From contig JANSYN010000002.1 in the NCBI GenBank assembly GCA_024742415.1, positions 248,001 to 312,000 on the forward strand: a stretch of DNA of 64,000 nucleotides, given 5' to 3'. Under the pieces are notes generated by a model. It saw only the letters and a program-made list of their open reading frames with translations. It searched no databases and was not told the origin of the DNA. The stretch comes from Gammaproteobacteria bacterium. Lineage in GTDB: Bacteria; Pseudomonadota; Gammaproteobacteria; Pseudomonadales; Halieaceae. This document shows, piece by piece, positions 1-64,000 of this stretch (within the stretch, counting starts at the first letter, position 1; the number at the start of each line of letters is the position of its first letter). The position numbers were made by a program, and so were the translations under genes.

Positions 1-44
1 TCGTAGCGTTCCAGGCACTACCGCAGAATAGCCGCTATCGCTTC

Positions 45-1271
45 ATGCTGGACGAAGCGCAGTTCACCATCATGGGCTATATCAAGGGGCCGGTCTGTCG
101 CGGCCAGATTGCGCTGAATGTGATTGATGACCAGTTCTGGGTGTTCTTTACCGACCCAGACGAAGAACGGGCCCAGCACACCGCAGAGTTTCTGGCGCGC
201 GAAAGTGGCGAGTTGCGGCTGCCCAACGCCGACGGAAACTTGCTGGTATCGCTGGTGCAATGGCGCAAGTACTCAAAGAACCAACTCAAGTTTCTCAAGG
301 CCAAAACACAGTTCATCAACCAGACGGCCAGGGCAGCGGATATCCGCGTAGACCTGGAGCTGATCTGGGACGGCGACGGCCACAACGACAACGCCAGCCT
401 GACTGTGTTCCGTCACACCGATACCGCAACGGTAGTCAAGGGCCTGGTAGGCCACCAACCCAAGACCGCATGGCTGATCGACTACTCTCTACTGGAACGA
501 ATCCATTACCTGCTGGTGGCAGGCTTTGATGTCTACGGCAATGTTGGTCACCAGTTGGAGACTCGCCTTTATATGGATTTTCTGCGCATGGAAGGCGAGC
601 AGAACTTCCTGTTCCTGTTGCCCAAACAAGAACGTATTGCACTGCGCGATTACTGGTACCGCAACGCCGGCGAGCACGTCAAGCGTTTCGTGATGACCGA
701 TGCCATGGCCTTTGATCGCGACACCGATATCGTTTTCTCAAACGACAGCCCCGCCAAGCCACAACTACTGAACATGTTGCAGCAGCGCATCTACGGCGCC
801 GCAGCCAAGCGCTACGCGATTCATGATTCCGCCCTGGAGCGGTTGGCCGAATCCGGCGGTGCTCACCTGAGCCTCATGCCCCAGGTAGCTTTTGTGCAGG
901 TATTCGGACACGGTGAACAAGAGCGCGTGTACTCACTCATCCACAACAGTGCCTACAGTAACAACGCACAGATTTTCCAGGAAGAGGAACGTCGTATTCC
1001 GCAAGAAGACACGCTCACTGTTGCGCGCGGTTTTATCGGTGCTTATCCGAACGCATTTTTCCAGATCAACTCGCAGGATCTCGACACGTTCACAGATGCC
1101 GTTCTGGCGCTGGAGAGCGAAGCGGATTATGCGGCACTGAAAAGACGCTTTGGCGTGGCCCGCAATGCGCCGCACTTTTGGCAGGTCAGTGATCGTTTCC
1201 ATGATCACGCTGCGGCTTTTTTTCCGCGCGAGTCCGGCGTGTTCGACCTGAATCGCTACGAAAACCGTTAA
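45..1271 (+). CDS. cti: Fatty acid cis/trans isomerase (Cti), C-terminal part; probably begins upstream of the window
   Basis: 408-aa frame resembling the C-terminal half of Cti (e.g. HLETRLYMDFLRMEGEQNFLFLLP, YPNAFFQI). The expected N-terminal cytochrome c CxxCH region is absent, consistent with truncation at the window edge. Confidence 0.8.
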   Translation: MLDEAQFTIMGYIKGPVCRGQIALNVIDDQFWVFFTDPDEERAQHTAEFLARESGELRLPNADGNLLVSLVQWRKYSKNQLKFLKAKTQFINQTARAADIRVDLELIWDGDGHNDNASLTVFRHTDTATVVKGLVGHQPKTAWLIDYSLLERIHYLLVAGFDVYGNVGHQLETRLYMDFLRMEGEQNFLFLLPKQERIALRDYWYRNAGEHVKRFVMTDAMAFDRDTDIVFSNDSPAKPQLLNMLQQRIYGAAAKRYAIHDSALERLAESGGAHLSLMPQVAFVQVFGHGEQERVYSLIHNSAYSNNAQIFQEEERRIPQEDTLTVARGFIGAYPNAFFQINSQDLDTFTDAVLALESEADYAALKRRFGVARNAPHFWQVSDRFHDHAAAFFPRESGVFDLNRYENR

Positions 1272-1306
1272 ACCCCTGCAGGGCCATCAGAAACCGGCCG
1301 CTGGCG

Positions 1307-1906
1307 TCACTCGCTGATCATTGGGTAATCCAGCAGTTCGAAATCTTCGCGAAAGTAATCGTTGACGATGCGGCGCAGCTCCGGCGTCCACAAGTTCACC
1401 TCACGCGCCGACGACCTGCCACTGGCACGCACTTTGGGCAACGTGATCTCGGGCAGTGACAATCGCTGGCAGATCCGCGAGAAGTCTGCCTGCAGGTTTT
1501 CAAACCGCCCGACAAAATCAACCAGCAATCCACCCTGGTGAGGGGCAATAAAATCCACCTGCTTGAACATCAGCTCATTGCTGCTGAAACCATGAATAAA
1601 CTGCGCAAAGGTTTTGTCACCTGTGTACAGATGGTGTCGGGGATGATCCGGTGCGCCTAGCGGCTCCCGCTGGCGATAAAAGTACCAGGACAACATGCGA
1701 TCATAGGGGTCGCGCACGAAAGCAAACTTGAAATAGTCTTCCCATACGGATGGCGGCAGGTCGCGCTGCAGCTTCAGACAGGTGGCGTGCCGATTAAACG
1801 CGTCGCTCAGCGGGGCCTTGTAAGGCGTCAGTACTTCCTCTGTGCTGCTACTGCCGACTTTGGGCACGGCGACAAAAATGAATCGATGCGAATCGGAAAG
1901 GATCAC
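1307..1906 (-). CDS. Sulfotransferase family protein (PAPS-dependent, Sulfotransfer_2-like)
   Basis: N-terminal 5'-PSB-like VPKVGSSSTEEVL and 3'-PB-like FAFVRDPYDRMLSWYFYR motifs. Confidence 0.8.
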   Translation of the reverse strand: MILSDSHRFIFVAVPKVGSSSTEEVLTPYKAPLSDAFNRHATCLKLQRDLPPSVWEDYFKFAFVRDPYDRMLSWYFYRQREPLGAPDHPRHHLYTGDKTFAQFIHGFSSNELMFKQVDFIAPHQGGLLVDFVGRFENLQADFSRICQRLSLPEITLPKVRASGRSSAREVNLWTPELRRIVNDYFREDFELLDYPMISE

Positions 1907-2019
1907 TGTGATAGTCGTCGTGTGCCGCGCGTTATCGGAAAAGTGCTACAGACGACAACGCCAACGTCCATGCGCTTGCCGCCAACCAGATAGCCGCAAG
2001 CTTAACACAGCGTGCAGCC

Positions 2020-3276
2020 CTATCTCGCCCTCGCGTCAAAGCGAATGTGCAGCCCTTTCAAACCGCGCAGGACAATATTCGGCCAGTAAGAGAGGTCCGA
2101 TTTCTCCTCGTCGAGCGAGAGATTGGTCAGTCGCGACAGCAGCCCCTCGAAAGCAACGAGCATCTCTTTGCGCGCCAGCAGCGCTCCCGGGCAAAAATGC
2201 ACGCCCTGGCCAAAGGCGATATGGTCGTCGGCGTTCTGCCTGTGGATCTCGATAGCATTCGGATTTGCAAACAGCGCTGCGTCGCGATTAGCCGCGTGGT
2301 AACGCAACATCACCAGCGAATCCGCCGGAATACGTACACCGTGAAATTCCGTATCTTTTTTCACGACCCGCCACATGCCCGCGCTGGGCGATTCCATGCG
2401 CAGCATTTCTTCTACCGCATTGGGGATCTTTTCGGGGTCTGCCTGCAGTTGCGCCAGTTGGTCGGGATTTTGCAGCAGGCTGAGCATACCGCCGGTAATC
2501 GCCGAGGTCGTCGTTTCATTGCCTGCCACCATGAGCTGCTGCAGCAGGCTCTGCAGTTCTTCCATGTTCAGCAGGCGTTCCTGCCCGGTATCGGGATCCT
2601 GTATACGCGTCATCACCAGGTCAGAGATCATGTCATCTGTTGGTGCCTGACGACGCGCGGCGACCATTTCGGCGAAGTAAAACTGGAAGGCGACGATATT
2701 CTGCGCGTCCTCGACCTGCTCTTCGGGCGTTGCCATCTGGCTCAGGCGCCGGGCAAAGGAATCTGACCAGCGCTTGAAATCACGCAGGTCGTCGCGCGGC
2801 ACGCCAAGCTGGTCGGCAATGACATACACCGGTAGAGGCGTGGTGAACTCTCGTATGAAATCGCATTCACCGCGCGCGATAAAACTGTCTATCAACTCGT
2901 TCACGATGGCGCGCATGTAGTCTTCCATGGCGTTCACACGCCTGGCATTGAAGACCTTGTTCACCAGTGTGCGATAAGTCTTGTGGCGAGGTGGGTCCGC
3001 CGTGATCAGGGTGTCGACGGGCTGCCACGCCTGCGCGTAGATCGCAGTCACCTCGGGCGCAGGCTCAGGCCCCTTGAGCAGTTCGTTAAAGTTATTCGAG
3101 TAGGTGTGAGTGTCTTTGATCAGCTGCTTTACATCCGCGTAGCGGCTTACCATAAAAATGTTGGTGTTCGGCAGTTGATAGACCGGCGCCTGCTCCTGCA
3201 GGGTCTGATAAAACTCATAGGGGCAGTTCAGTACTTCTTCATCGAAGAAATTAAAATCTGCGGGGCACTTACCCAT
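2020..3276 (-). CDS. Cytochrome P450 (bacterial soluble type)
   Basis: I-helix VAGNETTTS, ExxR-like region, heme-binding FGQGVHFCPGALLARKE. Confidence 0.93.
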   Translation of the reverse strand: MGKCPADFNFFDEEVLNCPYEFYQTLQEQAPVYQLPNTNIFMVSRYADVKQLIKDTHTYSNNFNELLKGPEPAPEVTAIYAQAWQPVDTLITADPPRHKTYRTLVNKVFNARRVNAMEDYMRAIVNELIDSFIARGECDFIREFTTPLPVYVIADQLGVPRDDLRDFKRWSDSFARRLSQMATPEEQVEDAQNIVAFQFYFAEMVAARRQAPTDDMISDLVMTRIQDPDTGQERLLNMEELQSLLQQLMVAGNETTTSAITGGMLSLLQNPDQLAQLQADPEKIPNAVEEMLRMESPSAGMWRVVKKDTEFHGVRIPADSLVMLRYHAANRDAALFANPNAIEIHRQNADDHIAFGQGVHFCPGALLARKEMLVAFEGLLSRLTNLSLDEEKSDLSYWPNIVLRGLKGLHIRFDARAR

Positions 3277-3311
3277 TGATGCTTTCCTTGTATTGTGAGC
3301 GGTAGCGACGC

Positions 3312-4703
3312 TTACAATTCGCCGCGAATGTACTTGTCGATAGTCTGGTGAAAATGGCGGATGCGCACTTCATGGTAGTTCGCCAGTACAACCTCACCCG
3401 GATCAAGACTGTGCATACCCTTCTGGATCTTCGGCATGTTAAAAAGATCCTGGTCGAAAATAGTGCCAAGGCTTTCCCCAAGTTCGGGCGCCTGCGAAAA
3501 CAGCTCTTGCTCGCCCAGGCGTCGCACGGGCGCATCTGCGGGCCGCTCCGCACCTGTAGGCAGCTGGCAGATCACCATGATTTCCATCAGGGCTGTTGTG
3601 TGGTCATCACCGTTGGGACGAAAGCGGTAGGTGATATTCGGGTGGAAGCCCGCCCAGGGCGCAAAATTCGGAAACACTGAATACAAAATGGAATCCATGC
3701 GCTCGGCCATCGTGGCAAAGCTGGCAAGCTCCCTGTCGTGATTCTTGCTGAACTCCTCCGAATTGAGCTGGGCGATGTACTCCCTGGCCGTCATGCCCTG
3801 TGGGATCTCGGCATGACTGGGCCGCGCGACCATCGCCGAAACGCCGAGCATGGTGTCTACGACCTCCTGGTCGGTAACCTCACTCAGGTGCGAGCTGGGC
3901 ACGCCAAGCGCCGTCATGGTGCGGCTGATATGGTCGCCCCAGACGTCGTACTGTGTGTCTGCATCTTCGGTGTAGTTGAGGATCTGCGGGTGGGTGGCGA
4001 TGGCATGATAGGACTCAATGAATGCCTCCCAACCGACTTTCCAGTTGCAGGGAATGACCTTCTCAACGTGCACCATCTTGTAACCGTTTTCCGGCTTCCA
4101 GCGTTCAAAATGCTGCGGTAGCACGCCCAGGTAGTCGTGCAGCGGCTGCGCCTGTAAGTCCATATTGATGAACACCCAGCCGCCCCAGGTATCCACCTGC
4201 ACCTGGCGCAGGGCGAACTCGTCGTCTTTGATGTGCTCAAAGTCCCACTTGCAGGGGGCCCATTTGAAGTCACCTTCAAGACTCCAGGTGAACGCATGAT
4301 AGGGGCAGCGAAACTTCTCATAATTGCCGCTCTCGTCCACCAACTGGCGACCCCGATGCAGGCAAGCGTTCTTGAAGGCGCGCAGCTGGCCCGCCTCGGT
4401 ACGCGTTACCACGATGGAAAAACGCGCGATGTCATAAACGTGGGTATCGCCTGGGTTGGCCACTTCGGTTTCGCGACACACCATCTGCCAGGTGCGCTTC
4501 CAGACGTGCTCTACCTCGAGCTCGTGAAACTCGCGAGACAAATAACGCTCAACCGAGAGATTACCGCAGCCAAGGTTCGGCCGGGTGTTCTCGCGCAGGC
4601 AGTCGGGTACCGGATGGTACTCCAGGTCCAGCAGGTCCTGATAGGAAGGCCCTTTGGGGCCGGCTGGCGCACCTGTCGCGCCTCGGTGTGTTGCGTCGCC
4701 CAT
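3312..4703 (-). CDS. Aromatic ring-hydroxylating oxygenase alpha subunit (Rieske type)
   Basis: Rieske motif CLHRGRQL...CPYHAFTWSLEG; mononuclear iron region ESYHAIATHPQ. Confidence 0.92.
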   Translation of the reverse strand: MGDATHRGATGAPAGPKGPSYQDLLDLEYHPVPDCLRENTRPNLGCGNLSVERYLSREFHELEVEHVWKRTWQMVCRETEVANPGDTHVYDIARFSIVVTRTEAGQLRAFKNACLHRGRQLVDESGNYEKFRCPYHAFTWSLEGDFKWAPCKWDFEHIKDDEFALRQVQVDTWGGWVFINMDLQAQPLHDYLGVLPQHFERWKPENGYKMVHVEKVIPCNWKVGWEAFIESYHAIATHPQILNYTEDADTQYDVWGDHISRTMTALGVPSSHLSEVTDQEVVDTMLGVSAMVARPSHAEIPQGMTAREYIAQLNSEEFSKNHDRELASFATMAERMDSILYSVFPNFAPWAGFHPNITYRFRPNGDDHTTALMEIMVICQLPTGAERPADAPVRRLGEQELFSQAPELGESLGTIFDQDLFNMPKIQKGMHSLDPGEVVLANYHEVRIRHFHQTIDKYIRGEL

Positions 4704-4837
4704 CGTTTTTGTCCTTGTAAGCGTTCGTGATCGGGCTACTGCTGCAGCACCCGCTCAGGCGGTTCCACAGAGTCGCTCATCCGGGGTGGTGCAAAATCCA
4801 ATATAAACAATCTTGACGGTTTTTTTAATGATCTGAC

Positions 4838-4851
4838 TTGATCTGCATCAA
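4838..4851. promoter_or_regulatory. FNR/ANR-type binding site TTGATCTGCATCAA
   Basis: Exact match to TTGAT-N4-ATCAA, 135 bp upstream of the Rieske oxygenase start codon. Confidence 0.6.
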
Positions 4852-5064
4852 GCACGCGGCAGATCGGCACCCGCATCTGCGCGCAAGGGTGCCGACCAGG
4901 CGCCGGAGTCCTGCAGCGACTGGCAGCGGGCCACAATGGCACAGGTGGAAGGTGTTGAGGGCTGGGAGCGGGAAGGATCCAGGGGGGGGTTACAGACCGG
5001 GTCATGCCCAGGCTGCTGGGGAACCGCGCTGGCAGCTTGGTGGATGGCTCTCCATCAGGAAACA

Positions 5065-5174
5065 GGTATCGGTACCGGTGTCGGTTTCGGTTTCGGTTTC
5101 GGTTTCGGTTTCGGTAGCGGGAACGGGGTATCGGTGTTGGTATCGGTATCGGTATCGGTGTTGGTGTTGGTGCC
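5065..5174. repeat. Hexanucleotide tandem array (GGTTTC/GGTATC/GGTGTT units)
   Basis: Consecutive GGTNNC hexamers, including five perfect GGTTTC and three perfect GGTATC copies, broken by a short GGGAACGGG interruption. Confidence 0.9.
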
Positions 5175-5265
5175 AGGTATCAGGACATACCGGATGTTGC
5201 GCAGCCCGCACTTGCAGTAACACCTGTGGCTGGCACCGCAGCGCCGGCCACAGGCTCTCATCCGC

Positions 5266-5970
5266 CTAGAACTTGTAGGCGACACCCAGCATGTAGACGA
5301 AGGGGTCGATTTCTACGTCAAAGTCCACATCAGCAACGGCGGTTGAAACGGTCGCCGAAGTGTCGATGTCAATCCAGTACATGGACGCACTGACTGCCCA
5401 GTTGTCGTTAATGGGAATGTCCACGCCAGCGCGCAGGGCAAGCCCCCAGGAATCGTCCAGGCTGAGATCGGCAGGCAGCGGGCCGTCATTGCCAACGATG
5501 TCGCCGAGCGCGCCCTCAAGCTGTGAGTCGACCTGCTCATCCCAGAAGAAGGTGTAGTTCAAGCCGGCTCCGATGTAGGGCTGCCACCCCTCCTGGCCAC
5601 CCCGGGGGTACCAGTTGACCACCACGGTCGGCGGCAAATGTTTGGTGCTACCGGCATCGACTGGCGCATCGTTGAGCACAATGTCGTGTTCAAACGGCGT
5701 GGATGCCAACACCTCAACACCCCAGTTGTCCGCGAACATGTATGTGCCGGTGACAAAAATCTGCGTATCGTCTTTTACATCCACGCCGTTCTCAAACACT
5801 GTAGGCGGGCTCGTTGGAATCGAAATCGCATCGCTGCTGGCGTCAGGGTTCACATTGGCCAAACCGCCTCGAATGATCCAGTCTCCCTGCTCGTACGCCA
5901 TCGCTACTGCGGGGCCGGCGAGCATTGCTGTTGCAAGCGCAACGTTCAGTGCTGTCTTGTTCATTTTCAT
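5266..5970 (-). CDS. ompW: OmpW family outer membrane protein
   Basis: Signal peptide MKMNKTALNVALATAMLAGPAVAMA, GDWIIRGGLANVNPD, C-terminal aromatic VAYKF. Confidence 0.88.
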   Translation of the reverse strand: MKMNKTALNVALATAMLAGPAVAMAYEQGDWIIRGGLANVNPDASSDAISIPTSPPTVFENGVDVKDDTQIFVTGTYMFADNWGVEVLASTPFEHDIVLNDAPVDAGSTKHLPPTVVVNWYPRGGQEGWQPYIGAGLNYTFFWDEQVDSQLEGALGDIVGNDGPLPADLSLDDSWGLALRAGVDIPINDNWAVSASMYWIDIDTSATVSTAVADVDFDVEIDPFVYMLGVAYKF

Positions 5971-6855
5971 CGACTTCTTTCCTCTTGGTTATTGACGCTA
6001 TTGTTGATCAAACCGTGGCTGAAGCAACTTGCGGTCTTCCAGCTTGCGCAACACACCGCGCGCAAAATACCCTGTAAATGTAGGGTTTTGAGCGCGAGTA
6101 GCTGCGCGTGTCGAGGGTGCATTCTCAGTGCTGCAGGCGTCGGGAACAATTCGCATGATTCGAGGGAAAAGGCAGCTTCAAGTTGATTAAGGCCCGGCAT
6201 TAATTCGATAAACACGAAGACGACTAGCGCACGACATAACCCGCCACACATCCTGAAGGCGCGCCATGCACTATCCTTGAGCGCACGGGTAGCGCTGCCT
6301 GCATCAATCGTCGATCATCGCCACACGGGTCCTGGCGCTGTGCGTGGCTCATGCTTGCGCAGCACTCGCACCTGTGTAGCGCCCAGGTACACAGCGGCAT
6401 TACGAAACACGCAAAGCACAGGCGAGTGCGCACTCGTACAAGACAGGGTGCGAGGGGGGGGGGGATGTAAAGTGCCCTGTTCAGCAAGCGCTCCCGCAGC
6501 GCCCTTGCTGGCCAGGCAAATACTGTGCGCCCTGTCTACATGGACTCAAATGAAAAGGGGGGGAAACGACGTTTGAACAGGCTGGACGGGTTTACGACGG
6601 GGAACGCACTAGTGGCGGCGAGGAACGCAAACCGGCATTAAGAAGTGGAGAGCCATTCCAACACCGCCTGCGACGCCCCTTGTCATATCGCTGGTGACGC
6701 TGCGTGTTCCACCCCTTTTACACCCCTTGCGCTGTCGCCTGCGATCGAGGTCTGCTGCGGGACATCACGCGATGAAGATGAACGCCAACAACGCCCACCC
6801 GCCCCGCGACGCTGACACGGGGGCGCACACAGGCACGGGCCCTAAAAGAGAAGCG

Positions 6856-7041
6856 CTAGGCCGCCTGCTCGCTATAACGGTATCCGGCGCGCTCTACCCA
6901 GACCAGCTTGAAACGACTGTCACCATAGAAGTCCAGTGAAGCCAGTTCTGCGCGATACAGCGTGTCGTACTGGACGTCGCTTGCCACCACCTCGTTACCG
7001 TTCCTGTCGATGGCCTTGATTACAAACTTGGGAATGGTCAT
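6856..7041 (-). CDS. Small conserved-looking hypothetical protein (about 61 aa, MTIPKFVIKAIDRNGNEVV...)
   Basis: Internal Met in the 89-aa ORF is preceded by the purine-rich GGAGAAGAGCA. Compact, protein-like composition. Confidence 0.55.
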   Translation of the reverse strand: MTIPKFVIKAIDRNGNEVVASDVQYDTLYRAELASLDFYGDSRFKLVWVERAGYRYSEQAA

Positions 7042-7300
7042 TGCTCTTCTCCTGCGACTTCGCCTGTCACTACCGCCCGCTAGCGGCCAGCTTGGCCACT
7101 CACTATGAGCGCTGGTTTCGCCCACCAGTGTTTTGCGGGTTCATAAATACTACGACAAAAACTCCGATTCAGATGAAATGGATGCACAATTTGTTCTTGC
7201 GATAATGCTCGGGATTTTTTGGCAACCAGCACACCACACGACATCGCGAAGCCCTGTCGCGGCCGCGGCCGGTTCGCGCTTACCACCATCGTGCGTATAC

Positions 7301-7316
7301 ACCCTACCCATAGGGT
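7301..7316. promoter_or_regulatory. Perfect inverted repeat ACCCTA-N4-TAGGGT upstream of the ion channel
   Basis: ACCCTACCCATAGGGT, 51 bp before the ATG at 7368. Confidence 0.35.
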
Positions 7317-7367
7317 CACTTACTCTCTAGAATTCCCTTCCTGAATTTTTCCGGGTCAATCTGTACC

Positions 7368-8204
7368 ATGAGTCTTGATCAGCATCCCAGTTCCGTCTTC
7401 GCCACCCTGCAGAGGATCGAACGCAGCCGCTACTTCCAGGGAGCGGTCATCTTCATCATCGTCCTTTCGGCCATCACCATCGGGGCCAAGACGTACGACC
7501 TTCCGCCGCTGTTTGCGCAGGTACTAACGGCACTGGATGTTGCTATCACGCTGTTCTTCCTGGCAGAGATACTGTTCCGCTTTGTTACGTGCCCGCATAA
7601 GTCGCGCTTCTTCTCAGACGGCTGGAATATTTTTGACACAATCGTAGTGATCGGCAGCCTCATACCGATCGACAATTCAGAGGCCGTACTGCTGGGCCGT
7701 CTGCTGCGGGTGTTTCGCGTGCTGCGACTGGTATCGATCGTTCCGGAGCTGCGCTTCCTGATAAACGCACTGCTCAAGGCCATTCCACAGATGGGCTACA
7801 TCGCACTGCTGATGTTCATCATTTTTTACATCTACGGCGCCATGGGCTCCATGTTCTTTTCCGACATTGATCCGGTCCTGTGGGGTGACGTTTCCATTTC
7901 CATGCTCACGCTGTTTCGCGTAGCGACCTTCGAGGACTGGACTGACGTCATGTATGCCACCATGGCCACCTACCCCCTGAGCTGGATTTACTATCTGAGT
8001 TTTATTTTCCTGACGGCCTTCGTTTTTCTGAATATGATGATCGGATCCATTCTTGAAGTGATGGGCGAGGAACGCAACTTGCGCCAGGCCAAAACCGCGC
8101 ACGATGAACGTGAGCAGATGGCACAGCAGCTCAGCGCCATGAGCAAGCAGCTCGACGAACTCACCGCCATCATCAAGCAAGAGCGCTCAGCATCACGGGA
8201 TTGA
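7368..8204 (+). CDS. Voltage-gated-type ion transporter (single-domain NaChBac-like 6TM channel)
   Basis: S4 GRLLRVFRVLRLV (Arg every third residue), pore FRVATFEDWTDVMY, S6 FVFLNMMIGSILEVM, C-terminal coiled coil. Confidence 0.9.
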   Translation: MSLDQHPSSVFATLQRIERSRYFQGAVIFIIVLSAITIGAKTYDLPPLFAQVLTALDVAITLFFLAEILFRFVTCPHKSRFFSDGWNIFDTIVVIGSLIPIDNSEAVLLGRLLRVFRVLRLVSIVPELRFLINALLKAIPQMGYIALLMFIIFYIYGAMGSMFFSDIDPVLWGDVSISMLTLFRVATFEDWTDVMYATMATYPLSWIYYLSFIFLTAFVFLNMMIGSILEVMGEERNLRQAKTAHDEREQMAQQLSAMSKQLDELTAIIKQERSASRD

Positions 8205-8433
8205 TAGCGTTTGCGCGCAGCCCACGCCCGCCGGCATTGTCAGCAGCCGTTGAACCGATTGCGCCCGCCAGCGGTATAACCTGGATACAACAAAGTTTGG
8301 GCACTATGGCAGGGCAGGCAGCAACAACCGCTACGACGCGCAGGCCAGACACCAACCCAACGGGATGCTTCAGCACAATGCCACAAGGAATACCAACCGA
8401 CGCAATGCCCTGCCCCGTGCGACGGATCGCCCG

Positions 8434-8940
8434 ATGACACAACCGCATGACGCAGCGCCGGACGCAGCCACTGTTGCCGACACCATCCGTTTACTGCTGC
8501 ACACGCAGGTCCAGTGTGTGCTGGCGACGGTCTCGCCCGCAGGCCCGGCGCAGCACCTGATGGCCTATGCCTTTGATGACGACCTGCATCAGGTTTACGT
8601 CGCCTCGCTGCGCGCCACCGAGAAGGTCAGCAACATGCTGCGCAATCCCGCTACTTCGCTGTTTTGGGACAATCGCACTGGCAACACCAGGGATCACATT
8701 GAAGGGCTTGCACTAATGGCAACCGGCCGGGCCCGCGTGCTCGATCACGTACAGCGCGCAGCACCTGCAGCCGCGCTGCAGCAACGCAACACTTCCCTGG
8801 GCGGCCTGCTTGGCCACGCTGACGCCGTTGTGCTGGCCATCCATATCAGCAGCTACCGGCTGGTGCAGGGCTACACATCCATTACCCACTACGACCCGAC
8901 TGCGCAGGCAGTCACAGACCCATCCATAAGGAGAAACTAG
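8434..8940 (+). CDS. Pyridoxamine 5'-phosphate oxidase-like flavin-binding family protein
   Basis: Split-barrel pattern (VQCVLATVSPAGPAQHLMAYAFDDDLHQVYVAS...FWDNRTG). ATG start chosen at 8434. Confidence 0.65.
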   Translation: MTQPHDAAPDAATVADTIRLLLHTQVQCVLATVSPAGPAQHLMAYAFDDDLHQVYVASLRATEKVSNMLRNPATSLFWDNRTGNTRDHIEGLALMATGRARVLDHVQRAAPAAALQQRNTSLGGLLGHADAVVLAIHISSYRLVQGYTSITHYDPTAQAVTDPSIRRN

Positions 8941-8942
8941 CT

Positions 8943-10010
8943 ATGTCTTACCGCGTAATCACCTGGGGAACCGGCAATGTTGGTGCATTTACAGTGCGCG
9001 CCGTGCTCAATCATCCCGAGCTGGAGCTGATCGGCCACATTGTCAGCTCGCCAGACAAGGCCGGCAAGGACGTCGCCGAGCTGGCTGAACTGGGTGGTGC
9101 GACGGGTGTTATCGCCACCGACGACATAGATGCTGCACTGGCGCTGGCGCCCGACTGCGTTGTCTACACCGCGCACTCTGAAACCCGCATGCTTGAGGCT
9201 GCACAGGACCAGGCCCGATGCCTGCGCGCCGGTATCAATGTGGTTTCCAGCTCACTGTTTATGCTGCAGTACCCGGACAATCCCGGCATAGCGTTTATTG
9301 CAGACCCGGTAAGAGCAGCCTGTAATGAAGGCAATACGACGTGCTTCAACAATGGTATCGACCCCGGCTTCGCCAACGACACCATGCCACTGACCTTCAC
9401 CGGGTTGTGCGAACACTGGAGCAGCGTGCGCATGCGCGAGATCGTCAATTACTCGACTTACGAGCAGGAGCACACCATTCGTGAGGTCATGGGCTTTGGC
9501 TATCCTCTGGACCACGATTGCATGCTGTTCCAGGAAGGCATGCTATCGCTGGGCTGGGGCGGTTCTGTCTGGTCTGTTGCGGCGGGCCTGGGGGTCACGC
9601 TCGAGCGAGTCTACGAGGTGCACGAGCGCCTGCCACTGGCCGAGGATGTGAGCAACGCGATGGGTACCTTCAAGGCGGGCACCACCGGCGCCATGCGTTT
9701 TGAAGTGCGCGGTGTGGTCGATGGCCGCGATGCCATCGTGCTCGAACATGTCACGCGCATTACCGACGACATTGCACCGGACTGGCCACAGGGGAAGGGT
9801 TATCGCGTAATCATTGAAGGTGAGCCGCGCATGGAAATCGCCATGGACATGGAAGACAGCAACGGCGATCACGCCGTGGGCGGCGTCATCCAGACCGCAA
9901 CCGCAATCGTCAATGCCATTCCCGCTGTGGTGGAACACGCACCGGGCCTGGTCGCCGCGCTGGATCTACCGAAGATTACCGGCAAGGGGCTCTACCGGCC
10001 GGTGGACTAG
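8943..10010 (+). CDS. Dihydrodipicolinate reductase-like / diaminopentanoate dehydrogenase-like NAD(P)-binding protein
   Basis: N-terminal Rossmann WGTGNVGAFTVRAVLNHPELEL. SD AAGGAG upstream. Starts 3 nt after the stop of the preceding ORF. Confidence 0.75.
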   Translation: MSYRVITWGTGNVGAFTVRAVLNHPELELIGHIVSSPDKAGKDVAELAELGGATGVIATDDIDAALALAPDCVVYTAHSETRMLEAAQDQARCLRAGINVVSSSLFMLQYPDNPGIAFIADPVRAACNEGNTTCFNNGIDPGFANDTMPLTFTGLCEHWSSVRMREIVNYSTYEQEHTIREVMGFGYPLDHDCMLFQEGMLSLGWGGSVWSVAAGLGVTLERVYEVHERLPLAEDVSNAMGTFKAGTTGAMRFEVRGVVDGRDAIVLEHVTRITDDIAPDWPQGKGYRVIIEGEPRMEIAMDMEDSNGDHAVGGVIQTATAIVNAIPAVVEHAPGLVAALDLPKITGKGLYRPVD

Positions 10011-10072
10011 CCGCGCCACGGGTACCTTGGCCAGCCCCTGCTGGCCGCCTCTGCCCGCGCGACCATCGCTTG

Positions 10073-10561
10073 TTACGCGTGGCCAAGCAGCCATGCCAGA
10101 CACAACCCTGCCGATGCCACTGTGGTCAGCGTAGCGCGCAGGCTGCGATAATAAACAGGTTGGCGCACAAACATCACGTGCCGCCGCTCTATCACCACGA
10201 TGATCCCCAGTAGCGCTGCAAGCAACAGCAGCGCGTGCTGTGCGCCCAGCGCGAACCAGCCAGTAAACGCCACCACGACCAGAAAATTACTGACCACCAG
10301 TATTCGCGGATATCTGCGGATCAGCGCCAGGCCCCACCAACTGCCCAAAAGAAAACTGACGATACACAGCGCATAGACACCCAGCCCCTGCGAATACCTG
10401 TCAGCACGCGATGCGTCCACGGCAATGAGTGCAGGGCCCAGCAGAAAAGGCAACAGCCCCGCCCTGCCCAGCCACCGGGCGGTGCGCCCGAACCCCGACG
10501 AGTGGTCCCTGTCACGCATGAAGGCGAGCCCTGCGCACGACAGCCGACTTGCTGCCTGCAA
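10073..10561 (-). CDS. DUF3429-like small integral membrane protein
   Basis: Several hydrophobic helices (LPFLLGPAL..., CIVSFLLGSWWGLALIRR) in DUF3429-like arrangement. Confidence 0.55.
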   Translation of the reverse strand: MQAASRLSCAGLAFMRDRDHSSGFGRTARWLGRAGLLPFLLGPALIAVDASRADRYSQGLGVYALCIVSFLLGSWWGLALIRRYPRILVVSNFLVVVAFTGWFALGAQHALLLLAALLGIIVVIERRHVMFVRQPVYYRSLRATLTTVASAGLCLAWLLGHA

Positions 10562-10582
10562 TAGCCATCGCCGCGCGCTGCA

Positions 10583-11359
10583 TCAGAAGCGATAATCCGC
10601 CGAGAATACCAACGAATTGAACCAGGCAAAGCTGTAGACATCGTCAGTATCTGCGCCACCTTCCAGGGTGCGATAGCCCACGCCAACGCGCCACTGCTCA
10701 TCCACTGCATAGTTCAATCGGATGCCGAGATCGATCGCGCGACCGGGGCCGCCCGCCAGGCCGTCCAGATCTGCCGCGAGCGACCAGCGATCATCGAAGC
10801 GGTATTCGCCGGCCAGGTACAGTAATGGCACCAGCCCAAGGTCGTCATCGCTGCTGGTCACGTCGCCCTGGGTGAGTTTGATCTCGGCATCGCGTACCTT
10901 CAGGGTAGCGCCTATCCAGAAGTCCCACTGTTCCCGGGCGAACCAGTGGTAGCGATAACCCAAACGCCAGGAGTTAAACCTGTACTCGGCCTTGACCTGG
11001 TCATCCGGATTGAAGGTGCCGCCGGCGAAACGGGTTTCCTCTTCCAACTGGCCGTTTTCGCTGTAGGACAGCGGCGCCAGCAAGAAGCGCAGCCCGTGTT
11101 TGTCGTTGATGTTCCAGGTGCCTTCAACACGCACCGCAGCCCAGGGGCCAGAGCCGGCCACGTCAGCCAGTGAGAACTTTGTGCCCTGCTCATCGTTGGG
11201 AATCTGCACATCGTTTTTTTCCTGCCAGGTTGCACCCAGCTCGAGGTGCAGGTTAAACGGCTGGTCGGAGGGTGCAGCGTTGGCGACGGCCACGCAGGTT
11301 ACCGCCGCCACAGGCACGGCCCTGACAAGGGTGGCAAGCAGGGAAAATAGGTAAGGCAT
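10583..11359 (-). CDS. Predicted outer membrane beta-barrel protein
   Basis: N-terminal signal peptide, alternating aromatic strands, terminal FNSLVFSADYRF. Confidence 0.6.
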   Translation of the reverse strand: MPYLFSLLATLVRAVPVAAVTCVAVANAAPSDQPFNLHLELGATWQEKNDVQIPNDEQGTKFSLADVAGSGPWAAVRVEGTWNINDKHGLRFLLAPLSYSENGQLEEETRFAGGTFNPDDQVKAEYRFNSWRLGYRYHWFAREQWDFWIGATLKVRDAEIKLTQGDVTSSDDDLGLVPLLYLAGEYRFDDRWSLAADLDGLAGGPGRAIDLGIRLNYAVDEQWRVGVGYRTLEGGADTDDVYSFAWFNSLVFSADYRF

Positions 11360-11470
11360 GGTGTATTCCTTGGTCTACAGTTCGTTCGGCTGTGCGGTGC
11401 TGGCTCTTTGCCAGGAGCGCGTCATGCGACGGCGTCGTCAGGGCGCATCGAAAGAGCGCATCGTGCGTCC

Positions 11471-11509
11471 GCGTCGTCAGACCGCGTCGTCAGACCGCGT
11501 TATCACACC
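11471..11509. repeat. 13-bp tandem repeat GCGTCGTCAGACC (about 3 copies)
   Basis: Units at 11471-11483 and 11484-11496 identical, 11497-11509 degenerate; related partial copy near 11432. Confidence 0.7.
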
Positions 11510-11646
11510 ATGTCGTAAAAACACGTCGCTATCCCGCATTGATCGGACCGCGGGAAATACGAGGCTACAGCTCACGTGGATGATGCAAAAGTACATATTC
11601 ACGATTAACGCAGGAACGACACCGCCTTGCACAACTTCTCGACCAA

Positions 11647-11718
11647 GTCCCAAACAACGTCCCAAACAACGTCCCGAACAACGTCCCGAACAACGGCTTG
11701 AGCAACGGCTTGAAAAAC
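11647..11718. repeat. 12-bp tandem repeat, six units (GTCCCRAACAAC then GGCTTGARMAAC)
   Basis: GTCCCAAACAAC x2, GTCCCGAACAAC x2, GGCTTGAGCAAC, GGCTTGAAAAAC. Confidence 0.9.
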
Positions 11719-11733
11719 GCGGTGCCGGCACGC

Positions 11734-14700
11734 TCACGGCGGCGGGTCGGCTTGCAGTTGTCCTGGCCGGTGGCGCGACAGGCGCCGCATAATATCCTGG
11801 CCAATAAAGTACATTGCCGGCACCAGCAGCAGCGTGACGAACGTCGCAAAGAGCACCCCGAAGGCAACCGAAATCGCCATGGGCTTCACAAACTGTGCCT
11901 GGATAGATGACTCCAACTGGATCGGCAGCAGGCCCATGAAGGTTGTCACTGACGTCAATACTACCGGCCTGAAACGCCGCACGCCGCCCTCGATAACGGC
12001 TGCCCGCCAGTCAGTACCCGCCTCGCGTCGCCGATTGGTAATCTCGTCGACCAGCACCAGGCTGTCGTTTACGACAATACCGGTAAGGCCAATAATCCCC
12101 ACCGCCGACAATATGCTCACGCTGTTCCCCAGAATGAGATGCCCCAGGATTGCGCCGACAATGCCAAAGGGAATGGCCATCATAATGACCAGGGGCAGAC
12201 CGTAACTGCGCAACGGTACTGCCAGCGCAGCGTAGATCATAATCAGGATGGCGATAAAGCCCAGCCCTAACGAGGCCGTCGCTTCGGCCTGCTCCCGTGC
12301 CTCGCCGCCCAGGCGCGGTTCGACGTCAGGATAACGCGGTAAGATCTCGGGCAGCAGTTCATCGACGATCGCGGCGTTGACAACACCGGGTTCCACGCGG
12401 GCCTTGTCGACGTCTGCCTGTACGTTGACTACTCGCTGGCGATTCAAGCGGTTGATAACACTCACGCCTGTTCTTTCAATCGCTTCGCCAACAACCTCAA
12501 AGGGCACCTTGCCGTGACCGGGCACATCGATCCACATATCGCGCAGCGACTCCTGGCTGACCCTGCTGGCCTGCGGGAAACGCACATAGACCCGCACCTC
12601 ATTGCGTCCACGCTGGATGCGCTGAACTTCTGCACCAAAAAACGCCTGGCGCACCTGTCGTGCCAGCTCGACCTGGCCCAGTCCAAGAGCATCGCCCTGG
12701 GGCGTCACGCGAATATCCAGTTCGGGGCCGCCCGCATCAAAGGTGTCGCGGATGTCGGTAACCCCCTCAAACTGCAGCAGCGCCTGCTTCAGTTCGCTGG
12801 CTGCGCCGCGCAGTTGCTGCAGGTCAGCTCCCACCAGTTCGGTATCAACGGGCGATGCCGACGGCCCGGAGTTTGCGTCAAAGGTGATGGATTGAATGCC
12901 GCTGAGTTCACCCAGTGCCTCGCGCATCCATATCGCCAACTCCACCGAGGTCTGCTCGCGCTCGGTGCTGGGTAGCAGCTCAACGATAACCTGCGCCTCG
13001 GTGTCATCGGTGGACACCGACATCAATTCAAGGATAACGGAGTAGTCGTTGCCGGTTTCCCTGCGGAAACGCTCGTCCATCGACTTTGCCGCCTGCTCGA
13101 TGAGCAACGCATAGTTGTGGGTCTTTTGCCACGCCGTGCCCTGGGGCATTTTCAAATCAACGGCAATCTGGTCGGCCGGCACATTGGGGAAGAACACAAA
13201 GCGCACCAGGCCACTGGGAATGAGGGCAATGCTGACCATCAGGATACCCAGGAAAATTGCGAGCGTGACGTAGCGAAACTCCACCGCCATTTGCAGGATG
13301 CGCCGGTACGGGCCTTCGGCAAAACTCACCATACTGGCAGAACAGCCTTGCTGCAGGCGATGCAGACGCTGCCACAGGTTACGTGGGGGCGCTGACTGGT
13401 CAACAATACGAATATGCCGCAAGTGCGCGGGCAATATGAGTTTGGTTTCCAGTAGTGAGAACAGCAGGCTTAGCACCACAATCGGCACGATAACACTGAG
13501 AATTCTCCCTACCCCGTCTTCCAGGCGGGCCGCCGGCAGAAACGCAATCATGGATGTCAGGGCGCCGAACACTGTTGCCATGGCCACGCGCCGCACGCCG
13601 CGAACGATGCTGTCTATACCTTTCTTCTCACGCTCCAACTGCGCATAGGCGCTCTCCGCAGTGACAATACCGTCATCCACCAGCATGCCCAGTACGAGAA
13701 TAAATCCGAATACCGAAATCACGTTGATAGATACGGGCAAACCCAGCAGGTCGATAGCCAGCAGCGTTCCAAGAAACGAAAACGGCACCCCCAGGATGAC
13801 CCAGAAAGCCAGGGACAAATTCAGAAAAAGCGCCAGCGTCAGCAACACCAGCACTGCGCCCTGTGCCGCGCTCTTGAGCATCAGGTTGATACGGCCGTGC
13901 AGTATCACGCTGCGGTCTGACCACGCCGTGAGCTCGACACCCGGCGGTAGCTCTACACTTTTGCGCTGGGCAAATTCGCGCAGTTGCTCCGTCATGGCCA
14001 ACACGTCCTGGTCACCCACGCGGTCTACTTCCAGGGTAATACTGGAACGACCATTCAGCCTGCTCAGTACGGGCTGGTCCTCAAAGCCGTCTCTTACAGT
14101 AGCGATATCCCCCAGCCGCAGGCGCGTGCCATCCGACCGCGAGATCAGCGTCAGCTGTGCATACTCCTGGCTGGTGTAGGCCTGCCCTACGGAGCGCAGG
14201 GTGATCGACCCGGCATCGGTGCGCAGCTTGCCACCGGGCAGGTCACTGGAGCGCAGGCGCACGGCCGCCACCACATCATCAAAACTCAGGCCATAGCGGC
14301 GCAGGGCCTGGTCGCTGACCTCGATGGAAATTTCATACTCCCTGCCGCCCGCCAGATCGACCTGGGTGATACCTGGGAGCAAGAGCACCTCATCGCGTAT
14401 GTCTTCAGCCAGCTCCTTGAGTTGAAACTCGTCAAGATCGCCATACAGCGTCAGGCGCATAGCGCGCGTACGACTGAAAATTTCCTCCACCACGGGCGCC
14501 TCGGCATCCGCAGGAAATGACGCAATGCCGTCCACCCGCACCTTGACCTGACTCAGCGCCTTGGTCATTGGCGTGTCCAGGTCCAACTCGACCGTTACCA
14601 CCCCTACACCCTCACGGGCCACCGAGCGAATTTCGCTGACGCCGGGAATGTCCTGCACCGCTTCTTCAATTTTCAGGATGATGCCCTGCTCTACCTCTTC

Positions 14701-14886
14701 GGGAGAACTGCCCGGGTAAGGCACGGTAATGGTCAACAGTCGCGAGGGAAAAGTTGGAAACACTTCCTTGGTGATGTTACCCAGGGACGCAAGCCCGCCG
14801 ACCATGATAATGAGCATGAGCAAATTGGCGGCAACAGGGTTCCCAGCCCACCAGGCGATAAGGCCACGTTCCTGCATGGACGCCAT
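11734..14886 (-). CDS. RND efflux transporter permease (AcrB/AcrD/AcrF family)
   Basis: 1050 aa, MASMQERGLIAWWAGNPVAANLLMLIIMVGGL, typical TM and GxxxDD... architecture. Confidence 0.93.
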   Translation of the reverse strand: MASMQERGLIAWWAGNPVAANLLMLIIMVGGLASLGNITKEVFPTFPSRLLTITVPYPGSSPEEVEQGIILKIEEAVQDIPGVSEIRSVAREGVGVVTVELDLDTPMTKALSQVKVRVDGIASFPADAEAPVVEEIFSRTRAMRLTLYGDLDEFQLKELAEDIRDEVLLLPGITQVDLAGGREYEISIEVSDQALRRYGLSFDDVVAAVRLRSSDLPGGKLRTDAGSITLRSVGQAYTSQEYAQLTLISRSDGTRLRLGDIATVRDGFEDQPVLSRLNGRSSITLEVDRVGDQDVLAMTEQLREFAQRKSVELPPGVELTAWSDRSVILHGRINLMLKSAAQGAVLVLLTLALFLNLSLAFWVILGVPFSFLGTLLAIDLLGLPVSINVISVFGFILVLGMLVDDGIVTAESAYAQLEREKKGIDSIVRGVRRVAMATVFGALTSMIAFLPAARLEDGVGRILSVIVPIVVLSLLFSLLETKLILPAHLRHIRIVDQSAPPRNLWQRLHRLQQGCSASMVSFAEGPYRRILQMAVEFRYVTLAIFLGILMVSIALIPSGLVRFVFFPNVPADQIAVDLKMPQGTAWQKTHNYALLIEQAAKSMDERFRRETGNDYSVILELMSVSTDDTEAQVIVELLPSTEREQTSVELAIWMREALGELSGIQSITFDANSGPSASPVDTELVGADLQQLRGAASELKQALLQFEGVTDIRDTFDAGGPELDIRVTPQGDALGLGQVELARQVRQAFFGAEVQRIQRGRNEVRVYVRFPQASRVSQESLRDMWIDVPGHGKVPFEVVGEAIERTGVSVINRLNRQRVVNVQADVDKARVEPGVVNAAIVDELLPEILPRYPDVEPRLGGEAREQAEATASLGLGFIAILIMIYAALAVPLRSYGLPLVIMMAIPFGIVGAILGHLILGNSVSILSAVGIIGLTGIVVNDSLVLVDEITNRRREAGTDWRAAVIEGGVRRFRPVVLTSVTTFMGLLPIQLESSIQAQFVKPMAISVAFGVLFATFVTLLLVPAMYFIGQDIMRRLSRHRPGQLQADPPP

Positions 14887-15992
14887 CAGCCAGCCTTTAC
14901 TGTGACGGGCATGCCTTCAACCATCAGGTCAAGGCGCGACACCACCACCCGATCCCCTGCATTGAGCCCGGCAGACACAACGACCGTTGTGCCGTCGCTG
15001 CGCGCCACAGTCACCGCACGGCGCACAAGCTGATCGCCCTGCACCAGAAAGACGGTTTCGCCCCCGTGGAGGGCCGAGCGCGGCAGGCGCACGGCGTTCA
15101 TTACCGCGGTACCGGCGATCTCGGCTTCGACGAACTGGCCTATCGACAGCGCGCGTGTGTGCAACGACTGGTCATAAGGGCGCTCTACCTCGGCAAGCGC
15201 GTGGAACACGCGCGTCTGTTCGTCCACGCGCTTTTCAATGCGTACCAGTTGTGCCTGCCACTGGTACTGCTCGCGGCCGAAGGTCGCACCCAGGGTAACC
15301 GGATGCGCCAGGTCAGCGCCCTCTGGGGCGTCATCGATAAAAGGCAGGTCCGAGGCCAGTAACGGTAAACGTACCTGTACCTTCTCGGTACTGAGCAGCG
15401 TCATCACGGCGCTGCCGCCTTGCACGTATTGGCCATAATCCACACGCTTGGCATCGATAATCGCATCAAACGGTGCCACGATTTCGGTATTTCGCAGATC
15501 CACTTCCGCCTGGCGCAGCCTGTCCCGTGCCGCAGCCAGCGTCGCCTTTGCGTCGTTAACAGCGGCGCGCATCTCCAGCACCCGCACCTCGGCCAGCGAC
15601 AACTCGGCGCTGGCCACAGCGGCACGCGCCTCTGACAAAGCCACTTCATAGTCGATGGGATCAATGCGCAACAGGGGCTCGCCCTGCTGCACCTGGGCGC
15701 CCTGCTCAAAGGCCTCGGCAACCCAGACCACGCGCCCGGACACCTCCGACACCAGCTCAATGTTGTACTGTGGTGTGACCGTACCACGCGAGCGCAGGGT
15801 GATCGGCACCGGGCCGGGCTGCGCAGTCACGACGTCCACCACTGGCACCAGCGCAGCGCGCTCGCGGCGCGGCAGATCGCTGCGGCTGTTAACCATCAGC
15901 CACGCTACCGCCGCTGCGAACAGCAGCACGATGATGGGCAATCCGCCTTTTTTCAGGGCATTGTTCATGTCTGTCCCATGGGGGTTTAACAA
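14886..15992 (-). CDS. RND efflux periplasmic adaptor (membrane fusion protein)
   Basis: Lipoyl/hairpin domain pattern (SEVSGRVVWVAEAFEQGAQVQQGEPLLRIDP). TGATG overlap with the permease. Confidence 0.9.
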   Translation of the reverse strand: MLNPHGTDMNNALKKGGLPIIVLLFAAAVAWLMVNSRSDLPRRERAALVPVVDVVTAQPGPVPITLRSRGTVTPQYNIELVSEVSGRVVWVAEAFEQGAQVQQGEPLLRIDPIDYEVALSEARAAVASAELSLAEVRVLEMRAAVNDAKATLAAARDRLRQAEVDLRNTEIVAPFDAIIDAKRVDYGQYVQGGSAVMTLLSTEKVQVRLPLLASDLPFIDDAPEGADLAHPVTLGATFGREQYQWQAQLVRIEKRVDEQTRVFHALAEVERPYDQSLHTRALSIGQFVEAEIAGTAVMNAVRLPRSALHGGETVFLVQGDQLVRRAVTVARSDGTTVVVSAGLNAGDRVVVSRLDLMVEGMPVTVKAG

Positions 15993-16279
15993 AGAAGCGC
16001 GTGCAGGGTGGCCCGGGCTTTCGCTGGAACGCTGCCGCCACGCGACGCAGCGCAGGATACCCGATATGCCCGGGTACGACTATTGGATGAACGCGGCGAA
16101 TGTCGCATGCCTGTTGCACTGTAACAGCCCGCGCATACTAACGTTTACGTGGCGGACCCGGTGCCGGATCAACTGCCTCCTGTGCACCGCGAAGGCACTT
16201 CTGCAAGCCGCTGTCGCCCGAGTGCGACGGGTGCGCTACACTGCCAGCCACCGACACTCCTGCTACGGCCGGATCACCC

Positions 16280-17614
16280 ATGAGCGATAGCGCCACACCG
16301 CAGTTGCATCCGATCAAGCTGGGCCCTTTGGAAACCCTGCGCCTGATTCGCAAAAGCTACCGGGATCCACTGGGACATGCCCAGGAACTGCACGCGCGTT
16401 TCGGCAACGCGGTAATGCAAAAAGTGGGACGCTACACCTTCGTCAATCTTTACGGCGCGGACGCGCACCGCCTTGCACTGGTCAATGAGGGCCAGGTATT
16501 TTCGAACAAGCAGGCCTGGGACTTGATTATCGGCCGCATTTTCCCCAACGGACTCATGCTCAGGGATGGCGACGACCACCGCTATCACCGACGACTCATG
16601 CAAGCTGGCTTCAAAAGCCCGGCCATGCAGCGCTATATGCTGGCGATGGAACCGCAGGTGCGCGCAGCGGTCGGCCAATGGCCGGTAGATACCGGCAAGC
16701 CACTGCTGGCCTACCCGACGTTCAAGGCAATGACCCTGGATCTGGCGGCATCGATTTTCCTGGGCATGGAACTTGGCGAGGAGGCCACGCGCATCAACGC
16801 AGCCTTCGAGACAGCCGTTGCCGCGTCAATGCCGAAAATACCGCTGGCGATTCCCGGTACATTGCTGTGGCGCGGCATACGCGCGCGCAAGTACATGGTC
16901 GACTATTTTCGCCAGCTGCTCCCTGCAAAACGCGGTGCCGATGGCACCGATATGTTTTCACTGCTGTGCAACGCTACCGACGAAGAGGGCAACCGTTACA
17001 CCGACCAGGAAGTAATCGACCACATGATTTTCCTCATGATGGCCGCGCACGATACCACCACCAGCACGCTCACCAGCATGACCTATGCGCTGGCGCGCCA
17101 CCCGCAGTGGCAGCAACGCCTGTACGACGAAATCGCCTCACTGGGCGGCGAGCACCTGCGCTATGCAGACCTCGAACGCATGGAGATGACAGAATGGGTG
17201 ATGAAAGAGGCGTTGCGCATGTATCCACCGCTCTCGACGCTACCCAAGTACAGCACTACCGCCTTTGAGTTCGAAGGACAAACAATCCCCGCAGGCGCGA
17301 TGGTTGCCACTTATCCCATCCATACGCACTACATGCCGCAGTACTGGTCAGACCCCACCACCTTTGACCCGGAGCGTTTCAGCCAGGCCCGCGCCGAGCA
17401 CAAGAACCATGCCTACTGCTGGGTGCCTTTCAGCGGGGGCGCTCACATGTGCATCGGGTTGCACTTTGCCATCATGCAAATCAAGCTGGTGATGTTCGAG
17501 ATGCTGCGCAGCTATCGCTGGTCTGTGCCGAAGGGCTACGCGATGCCGGTGCAGCAGTCACCGATTTCAAAGCCGCGGGATGACCTGCCCGTGTACCTTG
17601 AGGCACGTCGCTAA
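16280..17614 (+). CDS. Cytochrome P450 (eukaryote-like type)
   Basis: I-helix AAHDTTTS, EALRMYPP, heme loop PFSGGAHMCIGLHFA. Confidence 0.93.
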   Translation: MSDSATPQLHPIKLGPLETLRLIRKSYRDPLGHAQELHARFGNAVMQKVGRYTFVNLYGADAHRLALVNEGQVFSNKQAWDLIIGRIFPNGLMLRDGDDHRYHRRLMQAGFKSPAMQRYMLAMEPQVRAAVGQWPVDTGKPLLAYPTFKAMTLDLAASIFLGMELGEEATRINAAFETAVAASMPKIPLAIPGTLLWRGIRARKYMVDYFRQLLPAKRGADGTDMFSLLCNATDEEGNRYTDQEVIDHMIFLMMAAHDTTTSTLTSMTYALARHPQWQQRLYDEIASLGGEHLRYADLERMEMTEWVMKEALRMYPPLSTLPKYSTTAFEFEGQTIPAGAMVATYPIHTHYMPQYWSDPTTFDPERFSQARAEHKNHAYCWVPFSGGAHMCIGLHFAIMQIKLVMFEMLRSYRWSVPKGYAMPVQQSPISKPRDDLPVYLEARR

Positions 17615-17712
17615 CCGCTGTTAAGCAAGCTCAGGCGCAGTGCCACAACCCAAAACACACGCCGCGCCCCGCCCTTGCGCTGCGCTCCAGACGCAGGCTG
17701 GCGTTAGGCGCA

Positions 17713-17892
17713 TCAGCCGCGTTCGCCGCTCTTGGCGCTTTCCAGTTGTGAACGCACCTGCTCTGCCTCGGCGGTCAACGTCGAGTACAGCCGGATATTG
17801 CCATCGCGTTGCGCCTGAAAGGCCTTGGCTACAAGGGCGTCGTGCTCCTTTTGCAGTTTCTTGGTGGGTGAGCTTTTAAACAATCCAAACAT
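17713..17892 (-). CDS. DUF6435-like small protein (MFGLFKSSPTKKLQKEHDALVAKAFQAQRDGNIRLYSTLTAEAEQV)
   Basis: Characteristic MFGLFK..PTKKLQK N-terminus; internal ATG at 17892. Confidence 0.7.
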   Translation of the reverse strand: MFGLFKSSPTKKLQKEHDALVAKAFQAQRDGNIRLYSTLTAEAEQVRSQLESAKSGERG

Positions 17893-18128
17893 CGGCAGGG
17901 CCTCGAAGTGACACGCGAAATGACTGTACAGATATACGCGCATCGCCCACAGCAGGATCATCTAGCCGGTGCGCGGGCGTCGCAGCGGCCACTGCACCTG
18001 CGGCGACGGTAGTAGTTGTGCGCCTCGACTATAGCCGTGGCAGCCCCACTATGGCACAGTGCAGCCTTGGCCCCATGGGAGCCTGCAACGGGCCGCCTGC
18101 CACCCCTGTGCATACGTGAAGACACACA

Positions 18129-19004
18129 TTGAAACCACCTAAACGCCTTGTTCCCCTGCTCGATGACGGGATCATCGACGAGGTCATCCACCCCCTTATG
18201 AGCGGCAAGGAAGCCGATCTCTACGTGGTCCGCTGTGGCCGCACATTGCGCTGCGCGAAAATTTACAAGGAAGCGGCCAAACGCAGTTTCAAGAAAGCCG
18301 CGCAATACACCGAGGGCCGCAAGGTGCGCAACAGCCGCCGTGCGCGCGCCATGGAAAAGGGCTCACGCTTCGGTCGCAAGCAGATGGAAGAAACCTGGCA
18401 AAACGCAGAGGTCGATGCACTCTATCGGCTGGCCAGTGCCGGCGTGCGGGTGCCCCAGCCCTATGGATGCTTCGACGGCGTACTGCTGATGGAACTGATT
18501 ACCGATGACTCCGGCGACGTGGCGCCACGACTGAATGACGTCACCATGACTGCCGAGCAGGCCACTGAGGACCACACGCTCATCATGCACTACGTTATGC
18601 GCATGTTGTGTGCAGGCATCGTGCATGGCGATTTGTCGGAGTTTAATGTCCTGGTGAATGAAGACGGCCCGGTCATTATTGATTTGCCCCAGGCCGTTGA
18701 TGCGGCCGCCAACAACAACGCGCGCAGCATGCTGGAGCGCGATGTACAGAACATGACCGACTACTACGGCAGCTTTGCCCCGCCGTTACTCAATACCCAC
18801 TACGCGCAGGAAATCTGGGACTTGTTTGAGTCCGGCGATCTGCACCCGGACTACGTGCTCACCGGTGATTTCGAGCTGGACACCCATACCGCCGATACCG
18901 ATGCCGTGCTGCAGGAAATCAAGGCCGTGCTGGAGGAAGAGGCGCGCCGCCAGGAACGCCTCCGGGAAGCCGAGGAAGACGACAGCACACGCGATGGTAC
19001 CTGA
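18129..19004 (+). CDS. RIO-type serine/threonine protein kinase
   Basis: SGKEADLYVVRCG nucleotide-binding loop, HGDLSEFNVLV catalytic loop, VIIDLPQAV metal motif. Confidence 0.9.
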   Translation: MKPPKRLVPLLDDGIIDEVIHPLMSGKEADLYVVRCGRTLRCAKIYKEAAKRSFKKAAQYTEGRKVRNSRRARAMEKGSRFGRKQMEETWQNAEVDALYRLASAGVRVPQPYGCFDGVLLMELITDDSGDVAPRLNDVTMTAEQATEDHTLIMHYVMRMLCAGIVHGDLSEFNVLVNEDGPVIIDLPQAVDAAANNNARSMLERDVQNMTDYYGSFAPPLLNTHYAQEIWDLFESGDLHPDYVLTGDFELDTHTADTDAVLQEIKAVLEEEARRQERLREAEEDDSTRDGT

Positions 19005-19040
19005 CCCAACAGCATAACGCGGGTCGCAAGCAGCGCCGCA

Positions 19041-20750
19041 TCAGCGCTGGCGCTGCTCCAACACTTCACGCAGCGGCACGCCAGCAGCCCCTGACGGCGG
19101 CTTGATCGACAGGTAGGCCGACAGGGTCGTCGCCACATCGACCGTTTCGACACGACGATAAACCGCCTGGGACTTGAGATCCATGCCGGCAAAAATAACT
19201 GGCACAAAGGTATCGTAGGTCCAGGGTGAGCCGTGGGTCGAGGCTACCGTCAAGCCGTCAAAGTCATTGATGAAATGGTTCGGACTGAAGACCACGAAAA
19301 TATCGCCAGAGCGCGTTGCGTTGAAGTTATTCAGCACCGCCCGGTACACCGGTGTCTGGGGCACATTACCGGTGCGCAGCGCCGAGCTGGACACCGCCAG
19401 CGCCACACCGGAAAAGTGGGACAGCTCATCTACCAGGGCGCTTTCCAGGGCCTGCTGATCAATCGCCTTGTTCATTTTCACCGCGTTGGTCAGGTAGACA
19501 TACGGGTGGTCGTAGGCCTCAATCAGGGGGCCGGTGATATCAAACTCTGCCTTGATGCGTTCTATCGCTGCGGCCTTGTCCCAATCATCAGGGTTCACGT
19601 AGGCGGAGGGAATCTGCAAACTGTTCAGGTAGCCTGGTGTGTCCGGCCCGCCATGATCGGCGGCCAACACAATCAGGGTGTGTTCCAGTCCTACGTGCTT
19701 GTCCACAAACGCCAGCAGGTCGGCCAGCGTTCGATCCAGGCGCAGTATGTTGTCTTCTGCTTCCAGGCTGGAAGGCCCAAAGACATGACCCACATAGTCC
19801 GTTGAAGACAAACTCACGCTCAGGTAGTCAGTGATGTCATCCTTGCCCAGTTGCTCGGCACGCAAGGCCTCCTTGGCAAAATCTACGACGAGTTCGTCAC
19901 CTGCCGGACTCAGTGTGAGCCACGTTGTGAAGTATGGGCTGCTGCCGTCACCGTAGTCATGAGGGAACGTGCGGCCGAAACCACCGACGTCGGTTTCCCA
20001 TGGCCTGTCGTCGCTATCGCCGAACAGGTAAGTGGATGCCTCATCGAGCAACTGCCAGGACGTATTGGCGTAGCGCTGCGGATACTGCTGCTGATTCCAG
20101 GCGCTGACCCAGTCGGGATAACGCGGCAGGTAATAGCTACTACTGACGAACTCACCGCCCGCCTTGGAAAACCAATAGGCCGTGCCAGTATGGCCTGCCA
20201 TGGAAATTGCGCCGCGATCCTTCACGGAAACGCCAATGACCTTTGCCTGACCGCCGCTGGCGCTGCGCAACTCATCAGAAAATGTGGTCACCAGGATAGC
20301 CGCCGGTGAGCGCCCTTCGCTGCGCGCCGCGCGCTGCGTTGGGTCAATCTCGTTGTTGGCATCGACCGAGGCGCCCCGTGTCAGCAGTGCGTAGTTCGGG
20401 TCTTCAACGTTGTAGGTGGTAAAACCGGTTTCGCGGTCAAACCAGAGGTTGCCCACCATCCCGTGCACCGCCGGGTGCGCTCCCGTCGCCAGGGTCGTAT
20501 GGCCGACAATCGTTTCGGTGTTCGCATGGGCGTGATGGGCGTTCTTGTACACCACCCCGGAGTCGAGCAGCCAGCGCAAACCGCCCTTACCCAGCCGGTC
20601 ATAGTAGCGGGTGGGCAGATCACCGCGGAACTGGTCCACGGTGATCTGCAGAACCAGCTTCGGCGCGTCATCCGCTGCCAGCAGCGCGCCGGGTATCAGC
20701 AGGGCAGAACCCAAAACACTGTTCAGAAGGAGCTTTTTGAACATACTCAT
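19041..20750 (-). CDS. Alkaline phosphatase family protein (PafA-like), secreted
   Basis: Signal peptide MSMFKKLLLNSVLGSALLIPGALLA, nucleophile region ETIVGHTTLATGAHPAVHG, LAADHGGPDTPGY. Confidence 0.85.
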   Translation of the reverse strand: MSMFKKLLLNSVLGSALLIPGALLAADDAPKLVLQITVDQFRGDLPTRYYDRLGKGGLRWLLDSGVVYKNAHHAHANTETIVGHTTLATGAHPAVHGMVGNLWFDRETGFTTYNVEDPNYALLTRGASVDANNEIDPTQRAARSEGRSPAAILVTTFSDELRSASGGQAKVIGVSVKDRGAISMAGHTGTAYWFSKAGGEFVSSSYYLPRYPDWVSAWNQQQYPQRYANTSWQLLDEASTYLFGDSDDRPWETDVGGFGRTFPHDYGDGSSPYFTTWLTLSPAGDELVVDFAKEALRAEQLGKDDITDYLSVSLSSTDYVGHVFGPSSLEAEDNILRLDRTLADLLAFVDKHVGLEHTLIVLAADHGGPDTPGYLNSLQIPSAYVNPDDWDKAAAIERIKAEFDITGPLIEAYDHPYVYLTNAVKMNKAIDQQALESALVDELSHFSGVALAVSSSALRTGNVPQTPVYRAVLNNFNATRSGDIFVVFSPNHFINDFDGLTVASTHGSPWTYDTFVPVIFAGMDLKSQAVYRRVETVDVATTLSAYLSIKPPSGAAGVPLREVLEQRQR

Positions 20751-21031
20751 GTCGGCCTCACAAACGTGTCCCAATGACGGCACTATAACGCGAGCCGCAG
20801 GCCACCGCCACGCACAGGCCACCCCGGGTGCCGGGCACATCAAAGTGGCATGTCCGCCATGTCAATGCGCCACGCCGGTGCCGACACCGGTGCGCTACAG
20901 CGGCTTGAGAACAGCCACGGGGAGGTACGCCCGCACGCACGCCGATCACGGCAAGACTGTCAACAACACTGGAAAGTCAGCGCAAAACCACGCATATTCC
21001 CCTATCAACTTTTTAGGTCTGGGAGCACCCT

Positions 21032-22567
21032 ATGTCATCGCCTGTTTTGTCGACACTGTCTTCACCTGAATCATCGCGCGCAGCGTCTGCGCTGCGTGTT
21101 GCGCGCAACCTGTTCCTGCTGCCTGTAGTCGCAGTCCTGTCCATCGCCTGCAGCGACGGCAAGGACGCGCCGGTCAGTGAGTTTCTGCCCATCAGCCAGC
21201 CAACGGTAGAAATGCCCCCCGCTACGGGCCTTATTGGGCTGCCCACGGTGTCGTTTGATGTCGCCGCACAGGGTTATATGCAAAGCGAGTATTTTGTTTC
21301 CGGCACCGCCACGGCGTTTACCAACCTCAACGCGTTGGGCACCGACGGCAACTGGCAGGTGGAGCCTGCGTCAACCGCCGACTACAAGACCCGCGTGGTC
21401 GTGTATCGGCCCATGAACGCCGCCGACTTCAGCGGCACCGTGCTGGTGGAATGGTTGAACGTGACCTCAGGCGCGGATCTGGCGCCGAGCTTCAACGCGG
21501 CTCACACCGGGATTTTTCGCGACGGACATGCCTGGGTGGGTGTTTCGGCCCAGCGCGTTGGCATCGAGGGTTCGCCAACCGGCCTGTTGCCGCCGCTGAA
21601 GCAGTCAGACCCCGCACGCTACGGTTCACTGGTGCACCCAGGAGACAGTTTTTCCTACGACCTGTTTTCGCAGATCGCCCAGGCGCTGCGCGCACCCGGT
21701 GATATCGACATATTGGGCGGCCTGACTGCCGACAAACTGATCGCGTTCGGGGAATCGCAGTCAGCCGGACGCATGGTTACCTACCTCAATGCCGTGCACC
21801 CCCTGTACAACGCCTACGATGGCTACATGGTGTACAGCCGAGGCGATGGCAGCTCTCCACTCGCCCAGGAACCGCAAACGCTCATCCCTGTTCCCGAGAA
21901 CGTGCTGGTGCGCACAGACCTCAACGTGCCGGTCATGACCTTTCAAACTGAAACCGATCTGTTGCTGTTGGGCTACGTGACTGACCGCCAGGAAGACACC
22001 GACCTGTTCCGCCTGTGGGAAGTTGCCGGCACCGCCCACGCGGACCAGTACACGACGGTCTCAGGCTTCGATGATGACGGCAGCGACCCGGTGTTTGCCG
22101 TGGTGGCAGAAAACAACGCCATTGCCGGTGGGTTGCTCACCTGTGAATCCCCGCTCAATAACGGGCCCATGCCGTGGGTCTTCAACGCGGCGGTGCACGC
22201 CCTTGTGGAATGGGTGAACAATGGCACCCTGCCGCCAGTTTCCGACCGCCTGGCGGTGAGCGATGACCTGTCTACCTTCCTGTATGACGATGTGGGCAAC
22301 GTGCTGGGCGGCATCCGAACTTCCTATGTCGATGCGCCTGCTGCCGTGCTCTCGGGCGAAGGCCAGGGCGGCGGCGGCTTCTGCTTCCTGTTCGGAACAA
22401 CGCGCCTGCTCGATGCCGCAGAAATGGCCGCGCTGTATGTAGACAAGGCCGGCTACGTGCAGGCGGTCAGCGACGCCACTGACGACGCGGTTGCCAGGGG
22501 CTTCCTGCTGCCACCGGATGCCGAGCGCATCAAGGCCGCAGCCAGCCTGCAATGGGACAGGCTGTAG
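21032..22567 (+). CDS. Alpha/beta hydrolase domain-containing lipoprotein
   Basis: Lipobox-like LLPVVAVLSIACSDG; GESQSAGRMVTYLNAVHPLYNAYDG nucleophile elbow. Confidence 0.75.
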   Translation: MSSPVLSTLSSPESSRAASALRVARNLFLLPVVAVLSIACSDGKDAPVSEFLPISQPTVEMPPATGLIGLPTVSFDVAAQGYMQSEYFVSGTATAFTNLNALGTDGNWQVEPASTADYKTRVVVYRPMNAADFSGTVLVEWLNVTSGADLAPSFNAAHTGIFRDGHAWVGVSAQRVGIEGSPTGLLPPLKQSDPARYGSLVHPGDSFSYDLFSQIAQALRAPGDIDILGGLTADKLIAFGESQSAGRMVTYLNAVHPLYNAYDGYMVYSRGDGSSPLAQEPQTLIPVPENVLVRTDLNVPVMTFQTETDLLLLGYVTDRQEDTDLFRLWEVAGTAHADQYTTVSGFDDDGSDPVFAVVAENNAIAGGLLTCESPLNNGPMPWVFNAAVHALVEWVNNGTLPPVSDRLAVSDDLSTFLYDDVGNVLGGIRTSYVDAPAAVLSGEGQGGGGFCFLFGTTRLLDAAEMAALYVDKAGYVQAVSDATDDAVARGFLLPPDAERIKAAASLQWDRL

Positions 22568-22718
22568 CACTTGCACACACTGCCACCGCCGCAGCGTTGA
22601 CCTGCGGCGGGGACTGCACCAGCGCCGCACCGGTGCTGTTTATTGCGCGAGATCAAGTGCGCTGACGCTTTCTGGGCTATGCTTGGCCGCTACACCCCCG
22701 CTCACCAGGACTTTTGTC

Positions 22719-24044
22719 ATGCAGGCTTTTACCTCTGCCGCCCACAGCGCCGCCAGGAAGGTCTTTCGTACCATCGATGTGCCGAGCGACCTTGGTCCGA
22801 TCACAGACATCGACACTGCATCGGAGGTTGACCCACGCACGGTAGACCTGGACAACGACGCGGTGCAGGCCATCTGGCGGGCCTGTGAGGCGCTGTACCG
22901 CAGCGGTGTCTACCCGATGCTGTCACTGTGTCTGCGGCGCAAGGGTGAAATCGTGCTGAACCGCTCGCTGGGCTACGCGCACGACAACACACCCGCATCA
23001 CTGCACACGCCTGTGTGCCTGTTCTCGGCGTCCAAGGCTATGACGGCGGTGTTAATGCACCTGCTTGCCGAGCAGGGCCATGTCAACCTGCTCAACCCCA
23101 TCAGTTACTACATACCGGCGTTCGCAGCACAGGGTAAGGGCAGCATCAGCATTCATGAGTTGCTGGCACACCGTGGGGGCATACCCAGCGTCCCGGAAAA
23201 TGTTGACCTGGATTTAATGTACGATCACGACGCCGCACTGGCACTGCTGTGCGCAGCCAGGCCCAACAACCACCAGGCGGGCATACAGGCCTACCATGCG
23301 ATCACCAGTGGTTTCATCTTCAATGAAATCATCCGCGTAACGACCGGACTCAACGCCCGGCAATACCTCGACAAGTACCTTCGCAAACCCATGGGTATGC
23401 GCTACTTCCGCTATGGGTTGACCCAACGCGACAGGGCCCAGGTGGCGCTCAATACCAGCTCCGGCCTCGACAGCAGAGTTATCAACTCGGTGCTCACCAG
23501 CGTGCTGGGCGCACACCCGGACACCGTTATTGAGATGACCAACGACCCGCGCTTTTATGACGCGGTGATACCCTCGGTGAACCTGTTTGCCACGGCAGAG
23601 GAGGTCAGCCGCTTCTATCAGTTGCTACTGAACCACGGCCAGTGGCAGGGTCGGCAGATACTTGACCCACTGACCGTACATCGCGCTGTCAGGCCGCTGG
23701 GCAAATCCGAGCTGGATAAAACACTGAAAGTGCCCATGCGCTACAGCGCAGGCTTTATGCTCGGCGGTAGCCCGATTGGTATTTACGGCAAAGACACACC
23801 CTATGCCTATGGGCACCTGGGCTATGCCAATATCTTCTGCTGGGCCGACCCGCAGCGCGACATTTCGGTGAGCCTGCTCAATTCAGGCAAGCCGGTACTT
23901 GGACCGCACGTAAAAGCCCTGCCCATGTTGCTCAATGCGATCTCCTCGCAGTGTACGCCGATTGTCGATATGGAAACCGACGTGCCGGTTTACCACCGCA
24001 GGCCGGCCACGTCTCGACAGCGCCGTACCAAACCCCGACAGTAA
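22719..24044 (+). CDS. Serine hydrolase (beta-lactamase/esterase EstB-like)
   Basis: SxxK motif FSASKAMTA, HELLAHRGGIP, YAYGHLGYANIF. Confidence 0.87.
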   Translation: MQAFTSAAHSAARKVFRTIDVPSDLGPITDIDTASEVDPRTVDLDNDAVQAIWRACEALYRSGVYPMLSLCLRRKGEIVLNRSLGYAHDNTPASLHTPVCLFSASKAMTAVLMHLLAEQGHVNLLNPISYYIPAFAAQGKGSISIHELLAHRGGIPSVPENVDLDLMYDHDAALALLCAARPNNHQAGIQAYHAITSGFIFNEIIRVTTGLNARQYLDKYLRKPMGMRYFRYGLTQRDRAQVALNTSSGLDSRVINSVLTSVLGAHPDTVIEMTNDPRFYDAVIPSVNLFATAEEVSRFYQLLLNHGQWQGRQILDPLTVHRAVRPLGKSELDKTLKVPMRYSAGFMLGGSPIGIYGKDTPYAYGHLGYANIFCWADPQRDISVSLLNSGKPVLGPHVKALPMLLNAISSQCTPIVDMETDVPVYHRRPATSRQRRTKPRQ

Positions 24045-24159
24045 ACGCTGCATTGCGCGACTGCCCGGAAGCAGCGTGCCCTTTGAGCAACCGACTGACC
24101 TTGCGCCCTCACGCGCTTACCGCAAACCAGTGCGCGGCAACCCGGTCGCGCTGACAGGC

Positions 24160-26610
24160 CTATTGGTCCGCGCCAAAAACGGGTACGTTGATCCAGCGAT
24201 TGGTCGCCATTAACGCCGGCCCATCCCGCACGGTCACCTGTGAGGGTGCGGCCGCGATGTAGGCATCCCAGGGCGTTTGCAGGGCGGCGACGGTCACTGC
24301 GCTTGCGCCCACGCGCAGCACGGGGTCACTCAGGGTTTTGCCGTCATAGAACATCAGGTCGCAAATCCCGTTCAGCGCGCATAGCTGATCCCCCGCCTCT
24401 ATCCATTGAGCACCGGCAAGCACCGCTTCTGCCATGCGCAGGTCTGTGGTCATGTCGATGCGCAACAACGGCGTGCGAATCCGCGTATGAATCTGCCCGT
24501 TGGTCGCTTCGTGCGCGATTGCCGCATTCAGGCCCACCAGCGAGACAGGGTCAACGCAGGCTTCGCTGCCCAGTGCATCGAGCTGCACCGTTTGTGGATT
24601 ACCCTGTTCATTCAATAGGTAAATATTCCAATGAGCCTGCAGGGCACACGGGTCGCCGCTGCGCTGCGTGAGTGCCAGGGTGAGGTAATACGCCGGCTGC
24701 TCGCCCTCGTGCACCGCCAGCGCAATGGGCTGTTCCAACTGTTCTGCGGCGCCACTATTGATGCTATTCAGCAGGCCGGCCACATCCTGGATCTCGAAGT
24801 GGTAATAGGTGCCGGGTACATCTTCACCCTGAACGAAGGGCGTCAGCGCGGGGCGTTCGCCACGCATCGCCGCCTCGGCATTGCCGATCACCGTGCCCGG
24901 GTAAAACGCATTTTTGAAGTCCAGCAACTCCTGGCGATACTCAGCAGTCACATCCAGGTACGGCGCGGCAAGATTCCACCACGGCGAAATGACAATTTCC
25001 AACCGATTGCGATACACCAGCGTATGCACAGGTTCAGGGTGCACAAACGCCGCCCAGCGGCTGCGATCATCGATCTGGATGTCGTTGCCAGCTATGCGCA
25101 CGGCCGCCCTGTTGTGCACGCTACTGTTATACAGGCCGCGGTCGGCAACCGCGTTACCCCAGAAAATAAAATCATTGGCTACAACAAATTCACGACTGAA
25201 TCGCACCTGGTCTTCAGGGTCCTGCGGCCACTTCAATGACGAGGCGAAGTACAGCTCTTCAGTGGCTGTCTCCTCGTTCACCACGCCTACGTAACTGCTG
25301 ATGGACTGTGCATCGAGCAGGTGGCTGACGGGCTCGGGCTGCGTAAAGCCGTTAACAGAATCGGCAGAAAACGTCTCGGCGGCCGCCTGTATGACAAGAA
25401 AGCGCGGCACTGCCGTTTCCGGGTCATGCACAAACACCGACCACTCGGCACGCGCGCCCTCTACCAGGCCGCCGGATGACTGATACACGTTCAACACCAG
25501 AAAGTAGCGCGGCTCCTCACTGTCGAGAATGCGCAGCGGTGCCAGGGTAAAGCCGCGAGGAAGATGCTGGGCTGCAAAAGCGGCGCGCGCCTGCTCGCTC
25601 GCAAATTCAAAATTGATAAAGATCGAGTTGGGATTCTCGCCCACGTCAAAGTTCAACCATGGCGGATTCCCCGGATCATTCACCGCCTGGGCGTAGTCCA
25701 CCGCGTTCATCACCGGAAACAGCGACTTGGCCAGGGACAGCGCCTGCCCACGGTAATCCGGCCCCTCAATTGTGATGCCGAGCCGGTTGCCCTGCACATG
25801 CAACGGTGGTTGCGCCGTTTCTGGCAACAGCGCATTGAAACGCTCGGCAAAAGTTGCGGCCGTTGGTGAAAAGATCTCTACCTGCAGCGCCGCTGCGGTG
25901 TCAGTCAGCGTGCCTCGCACGGCAGTCGCTGCATTGAGGCTGGCCTGGCCGCTACCGGGCGCGGTCGTTGGCATGTAGAGCGCAGGCAGGCCATAGACAA
26001 AAAACAGCGGCGGCGCCGTACCCGGTTCCGGCAGATAGTCTGCCAGCAGGGATGCTTCCAGTCCGGCAGACGTACCCCGATAGACATCGATCACGGACTC
26101 CAGCGCTGGCCGTGCGGCAATCGCCCAGGTGCTACCGGCTAAATTGGCGATGGACAGACCATTGGCTGCAATGTTTTCAATGGCGATGTCACGATAGGGT
26201 GCAGCGGGAGTTGTCTCGATGCCGTGGTGTGTTGAGCCCATACCACGTGGGTCCAGATTCACCAGCAGCGCGTACTCATCGCCAGCCTGCGTAGTTTGCG
26301 CAAAGAGCCACTCGCTGGTATCGCCGCTGAGGTCGAGCCCGCTCGCGTAAAAGGCCAGCAGGTCAGCAGGAATATGTCGCCAGGCAGCAGCCGAGCGCGT
26401 GTCTGGCAAAAGCTGCTCCGGAAGCGTGGCCTCGCCGCCGGTGCGCACGTGCAGGAAACCACGGCTAGCGGCAGGCAGCAGCGTAACAAGCGCCACTGCC
26501 TGTGGCTCCACATCGGTTGATGTACTATCGCTGCAGGCGGCAAGAAACACCGCCATAAAGACCAACACGCACAGCCTGTGAGCCAGGCCGTTACCCTGCA
26601 AAATCGCCAT
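24160..26610 (-). CDS. Large lipoprotein of unknown function (about 816 aa)
   Basis: Lipobox LVFMAVFLAACSDS after the Met at 26610. No recognised domain. Confidence 0.75.
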   Translation of the reverse strand: MAILQGNGLAHRLCVLVFMAVFLAACSDSTSTDVEPQAVALVTLLPAASRGFLHVRTGGEATLPEQLLPDTRSAAAWRHIPADLLAFYASGLDLSGDTSEWLFAQTTQAGDEYALLVNLDPRGMGSTHHGIETTPAAPYRDIAIENIAANGLSIANLAGSTWAIAARPALESVIDVYRGTSAGLEASLLADYLPEPGTAPPLFFVYGLPALYMPTTAPGSGQASLNAATAVRGTLTDTAAALQVEIFSPTAATFAERFNALLPETAQPPLHVQGNRLGITIEGPDYRGQALSLAKSLFPVMNAVDYAQAVNDPGNPPWLNFDVGENPNSIFINFEFASEQARAAFAAQHLPRGFTLAPLRILDSEEPRYFLVLNVYQSSGGLVEGARAEWSVFVHDPETAVPRFLVIQAAAETFSADSVNGFTQPEPVSHLLDAQSISSYVGVVNEETATEELYFASSLKWPQDPEDQVRFSREFVVANDFIFWGNAVADRGLYNSSVHNRAAVRIAGNDIQIDDRSRWAAFVHPEPVHTLVYRNRLEIVISPWWNLAAPYLDVTAEYRQELLDFKNAFYPGTVIGNAEAAMRGERPALTPFVQGEDVPGTYYHFEIQDVAGLLNSINSGAAEQLEQPIALAVHEGEQPAYYLTLALTQRSGDPCALQAHWNIYLLNEQGNPQTVQLDALGSEACVDPVSLVGLNAAIAHEATNGQIHTRIRTPLLRIDMTTDLRMAEAVLAGAQWIEAGDQLCALNGICDLMFYDGKTLSDPVLRVGASAVTVAALQTPWDAYIAAAPSQVTVRDGPALMATNRWINVPVFGADQ

Positions 26611-27047
26611 CGTGGCCTCTGTGGTTACCGGTTCGAGAACGTCATCATAGCAAAGGTTCAGCGCTCTGCCGCGCTGGCAAGGCTGGTGCATTACCGGTAG
26701 TCACTGTCGCCGCGTGGCAGGTACGTATCGCCGTCAACCTGCCCGAGGGCCAGCCGACTTCCAGCGGCCGCCGGCTCGACAACCTGGCCAATGGCATCAC
26801 TGTACCTGGCGTCTACCTACTGCCTGCTCCACCTCCAGGGCCTGATCAGGAAACTGCGCGCCTGACCGCCAGGGCAAAAAGCTGCATGCACTGCCATGGA
26901 CTGGCGCAGGATACCGGCCCTGGCCAGATTGGACGCACAACGCAGGCACAAATGGGCCACGGAATCCACTATTGTCTAGTGCCCAACAGCCTGCTAAGTT
27001 GCAAACATCGCTGCAGGCTTCTTCTGCAACCAGGAGTCCACTAACAC

Positions 27048-27833
27048 ATGACCTACTGCCTCGCCATTGCCACCAACAATGGGCTTGTATTCTGTTCAGA
27101 CTCGCGCACCAATGCGGGCCCCGATGTACTGTCCACCTACAGCAAAATGCACATCTACGATCTGGATGACGAGCGCACTATCGTCTTGCTCAGCGCAGGC
27201 AGTCTGGCGACGACCCAGTCAGTGATCAGCCAGATTGACGCGGACCTGGAGGCAGAAGAGGGCCCGTCCCTACGCACCTGCAAGAAGCTCACTGACGTTG
27301 CCAAGTATGTCGGCACCGTCAGCCGGCAACAGCAGCAACTGGTGGATGATTCGACCGGCAACGCCGAAATCAACGTGTCGGCGTCGTTTATCATCGGCGG
27401 ACAAATCAAGGGTGACGCGCCCATGATTTACCTGGTGTATGCCGCCGGGAACTACATTTCGATATCCGATGAAACACCGTACCTGCAGATCGGTGAAAGC
27501 AAGTACGGCAAGCCGATTCTTGATCGTATCCTGGAGCCCGAGACAAGCCTGGAAGACGCCGCGCGCTGCGCGCTGGTCTCCATGGACTCTACGCTGCGCG
27601 CCAATGCCACGGTGGGGCCGCCGCTTGAGGTGCTGGTTTATGAGGCGGGCTCATTCAAGGCCAATCATCATGTCAAGCTCACCGCAGAGGACCCTTACCT
27701 GCGCACGCTGAACCGCGCCTGGAATGAGGCGATCAAACTGGCCTTCCGCGATTTACCGCCGTTTAGGTGGCAAGACAACTCGCAGCCCAACGTGACCTCA
27801 TTTACCAAACGCAAAGGGCCTAGGAGCGACTAG
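27048..27833 (+). CDS. Anbu-type proteasome homologue (proteasome-type peptidase, predicted Thr nucleophile)
   Basis: MTYCLAIATNNGLVFCSDSRTNAGPDVLSTYSKMHIYD matches the Anbu N-terminus with Thr2 exposed after Met removal; LGL/FIIGGQIKGDAPMIYLVYAAGN. Confidence 0.93.
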   Translation: MTYCLAIATNNGLVFCSDSRTNAGPDVLSTYSKMHIYDLDDERTIVLLSAGSLATTQSVISQIDADLEAEEGPSLRTCKKLTDVAKYVGTVSRQQQQLVDDSTGNAEINVSASFIIGGQIKGDAPMIYLVYAAGNYISISDETPYLQIGESKYGKPILDRILEPETSLEDAARCALVSMDSTLRANATVGPPLEVLVYEAGSFKANHHVKLTAEDPYLRTLNRAWNEAIKLAFRDLPPFRWQDNSQPNVTSFTKRKGPRSD

Positions 27834-28848
27834 CCACGTCACGGTCTATCGTGCCTTGCACGTAGGCGAGCTTTTCCTTCACTGCCTGACTCAGCACAAA
27901 CGGATAGGGCTCGCCACAGCCCAGGCTCTGGTTCATTTCGTTAATCCCTGCAATGAGCCCTGACCACTGCTCCAGCATGCCGGTGATATCCGTGGCCACC
28001 TCGGGAAACGGAAACAGACCGTAAGCCACTGCGGTTTCCATGGCATCACGGATGTGCAGCAAGTGGGCAAAGCACTCGGCCCAGTCTTCCATCGGATGAC
28101 TCGCCGCGTAGGCGCTGATATAGCGTTGGTTCCAATTGGCGGGCGCGCCATGTTTGTAATAGCTGTCTACCGCCGCGCCATAGTCTGCGCCCGGGTCTCC
28201 AAACTGTTGCGTGAAGCTCGCAATATCGGTGACCAGTTGTGGATAGAAGTAGTGTCCGGCCTCATGTCTGAAATGTCCCAGCAGGGTGCGGTAAGACTCC
28301 CCCATCAATTCCTGCTGCTCCATGCGTTCAACCGCTTCGGCTTCCAGCACGTTCACGGTGATCAAACCATCGTGATGGCCCGTGGTCACAAAGTGTAAGT
28401 CCACCTCGGGGTGACTGCGTTTGTCTTCGATAAAGTCAAAGCGCATCCCCCCGGAGAATCCGTTCTCAACCTTACCCACAAACAGCCCCAACCCCGCCAC
28501 ACCCGCTAACATGCGCCGCTTGGCTACCTCAAGGCGACGCCAGCGCAGTATGTTTTCCAACCGGCCTACATTGGGGATTGTCCTGTTCAGCCGGCAGCCG
28601 CTGCAGCGGGCTTGTGGGGGCAGGCCAACCGCGTCTTCTACCAGCCCGTTGCAAACGTGAAACTCCACACGGTTGGGACACAAGCGGTAAGCAATACCGG
28701 CCGCATCGCGGTACAGGCCGTCGTCTGACGGCGTGACGAAATACATACGCAGCAACAGCGGGTCAAAGCCCAACACGCGCCCACAGTTGAAGCACTGCAT
28801 GTGATGCGACATAACACGTTGTGAGCATTCGCAGTAGAACTGCTGCAT
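27820..28848 (-). CDS. Zinc-ribbon plus HExxH metallopeptidase (PF15887-like putative zinc-binding peptidase)
   Basis: N-terminal CECSQRV...CFNCG ribbon, CSGC, catalytic RHEAGHYFY, downstream HPMEDWAECFAHLLHI. Confidence 0.85.
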   Translation of the reverse strand: MQQFYCECSQRVMSHHMQCFNCGRVLGFDPLLLRMYFVTPSDDGLYRDAAGIAYRLCPNRVEFHVCNGLVEDAVGLPPQARCSGCRLNRTIPNVGRLENILRWRRLEVAKRRMLAGVAGLGLFVGKVENGFSGGMRFDFIEDKRSHPEVDLHFVTTGHHDGLITVNVLEAEAVERMEQQELMGESYRTLLGHFRHEAGHYFYPQLVTDIASFTQQFGDPGADYGAAVDSYYKHGAPANWNQRYISAYAASHPMEDWAECFAHLLHIRDAMETAVAYGLFPFPEVATDITGMLEQWSGLIAGINEMNQSLGCGEPYPFVLSQAVKEKLAYVQGTIDRDVASRS

Positions 28849-28850
28849 GG

Positions 28851-29792
28851 CTAGAACTCCTGGTGGAACCAGGTCTCGTCGATGGCCTTGTGCACGACCT
28901 GTACATCAGCCTGAAGGTCATCAAGAAACGCATGCAGTGATGCCGTCTCCGCAGTGGTTGCTGATATATCGATGCGATAGCGCCTCAACCGTCTGATCGT
29001 GCTGCGCACGGCCTTGAGCGCTTTTTCGTTTGCTGGCAGTAACTGCATGCTGGCCTCCAGCTCGAGCAGGCTGTGCACCAGGGCCCGCGGAAAGTGTCTG
29101 TCACGCAGCAGGAACTCAACCACGTTTCGGGGTGTAACACTGGATTGCACTCTCAGTCGATACATCTGGTAAGCACTAAGTGACTGTAACACGCTACTCC
29201 ATAGAACATTCTGGTAAGGCAGGGTTTCTTCTCCACCCTGCAAGAGCTTTTCCGTGCCCACGTCTATAAAACGCGAAGACATATCCACCCGCTCCAGCAT
29301 GCGGCCCACGCGCAGGAACTGGTAGGCCTCGTCATGGCTCATCGTACCGGACAACATGCCGGTAATTTGCTGGCAAGACTTGATTACGCTGTTGAGAACG
29401 GAATGTCGAGAGCTGCGCGGCAGACCCTTGGTGGAACGGCGCGCAACGCTCAGGTACAGACTGTTAACTTGCTCCCACGCTTCGCTGGGAAGCACCTCAC
29501 GTGTCGTTCGCATGTTCTCCCGTGCAAACGTCAGCGAACTGACCAGCGATGAGGGGTTCTCGCGATCGATGAACATATACCGCACGACGTTGTTCTCATT
29601 GACGCCGCCGGGCAGGGACTCAAACGCTTCGCGCGCGCTCAGCACGTCCAATAGCAAACCCCAGTCCGGCCTTGCCTCGCCGGGCAGGTCAAGGCTGGAC
29701 AGGTGCTGCACCAGCAGCAGGCGCGCCGTATCCTCCGCGCGCTCAAGATAACGTGCCAGCCAATAGGTTCTCTCTGCAACTCTCGATAGCAT
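28851..29792 (-). CDS. Alpha-E domain protein (COG2307 type)
   Basis: MLSRVAERTYWLARYLERAEDTARLLLVQHLSSLDLP, typical alpha-E N-terminus. TAATG overlap with the upstream gene. Confidence 0.92.
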   Translation of the reverse strand: MLSRVAERTYWLARYLERAEDTARLLLVQHLSSLDLPGEARPDWGLLLDVLSAREAFESLPGGVNENNVVRYMFIDRENPSSLVSSLTFARENMRTTREVLPSEAWEQVNSLYLSVARRSTKGLPRSSRHSVLNSVIKSCQQITGMLSGTMSHDEAYQFLRVGRMLERVDMSSRFIDVGTEKLLQGGEETLPYQNVLWSSVLQSLSAYQMYRLRVQSSVTPRNVVEFLLRDRHFPRALVHSLLELEASMQLLPANEKALKAVRSTIRRLRRYRIDISATTAETASLHAFLDDLQADVQVVHKAIDETWFHQEF

Positions 29793-31342
29793 TAGCGTTT
29801 ACCGCCCATGTCTACAATCCAGGTATCCTTGCTGCCACCGCCCTGGGATGAGTTCACCACCAAAGAGCCCTTGCGCAGCGCCACACGCGTCAGACCACCC
29901 GCTGTTACGTAGCTCTCCTTACCCTGAAGAACAAAAGGACGCAGGTCCAGATGCCGGGGCTCTATGGATCGTCCACATAGCGTGGCCGCTGTTGAAAGTG
30001 CCAACGTAGGCTGCGCAATATAGTTGCGCGGGTTTTTCTTGATCAGCGCCGCCATCTTTTCCCGCTCGGCCCTGGTGGACTTGGGGCCAATCAACATGCC
30101 ATAGCCACCAGACTCGGCGGCAGGCTTCACCACCAGTGATTTCAGATTGTCTAACACGTACTTCATCTGTTTCGGGTCATTGCACAGGTAAGAGGGCACG
30201 TTGGGCAGGATGGGGTCCTCGTCCAGGTAATACTTGATGATCTGGGGAACATAGGTGTAGATGACTTTGTCATCGGCAAGGCCCGAGCCCGGCGCGTTCG
30301 CCATACCCACCTTGCCATTTCGCCAGGCGCGAAACAGCCCGGGCGTGCCAAGCAGGGACGTCGGCACAAACACCTCAGGGTCCATGTAGTCATCATTGAT
30401 ACGGCGGTAAATAACATCCAGCCGCTCCAGCCCGCGGATCGTGCGCATGAACACGTTGTCGTCGCTGTCGACCACAAGATCGGACCCCTCTACCAACTCC
30501 GCACCCATGCGCTGGGCCAGGTACGCGTGCTCGAAGTACGCAGAGTTGTAGATACCCGGTGTTAACACGGCTATCTCGGGCTTCTTCACACGGCGTGGCG
30601 ACAATGAGGCCAGCATATCGAACAGCTTCGAGGGATAGTCGCCCACAGGCTCAATGGAATACTTGTCGAACAGTTGCGGCAGCACGCGTTTTGAAACCGC
30701 GCGATTCTCAAGCATGTAGGAGACGCCCGATGGCACGCGCAAATTGTCTTCCAGCACATAGAACCTGCCATCGCCATCGCGCACCAGGTCAGTGCCACAG
30801 ATATGCGCCCAAACGCCGTAGCGCGGTTTGGCTCCCATACATTGCTTGAAGTAGCTGGGCGAGCTGTCGATCAGCTCGCTGGGAACAATACCATCCTTGA
30901 TCACCTTACGCTTGTTATACAGGTCATTTATGAACATGTTCAGTGCCGTCAGGCGCTGTACCAGTCCCGCCTCAACACTCTTCCACTCATTGAGGGAAAT
31001 AATTCTCGGCAGCACGTCAAACGGCCAGGCGCGATCGATGTTCTCACCTTCGCTATAAACCGTAAAGCTGATGCCCATCTGCTGGATGGCAAGGTTTGCC
31101 GCCTGCTGCACAGACTGCAGCTTTCTCATGGAGTTCGCCTCTACATGCGACACGAGACTGCGTGCAACAGCCCGGGCGTTGCCTGGAGAACTGATCGTTT
31201 CATCGTAAAAATCGCCGGGGTCATACTGGCTCCAGTCAACGCCAGCTTTGCTGCGCTTGTAGGAGGCCGGTGCCTTGATACGGGCCTTTACCCCGGCTTT
31301 GGACCTGGATGTAGCTGTTGCTTCGACTTTCGGTTCCGTCAT
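29792..31342 (-). CDS. Circularly permuted type 2 ATP-grasp protein (COG2308 type)
   Basis: YDPGDFYDET, GVWAHICGTDLVRDGDGRFYVLEDNLRVPSGVSYMLENR, VVKPAAESGGYGMLIGP, SRSSQGGGSKDTW-like C-terminus. Confidence 0.93.
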   Translation of the reverse strand: MTEPKVEATATSRSKAGVKARIKAPASYKRSKAGVDWSQYDPGDFYDETISSPGNARAVARSLVSHVEANSMRKLQSVQQAANLAIQQMGISFTVYSEGENIDRAWPFDVLPRIISLNEWKSVEAGLVQRLTALNMFINDLYNKRKVIKDGIVPSELIDSSPSYFKQCMGAKPRYGVWAHICGTDLVRDGDGRFYVLEDNLRVPSGVSYMLENRAVSKRVLPQLFDKYSIEPVGDYPSKLFDMLASLSPRRVKKPEIAVLTPGIYNSAYFEHAYLAQRMGAELVEGSDLVVDSDDNVFMRTIRGLERLDVIYRRINDDYMDPEVFVPTSLLGTPGLFRAWRNGKVGMANAPGSGLADDKVIYTYVPQIIKYYLDEDPILPNVPSYLCNDPKQMKYVLDNLKSLVVKPAAESGGYGMLIGPKSTRAEREKMAALIKKNPRNYIAQPTLALSTAATLCGRSIEPRHLDLRPFVLQGKESYVTAGGLTRVALRKGSLVVNSSQGGGSKDTWIVDMGGKR

Positions 31343-31421
31343 GCGAATTCTACCGCCTCTGCGCCGTGATACTTACCATAACATGCCATTCAATACCTGC
31401 ACCTGCTGTGCAGCCACGCGT

Positions 31422-33176
31422 TCATACGTTGCTGATCCACACCGTCTGGTAAGGACGCAGCACCAACCGGGTTTCATGTGCTGCGAACTGCCTTTGCTCG
31501 ATCAGGTCATGCCACTGCTGCGCATCGATCAGGTTGATTTCTGACAGCAGTAACTCCTGCGGTGAATCGGTGATGTTGCTGATGCAAAAAATACTCTGCG
31601 ATCGATCAATACTCTGGCGCCAGAATCCAAACATGGGCGTACCGAACTGCAAAGTGAACTGCGTGGCATTGGGATGAAAGGCCGGCTGCGCTGCGCGTAG
31701 CTGCAACAGTGCCGTTAGCCTGGCGAACAAGCGGCCATGATGGCTGTGCGCATCATCGAGCTGCTGCGACAGGATGCCGAAATCCCACTGGTGCCGGTTG
31801 ATGGCACGAAAATGGCCGCTGTTTTCAACGCGGGCATAGTCGTTGCGGGTGCCCAGCAAACTGTGCAGGTAGACACCGGGAATACCTTCCAGGGCAAACA
31901 TAATAGCATGTGCGCAAATAAAGCGGTCCTCACCCCACTGGTCGGCACCCTGCAGCGTTCCCTGCAGAGCATCGTACAGCGATATGTTGATCTCATACGG
32001 CTTCTGCGCGCCGCCTTCCAAAGCGCGATACGACACATGACCGCCAAAGCGTTGCATGGTGCTGATCAAACGCTCCATCTCTTCATCTGATAACAACCCC
32101 TCGGCAGGTCGCAGGCCAATACCGTCATGTGAAGCAATAAAATTAAAGTAGGCCGTGCCATTGCGCGCGGGCGGCATACTCATCAACCACTGTTTGAGGT
32201 AGCTGCAATCGCCTGACACCAGCGTATGCAACAGGAGTGGCGGCAACGAAAAGTTGTAGACCCAATGCGCTTCATTGGCGTTGCCAAAGTAGGACAGGTT
32301 CTCGCGATTGGGTATGTTGGTTTCGGTAACCAGCACCGCATCTTCTCGGGCATGCTCCACCAGGGTGCGCAGCAGCCTGACGATCTCATGGGTTTGATCA
32401 AGGTTAAGGCAGGAGGTTCCCGGCACCTTCCACAGGAAGGCGACCGCGTCCAGGCGGAAGATACGCACACCTTCATCGAGATACTGACGCACAATAGAGA
32501 CAAACTGCCTGAGCACTTCCGGATTGCGAAAGTCGAGATCGACCTGGTCATGACTGAACGTGCACCAGACGTGGCGTTCGCCATCAATCGCTTCGACCGC
32601 GCGCAGCAGTTCGGACGTTCTGGGTCTGACCACGGCGCTATGGTCATCCCCGGGGTTGGCTGTCACGAAATACCCCCTGCCCGGCTCTTCATTTTTCAGG
32701 AAGTTCTCAAACCACAGGCTGCGACTCGAACAGTGATTGATGACCAGGTCAGCCATCAGGTCATAGCCCTGTGCCAGGGCGTTGATATCGCTCCAACTGC
32801 CCAGGGCCTCGTTCACGCTGGAGTAATCCAACACAGAAAATCCGTCATCGGAGCTCCACGGGTAAAACGGCAAGACGTGCACGGCGCTGACAACGCCCTG
32901 GGTATATTCATCGAGGAAGCGGCGCAGCGTCACCAGGGGTTTCTCATCCTCGGCCAGCAGGCTGTCGCCATAGGTAATCATTACCACATCGCGCTCATCC
33001 CAATGATTGCCGCCAGGAGCGTGCAACTCCTCGAACGGCGCAAGCCGCATCAACCTGACAAGCGCATGCGCGAGCTCGGCAGTGCTTTGCGCCACCGGAG
33101 TGTCCGCGTAGATAGCATCCAGATGCTGCGTCACGCGCTCGTAAAGAGTATTGGTTACCGGCTCAGCCTGTAGCAT
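31422..33176 (-). CDS. GH13_18 sugar phosphorylase (sucrose/glucosylglycerate phosphorylase-like)
   Basis: Catalytic [12 protein letters not shown] (Asp), LVTETNIPN (Glu), [13 protein letters not shown]. Operon context favours glucosylglycerate as substrate. Confidence 0.85.
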
Positions 33177-33181
33177 GACAA

Positions 33182-34408
33182 TCAGCCTTCACTAAACTCG
33201 CGGCAGTCCGCTTCTACCGCGTCCCGCAGTTGATCCAGGATATCCGGTATCGCGCTGATGACACGTGACCAGCTCGGGATGAACGGACGCTCCATAGGAC
33301 GATCAAGAAATGCCTCACCCGCCTTCATGATGTTTTCGGCAAACAGCTCCACTGCCTGTTCTTCTGCGTGAATGTCGAGCGACAGGCCATTCATGACCGC
33401 GTCATTGTGATAGGTCTCAACAAAATCCAGGGCAATGCGATAGTAGGTGGCCTTGAGCGAGCGAAAGGTTTCCGTGTTGAAGGTTATGCCGCGCGTGGCC
33501 AGCTTGCGAAACAGGGCCTTGGATATATCAATCGACATCTTGGACAGCCCGCCGCTGTCGTCGTCGGCAGACAGGCTCTGGTGTTTGTGGTCGTACACGT
33601 CTGCGATGTCAGCCTGGCACAACCTGTTCTTGGCATAGTTGCGGTACATCTCTGAGAGCACGCCGATTTCTAACCCCCAATCGCTGGGAATGAGAATGTC
33701 ATTGAGCACGTCGCGGCGGAAGGAAAACTCGCCCGCCAGCGGGTAGCGGAAGCTGTCCATGTATTCCAGGTACTCCATGTCTCCCAGGGTTTTTTTCAAT
33801 GCGCGCAGCAGCGGAGTCACCAACAGGCGGCTGACGCGTCCGTTGATTTTGGAATCGGCAACACGCGCATAATAGCCTTTGCAGAATTCGTAGTTGAATC
33901 GGGGGTGGGCCACCGGGTAGATCAGGCGCGCCAGGAGCGAGCGCTGATAGGTCACGATATCGCAATCATGCAGCGCGACTGACTCAGCGCGATTGGCGGC
34001 CAGCGTGTATCCCATGCAATACCACACGTTGCGGCCCTTTCCCAGTTCGCGCGGTGCCAGGCCCTGCGCCTGGAGTAACTGGTCAATCGCCTGCAGGCGC
34101 GGCCCGTCATTCCACAGCACGCGGTGGTGCTGGGGCAGCCGCCCGAAAAAATGCAGTGCCTTGCGAAACTCCTCCTGGTCGGCCCTGTCCAGCCCGATGA
34201 CGATCTCTGAAAGATACGGCACCTGTGTCAGTTCATCGATTATCCTGGGCAGGGCCTCTCCCTGTAGCTCGGAGTACAGCGAGGGCAAAATCAGCGCCAT
34301 GGGGCGGCGTGCAGAGAAAGTGACAAGCTCGGCTTCCAGTTCCGCCAGCGGGCGGTCCGCCAGGTTGTGCAGCGTCGTAATGATGCCGTTCTGATAAAAG
34401 TCACCCAT
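33182..34408 (-). CDS. gpgS: Glucosyl-3-phosphoglycerate synthase-like glycosyltransferase
   Basis: [24 protein letters not shown] (DxD), [30 protein letters not shown]. Confidence 0.85.
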
Positions 34409-34411
34409 TGC

Positions 34412-35263
34412 TCAAGACCCTTTTCTTGTAAACCCGTTGTTTTCCAACCATTGCAATACACCCTCGGCCCAACCCGCGGGGCCAAAACTTTCGCTATAAA
34501 ACGCAGGCTCTGCCCTGCTCAGAGACACAAACCCATGCACCGGCGAGCGCACCAGCAATGCGCTGCCAGCGGCTTCGAGCATCTGCCTGTCGTTCTCAGC
34601 ATCACCGACCGCAAGGTCATGGATAACCGCAGCGGGGTGGTTTTCCTGGTAGCGTTCGCGCAACCACAGCAATGCGCGACCCTTGCTGGCATCGGCGCAC
34701 ACACTCATAAAACGCCCACCGCGCTGCACGCTGGCTCCAGCCTGCTCAAGGCGCTGCACAAAGCGCTGTTTGGTCTCTTCATCTGCCAACCAACGCACCG
34801 GCTCACTGTAGTCTCGCGCGTTGGCCTGTGCAGCACGGTGCTCATCGAGCCCTGTCATCTGCATGATGCCGTCAACCCCTGCCCGGGAGAAATAGTCGAA
34901 ACTGCCGGGAAACTCAGGCTCAAGTTGTTGCAACAGTGCAACCCAGTGGCTGCGCGGCGGACAGGTTGAATACACCCAGTAGCCCTCGCGCTGCGTTGCT
35001 GCCGGAGGCATCGTGGCAAAGTAATTGACTGGAATATATACCGCAGCGCCATTTTCGCTGATGAACGGATGGGTATTGGCGAGTTCTTCGCGCAAGGCCA
35101 TGATCTCGGCGCGCGTCTTGCTCGATACCAAAATCAGCGGAATATTGGCTGCCTGCAGAGCTTCGATTGCGGGCAGCGCCGCATCGAAGCGGTAGCTGTG
35201 GTGGTCCAGCAGGGAGCCATCAAGGTCACTGAAAACCAGTGCGGCGCGCTGCACGGTGCTCAT
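34412..35263 (-). CDS. HAD phosphatase, mannosyl/glucosyl-3-phosphoglycerate phosphatase-like
   Basis: FSDLDGSLLDHHSY (motif I), LVSSKTRAEIMALRE, SENGAAVYIP, AVGDAENDRQML. Confidence 0.85.
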   Translation of the reverse strand: MSTVQRAALVFSDLDGSLLDHHSYRFDAALPAIEALQAANIPLILVSSKTRAEIMALREELANTHPFISENGAAVYIPVNYFATMPPAATQREGYWVYSTCPPRSHWVALLQQLEPEFPGSFDYFSRAGVDGIMQMTGLDEHRAAQANARDYSEPVRWLADEETKQRFVQRLEQAGASVQRGGRFMSVCADASKGRALLWLRERYQENHPAAVIHDLAVGDAENDRQMLEAAGSALLVRSPVHGFVSLSRAEPAFYSESFGPAGWAEGVLQWLENNGFTRKGS

Positions 35264-36192
35264 GCCTGCACCCCACTGCACGGTTGCAGGTACTGGACAA
35301 TATGCCGCTCCTGGTCAAGTTTGAACAGGTGATCGACCACACCTGGCAGGCGTTGCAGGCAGTCCCGGGTAATGCGCTCGTAATGCTGGATGAAGCGCCG
35401 CAGCGCCGCGTCGTCCATGATGCTGTTTGGACCGGATGCCGTCACGCTGCTGGCAAGCTTGCGCTCTTGTTCCCGGCGCCAGCGGAACACACAGTCGAAC
35501 GAGGGCGCCGCAAGCATTATCCACTGGTCTACCAGTGCATACAGCGGCGGGAACTGCCGCTCCAGCACGCCGTTGCAGTAATTGCGCCAGAGTCCATGCG
35601 GATCGAACTGACGCTCAAGGCTGTTGATCGCCGGCTGCAGCGCCGCTGGTGTTTGCGGCGCCGCGCCCAGGCACCAGCCCTCCAGAATGACCACGTCCAC
35701 AGGGGTGTCCGCGCCTATGGAGTCAGCCTGCGGGTGGCGATCGTCCTTTGCCTTGTCAAAGCGCGGGATGGCCACCGGTGTGGTTCTGTTGACATCGAGC
35801 AACGCTGTTAGCGTGGCCTGCAGCAGCGGCATGTCATGCGTGCCCGGCACGCCACGTGTGCGCAACAGGGGGTGTACCGACTGCGCGAGGGCCTGGCGCT
35901 GTGTGGCGGTAAGATAGAAATCGTCAATCGACAGCGCAACCGCGCTGCGGCCGTGTTCCTGGCGCAGCAGGTTTGCCAGCAGATCTGACAATGTGGTCTT
36001 GCCTGAGCCCTGGCAACCGTTGAGGCCCACCAGCACCGGGCGGCCCGCGTCAATCTGGTGCACGGCTAATGCCTGTGCGAGTGGCGCGAACCATTTGAGT
36101 GCACCCGGCAGGTAATCCGGCGCCAGCTGGTGCCTGGCCAGCAAGGCTTGCTGCCACTTGGGCATCGCCCCTTGACTTGATTCTGGCCCCAT
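35260..36192 (-). CDS. D-glycerate kinase-like P-loop kinase (plant/YggD-type)
   Basis: P-loop LVGLNGCQGSGKTTLSDLL, LSIDDFYLT, DVVILEGWCLG. 4-bp ATGA overlap with the phosphatase gene. Confidence 0.82.
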   Translation of the reverse strand: MGPESSQGAMPKWQQALLARHQLAPDYLPGALKWFAPLAQALAVHQIDAGRPVLVGLNGCQGSGKTTLSDLLANLLRQEHGRSAVALSIDDFYLTATQRQALAQSVHPLLRTRGVPGTHDMPLLQATLTALLDVNRTTPVAIPRFDKAKDDRHPQADSIGADTPVDVVILEGWCLGAAPQTPAALQPAINSLERQFDPHGLWRNYCNGVLERQFPPLYALVDQWIMLAAPSFDCVFRWRREQERKLASSVTASGPNSIMDDAALRRFIQHYERITRDCLQRLPGVVDHLFKLDQERHIVQYLQPCSGVQA

Positions 36193-36469
36193 TCGCGGTT
36201 GCTTTCCTTAATCCTGCTGCACTGTGGACATGATCATGACACTATCGGCCAGATACGAAGCAGAAACCATGCCAACAAGCACCAATTTGGTGATCGGGCG
36301 CCCGGTGTGAGGTACGCCGCGCACCATTCACACCTGCGTCACTTGCCACTGCGTCGCGCATGGCCGCCAACGGCTGTGTCTCCCGCGCACGCCGCTGGCG
36401 TGTGTGGGACAATCACCGCGCATGGCCATTCCGGCAAACACTGCGGCGTTTTGCAATCCGCCGGCAGCG

Positions 36470-36539
36470 GCATGACGTACTAGCCTTAACCTACCAGACA
36501 TGACTTACTGGACATAACGTACTGAACTTGACGTTCTAC
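36470..36539. repeat. Five 14-bp degenerate tandem repeats, consensus about ACATGACGTACTRG
   Basis: gcatgacgtactag / ccttaacctaccag / acatgacttactgg / acataacgtactga / acttgacgttctac. Columns 2, 4, 6, 7, 9 and 11 are invariant. Confidence 0.8.
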
Positions 36540-36575
36540 GGGAACACACAGGGCCACCCCTGAAACAGGTATTTT

Positions 36576-37880
36576 ATGCGGCAATTGTATTGGTTCCAGA
36601 CAGATCTGAGGCTTCAGGATAATCCAGGGCTGAGCGCACACCTGGACGCCAATCAGCTATTGCTGGTTTATCTTTGGCCGAAAAACCGCCCCTGGTGCAA
36701 CGTGACCGGTATCGGCCAGCAGCGGGAACGTTTCCTGCTGGAAAGCCTGCGCGAACTGCATCAGCAGTTGCAACAGCGCGGCCAGCATCTGCTGATCTTG
36801 CAGGGTTCGCCCGAGCTGGTTATCCCTGACCTGGTGCGCGACTACCGCATCGAGCATGTGGCCACCAGCCGCACGCCGGGTTTCTATGAGCGCAAGTCGC
36901 TGGACAACCTGCGTGCGCGCCTGTCGATTCCGCTGACCGTACACAGCGGCAACTCGCTGTTCCGCGAGTCCGCATTACCGTTCGCATTGCCGGACTTACC
37001 CGGGCATTTTGCGGAATTTCGCCGCCAGGTCGCCTCGATTGCGCCCGCTAAACCTGTACCGGCAGCGGACGCCCTGCCCCCCTCGCCAGTGCAGTACGCC
37101 GCAGTGCCGCCCATAGAAACGCACGCACCGCACACCGCACTGCCGGTACGCGGTGGCAGCTCTAACGGCCAACGCCGCTTGCGTCAGTTCATCTTCGAAG
37201 AGCAAGACATCGTCGATTACAAGGCAACGCGCAACTGCCTCGATGGCCTGGATGGGTCGAGCACACTGTCACCGTGGCTGGCCGACGGCTCGTTGTCTGT
37301 GCGCGAAGTGGCCCAAGGCATCTCCCGCTTTGAGCAGGAGCACCTGCGCAATGCATCGACCGAGCATCTTTTTATGGAGCTCTTGTGGCGCGAGTATTTT
37401 CACTGGCGCGCCTATCAGGACGACGTCAATCTATTCCGATTGCGCGCGGGTAAACAACAGAAAAGACTCAGTCATTGCACCTTTGAACCGCGCAGCTTTG
37501 CGCGCTGGTGCCAGGGCGACACCGAGTATCCGCTGGTCAATGCGCTGATGCGCCAGCTCGTGGCCACCGGCTGGATGAGTAACCGTGGGCGGCAGATCGC
37601 AGCCAGTTGCCTGATCAATGAGCTGGCGCTGGACTGGCGCTACGGCGCCGCCTTCTTTGAAAAGCACCTGTTGGACTACGATGTCGCCAGCAACTATGGC
37701 AACTGGCAGTACATCGCCGGAGTGGGGGCCGATCCACGCGGTGGTCGCCACTTCAATCTGGAAAAACAGGCCCGCGAACATGACCCTGACGGCCTCTTTA
37801 CCGAGAAATGGGGAGGCAGGCGGCCACCACAGCCAGAGTTCGTGGTAGACGCGGCCGACTGGCCCATCCAGGGCAACTAG
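36576..37880 (+). CDS. Cryptochrome DASH / deoxyribodipyrimidine photolyase family
   Basis: [94 protein letters not shown]. Confidence 0.95.
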
Positions 37881-37881
37881 C

Positions 37882-38028
37882 GTGGCCCGACAACCACTAC
37901 CCACAAAAGTCTGCCCGGTGTGCCAGCGGCCCTTCACATGGCGGGCACGTTGGCGCAATAACTGGGAAAGCGTAAGATACTGCTCAAGACGTTGTGCGGG
38001 TCAACGCCACCAGGCCAGCAGCCGCTAG
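37882..38028 (+). CDS. DUF2256-like small zinc-ribbon protein (48 aa, GTG start)
   Basis: Hand translation: [48 protein letters not shown]. CxxC...CxxxC; begins 1 nt after the photolyase stop. Not in the ORF track (below the length cutoff). Confidence 0.87.
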
Positions 38029-38225
38029 TGTGCTGGCCACGGCCACTTACAGTCGCCACGGCTACAGCACGCTGGTAAGGCCAACACGTCACGGCCTCGC
38101 GCTCTGTCAGGGCAGCCCCGCTACGCGCGCCAGCGTCTACCTACTCACTCGATCATCCGCTTGATCATGCTGCGCGGATGAACGTTCAACACTCGCGGCT
38201 CAAGGTCGCAGCCAGGGAGCACACC

Positions 38226-38933
38226 ATGGACATCCATCGCATCAAGCTGTACCACTATCCCGCCACCCGCAGCGCCCGCGTCAAATGGTTATTGCACGAG
38301 CTGATGGACGAGGATTTCGACGTGGAAGTCGTGCCGCTGTATGAAGGCGGGCAGTACAGCAGCGACTATGTGACAAAGAACCCCAATCACAACGTGCCCA
38401 TGCTGGAATTCACGCTGGCCGATGGACGCACGCACAACATGCTTGAAAGCGGCGCGATGATCTCGCTACTGGCTGACCTGTTCCCGGAAAAAGGGCTGGC
38501 GCCACCACCCGCACCGTTTTCCACGGCGCGCGCCGATTACCTGCAAATGTTGCACTTTGGCAGCACCTGGATGGACATGATGCTGTGGCAGATTCGCATT
38601 CACACGCACATCCTGGACACCGACAAGGATCCCGCTACCGTTGCCCGCTACGAACACAAGATCACGGCGGAGGTCGTTCCGCAACTGCTGGCGCGCCTGG
38701 ACAAACACGCGCACATCTGCGGCGAACGATTCACCGCCGCCGATTGCGTGATGGGCCAGAACCTGCTCTGGGCGCGCGCTTACGGCGTCTGCCTCGAGGA
38801 CGCCCTGACGCCCTATATCGAACGATTGACCGCGCGCCCGGCCTTCGCCCTGGCTTATGCCGACATGGGCGATTTTTCGTTGGCGCCAAGCCGTAAACAG
38901 GGTGCTGCGCTGGTCACCAAATTCACCGGCTGA
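38226..38933 (+). CDS. Glutathione S-transferase family protein
   Basis: KLYHYPATRSARVKWLLHEL, NPNHNVPMLEF, ESGAMISLLAD. Confidence 0.87.
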   Translation: MDIHRIKLYHYPATRSARVKWLLHELMDEDFDVEVVPLYEGGQYSSDYVTKNPNHNVPMLEFTLADGRTHNMLESGAMISLLADLFPEKGLAPPPAPFSTARADYLQMLHFGSTWMDMMLWQIRIHTHILDTDKDPATVARYEHKITAEVVPQLLARLDKHAHICGERFTAADCVMGQNLLWARAYGVCLEDALTPYIERLTARPAFALAYADMGDFSLAPSRKQGAALVTKFTG

Positions 38934-39329
38934 GCACCGCAGCACAGCCACAGATCACCCGCGGGCCACAGACGCGTGCCGCGTTGATCGCCCCGGCGCA
39001 CTACGTCCTGGACGTCGCCGAGACACCGCCGCTGGCCCTGCCACAGCCAGGGGGAATTTTTACCAGAAAAGCGTTAGTAATCTTGAGCTTAGCGCTGCGC
39101 TTCTGTATGCTCTGCGTCCCCGAAACTGGTCGCCGGATTGCCCAGCAATTTTTGTTGCCGCTGGGGCTCGCTGCAGCGTGCTCATCCAGCCTGCTACAGC
39201 TATCAGGTCCGGGCCATGACCTCTGGCGTTGGCAGCGGCCTGCCGCATACCGTGCGACCTGAACTCAACGGATCGTCACGCCCTGTCTCATGCGTGGGAT
39301 CACCCAACTACCACTACAGGAAAGACTGA

Positions 39330-39890
39330 ATGCTCACAGCAAACAAACTGGAAAAAATCATGGAGCTGGAAGACAACCTTCGCTCCGAGTATCAGGCTCA
39401 GCTGGATGCCAAGACCGCTGAGATAGAAGCCGCGCAAAAGGCCAATACAGAGCTGCAGGCCACCATAGCCCGACAGCTTGAAACCATCACCGAGCTGTCG
39501 GCCAAGAGCTCCGCCAATGAGCGCACCGAACAGCTCAACCGCGAGATCACCAACCGCGCCGAGAAGCTACAGGACGAGGTCGCCGAACTGAAAAAGCGCG
39601 TTAAAACGCTGCAGAAAGACCTCGCTGAAGACCGCTCCGAACTGAAAAAACTCAAGCAATTCGACCCAGAGCGTATGAAGAAAAGCCTCGATGCCAACAA
39701 GCGCAAAATGGCAGAGAAACAAAACGCCAACGAGCAGCTGCAGAAAGCACTGAACAAGACCAAGGCCGAGAAAATCGAACTGCAGCGCAGCGTCAAGGAA
39801 CTCGAAGCCAAACTCGAGGCGCTGGAAGGCGACACCGACAGCACTTCCGACGGCGAAGACACCGCCAAGGCAGAACAGGCGGCCGCATAA
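39330..39890 (+). CDS. Coiled-coil hypothetical protein (186 aa)
   Basis: Almost continuous heptad-rich charged helix with an acidic tail; AUG-initiated. Confidence 0.7.
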   Translation: MLTANKLEKIMELEDNLRSEYQAQLDAKTAEIEAAQKANTELQATIARQLETITELSAKSSANERTEQLNREITNRAEKLQDEVAELKKRVKTLQKDLAEDRSELKKLKQFDPERMKKSLDANKRKMAEKQNANEQLQKALNKTKAEKIELQRSVKELEAKLEALEGDTDSTSDGEDTAKAEQAAA

Positions 39891-40059
39891 CCCTGCATCC
39901 CTGATGGCGCGCCCGGCCCCGTTGCCGGCGCGCTGCATCCCCCTGCGAACAATTCATCTCCACTGCGTGGCCCTTTCAAGCTAGACTGCCGGTCGCCCTG
40001 TTACTTTCTTTCAATGTTTGGCAACGAATAATCGCCGCACACCGGCGCAGGAGATTCCC

Positions 40060-41181
40060 TTGGCAGATACTGGCTTGCAACTTCGCTCTACCATTCGAGA
40101 TGACAACACACTGGAACTGACCCTGGTCGACGTTCCCATACCGGAGCCTGGCCCTGACGAGGTGCTGGTGCGCGTTGAGGCGGCACCGCTGAATCCCTCT
40201 GACCTGGCGCTGCTGTTTGGCCCGGCCGATCTGTCGACCATAAAGGTCTCAGGCACAGCAGAGCGCCCGGTTGTGACTGCGGACATTCCTGCAAGCCTGA
40301 TGAAAATGGTCACAGGCCGTATCGGTGAGTCACTGGCCGTGGGCAATGAAGGCGCAGGCACCGTGATCGCCGCTGGCACTTCAGAGGCAGCACAGGCATT
40401 ACTGGGCAAGCGCGTTGGCATGGTCGGCGGCGACATGTATGGCGAGTATCGCTGCGTCAATGTGTTCATGTGCCTGGAGCTGACAGCTGGCACCACCGCT
40501 GCGCAGGGCGCCTCCTGTTTTGTTAATCCATTGACAGCGCTGGCCATGGTGGAAACCATGCGCGCCGAGAATCACACGGCGTTGGTGCATACTGCTGCCG
40601 CGTCGAATCTCGGACAGATGCTCAACCGTATCTGCATCGACGAAAACATTGATCTGGTAAATATCGTACGCAAGCCGGAACAGGAAGACATTCTGAGAAC
40701 GCTGGGCGCCAAGTACATCATCAATTCCACCAGCGACGATTTTCTGTCAGTGTTGACAGACGCTCTCACACAGACCCGGGCAACACTGGCCTTTGACGCC
40801 ACTGGCGGCGGCAAACTTGCCAGCCATATTCTGACCTGCATGGAAGCTGCTGCCGTACGCAACATGACCGAGTACAACCGCTATGGCAGCGATGTCTTCA
40901 AGCAAGTCTATATCTACGGCGGCCTGGATCGCAGCCCCACGGTACTCAGTCGTAACTTTGGCTTCTCGTGGAGCATTGGTGGCTTTTTACTGACGCCCTT
41001 CCTGCAGAAAGTCGGGCTGGAGAAAATGATAGAAATGCGCACCAGGGTCGCAGCCGAAATCACCACCACCTTTGCCAGTCACTACACGGCCCAGGTGTCA
41101 CTGGCCGAGGCGCTTTCGGCCGAGGCAATTGCCGTGTATGGCAAGCAGGCTACCGGCGAGAAATACCTGATCACGCCGTAA
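40060..41181 (+). CDS. Zinc-binding/quinone-oxidoreductase-like MDR dehydrogenase
   Basis: PGPDEVLVRVEAAPLNPSDLALLFG, GNEGAGTVIAAG. TTG start at 40060 preceded by AGGAG (the ORF track used TTG at 40018). Confidence 0.8.
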   Translation: MADTGLQLRSTIRDDNTLELTLVDVPIPEPGPDEVLVRVEAAPLNPSDLALLFGPADLSTIKVSGTAERPVVTADIPASLMKMVTGRIGESLAVGNEGAGTVIAAGTSEAAQALLGKRVGMVGGDMYGEYRCVNVFMCLELTAGTTAAQGASCFVNPLTALAMVETMRAENHTALVHTAAASNLGQMLNRICIDENIDLVNIVRKPEQEDILRTLGAKYIINSTSDDFLSVLTDALTQTRATLAFDATGGGKLASHILTCMEAAAVRNMTEYNRYGSDVFKQVYIYGGLDRSPTVLSRNFGFSWSIGGFLLTPFLQKVGLEKMIEMRTRVAAEITTTFASHYTAQVSLAEALSAEAIAVYGKQATGEKYLITP

Positions 41182-41198
41182 CAAGGGTTCGGCCCCTG

Positions 41199-41603
41199 CT
41201 ACAGGTGCTGTCCATCCAGGTAGAACCAACGGCCATCCAGCTTCTCGAAGCGACTGCGTTCGTGCAGGCGATGGCCCCTGCCCCCAATCTTGAAACGCGC
41301 CACAAATTCAACGATACCTGTGCGCTGCGCAACCCCGCCCGCTTCTGTCGCGCGAACCTTCAGGCCTAGCCAGTGTTGTTGCTCATTGAAACGCACCCTG
41401 CTGGGTCGGGTGCCCGGGTGCCACGTGGCCAGCAGGTAGTGCTGGTCACACCGCACGAACGCACTGTAGCGTGAACGCATCAATTGTTCAGCCGTGGCCG
41501 GTACCTCATCGCCGCGGATAAAAGGCGCGCAGCAGTCGGCGTAGTCGCTCCCACTATCACAATAGCAGCGCAGTGGCGCCTGACCCGGCGTTAATGTTGT
41601 CAT
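41199..41603 (-). CDS. YchJ family (SEC-C motif) protein
   Basis: CYCDSGSDYADCCAPFI and RSRYSAFVRCDQHYLLATWHP. Confidence 0.88.
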   Translation of the reverse strand: MTTLTPGQAPLRCYCDSGSDYADCCAPFIRGDEVPATAEQLMRSRYSAFVRCDQHYLLATWHPGTRPSRVRFNEQQHWLGLKVRATEAGGVAQRTGIVEFVARFKIGGRGHRLHERSRFEKLDGRWFYLDGQHL

Positions 41604-41676
41604 GGACGCTGCCTTGCCTCTGGGCGCGACAGGAAGCCATCATTTATCCATGCGTGGAGCACAGTACGGCAGGCCA

Positions 41677-42684
41677 CTATGGAAACAGTATCACCTGGCC
41701 AAACCGTGGCAGCGTCTGCCATACCAGGTCAGGGTTGGCCGCTTCCTTTTCCAGCAGGAAGGATCGGGTATTTTCCAGTCCGGGCGACAGAAAAGACATG
41801 AGTTTTACCGGGCCGCGAAAGTCGCCCTCTGCCGGCCCCGTCAAACTGTCAAAATGTATGGGAATCACCCTGGAGGGAGAGACGGCTGCTACCGTCTCTT
41901 GCCAGAACGTTTCGCGGTAGTCGTCAGTTTGGGAGCCCAGCCCCCCCACACCGAGAAAGACGACATCTGCCTCCAGTGATTGCAGCGCACCGGGCACGTA
42001 ACCGGCGCTGCCCACGATCAGAAAACTGCCTCGGGGGTGATTCACATGCAGGATGTAGGCCTCACCAACGCGGTAATCGAAGACGGACACCGGGGGTACC
42101 AGGGGGGCGCTGATCTGCTTTTGCCCCAGTGCGCGTTCTCGCATCGCCGGGTCGGGAAATTCAAAGTGACGGGATTCGATCGGCGTTACCAGGAAAGCGC
42201 CCAGCCGCACGGGCTTTCTGTGGGTAAAGACCTGAATACGCGATTCTTCCAGGCCAAGTCCGCGCCCGATATTAGCCGTGGATTCAGAACCAAAAAGGCT
42301 TGCGCCCGTGAGTGACGCTACCAGCGGCGCGTCCATGGCATGGTCGTAGTGCGAATGGACGGGTATCACTGCGGCAAGCTTTGACACCTCATTGGCCTCA
42401 AGGCCGCGCTTTATCGCCTCGACGTCCGGCGCAATTTTGCGCACCAGCAGATGCAACGGGCCAAACCGGCTAAACCAGCCATCAACCATCCAATGCGTTT
42501 GCCCGTCACTGAACAGCAACGTCGAAGTGCCGCTGAACCTGACAGTGACCGCGCCCGGTGGAACCTCTGCTGCCGGTTGCACCTGCCATCTCGAGGCCAC
42601 GGGTACGTCTTCATAGACACCGGTCAGATAGGCGACCCCTGCCGCAACCAGCACCACACCCGCCAGCAACGCCTGTTTTATCAT
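41677..42684 (-). CDS. MBL-fold metallohydrolase
   Basis: HSHYDHAMD (HxHxDH) after an N-terminal hydrophobic anchor. Confidence 0.87.
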   Translation of the reverse strand: MIKQALLAGVVLVAAGVAYLTGVYEDVPVASRWQVQPAAEVPPGAVTVRFSGTSTLLFSDGQTHWMVDGWFSRFGPLHLLVRKIAPDVEAIKRGLEANEVSKLAAVIPVHSHYDHAMDAPLVASLTGASLFGSESTANIGRGLGLEESRIQVFTHRKPVRLGAFLVTPIESRHFEFPDPAMRERALGQKQISAPLVPPVSVFDYRVGEAYILHVNHPRGSFLIVGSAGYVPGALQSLEADVVFLGVGGLGSQTDDYRETFWQETVAAVSPSRVIPIHFDSLTGPAEGDFRGPVKLMSFLSPGLENTRSFLLEKEAANPDLVWQTLPRFGQVILFP

Positions 42685-42757
42685 ATGCAGGCTCCGTTAA
42701 TTCAAAAAATCGCACACGGGAACATCAAGGGCGCCTGCGCCGGGCGGCAGCGCCCTA

Positions 42758-43777
42758 TTACGCGCCCACGCCATCCATTGTCGCAACACGATTGATCAGT
42801 TCCTCAACACGCGTGCTGTAGCCCCATTCGTTGTCGTACCACCCAATGACTTTCACCATGTGGCCCTCCAGCACCTGCGTGAGCAAGCTGTCGAAGATCA
42901 CGGAATGCGGATTGCCAATGATATCGCCGGAGACAATAGGGTCTGTGCAATACTCGAGAATGCCCCTGAGTGGTCCGGCTGCGGCGGCGGCCATCGCTTC
43001 ATTGACCGCAGCTTCGGTCACCGCCTTATCCAGCTCTACTGTGAGGTCCACGAGGCTGCCGTCGGGCACCGGCACTCGCATGGCCATGCCATCAAGCTTG
43101 CCCTGCAGTGCGGGCAATACCTGGCCTATGGCACGCGCGGCGCCGGTAGAGGTCGGTACGATGTTGGTTGCGGCATTGCGCGAGCGCCGCAGGTCTTTAT
43201 GCGGCGCATCAATCAGGCGCTGGTCAGAGGTGTAGGCGTGCACCGTTGTCAGCAATCCGCGACGGATACCGAAGCTTTCATGCAGGACTTTTACCATGGG
43301 GGCTGCGCAGTTCGTTGTGCAGCTGGCATTGCTGATGATGCGCGAGTCCGGCGTGACGACGTGGTCATTGACACCCGTGACAACGGTGGCATCCAACGGA
43401 TCCTTGCAGGGTACGGTGAGTATCACGCGCTTCGCGCCCGCTTGCAGGTGTTTTTCCAGATCCGCGATCGTTCGGAACTTTCCCGTACTCTCCACGACGT
43501 AATCCACGCCCAGCTCCGCCCAGGGCAGGTTCGCCGGGTCTTTTTCAGAGAGCACCAAAAACGGGTCTCCGTCAATCTCCATCTCATCACCGCTCACGGA
43601 CACCGCGCCGGGATAAACACCGTGTATGCTGTCATAGCGAAAGGCATACGCCAGATCCTCGGCGCTGGACAAGTCGTTCACCGCGATCACGTCGTAGTGG
43701 CCGCGCAGTTTCGCAATTCGCGTAATCGTACGGCCTATGCGCCCGAACCCGTTGATTGCTATTCTCGGTTTACTCAT
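42758..43777 (-). CDS. gap: Type I glyceraldehyde-3-phosphate dehydrogenase
   Basis: INGFGRIGR, active site SNASCTTNCAAP, WYDNEWGYSTRV. Confidence 0.95.
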   Translation of the reverse strand: MSKPRIAINGFGRIGRTITRIAKLRGHYDVIAVNDLSSAEDLAYAFRYDSIHGVYPGAVSVSGDEMEIDGDPFLVLSEKDPANLPWAELGVDYVVESTGKFRTIADLEKHLQAGAKRVILTVPCKDPLDATVVTGVNDHVVTPDSRIISNASCTTNCAAPMVKVLHESFGIRRGLLTTVHAYTSDQRLIDAPHKDLRRSRNAATNIVPTSTGAARAIGQVLPALQGKLDGMAMRVPVPDGSLVDLTVELDKAVTEAAVNEAMAAAAAGPLRGILEYCTDPIVSGDIIGNPHSVIFDSLLTQVLEGHMVKVIGWYDNEWGYSTRVEELINRVATMDGVGA

Positions 43778-43844
43778 GGTGTTGTCCTTTGCTTAATCCA
43801 CATGATGTGCATCGCCAGGCATACACTTATTGCACTGCACTGGC

Positions 43845-45458
43845 TTAACGCTGCAATTCAAAGCCTGCGGCGAGCCTGTCCCAGGTGCTTTCGGTCACAC
43901 CCTGTGCGCGCAGTTTGTACTTCTCCACCTTGTTGGTGGGGGTGTACGGAAGGCTCTCTACGATCTCCAGGTAGCGCGGCACGAAGTAGTAGGGTGCGTT
44001 CTCATTGATAAAGCGGCAGATGTCCTCCGGCGTCGGCTCTGCTCCAGAAGCGGGAACAACGTTGAGCTTCAGTTCATCTTCGCTGGCCAGTTCCGCAGTC
44101 GGAATACCGAAGGCGGCCGCCTGCGCAACCTGCGGATGGCGCATGGCCACACTTTCCACTTCCAGGGTAGAAATATTACGGCCGGCAAAGCGCACGGCGT
44201 CTTTCTTGCGATCCACAAAGAAAAAGGCCCCGGTTTCAGGGTCCTTGCGGGCCATGTCTCCGGTTAGAAACCACTCGCCGCGAAACGCTGCGGCGGTAGC
44301 TTCAGGATTGTCAAAATAGCCATTAAAAACAACGTGCGGGCGCAGCGGACGCACGCAGATCTCCCCGGCCTCGCCGTCGGGCACTTCGTTGCCGTCGTCA
44401 TCAAACAGGCGCACCTGTGCATCGGGCACCTCAAAACCCAGGGCGTACACGGGCGCCTCCACATCGGAGTGTTCATGATTCAGTGTGAGCAGGCATTCAC
44501 TCTGGCCGAGGCCGGATGCAACCAGCCGCACCCCAAAGCGCGTTTCAAACGCCTGCCACATGGCCGGCGGCATGGGAACAATGCAGGCTTCGCGCAGCGG
44601 GTTGTCGGCGTCGTCATCACGCGCCGGCGCATTCATCAGGAACACGCCCATGGAGCCCACTGCAAAGGTCTGCGTGGCACCAAACGCCTTGATGCGATCC
44701 ATAAAGTGCGACACCGAGAACTTTTTCTCGATCACACAGCCGATTCCCATAATCAACGCACGCAGTACGCAGGTAATCCAGGCACCGGCGTTATACAGTG
44801 GCATGGCACAGTAAACGATATCGCCCGTGCGGCTGAAGTACTGGTGATTCGTACCCTGCAAAATAGACCGCAGCCAGTTGTTATGCGCAATCATAACGCC
44901 CTTGGATTTACCCGTGGTGCCTGATGTCCACAAAATCGCACAGGTGTCACCGTAGTCCATCTGCGAATAGTCAGCCACGTACTCCTCGTGAGCAACCAGT
45001 TGACTGTAAGCAACGGCTGAATGGCTTGCGGCCAGTTCGTCTTCAAGCACGATAAGCTGCTTGCAGTCTATGGCATCACGCACCTCAGAAAGTCGATCGA
45101 TGTGCTCTGCGTCCGATACGATCGCGCAGGGTCGGCTGCGGCTCAGGGAGTCCGCCAACCACTCTCCTTTGTAATCCGTGCATACAGGCACCCAGATCGC
45201 ACCAAGCTTGTTCAGTGCCAGGCACATCAGAACCAGCTCGGGCACGTTGGCCATGTAAAAAGATACACGATCGCCCTTGCCCACACCCATTGCAGCAAAG
45301 CCCGCTGCCAGTCGATTGGAAACTTCATTAGCGCGAGCAAAGGTAATGCGCGCGCTGTCGGTGATCAGGTACACGGTATCGCCGTTGTGTTGCGCCTGCA
45401 TTTCCAGAATGCGGCCGAGGTGGCGGTCTGCGGTGTCTTCAAGTTTCAATTCGTACAT
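43845..45458 (-). CDS. AMP-dependent acyl-CoA synthetase/ligase
   Basis: P-loop-like ILWTSGTTGKSKGVMIAH, ECVLTLNHE region, GEWFLTGDMARKDPETGAFFFVDRKKD. Confidence 0.93.
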   Translation of the reverse strand: MYELKLEDTADRHLGRILEMQAQHNGDTVYLITDSARITFARANEVSNRLAAGFAAMGVGKGDRVSFYMANVPELVLMCLALNKLGAIWVPVCTDYKGEWLADSLSRSRPCAIVSDAEHIDRLSEVRDAIDCKQLIVLEDELAASHSAVAYSQLVAHEEYVADYSQMDYGDTCAILWTSGTTGKSKGVMIAHNNWLRSILQGTNHQYFSRTGDIVYCAMPLYNAGAWITCVLRALIMGIGCVIEKKFSVSHFMDRIKAFGATQTFAVGSMGVFLMNAPARDDDADNPLREACIVPMPPAMWQAFETRFGVRLVASGLGQSECLLTLNHEHSDVEAPVYALGFEVPDAQVRLFDDDGNEVPDGEAGEICVRPLRPHVVFNGYFDNPEATAAAFRGEWFLTGDMARKDPETGAFFFVDRKKDAVRFAGRNISTLEVESVAMRHPQVAQAAAFGIPTAELASEDELKLNVVPASGAEPTPEDICRFINENAPYYFVPRYLEIVESLPYTPTNKVEKYKLRAQGVTESTWDRLAAGFELQR

Positions 45459-45596
45459 GGGCTGTCACACCAGGGGTTCCGTAAGTGCCTGTTATAACCA
45501 GTATGAGAACTTCATTGCAACCGCACCATTGATTTGGGGTTCACTGGTGCAACGGATTAGGCCGGACGCCGCACACGTCGCTCAGGTGCGGTTGGC

Positions 45597-46253
45597 TTAC
45601 GCCGATGCTTGGCTGACAATCGCGCCGAGCTGGGCAAAGTCGTCGAACACCCAGTCCCATTGCATCTCGTCTATGGCAGATTTGCGATAGCCGCCCGAGA
45701 ACAGCGCAAAGGGGACGCCGCTTCTGCTGGCCGTCAGCGCGTCCACCTCACTGTCGCCCACGTAGAGGCTGCGACCACCGCCCAACGCAGCGATCGTGTG
45801 CAACAGCATATCGGGCGCGGGTTTGGGGCGCTCCAGCATCCCTCCGGCGACCACCGCATCGAACAGATCATCCATCTGCATGTGCCGCAACACGGCGCGC
45901 GCAGCATGTTGCGGCTTGTTGGTACACAGTCCCAGGGGGTAACCGGCGGCCCGCAACGCCTGCAACAGCTCGAACGCGCCAGGATAGAACACGGCCTTAT
46001 CAACGGCTGACTCATACAAATCAAGAAACTCCGCATGAATCTCACTAAAGGCGTCGGCGCCACCCTCAAGATCACGGGCTTTCATGAGGCGTTGCACAAA
46101 GACCGCAGCGCCCTCGCCGATGAAACTTCGGGTCTGCTCGAGTGACAGCCCCGGTTTACCTCGACGCTGCAAAACGCTGGCGGCGATAGACTGTATATCG
46201 GGTGCACTGTCGATCAATGTGCCGTCCAGATCAAAGATAACGTTCATGGCCAT
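45597..46253 (-). CDS. gph: HAD-IA hydrolase, phosphoglycolate phosphatase-like
   Basis: IFDLDGTLIDSAPDI, LGLCTNKP, KPAPDMLLHT, YVGDSEVDALTA. Confidence 0.88.
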   Translation of the reverse strand: MAMNVIFDLDGTLIDSAPDIQSIAASVLQRRGKPGLSLEQTRSFIGEGAAVFVQRLMKARDLEGGADAFSEIHAEFLDLYESAVDKAVFYPGAFELLQALRAAGYPLGLCTNKPQHAARAVLRHMQMDDLFDAVVAGGMLERPKPAPDMLLHTIAALGGGRSLYVGDSEVDALTASRSGVPFALFSGGYRKSAIDEMQWDWVFDDFAQLGAIVSQASA

Positions 46254-46386
46254 TGGCGCGTAGCCGACAGATCGCAGTGGAAGCGTCGCAGTGCGTCAGA
46301 GCGCTGCCGCCATACACGCTGCCGCACTGCGCGCACAGACGGCGAGACCGCGACCCGGCGAGTCAACTTGTGCAGGTCGTATCGCA

Positions 46387-47967
46387 CTAGTCACGCCTGG
46401 GTTGCGGCACGGCGGGCTGCGCTACCGATTCCAGTGCATGGGCCGCAAAACCGGCGCCGGCTTGCGCATAGAGGTTGAAGGCAGAGTATCCAAGCGCCTC
46501 GAGTTCCTCGGCTTCTTCTTCAAAACGCACCACGATAGCGATTCTCCCTGAGTAGCCCAACTGTCGCAGCAGATCGGACACCAGGATGTTCTCTGCATGC
46601 TGTGTCAGGGTCAGCAACACCAGGTCAATCTCACCCAGTTCTACCCGGTGCCAAAAGTCCGGATCACTGGCATCAGCAGTAACTACCCTGCGGTGGCGGC
46701 GCTCGTGCTCAGACCTGCGTCTTTCATTGAGGTCCACGCCCAGCACTTCGGGCCCGTGGTGCTCCGCAATAGCATCATACGCACCGGTACCGATACTACC
46801 CATCCCCAGTACGATGATTTTTGCGCCCCTGGTATCCGGTACCGCCTGGCGCACCCTGGTCGATTCATAGCGCAGCCAGACATCGTGATAGCGAAGATAC
46901 CAGCCATGCGCGCGTTTGCTCAGCGGCGACGACAGCAAGAAGCTCACCGCCACGACCAGCGAGAAGATACTGCTCCACTTGGGATCCAGCCAGCCCGCAG
47001 TGGCAGCCACGGCCACAACGACCAGTCCAAACTCACTGAAGTTGCCCAGTAGTGAGGTTGCCAGCAGCGCGGTCCGCGGTGGTGTATGCAGCCAGGTCAT
47101 AACCGGAAAGTACAACAGCGGTTTCAACAGTGCCATCGCACCCAGCAGCAAGGCTATCGCAACCCCTGAGCCGGAGGGCCAGCCCTGCAGGCCGATTGTC
47201 AGGAAGAAGCACACCAGAAACAGATCCTTGAACTGCGTCATGATGCGCGCCAACTCTTTGCTCTTTTGCTGACCGGCAAGAACAGCGCCCAGAATCAGCG
47301 CGCCCAGATCTGCCTTGATACCAAACCATTCAAAAAGTTGCCCGCCTCCCAGCGCAAGCGCAAAACCGCACAGAGTGAACAGCTCACCGTGCCCCGCGCG
47401 TGCCAGAATCTGCATGATGAGCTTCCGCAGCGGCCATAGCAGCAATAGCAGCAGCGCCTCGGGGCGGGGCACAACGCCGCTGGTGCTGGCGAGGAAAACC
47501 ACCGCTGCAATATCCTGAAACAGCAAAATGCCAATGGCCAGGGTGGCGTGGCGCGACGACATCTCGCCCTTGTCCTGCAGCATCTGGATGACAAACACGG
47601 TGCTGGAGAAGGTCAGTGCGAAGGCGATGATCAGGCTCTCTTGCAGACCAAGGCCAAGGCTGGGCAGCAACTTCCCGGCAGCCAGCAGCACCACGAGGAA
47701 GAACAGCTGCATGGCAGCCATCTGGATAATTGTTGTACCCCAGATTTTACGCTCGAGCAGCGCGGCGGGCGACAGCTTCAGGCCAATGGTAAAAAGCAGC
47801 AGCGTGATGCCGATATCCGCCAGCGTGTGCAGTAACTCGCCCGCCTCAAAGTTTGTCTCATGCAGCACGAACCCCGCGGCCAGGTAGCCAATCAGGGGAG
47901 GCAAGCCCGCCGTGCGCGCGGCAAAGCCGCACACCAGCGCGATAAAAATAACCAGGGGATCAAGCAT
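46387..47967 (-). CDS. CPA2 cation:proton antiporter with TrkA-N domain (KefB/YbaL-like)
   Basis: MLDPLVIFIALVCGFAARTAGLPPLIGYLAAG, GMGSIGTGAYDAI Rossmann domain. Confidence 0.92.
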   Translation of the reverse strand: MLDPLVIFIALVCGFAARTAGLPPLIGYLAAGFVLHETNFEAGELLHTLADIGITLLLFTIGLKLSPAALLERKIWGTTIIQMAAMQLFFLVVLLAAGKLLPSLGLGLQESLIIAFALTFSSTVFVIQMLQDKGEMSSRHATLAIGILLFQDIAAVVFLASTSGVVPRPEALLLLLLWPLRKLIMQILARAGHGELFTLCGFALALGGGQLFEWFGIKADLGALILGAVLAGQQKSKELARIMTQFKDLFLVCFFLTIGLQGWPSGSGVAIALLLGAMALLKPLLYFPVMTWLHTPPRTALLATSLLGNFSEFGLVVVAVAATAGWLDPKWSSIFSLVVAVSFLLSSPLSKRAHGWYLRYHDVWLRYESTRVRQAVPDTRGAKIIVLGMGSIGTGAYDAIAEHHGPEVLGVDLNERRRSEHERRHRRVVTADASDPDFWHRVELGEIDLVLLTLTQHAENILVSDLLRQLGYSGRIAIVVRFEEEAEELEALGYSAFNLYAQAGAGFAAHALESVAQPAVPQPRRD

Positions 47968-48090
47968 AAGGGTTAATCCGGCATGTGGACTGAATGGGCA
48001 TGACTTCTTCCGGTTAACGAATACGGCAAACGCGGACAACACAAACCACGCAGGTGATGAGTTTACCGCTACACAACTCTACCACGTACA

Positions 48091-49266
48091 ATGGCGCACA
48101 TGATCGCCCTACTGTTTGCCATGCTGTTTGTCATCGCGCCCGCGCTGTTACTGTGGCTGACGCACACCCGGTCGTGGGCACAGAAAACGGGCATTATCGT
48201 GCTGTGCTACCTGGCCGGATTGACGCTTGGCAATAGCGGCATGATCCCCGCTGAAGCGGCTGCAGTGCAGGATCAGCTCACCGATCTTTCTATCGCAATG
48301 GCCATGCCGCTGCTGCTATTCACGCTGGATGTACGGCAATGGCGCCACGTGGCCGGTAAGGCACTGTTGTCGATGCTGTGCGCCACAACTGCCGTGGTGG
48401 GGGTTGCGAGCGCGCTTTTTTTCCTGCTGCGAGACAGCAACAGCGAATCAGCGGCACACTTCTCGGCAATGGCCGTGGGGGTGTATACCGGCGGCACCCC
48501 CAACCTGGCAGCGATCAAGGCGGGGCTGGACATTCCCGACAGTCGATACCTGCTCTTTCACAGCCTGGACACCCTCGTCGGTTCGCTCTACCTGTTACTC
48601 ATGCTGACCCTGGGCATCCGCTTGTTCCGCAGGCTGCTTCCGGCGCGCCAAACAGGCACTGCCGGGGCGGTAACGCCAGGATCAACTGAACACTTCGACA
48701 GCGATGATTACCGGCCGCTGCTGTCGCCCGCAAACCTGCCAGGCGCCATCAAACCCGTTGCGCTTGCCGCGCTGGTTGTGCTGCTTTCCCTGGGCATTTC
48801 CCGGCTGCTTGCACACTCACTGGGCACAGGGCAAAGCGCGGCAATGATGATCGTTACACTCACTACGCTGGGCATCGCCCTGTCGCTGCTATCGCAGGTA
48901 AGAGCCTGGGTGCTGTCTTACAAACTGGGTATGTACCTGATCTACGTGTTTTGTTTCGTGGTCGCCTCGAAGGCCAGCTTCGCGCAACTGGCGCAGGTGG
49001 ACATGACCATCATCGCCTTCCTGTTTGGCACAGTGGCCGGCAGTTTGGTGCTTCATGCACTACTGTGCAGACTCACAGGTATCGACAGCGACACATTCAT
49101 GGTGACCTCTATAGCTGCCGTGTGCAGCCCACCGTTTGTACCAATGATGGCACGCGCGCTGGGCAACCCCGCGACAATTCTCTCGGGGATGACCACCGGT
49201 ATTATCGGCTACGCACTGGGCAACTACCTGGGCATCAGCCTCGGTCTTTTCTTACAGAGCCTATAA
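48091..49266 (+). CDS. DUF819 family membrane protein
   Basis: Multi-TM, VGVYTGGTPNLAAIKAGLDIP and TSIAAVCSPPFVPMMARALGNP motifs. Confidence 0.85.
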   Translation: MAHMIALLFAMLFVIAPALLLWLTHTRSWAQKTGIIVLCYLAGLTLGNSGMIPAEAAAVQDQLTDLSIAMAMPLLLFTLDVRQWRHVAGKALLSMLCATTAVVGVASALFFLLRDSNSESAAHFSAMAVGVYTGGTPNLAAIKAGLDIPDSRYLLFHSLDTLVGSLYLLLMLTLGIRLFRRLLPARQTGTAGAVTPGSTEHFDSDDYRPLLSPANLPGAIKPVALAALVVLLSLGISRLLAHSLGTGQSAAMMIVTLTTLGIALSLLSQVRAWVLSYKLGMYLIYVFCFVVASKASFAQLAQVDMTIIAFLFGTVAGSLVLHALLCRLTGIDSDTFMVTSIAAVCSPPFVPMMARALGNPATILSGMTTGIIGYALGNYLGISLGLFLQSL

Positions 49267-49333
49267 TCAGTGTGCGTCTGTGGCAGAATTAGCACCGGTT
49301 GATTCAACGCGCTACCCAGTGGGAGAACGCACC

Positions 49334-50794
49334 ATGCACAAACCGATGCCCGATGAGGGTCGCCCCGTCGATGAGATCTCTGCTCAACTCGAGGCGTTCA
49401 AGGAACGCGACCCGCACTACAAGGACGGTCGGGTATGGAGCCTTGTGTACTACCTGGACGAAGAGCACTCGGAGTTTATCAAGGATTCCTACCACCGCTT
49501 CGCCTGTGAGAACGGCCTCAATCCCGGCGCATTCAAAAGCCTGAAAAAAATGGAAACCGAGGTGATCAGCGCCACGGCAGACATCCTGCATGGCACACCG
49601 GAAGTTTGTGGCGTCGTGACTTCCGGAGGCACCGAGAGCTGCCTGATGGCGGTAAAGACCTATCGCGACATGGCCCGGGCAGAGCGCCGCGTCAGGAAAC
49701 CCGAGATGATCATGCCAACTACCGCTCACGTCGCATGGTTCAAGGCCTCTGAGTACTTTGGCGTAAAAATACGCCTGGTGCCGCTCAAGGATGACTTCAC
49801 ACCCGACCTGAAAAAACTGCAAAAGCTGATCAACCGCAACACGGTCATGATATTGGGCAGCGCTCCGGAGTATCCCCATGGCACCATCGACCCGATCGAG
49901 GCCATGGGTGAGATCGCACAAAAGAAGAACATTCCGCTACACGTTGATGCCTGCGTCGGCGGTTTTATCCTTCCTTTTATGGAGATGAACGGCGAAGCCA
50001 TGCCCAGGTGGGACTATCGGGTGCCGGGTGTGACATCGATCTCAGCGGACATCCACAAGTACGGCTACGCGGCCAAGGGTGCCTCAACAATCACCTATCG
50101 CACCCTGGATTACCTGCGCTACCAGATGTTTGCCTACCAGAACTGGCCCGGCGGCGTGTTTGCGTCTTCGGCACTGCTGGGCACCCGCCCGGGTGGCGCC
50201 TACGCCGCCGCCTGGGGCGTGACCCAATATTTTGGCAAAAGCGGCTACCGCCAGCTCGCCAGGGACACACTCGAAGCGGTCAACCAGCTGAAGGCGGGTG
50301 TCACTGCCATAGACGGCCTGGAGGTGATGGGCTCCCCCGTTGGGCCGCTGTTTTCCTATCGCTCCGTGGACCCTGACCTGAACATCTATGCCGTAGGCGA
50401 CCAAATGGATGCACTGGGCTGGCAGGTCAATCGCAACCAGTATCCGGCGGGTCTGCATGCAATGGTAACGGCACAACATCTCAAAGTGGTGGACCGCTAC
50501 CTGGAAGACCTGACCACTGCCGTAGCGGCAGTGCGTGCGAACCCTGAGCTGGCCAAGCAGGGCGGCGCCGCCACTTACGGCATGCTTGCCCACGTTCCCT
50601 TGCGCGGCATGGTAAAGAAAAAGGTACTGGAGATGTACAGTGAACAGTACCGCGCAGGTGGTGGCGAACTCGACCTGGCCTCCGGCGCAGAATCCGGCAT
50701 TGGTGGCGGGCAAGGCAAGGGACTTATCGACCGGCTGCTGGAGCGCTATGTCGATCGGCAGTCGCGCAGGGCCGCCCTGAAACGCCAGGGCTAG
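49334..50794 (+). CDS. PLP-dependent group II decarboxylase-fold protein, sphingosine-1-phosphate lyase-like
   Basis: VVTSGGTESCLMAVKTYRD, HVDACVGGFILPF, SISADIHKYGYAAKGASTI. SD GGGAGA before the ATG. Confidence 0.85.
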   Translation: MHKPMPDEGRPVDEISAQLEAFKERDPHYKDGRVWSLVYYLDEEHSEFIKDSYHRFACENGLNPGAFKSLKKMETEVISATADILHGTPEVCGVVTSGGTESCLMAVKTYRDMARAERRVRKPEMIMPTTAHVAWFKASEYFGVKIRLVPLKDDFTPDLKKLQKLINRNTVMILGSAPEYPHGTIDPIEAMGEIAQKKNIPLHVDACVGGFILPFMEMNGEAMPRWDYRVPGVTSISADIHKYGYAAKGASTITYRTLDYLRYQMFAYQNWPGGVFASSALLGTRPGGAYAAAWGVTQYFGKSGYRQLARDTLEAVNQLKAGVTAIDGLEVMGSPVGPLFSYRSVDPDLNIYAVGDQMDALGWQVNRNQYPAGLHAMVTAQHLKVVDRYLEDLTTAVAAVRANPELAKQGGAATYGMLAHVPLRGMVKKKVLEMYSEQYRAGGGELDLASGAESGIGGGQGKGLIDRLLERYVDRQSRRAALKRQG

Positions 50795-50797
50795 CTG

Positions 50798-51637
50798 TCA
50801 GGCCAGCAGCCGACCCTGTGCATAATCGCGCATCGCCTGCTCAATCTCTTGCGGCGTATTCATCACGAAGGGGCCGCGCTGCACGATGGGCTCCCTGATC
50901 GGGGTAGCCAGCAACACCAGCAGGCGCGCACCATCTGGCCCAGCTGCGAGCCTGATGGTGTCGCCATTGGCGTACAGACCCATCTGGCCATGTGCGACGC
51001 CTTCAATGTCGCCTGCAAAAACCCGCACCAGCGCGGTCTGCCCTGGATCTACAGGCAGATCGATCACAGCGCCGCCACCCAGTTCCATATCCAGGTAAGT
51101 GGGGTGCGTGCTGCGCTCACTGACCGGACCGGTCACAGCGATTTCGTCCAGTTCAAGGCGACCTGCGATGACGGCAATGCGCACACCCTCTGCCGGCGCC
51201 ACGAGGGGGATGTCTTTACGCTTAAACTCCTGGTAGGCGGCGGGTTGCATTTTCTGCGCCGCAGGCAGGTTCAGCCACAGCTGGAATCCATGCAGCAGGC
51301 CGTCGGACTGCTCGGGCATTTCTGAATGAATCACGCCGCGACCGGCCGTCATCCATTGCACATCGCCCGGGCCTATCACACCTTCATTACCCATGTGATC
51401 GCGGTGGCGCATTGCACCTTCGAGCATGTAGGTGATGGTTTCGAAGCCACGGTGTGGATGCGGCGGAAAACCACCTACGTAGTCAGCGCCGTCCTCTGAG
51501 CGAATTTCATCGAGCAGCAGGAACGGGTCGATCTCTGCGGACAGGGCTGCGCCTGCGATCCGCAGGATTTTTACCCCGTCTCCGTCGGCGGCCGGTTGCG
51601 CGTTGATCACGCGCTGCAATTGACGTGTACCAATCAT
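50798..51637 (-). CDS. Pirin family protein
   Basis: GGFPPHPHRGFETITYMLEGAMRHRDHMGNEGVIGPGDVQWMTAGRGVIHSEMPE. Confidence 0.95.
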   Translation of the reverse strand: MIGTRQLQRVINAQPAADGDGVKILRIAGAALSAEIDPFLLLDEIRSEDGADYVGGFPPHPHRGFETITYMLEGAMRHRDHMGNEGVIGPGDVQWMTAGRGVIHSEMPEQSDGLLHGFQLWLNLPAAQKMQPAAYQEFKRKDIPLVAPAEGVRIAVIAGRLELDEIAVTGPVSERSTHPTYLDMELGGGAVIDLPVDPGQTALVRVFAGDIEGVAHGQMGLYANGDTIRLAAGPDGARLLVLLATPIREPIVQRGPFVMNTPQEIEQAMRDYAQGRLLA

Positions 51638-51649
51638 ACTGTCTCCGTG

Positions 51650-52642
51650 TTAAGCGGCGCTGGATGCAGCAGACGGCAAGCGCTCGCGATGATGCGGCCG
51701 CGTAAAATCAATTTCCTGGCCCAGCGGTACCACGCCAGTCGGGTTAATCGTTTTGTGGCTGCCGTAGTAGTGCAGTTTCGTGTAGGGCATATCCACCGTG
51801 GCGGCCACACCTGGCTGTTGATAGAGGTCACGCACGTAGTGCGGCAGGTGTTCGTAATCCTCTATGCGCTGTCGGTTGGTTTTGAAATGGCCAAAGTACA
51901 CCGCATCAAAGCGCACAAGCGTAGTAAAAAGACGCCAGTCCGCTTCAGTGATGGCGTCACCGGTCAGGTAGCGCCGTGTTGCCAGCCGCCTGTCCAACTC
52001 ATCCAGTGCGGTAAACAATTCCTGGTAGGCGGTCGCGTAGGCGTCCTGTGACGTTGCAAAGCCTGCGCGGTATACGCCGTTATTGATGGATGGGTAGATC
52101 CAGGCGTTCAACTGGTCAATCTCAGTGCGCAACGCTGGCGGGTAGTAATCGTCATCGTTGCCCGTGATGTCATTGAAGGCGCTGTTGAACATTCGAATGA
52201 TCTCGGCGGACTCATTGCTCACAATGGTCTGGCGTTGTTTGTCCCACAGCAGGGGCACGGTCACGCGCGTGGTCACGTCTGGCATGGCCCTGGTGTAGAT
52301 TTCATGCAGGAACTGCGCACCAAACTGGTGATCGGGACGCTCCTGTGAAAAGGTCCAGCCGTGTTCCAGCATCAGTGGGTCAACCACGGACACGCTGATA
52401 ATGTCTTCGAGCTGTTTCAGATGACGGAAGATCAACGTGCGGTGCGCCCACGGGCAGGCCAGCGACACATACAGGTGGTAGCGTCCCGGCTCCGCCGCAA
52501 AGCCGCCCTCACCCGAGGGGCCGGCAGCGCCATCGGCGGTAATCCAGTTCCGAAAAAGACTGTCCTGGCGCTGGAACTGCCCCTTGTTACTCTCGGTCTC
52601 GTACCACTGGTCTACCCACTTACCTTCAACTAACAGTCCCAT
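51650..52642 (-). CDS. Glutathionyl-hydroquinone reductase / GST omega-like (YqjG/ECM4 type)
   Basis: YHLYVSLACPWAHRTLIFRHLKQLEDIISVSVVDP, INNGVYRAGFATSQDAYATAYQELF. Confidence 0.93.
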   Translation of the reverse strand: MGLLVEGKWVDQWYETESNKGQFQRQDSLFRNWITADGAAGPSGEGGFAAEPGRYHLYVSLACPWAHRTLIFRHLKQLEDIISVSVVDPLMLEHGWTFSQERPDHQFGAQFLHEIYTRAMPDVTTRVTVPLLWDKQRQTIVSNESAEIIRMFNSAFNDITGNDDDYYPPALRTEIDQLNAWIYPSINNGVYRAGFATSQDAYATAYQELFTALDELDRRLATRRYLTGDAITEADWRLFTTLVRFDAVYFGHFKTNRQRIEDYEHLPHYVRDLYQQPGVAATVDMPYTKLHYYGSHKTINPTGVVPLGQEIDFTRPHHRERLPSAASSAA

Positions 52643-52710
52643 ACCACGCTACTCCCTTTTTCATTCAATGATTTAACTGGAATGAACGCAGTATATATTT
52701 GCTAAACCCT

Positions 52711-52732
52711 GTGAAAAGCGATACTTTTTCAC
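52711..52732. promoter_or_regulatory. Inverted repeat GTGAAAA-N8-TTTTCAC in a divergent LysR promoter
   Basis: Perfect 7-bp arms between the divergent genes at 52642(-) and 52757(+). Confidence 0.5.
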
Positions 52733-52756
52733 TAATCCTTTCAATTATTTTGATTA

Positions 52757-53656
52757 ATGAAAACAGCCCTCACCCTGGAAGCCTTGCAAGTCATTGACGC
52801 CATCGAGCGCAAAGGCAGTTTTGCCGCGGCCGCAACCGTGTTGCATAGAGTCCCCTCGGCACTGTCCTACACTGTGCAGAAACTCGAGCAGGACCTGGGC
52901 GTCACCCTGTTTCGCAAAGAGGGGCGACGAGCGGTACTGACCACAGCCGGGCGCCACCTGGTTGAGCGCGGGCGCCAGCTGCTGCAGGCCGCTGATACCC
53001 TGGCCGCAGACACACGCCAGATCGCCACCGGCTGGGAACCGCAGCTGCGTATCGCTATCGATACCGCGGTGGCACTGGGCGACGTCCTGCCCGCGATTGC
53101 CGCACTGTATGACCAACAGCCGGCCATTGAAGTGACGCTGACCACCGAAGTGCTCGGTGGCACCTGGGAGGCCCTGCTGGAAGACAGGGTAGACCTGGTG
53201 GTTGGTGGCATCGAAGAGATGCCCAGGCACAAGGGCCTGCGCTGTGAGCCCTGGCAAACCATCAGGCACGTGTTCGTTGCCGCCCCCGGCCACCCTGTTT
53301 GCCAGGCCCCGCAGCCGCTGACGCAAGACACCATCAAAGCGCATCGGGCAGTGATAATCCGAGACACCTCACGCAACAACGCGCCCCTATCGCGCGGTAT
53401 TCTCAACCCGCAACAGTTTATCGAGGTGCCCGACATGGCCGCCAAGGTCGAAGCCCAGCGGCAGGGATTGGGAGTGGGTTATGTGCCCTTGGCCAGCGTG
53501 ACCCAGGCTATTACCAGCGGTGCGCTGGTGGAGTTAAGCGTAGAGGAACAGCGTGCGCCAGAGACGACCTTCCTTGGATGGCGCTCGACCTATCGCGGCC
53601 GCGCCTTGAGTTTTCTCATCGACACCTTGCGCCTGCCTGAAGCGCACGCGGGCTAG
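52757..53656 (+). CDS. LysR family transcriptional regulator
   Basis: N-terminal HTH ALQVIDAIERKGSFAAAATVLHRVPSALSYTVQKLEQDLGVTLFRK. Confidence 0.95.
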   Translation: MKTALTLEALQVIDAIERKGSFAAAATVLHRVPSALSYTVQKLEQDLGVTLFRKEGRRAVLTTAGRHLVERGRQLLQAADTLAADTRQIATGWEPQLRIAIDTAVALGDVLPAIAALYDQQPAIEVTLTTEVLGGTWEALLEDRVDLVVGGIEEMPRHKGLRCEPWQTIRHVFVAAPGHPVCQAPQPLTQDTIKAHRAVIIRDTSRNNAPLSRGILNPQQFIEVPDMAAKVEAQRQGLGVGYVPLASVTQAITSGALVELSVEEQRAPETTFLGWRSTYRGRALSFLIDTLRLPEAHAG

Positions 53657-53685
53657 GGCAGCATTTGCGAGGGCGTCGAACAGGC

Positions 53686-54417
53686 TCAGGCAACGTTGCT
53701 CGCGGCCTCCTGCTGCAGCCCGCTTTCCATTTGCGCGACCATGCCAGGCGGCAGCCCCAGGCGAAAGGCCAGCGCATCCAGGTACATTCTGCCCTGCACA
53801 CGCTCAATATCAATGGCCATCGCCGATGCCAGGTACACTTCGGCAGCCACTTCCGGTGAGCTTACGCGTTCGCACAGTTCCGCCAGCGAAGGCGGCGACT
53901 CCAGAGTGTCAAAGACCATGGCTTTCTCCTCGTGTGATAAGGACATTTCATTCACCGTTGCAAAAATAGTCGAACGCTCGTGCTCATCCAGGTGGCCGTC
54001 TGCACAGGCCGCTGCCACCATCGCCTGTACGATCAGCAACGCCGGGGAGCCACTGCGGTCGTCCTGGTCGTCCAGCGCAAAGCGCTGCTCGGTAAGGCCC
54101 TGCCAGCTCTGCAAGGACTGGGGGTTCTGTGGCAGCGCATTCTGCGGCACACCCGGATGTGCTGCTGACGCCGCAGGCGCGACGTTACCGGCGGACCCTG
54201 CGCTTGTCGCAGTCCCATCGGCGTTGGTGCCCTGATAATTCTGGTAGGCCTTCCACGCCACGCCGCCCAATGCTGCAATACCACCCACTTTGAGCAGCGT
54301 GCCCGCGGTTTTGCGCGCCTTTTTGTTGCTCACAAGGGCACCGCCCAGAGCGCCTCCGGCGACACCGCCCAAAACGCCACTGCTGGCCAGGCTGGAAACG
54401 ATTTTATTGAGATCCAT
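53686..54417 (-). CDS. DUF533 / TerB-like (YebE-type) membrane-associated protein
   Basis: Gly-rich N-terminus LGGVAGGALGGALV, C-terminal TerB-like helical domain. Confidence 0.82.
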   Translation of the reverse strand: MDLNKIVSSLASSGVLGGVAGGALGGALVSNKKARKTAGTLLKVGGIAALGGVAWKAYQNYQGTNADGTATSAGSAGNVAPAASAAHPGVPQNALPQNPQSLQSWQGLTEQRFALDDQDDRSGSPALLIVQAMVAAACADGHLDEHERSTIFATVNEMSLSHEEKAMVFDTLESPPSLAELCERVSSPEVAAEVYLASAMAIDIERVQGRMYLDALAFRLGLPPGMVAQMESGLQQEAASNVA

Positions 54418-54557
54418 AACAACCCCTCACTCACGCCAGTATGGGGTCAGGTCAAAAACCGAACAAAACGGTTTTCGTTCACATTATCATCGGTTTTTAC
54501 GAATTACGGTGGGAGGGGTTGGCGGCGCCACTGGCAGCGCCGCCAGGCGATGGGAAG

Positions 54558-55913
54558 TTACATCACGCCATAGGCCAGCATTGCATTGGCCACTTTGGTA
54601 AAACCGGCGATATTCGCGCCCTTGGAGTAATCGACGTGGCCGCCCTTCTGGACGCCATGCTCAACACACTCGTCGTGAATATCCACCATGATCTGGCGCA
54701 GACGTTCATCCACTTCCGTCTCGGACCATTTCAGTCGCAGGCTGTTCTGGCTCATTTCCAGGCCGGAAACCGCAACGCCGCCGGCATTGGCGGCCTTGGC
54801 CGGGGCGTGCAGCAGGTCTTTGACTGAGCTGAAAATATGGATGGCGTCCGGTGTTGTGGGCATATTGGCACCCTCACAGACTGCCCTTGCTCCGTTCTTA
54901 ATAAGTACTTTGGCATCTTTCACATCTATTTCGTTCTGTGTGGCGCAGGGAAACACCAACTCGCCGGCAATGCCCCAGGGAGTCTTGCCCTTGTAGAACT
55001 TGAGGCCGAACTCATCCGCCGCTTCCTTGATCCGGCCACGGCGCTTGTTCTTCAACTCTTTCACGTACTCCAGGTGCTCAGTGGTAATGCCGTCCTTGGC
55101 ATAAATCACGCCACCGGAATCAGACAGCGTCAGCACCCTGGCGCCGTTCTCGATGAGTTTTTCAGCGCAATAGGTCGCGACATTGCCTGAACCGGACACC
55201 AGGCAGGTACGGTCCTCCAGGTGTTCATTGTGATGCGAGAGCATCTTTTCCATCATGTACACAGCGCCATAACCCGTGGCTTCTGTGCGAATGTGGCTTC
55301 CGCCAAAATCCAGTGCCTTGCCGGTCAATACCCCCTCAAAACGATTCACCAGGCGCTTGTACTGGCCAAACAGGAAGCCGACTTCCCTTGCACCAACGCC
55401 AATATCTCCGGCAGGGACATCGGTATCGGGGCCGATGTGGCGTTGCAGTTCGGTCATAAAGGCCTGGCAGAACCGCATGACTTCGTCGTCGCTGCGGCCT
55501 TTTGGGTCAAAGTTCGCGCCGCCCTTGCCGCCGCCCAGGGGCAGGCCGGTGAGCGAATTCTTGAACACCTGCTCAAACGCCAGAAACTTCAGCACACCCT
55601 GGTTGACCGACGGGTGAAAGCGGATACCGCCCTTGTAGGGCCCGATGGAATTGTTTTGCTGAACCCGGAAACCGCGATTCACGCGCAGCTCACCCTGGTC
55701 ATCCTCCCAAACCACGCGGAAGCTGACCACACGGTCAGGTTCCGTCATACGCTCAAGAATGCGCATGTCCTTGTAGGCCGGTTTGTCGGCAATAAAGGGA
55801 ATGATATCCATTGCCACCTCATGCACGGCCTGGTGAAACTCAGGTTCACCGGGATTACGGCTGATGACGCCTTCCATGAAGGTGTCCAGGTCTTCGGCTT
55901 TGTCGATGCTCAT
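54558..55913 (-). CDS. gdhA: NADP-type glutamate dehydrogenase
   Basis: GPYKGGIRFHPSVNQGVLKFLAFEQVFKNSLTGLPLGGGKGGANFDPKGRSD. Confidence 0.96.
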   Translation of the reverse strand: MSIDKAEDLDTFMEGVISRNPGEPEFHQAVHEVAMDIIPFIADKPAYKDMRILERMTEPDRVVSFRVVWEDDQGELRVNRGFRVQQNNSIGPYKGGIRFHPSVNQGVLKFLAFEQVFKNSLTGLPLGGGKGGANFDPKGRSDDEVMRFCQAFMTELQRHIGPDTDVPAGDIGVGAREVGFLFGQYKRLVNRFEGVLTGKALDFGGSHIRTEATGYGAVYMMEKMLSHHNEHLEDRTCLVSGSGNVATYCAEKLIENGARVLTLSDSGGVIYAKDGITTEHLEYVKELKNKRRGRIKEAADEFGLKFYKGKTPWGIAGELVFPCATQNEIDVKDAKVLIKNGARAVCEGANMPTTPDAIHIFSSVKDLLHAPAKAANAGGVAVSGLEMSQNSLRLKWSETEVDERLRQIMVDIHDECVEHGVQKGGHVDYSKGANIAGFTKVANAMLAYGVM

Positions 55914-56065
55914 ACACAGGTTCTCTCAGTTGAAGTTACATCCGCGCCGCACTGCGGTTTGCGTGCGACAGACAATTCTCCAGGCTCCCTTGCCGCGCAC
56001 CGGGAACAAAATGGCCAACACGACAAGCGCAGCTGGCGGGCCCGAATGTGCCGGCGCCGCAGCGG

Positions 56066-57109
56066 CTAAACCTCTTCCCACATATCGGGCATAAGGTGCC
56101 CTTTCTCTTTCAGCGTCAGCAGTTGCAGCTCGACCAGCGGGCTGTCGAAGCAGGACTCAACAGGCACCTCTGGCAGGTACTCCTCGCCAATGCCGCGCTT
56201 GATAAACACCGCATTGAAGCAGTGCCGCTCACAACCCACCAGCCGGTAGCCTTTGTCATTGGCCAGCGCGACGAACGCGCCCAGCGAAGCGCCATTGTGT
56301 GGCACGCCCTGCGGCGCAACAACGCTGGAAGTATGAAAGTCTTCAACATATTTCTGGGTGACACGCGCCTCGGGGCCCCAACCGCTTTGGTACTCAAGGA
56401 TAACGACCCTGGGCTCGGCCACGTCCAGCGCCTGCCAGATCCAGTAATCGTTGCCGTCCATGTCCAGTGACAGCAAATCGATGCTGCCAGCGAAATTATG
56501 GTAGCGAATGATGTCGTTGATGTTCTCGCGGGTGATCCAGGCGTCCACCAGCTTTGGCGGTGCAATGCAGGTATCGCGACAGCTGCGGTAAAACGCCCTG
56601 CCCTTGTCGAGTTTTTGTTTGTCGCCATCGAGTAGCAGCCCGCGCCAGCCGTGGTTGATAATCAGGTTGGCGGTGTTGCACTGAATACCCTCGCCACAAC
56701 ACAGCTCAATGGAACGCCGGTTGGTCACACCAATCAGGGCAAACACGTAGAGCAGGATGCCGTCTTCACCCGTTTGCGAGTAGGCGCGAAAGGCAACGTC
56801 CTTGAACTCGGGCAAGGGCTGGCCGGTGCGCGCCAGCTGCTGGTAGTGCAGCCGCAGCTGGATCTGATTCGTTTGCTGCGTGTTCGGCGCGGCCACCGCG
56901 CTGTCGGGCATGAGCGCAGATTGCCAGGAATGTTCTTCGGTCGCCGCAGCGCTTGCCGCTTGCGACGGGCGCTTATCGCCACCGTGTACACTGCTTCGAT
57001 CCCCCGGCGCAAAGAGGGCCTTCAGGCGCTGCATCAGCATGTGTGTCTGTGTCTCCGTATCATTCTTATTGTTCTCAATGCCCGCTAACACTGCCCTGCA
57101 GGCCTGCAC
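56066..57109 (-). CDS. Hypothetical protein with FkbM/methyltransferase-like segment
   Basis: YSQTGEDGILLYVFALIG...IELCCGEGIQCNTANLIINHGWRGLLLDGD, SLDMDGNDYWIWQAL. Start may be the internal Met (MLMQRLKALF). Confidence 0.6.
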   Translation of the reverse strand: MQACRAVLAGIENNKNDTETQTHMLMQRLKALFAPGDRSSVHGGDKRPSQAASAAATEEHSWQSALMPDSAVAAPNTQQTNQIQLRLHYQQLARTGQPLPEFKDVAFRAYSQTGEDGILLYVFALIGVTNRRSIELCCGEGIQCNTANLIINHGWRGLLLDGDKQKLDKGRAFYRSCRDTCIAPPKLVDAWITRENINDIIRYHNFAGSIDLLSLDMDGNDYWIWQALDVAEPRVVILEYQSGWGPEARVTQKYVEDFHTSSVVAPQGVPHNGASLGAFVALANDKGYRLVGCERHCFNAVFIKRGIGEEYLPEVPVESCFDSPLVELQLLTLKEKGHLMPDMWEEV

Positions 57110-57232
57110 ACTGGCCCGCCCGGGTGTTTCAGGGACACTCCCAGCATAGCAGCTAGCGCTGCATCAGGCTCACTTATCGGCATGCACCCGCAGTGAACGG
57201 GCACCGGCACGCTGAACCGGCGTGGTCGCCCA

Positions 57233-60200
57233 CTACGGGGACGGCCCCGGTTGGGCCTTGTCAAACTGCGCGAGCGCATCCTCACACGGCGTCCGCGAGT
57301 TCAGAAACCGATCATAGAGCGTTGTTCCCAGAATCGACAAGCCGCCAGTGGCAACTGCCGCGCCGCCCGCAATGGCGCCACTGGTGGCATTGAGGCCAAT
57401 GGAGGGCCTGGATAATGTGCCAACGATCTGTACATACGGGTTAACCAGCCCCGCCGCACTGATGCCAAGGCCCTTACGCGGTTTGTTGTCGAAGCGAATC
57501 TTGAGTTTCTCATTGGCCAGATTGACCTTGCCATGCGCGGTCAGATCAACGCCCCTGGTACGCATGACCAGGCCCGGTGAAAGTTCGATCACACCTGCCG
57601 CGGCCGTCAACGCGATCACCGTGCATTCAATTTGCAGGTCTGTGGTTCTGGTGCGAGAGGGCAGCAGAGCATCGAGCAGTTGCGCTGTAAATGACGCCAT
57701 CGCGAGGTCAAGACCGATGTTCTCCACCGTGCCGGCACCGCCATGCAACCTCAAGCTGCCCGCCAGCGTCTGCGCCATGGCCCGTGTGGTGTTGCCAGTG
57801 GCAGTGAACTGCGCCTGAAAATCATGTAATGGCAGAACGTCGATGGACGGGGCGCTCGAGGTAATGCCCAGCGGAAACCCAACACCTTGCACCTGCATCG
57901 CAGCGGCAAGCTCGCCCGCATCGGGCGCCAGCGTTCCCTTGCCCTTCAGCATGCCCCTGCTGCCGCGCAGCTCGACCACTTCCACGGCCAGGGCACCGTC
58001 GCCCGCCGCGACCTGCATTTGCAGGTGGTCGATCAGTGATTCACTGCTAAAGTTTGGGTCGGCAATTCCCAGGGGGCCAGCCTCGATGGCCAGGTCGATG
58101 CGGTACTGTTCGAGCACTGCCGTCTCGATCGGTACCTCGGGGATCATCCTGTTGTTTGACGGGCGAGCAGGTTTGGTGGCTGCGGTTGCGTCTGTTCCTG
58201 CGTCTGGGGCTGTGTCGGTTGCTTCTGCAGTGTCCGCAGGACGCAGCGCCAGCCAGCGATCCAGCTCTGCACGTTCAATGCGCAGCTCACCCGACAGTGT
58301 GGGAACGTCTGCATCCTCGTAGTTCAACCTGGCACTGGCGATGGACTGACCCACGCGCAGCGTTGCCAGGTCGAGTGCTATGGTGTTCCCGTGCAGCTGA
58401 AGCTCCCCGCTCAGTTCAAAAGGCAGGTCACCTTCAGGTACGTAGCCGGTACCGACAATCGACTTCAACTCGTCACCGGCGCCACTGAAGTGCAGTGTCA
58501 TCGGTGTATCGCCAGAGACAGGCATGGTCAGCACAAGGTCTATCGTGGACGCATCAGCGCCACGCACGGTTATATGGTTGCGTACCGCGTCATTGAGCAC
58601 GCTGGACTCAATCCCAAGACGCAGCGGTGTATCGGGAAGGCCGGGGCCGTCGGCCACTGCAAACAATGCCGAGGGCTGCTCCAGGCGCACATCTGCTTCC
58701 AGCTTTGCATCCTGCAGGGAAAAATCGTCGCGCAGCTCGGCCTTTGCCACACCATTGAATTCTGGACCAGCCAGCTCACGAACGTCCAGCCGCATCAGGC
58801 CGCCCTGCCATGATTGCAACGCTTGCACATTGTAAGGCCCGGGGGACAGCCCTTGCGGAAAATGCTTGCCCAGCAGTTGGGCGGCGTCCTGCAGCTGCGC
58901 TTTGATATCGAGGTCGCCCTCGATTCCGCCACCGGCCATGTGCAAGGGGCCACGCGCTGTCAGCGTCGAACCAGCAACCTCAAGCTCCAGCGCCTGCAAC
59001 ACCGGCGCAGCGACCTCACCGCCAAGCGTGAGCGTCACATCCAGCGGCACATCACCCAGACCGGTGACTTCCAGTTGCTCACCCAGCTCACGCAGCGAAG
59101 CGCTGTGCAGGTTTATCTGCATGTTGAGCGCATCCAGGGCCGGCAAATTGCCCAGCGTGCCCTGGCCGGTCAACAGCAGCGGCTGTGCGGTGGCCTGCAG
59201 ATCGCGCAAAACCAGCCCGCTGCTTTGGTCCACCGCCAGTTTTGCCTGCGCTGCGTACGGCTGCGGGGGCAAACCGGAAACCTGCAGTACCGCGCCCAGT
59301 TGCGCCAGGTCCGGCCCGTTGAGCGCCATCTTGATGTCAGTGCCGAGCATTTCCGGGTACTGCCCCAGCAAGCCCTCGAATGAGAGTCCGTGCCGGCCGA
59401 TCCTGAGGCTGGAGGACGCAAACTCAATAAGACCCTCGCGGTCGGACAACTCCCCGGTAAACTCATACGGCTCGGCAAGATACCCGGGGCGTCGCGCTGC
59501 GCGCTGCCAGACCGAAAAATCCGGCCCGCTGGCGCGCACTGTGATATTGGCGCCATCAACCTGGGGGAACCGCGTAAAGTCACCGTCCAGAAGTATGCGA
59601 TGGGCACCGGCCTCAAAATGCAGAGCGTCCAACGCAAGATCAGGACCGACGCGCCTGACCTTGCCGCGCAATGTAAACGGTGTATCGGGCACCTCGGCAC
59701 TGCCAAAGGCGGTTGCGACGCGGTTGATACTTTTTCCGACCGCGTCAATGCTCAGGGCAAGCCCGTCCAAACGCGCGGGATCATCTGCAACACCATCGAG
59801 CTTGAGCGTGAAGTGATCAAAGTCCAGCTGCGCTGCGAGCTGTATTCCTGGGTCAACATCGGTAACAACCACCCGCGCATCGAGCTGGCTGCCACGCTCA
59901 AACAAGGGGGATACAGCAGCCAGGCCTTCGGGCACCGCGCCGTTGATTTCAGCGGCCAGCGTCATGTCTTTGAGCACGCTGATATCGGGAATTTCGCCAC
60001 TGGAACGGAACACCACGCTGCCCACTGAACCACTGAGCTGCTGCGACAGGTTGCGGCCAGAATACAGGCTCTGCGGCGAACTGACGGTACCGCTGATCTG
60101 CCAGGGATCTGCATTCAGCCTGCCCGAACCTGCCAACTCAAGTTGCCCACTGGCCGCTTGTTGTTGCCGGAGCTGATCGATGACGATATGTATGCGCTGG

Positions 60201-60730
60201 TCGTTTGCGTCGTCTGCGTAGTGCAGCGCGATGTTGCCAAGGTCAAGGCGTTCAATCACCAGCGGCAGCACGGTGGCGCGCGCTGCATCAACCTCGGTCG
60301 GAGCGGCCTCGCCTGCGCTGGTATCTGCCGCCAGCTGGGGCCAGTTGGCCTGGCCGTCAGCGCCTCGCAGTACATTAAGTTCTGCACCGGACACAGCCAG
60401 AGCCACAATCCTGATGGGGCGTGACAACAGCGTTGCGGTATCGATCGCTATGGTGGCAGTCTCGACCGCCAGCAAGGGCTGCTGGCCCGGCCATTGGGTA
60501 TTAACCATGGATACGCCAGCGACCGACAGGCGTGTTGTGCGACCAAGCTGCAAGGTAGCGGGGCCTGTCAACTGCACCGACACCCCCAGCGCCTCACTGG
60601 CATAGGATTCGATCAGTGCACGTGCCGGCTCCAGGCTGACGCCGCGCAGCGCCAGGCCAAGCAACACCAGCACGCTGAGTGCGCCCAACAGCGACAGCGC
60701 AAGCAGCGCCCTGGTCAGGTACCTAGCCAA
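57233..60730 (-). CDS. AsmA family protein (large, N-terminal TM anchor)
   Basis: 1165 aa, ALLALSLLGALSVLVLLGLALRG anchor, repeated beta-rich segments, terminal ASGAIAGGAAVATGGLSILGTTLYDRF. Confidence 0.85.
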   Translation of the reverse strand: MARYLTRALLALSLLGALSVLVLLGLALRGVSLEPARALIESYASEALGVSVQLTGPATLQLGRTTRLSVAGVSMVNTQWPGQQPLLAVETATIAIDTATLLSRPIRIVALAVSGAELNVLRGADGQANWPQLAADTSAGEAAPTEVDAARATVLPLVIERLDLGNIALHYADDANDQRIHIVIDQLRQQQAASGQLELAGSGRLNADPWQISGTVSSPQSLYSGRNLSQQLSGSVGSVVFRSSGEIPDISVLKDMTLAAEINGAVPEGLAAVSPLFERGSQLDARVVVTDVDPGIQLAAQLDFDHFTLKLDGVADDPARLDGLALSIDAVGKSINRVATAFGSAEVPDTPFTLRGKVRRVGPDLALDALHFEAGAHRILLDGDFTRFPQVDGANITVRASGPDFSVWQRAARRPGYLAEPYEFTGELSDREGLIEFASSSLRIGRHGLSFEGLLGQYPEMLGTDIKMALNGPDLAQLGAVLQVSGLPPQPYAAQAKLAVDQSSGLVLRDLQATAQPLLLTGQGTLGNLPALDALNMQINLHSASLRELGEQLEVTGLGDVPLDVTLTLGGEVAAPVLQALELEVAGSTLTARGPLHMAGGGIEGDLDIKAQLQDAAQLLGKHFPQGLSPGPYNVQALQSWQGGLMRLDVRELAGPEFNGVAKAELRDDFSLQDAKLEADVRLEQPSALFAVADGPGLPDTPLRLGIESSVLNDAVRNHITVRGADASTIDLVLTMPVSGDTPMTLHFSGAGDELKSIVGTGYVPEGDLPFELSGELQLHGNTIALDLATLRVGQSIASARLNYEDADVPTLSGELRIERAELDRWLALRPADTAEATDTAPDAGTDATAATKPARPSNNRMIPEVPIETAVLEQYRIDLAIEAGPLGIADPNFSSESLIDHLQMQVAAGDGALAVEVVELRGSRGMLKGKGTLAPDAGELAAAMQVQGVGFPLGITSSAPSIDVLPLHDFQAQFTATGNTTRAMAQTLAGSLRLHGGAGTVENIGLDLAMASFTAQLLDALLPSRTRTTDLQIECTVIALTAAAGVIELSPGLVMRTRGVDLTAHGKVNLANEKLKIRFDNKPRKGLGISAAGLVNPYVQIVGTLSRPSIGLNATSGAIAGGAAVATGGLSILGTTLYDRFLNSRTPCEDALAQFDKAQPGPSP

Positions 60731-60869
60731 CGCTGGCTATCCACACGCCATGCGCAGCACACGACCTACAACAGCCGATGCGCTGACCCGGGTTATCAAA
60801 GGCCAGAGTGTTCTCAGTCATTGCCTGGGTCCCGGCAGGGTCCGCCTGATGTTGCGGCAGTCAGCACGT

Positions 60870-61646
60870 TCAGCCAAATTTTTGGGGGACGTAGCGCCGA
60901 CCTTCCATGCTGGCCTGATCGTCATACGCATGGGTTTCATCACGCGCGGGCATTGCAATGGCCTGCCGCTCTACCGGCTCGTAGGGAACTTGCGCCAGCA
61001 GGTGACTGATGCAGTTAAGCCTGGCTTCGTACTTGTCGTTGGCTGCTACGATATTCCACGGGCTGTGCTCGGTGTCTGTCGCATCGAGCATACGGTCACG
61101 CGCCCTGGAGTAGTCGAACCAGCGGCGCCGGGCCTCGATGTCCATCGGGCTGAGCTTCCAGATCTTTGCCGGATCATGAATTCGCGAGGCAAAGCGCTGG
61201 GCCTGTTGCTCATCGCTCACTTCCAGCCAGTACTTGAGCAGGATGATGCCGTCCGCCTGGATCTCATGTTCGATACTTGGAATGATTTGCAGGAACCGCG
61301 CGGTTTCTGCCTCGGTGCAAAAACCCATCACCGCCTCAACCCCTGCGCGGTTGTACCAGCTGCGGTCGAATACAACGATCTCACCGGCGGCCGGGAAGTG
61401 CGCCATGTAGCGCTGGAAGTACATCTGGCTTTTTTCACGATCACTGGGCGCCGGCAACGCCACAACGCGGAACACGCGCGTGCTGACCCGGCGCGTCAGC
61501 GCCTTGATGATACCCCCCTTCCCCGCTGCATCGCGCCCCTCGAAGACGATAACGATTCTGGCACCGGTTTTTTTTGCCCACTCCTGCATGACAACGAGCT
61601 CTTCATGCAGCTTGCGTAGTTCTTTTTCGTACTTTGATCTTTTCAT
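60870..61646 (-). CDS. ppk2: Polyphosphate kinase 2 family
   Basis: IVFEGRDAAGKGGIIKALTRRV, FDRSWYNRAGVEAVMGFC, RDRMLDATDTEHSPWNIVAANDK. Confidence 0.95.
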   Translation of the reverse strand: MKRSKYEKELRKLHEELVVMQEWAKKTGARIVIVFEGRDAAGKGGIIKALTRRVSTRVFRVVALPAPSDREKSQMYFQRYMAHFPAAGEIVVFDRSWYNRAGVEAVMGFCTEAETARFLQIIPSIEHEIQADGIILLKYWLEVSDEQQAQRFASRIHDPAKIWKLSPMDIEARRRWFDYSRARDRMLDATDTEHSPWNIVAANDKYEARLNCISHLLAQVPYEPVERQAIAMPARDETHAYDDQASMEGRRYVPQKFG

Positions 61647-61744
61647 AGTTCCACAATAGTTCATGCCCGTATGCGGCGCCAGCCGTCCGGCGCCTGGCAC
61701 ACTGCACTCTCAGCCGGCAGGCGGATGACAAGGTTGCACGGGCG

Positions 61745-62653
61745 TCAGGGTTTCGTTGCGAATATCTTCGCCGCACTGTCCAGCAACAAGCGCACACCGG
61801 GATGCTTAACCTTGCGCTCGGGTGAAATCGCATACAGGGTCTCGCGTACTTTGTCTGTCCTGCCGATCACGGTGACGCCATACTGCCGGGTCACGTGTTG
61901 CTCAATGATGCTCGGGGTGCAGAATACGCCGTAGTTGGCCTGGCCGAAGTACTTCATCAGCGCACTGTCGTCAAACTCGGCAATAATATTCGGGCTGATC
62001 TGTTCTTCATCAAACCAGCTCTGCAGGCTGATCTTCTGGCTGGAACGGTCACCACCGATCAGGAAGGGCTGGCCATCGAGGGACTGCGGGAACGACTTCT
62101 GCAGCGCGGCAGCGCGCTCTTTCGTTGCATAGAAACTGACGCCGCTCTCTCCCAGCAGGTGATTGTAGGCACGAATGGGAACACCTGGCGCCAGCGGTCG
62201 ATCAGACAAGATAAAATCCAGCTTGTTCAGCGCCAGGTCACCGAGAAGGCTGTCGAAATCACCCTCGCGACACACCAGCTTGACCGAACCCTCAAGCTCA
62301 AAGCTGTTCTCGAGAATATTCGCGGCCAGCGTTTTGGGTATGACGTCGGTAACACCCGCGGTGAATACGAACTGCTGGTGTGGGTCCTGCGCTCTCAGGG
62401 CGCCTTGCAACTCTTCGCCAAGCGCGAAGATATCCTCGGCGTAACCAAAAGCCAGTTTGCCTGCATCGTTGAGCACCAGCCGCTTGCCCTGGCGATCAAA
62501 CAGCGGCGTCCCCAGATACGACTCAAATTCTGTCAACTGGCCACTAATCGTTTGCGGCGACACATGCAGGCGCTCGGCAGCTTTCACGATACTGCCGTCG
62601 CGCGCCACCGCAAAAAAGTACCTCAGATGTTTGTAGTTCAGCTGCTGTGCCAA
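61745..62653 (-). CDS. nhaR: LysR family regulator, NhaR-like
   Basis: NYKHLRYFFAVARDGSIVKAAERLHVSPQTISGQLTEFE; divergent to nhaA. Confidence 0.87.
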   Translation of the reverse strand: MAQQLNYKHLRYFFAVARDGSIVKAAERLHVSPQTISGQLTEFESYLGTPLFDRQGKRLVLNDAGKLAFGYAEDIFALGEELQGALRAQDPHQQFVFTAGVTDVIPKTLAANILENSFELEGSVKLVCREGDFDSLLGDLALNKLDFILSDRPLAPGVPIRAYNHLLGESGVSFYATKERAAALQKSFPQSLDGQPFLIGGDRSSQKISLQSWFDEEQISPNIIAEFDDSALMKYFGQANYGVFCTPSIIEQHVTRQYGVTVIGRTDKVRETLYAISPERKVKHPGVRLLLDSAAKIFATKP

Positions 62654-62697
62654 CGCACTACCCCTTTTCGATGACCGCCATAATGAACCAGAAGTTC

Positions 62698-62714
62698 AGT
62701 GAGGCGAGCTCACT
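62698..62714. promoter_or_regulatory. LysR-type dyad AGTGAG-N5-CTCACT (contains T-N11-A) between nhaR and nhaA
   Basis: Perfect 6-bp arms; T62700-N11-A62712. Confidence 0.55.
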
Positions 62715-62809
62715 TTTTTCGATCCTATCATAATCTTCTTTCGACTTTTATTGAAAGTGGCGCTTGCTAGACTCGCTCTTCACTTTGCCGACTTCTTGCC
62801 AGTTCCCTG

Positions 62810-64000
62810 ATGACAAAAGTGTTTCGACAGATGGCAGCACACGACGCGGCAGGAGGCATCCTGCTGGTCGCGGCCGCGTTGCTGGCTATCGTGATGGCCA
62901 ACTCGGCGCTGTCCGCGGGCTACTACGCTTTTCTCAACGTTCCGGTCAATCTCGACATCGGGGATTTCTCGATCAACAAGCCACTGTTGCTGTGGATCAA
63001 CGATGGCCTGATGGCACTGTTCTTCTTTCTCATCGGACTGGAGGTGAAGCGCGAGTTGCTCGATGGCCACCTGTCGTCGCGCGACCAGATTATCCTGCCT
63101 GCCCTGGGCGCATTTGCAGGCATGGCAACACCGGCCATTATTTACACGCTCTTCAACGGCGGCGACCCAATCGCCAGTCGCGGCTGGGCGATACCGGCGG
63201 CCACTGACATTGCGTTCGCGCTCGGCGTTTTCAGTCTGTTCGGCACACGCCTGCCCCTGAGCCTGAAACTGTTTTTGCTGTCAGTTGCGATCTTTGACGA
63301 CATTGCAGCGATTATCATTATCGCGCTGTTCTACTCTTCAGGCCTGTCACCCATGTCGCTGGCGATTGGCGGCCTGGGGCTGGCCGTGCTATTGGGGTGC
63401 AACCTGGCAGGCGTGCGCTACCAGAGCGTCTATATACTCATCGGCATTGTTGTCTGGGCGGCGGTTCTAAAATCGGGCGTGCATGCCACGCTGGCGGGGT
63501 TTGCCGTTGCCTTGCTGATCCCCTTCAAGCGCGAAAATGAGCGCGGCGAGCCGATGCTCAAGGCAATGGAACACGGCCTGCAGCCCTGGGTTGCGTTCTT
63601 TATCCTGCCGCTGTTTGCCTTCAGCAACGCAGGCGTCAGTCTGCTTGGTATCACTGTCAGCGATTTGCTGAACCCCATCACAGTAGGCATCGCGTTTGGA
63701 CTGTTTCTGGGCAACCAGCTTGGCATCTTTGGCATCTGCTGGGTTGCCGTAAAGCTGGGCCTGGCGAAGTTACCGACCGGCGCCTCGTGGCAGCAGTTGT
63801 ACGGAGTGAGCACGCTCTGCGGTATTGGCTTCACCATGAGCCTGTTCATCGGCACGCTGGCTTTCGAGCAGCACGATGCCGCCTACATGAGCAGCGTAAA
63901 AATAGGCGTGCTGGCCGGCTCAATACTTTCAGCCGCGTGGGGTTCATTCGTTCTCTATCGCTCAACCAGGTCGTCTGTCGCGCCCCTCACCCAGGGTGTC
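62810..64000 (+). CDS. nhaA: Na+/H+ antiporter NhaA (runs off the right edge)
   Basis: MTKVFRQMAAHDAAGGILLVAAALLAIVMANS, FFFLIGLEVKRELLDG, AIPAATDIAFALGV, LFLLSVAIFDDIAAIIIIALFYS. Hand-translated; open at position 64000. Confidence 0.95.
   Translation, partial: MTKVFRQMAAHDAAGGILLVAAALLAIVMANSALSAGYYAFLNVPVNLDIGDFSINKPLLLWINDGLMALFFFLIGLEVKRELLDGHLSSRDQIILPALGAFAGMATPAIIYTLFNGGDPIASRGWAIPAATDIAFALGVFSLFGTRLPLSLKLFLLSVAIFDDIAAIIIIALFYSSGLSPMSLAIGGLGLAVLLGCNLAGVRYQSVYILIGIVVWAAVLKSGVHATLAGFAVALLIPFKRENERGEPMLKAMEHGLQPWVAFFILPLFAFSNAGVSLLGITVSDLLNPITVGIAFGLFLGNQLGIFGICWVAVKLGLAKLPTGASWQQLYGVSTLCGIGFTMSLFIGTLAFEQHDAAYMSSVKIGVLAGSILSAAWGSFVLYRSTRSSVAPLTQGV

Follow-up and report, generated by a model that had tools for sequence, protein, structure and literature searches.

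Levels of the salt protectant glucosylglycerate (GGA) rise with nitrogen starvation and with salt. Glucosylglycerate phosphorylase (GGaP) has been described in a gene context that includes GpgS and GpgP, and its specificity was first inferred from a neighborhood of GpgS, GpgP and a kinase (PMC7178133). Under nitrogen shortage GGA is able to substitute for glutamate as a counter-ion (PMC11009771). The Anbu operon comprises an ATP-grasp protein, an alpha-E protein, a transglutaminase-like protein and Anbu (PMC6376114, PMC5666114), and Anbu is reported to be highly expressed during nitrogen starvation (PMC6376114). In the NtrC/sigma54 nitrogen regulon, which includes glnA and glnK, the NtrC box has the consensus TGCACCAnnnTGGTGCA (PMC8743547).

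Here we examine a locus in which genes of the first two kinds lie end to end. The window is a 64,000-nucleotide stretch of DNA from a gammaproteobacterium of the family Halieaceae, and an earlier note on it proposed that seven of its genes form a single unit linking GGA metabolism to an Anbu-associated peptide system. It is very probable, in our judgment, that the run consists of two modules and is not one system.

Gene Content of the Run

The seven minus-strand open reading frames (ORFs), spanning 27820-36192, are all present at the coordinates given in the earlier note. The near-zero spacing that it described was also confirmed, with measured distances of -22 to +5 nt everywhere except at one 79-nt gap (31343-31421), which is the junction of module 1 and module 2. 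Families were assigned by Pfam, NCBIfam and PDB comparisons. The first gene of the GGA operon encodes a GLYK-type D-glycerate 3-kinase (35260-36192, minus strand), which matches PDB 6ckg (D-glycerate 3-kinase, 6.6e-23) and 7xpc. It is followed on the same strand by a glucosyl-/mannosyl-3-phosphoglycerate phosphatase of the HAD-IIB, GpgP/MpgP type (34412-35281), which passes the TIGR01486 cut-off (195 vs 164.75 bits), and by the glucosyl-3-phosphoglycerate synthase GpgS (33182-34408), which has PDB GpgS matches and a match to NF040724 (1.7e-108) that lies under the curated cut-off. The last gene of module 1 encodes a GH13_18 phosphorylase (31422-33176, minus strand). Its GH13_18-type similarity and its GpgS and GpgP neighbors indicate that it is most likely GGaP, which would make it specific for glucosylglycerate and not for sucrose.

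Module 2 begins beyond the gap with a circularly permuted ATP-grasp protein (29792-31342, minus strand; PF14403 6e-162, PF04174; PDB 3n6x). The alpha-E gene (28851-29792, minus strand; PF04168 2.4e-83) comes next and is a single copy in the window genome. It is followed by a zinc-ribbon metallopeptidase, Peptidase_Mx, with a HEAGH motif (27820-28848, minus strand; PF15887 1.2e-78, PF10005). The proteasome-like Ntn hydrolase Anbu (27048-27833, plus strand; PDB Anbu 5loy 5.1e-74) is convergent with the Peptidase_Mx gene, and the 3' ends of the two overlap by 14 nt (27820-27833). A convergent Anbu/Peptidase_Mx pair with overlapping 3' ends recurs at L072, L078, L085, L088, L089 and other loci.

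Module 1 Is the Known Glucosylglycerate Cycle

The glycerate kinase, GpgP, GpgS and GGaP genes make up the known GGA cycle. GpgS, the GpgP-type phosphatase and the GH13_18 phosphorylase are mutually adjacent, the arrangement by which a GGA cluster is recognized. Around the 80 nearest GGaP loci (GTDB contigs) the gene order is fixed; GpgS is present at 80/80 and GpgP at 79/80, and a kinase homolog occupies the equivalent position at 62/80. The gene after GGaP varies. A co-directional ORF lies at most 100 nt away in 16 of 115 loci, the genes being unrelated, and in a genome of the same genus (G015) the ORF downstream of GGaP is convergent.

A Predicted Sigma54/NtrC-Type Promoter Precedes Module 1

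A sequence scan located a sigma54 -24/-12 element, TGGCATGGTTTCTGCT (36259-36274, minus strand), ahead of the kinase gene, 82 nt before its start codon. Next to it is an NtrC-box-like dyad, TCACCAAATTGGTGC (36279-36293), which agrees with the consensus at 11/12 positions. For 153 deduplicated loci we scanned 450 nt of sequence ahead of the operon's first gene, with a sigma54 score of at least 14 as the threshold. Elements were found on the coding strand of 44/153 upstream regions vs 3/153 on the reverse strand. In the closest group (21 loci, the window counted) the figures are 19/21 and 0/21, and thus a GG-N10-GC element of the kind expected for the NtrC/sigma54 regulon is kept in relatives. 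Compared with the rest of those loci, the operon-upstream regions have sigma54 sites scoring at least 15.8 at about 70 times the density and NtrC dyads matching at least 11/12 positions at about 15 times, five of the dyads being perfect (12/12). Immediately before TGG, at a position outside the score, 39 of the 44 sigma54 sites have T or C, and their likewise unscored spacer is A/T-rich. Both are features of known sigma54 sites. The sequence flanking the sites is not conserved, and the conservation of the motif positions themselves is inflated by score selection. The element, in part of the lineages together with the dyad (36259-36293 in the window), is kept in Halieaceae, SAR92/Porticoccaceae and others.

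The dyads are patchier than the sigma54 elements. At least 11/12 positions match in 4/21 of the closest loci and in 19/153 overall, with variable placement, and the dyads are confined to part of the lineages. In the window and at locus L102 the dyad is placed upstream of the -24 element by exactly 19 nt, and a 9/12 dyad at L034 has the same placement. Elsewhere this distance varies, and in SAR92/Porticoccaceae the dyad is downstream of the sigma54 element. Most Alteromonas operons have neither site. Given this variable distance and the absence of both sites from most Alteromonas loci, NtrC is put forward as no more than the probable activator of the GGA operon.

As a control, the region upstream of GGaP has sigma54/NtrC sites near chance level. 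The same scan upstream of the ATP-grasp gene (32 loci) and of Anbu (25 loci) gave chance numbers. The idea in the earlier note that the two modules share a nitrogen-limitation response is thus supported for the GGA half by its conserved sigma54/NtrC-type promoter and is unsupported for the ATP-grasp/Anbu half, which shows no such enrichment. Nitrogen control of the GGA operon would be sensible, since GGA can replace glutamate as a counter-ion (PMC11009771). Among the open papers searched, none was found that connects GGA with NtrC or RpoN for Gammaproteobacteria; in PMC3870243 glucosylglycerate occurs only as a reference-list entry. The sigma54/NtrC-type promoter of the GGA operon is provisionally the new part of the findings.

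Module 2 Is an Anbu Operon Variant

The ATP-grasp, alpha-E and Peptidase_Mx genes, together with the convergent Anbu gene, represent the known Anbu operon in a variant form. An ATP-grasp and an alpha-E gene lie near Anbu, and the window Anbu has the Thr1, Asp17 and Lys32 expected of the family (Thr1, Asp17, Lys32/33). The transglutaminase-like protein is absent from the set, which we file as a variant because Peptidase_Mx sits in the transglutaminase slot. In other genomes the ATP-grasp/alpha-E pair is followed by a short transglutaminase-like protein, by a long transglutaminase-DUF2126 protein or by Peptidase_Mx, with Anbu mostly convergent, and the whole is kept as a stand-alone set. The layout with Peptidase_Mx and a convergent Anbu is common to other members of the window's family and to several further families. 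Many Gammaproteobacteria have Peptidase_Mx in the transglutaminase slot, which was seen in the window and at L070, L072, L078, L079, L080, L085, L088, L089 and L176-L184.

The earlier grouping of the ATP-grasp, alpha-E and peptidase genes with Anbu is supported by other genomes. Among the 16 class genomes with a full-length Peptidase_Mx, alpha-E is present in 16/16 vs 38/132 overall (p 1.4e-10), and the two genes lie within about 3.3 kb of each other in 11 of the 16. The HExxH motif is kept in 23/23 Peptidase_Mx sequences compared. The replacement of a transglutaminase-like protein by a zinc metallopeptidase hints that this slot of the Anbu operon serves peptide processing. The nearest ATP-grasp protein is that of the same-genus genome G015 (81%), and a search of viral contigs with the window ATP-grasp gave no match.

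The Two Modules Are Not Linked in Relatives

The earlier note regarded the joined modules as a candidate for an undescribed, functionally linked system. Module-2 genes (ATP-grasp, alpha-E, peptidase or Anbu) were found at 0/80 of the nearest GGaP loci, where flanks were inspected up to 10 kb and only as far as the contigs extend. An order-level sample of 57 genomes contains 25 with both GGaP and the ATP-grasp gene, the window genome included. GGaP is near the ATP-grasp gene in 0/24 of the others, a few of whose draft contigs end nearby. A class-wide scan of 57 further genomes, using 58 loci drawn from the GpgS neighborhoods of class matches and from the order of genome G184, gave two linkages, which are independent, lie in other gammaproteobacterial families and have layouts unlike each other and unlike the window. 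In G184 (L170, G184:C1:114000-133900) the ATP-grasp/alpha-E genes are divergent from gpgP at a distance of about 300 nt, Anbu is convergent, and the peptidase is lacking. In G274 (L205, G274:C1:4737000-4756500) the modules are about 4 kb apart with two genes between them, encoding a metallo-beta-lactamase-fold protein and a GGDEF/EAL protein. Chance would give about 0.2-0.4 linkages, and the two observed exceed this weakly (p about 0.02-0.06). Since the linkage is absent from the 80 loci and the 24 relatives, and the rare layouts elsewhere differ, the seven-gene unit is private to the window genome and is not a conserved system. The proposed functional link, taken as a conserved system, is not supported by this comparison.

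The genes that flank the run, CryDASH and an 843-aa ORF, were traced in relatives as an empty-site check and are not together there. This minus-strand ORF (24160-26691) has no Pfam match. Its near full-length homologs (41-45%) occur only in four same-genus genomes, with partial ones in five more relatives. A search of open papers found none treating glucosylglycerate and Anbu together, and none naming any two of the relevant COG numbers together.

At the level of whole genomes, co-occurrence is above background. Of 370 class genomes 48 have GpgS, 121 have alpha-E and 31 have the two together; alpha-E thus occurs in 31/48 genomes with GpgS vs 90/322 others (Fisher p 1.6e-6, uncorrected for phylogeny and genome size). 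Among relatives only, p is 0.005, likewise uncorrected for shared ancestry and genome size. In the home family, every genome that lacks both modules falls in the smaller part of the size range (at most 3.6 Mb), which would yield an equal pattern.

The Junction and Possible Read-Through

No terminator was found in the 79-nt gap, terminator-like sites being near chance level, and the gap folds no better than shuffled sequences. No recognizable promoter was seen in it either. A sigma70 scan is uninformative on this point because it returned 0 matches across the whole region vs 4.1 expected. The gap has no homology to the sequence upstream of the ATP-grasp gene in relatives and no convincing homology to that downstream of GGaP. 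As the gap is without a terminator, read-through and hence co-transcription of the modules is possible in the window genome. The earlier note had held that a strong promoter and terminator in the gap, together with missing co-localization in other genomes, would speak against its proposal; co-localization is indeed nearly absent, and the gap has neither a terminator nor a recognizable promoter.

One Response or Two Modules

We favor, with good confidence, the reading that two independent modules, each conserved in itself, were brought into contact by a rearrangement confined to the window genome. Module 1, by the inferred specificities of its enzymes, would make and recycle glucosylglycerate. 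Its promoter sites suggest that nitrogen shortage would switch it on through sigma54 and probably NtrC, and its induction would provide the cell with a nitrogen-free anionic osmolyte. Module 2 would be the known Anbu-type set for putative peptide synthesis or processing, in which a zinc peptidase takes the place of the transglutaminase-like protein, and it is independent elsewhere; read-through of the gap would make it a passenger of a nitrogen-controlled transcript in this genome. The GpgS/alpha-E co-occurrence, the G184 and G274 linkages, the patchy and variably placed NtrC dyads and the Alteromonas operons without sites count against this explanation.

It is unlikely that both modules form one nitrogen-limitation response whose contact was selected for co-regulation, with transcription from the sigma54/NtrC promoter of module 1 running on into module 2. 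The terminator-free gap, the conserved sites upstream of module 1, the genome-level co-occurrence with its two further linkages and the reported high expression of Anbu in nitrogen starvation (PMC6376114) are consistent with it, but the chance-level site numbers upstream of the ATP-grasp gene and Anbu, the missing linkage in the 24 relatives and 80 loci and the lack of a fixed layout argue against it. Quite unlikely, too, is that the Anbu-type module has been drawn here into an NtrC/sigma54-controlled GGA transcript, with the contacts in the window, G184 and G274 reflecting a shared role in nitrogen starvation. ATP-grasp enzymes activate carboxylates, and glycerate and glucosylglycerate are both carboxylates. 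The suggestion in the earlier note that the ATP-grasp protein attaches an amino acid or a peptide to one of them, so that the seven genes form one pathway, draws on this chemistry and on gene adjacency only and is highly improbable: no evidence of such aminoacylation was found, each module is widespread without the other, and the window protein is an ordinary COG2308-type ATP-grasp, 63-76% identical to unlinked homologs.

Because the seven genes do not hold together as one system, an attractive but weak clue to Anbu function falls away. The conserved sigma54/NtrC-type promoter in marine Gammaproteobacteria offers a direct and testable mechanism for the rise of GGA under nitrogen starvation.

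Comparison With Known Systems

Three described systems are close to this locus. Like the Anbu operon (PMC6376114, PMC5666114), module 2 has the ATP-grasp/alpha-E order and an Anbu with Thr1, Asp17 and Lys32; it differs in having the zinc-ribbon Peptidase_Mx in place of the transglutaminase-like protein and in that Anbu is convergent and not co-directional. Module 1 has the same four families in one directional cluster as the GGaP cluster of GGaP, GpgS, GpgP and glycerate kinase (PMC7178133), the sole difference being the sigma54/NtrC-type promoter sites of the window operon. Compared with the NtrC/sigma54 nitrogen regulon of glnA and glnK (PMC8743547, PMC4987338), the window element resembles TGGCACnnTTnTTGC and the dyad resembles TGCACCAnnnTGGTGCA. 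The dyad, which in the window and at L102 is upstream of the -24 element by 19 nt, is closer than usual enhancers, and the gene set under control here would be the GGA operon.
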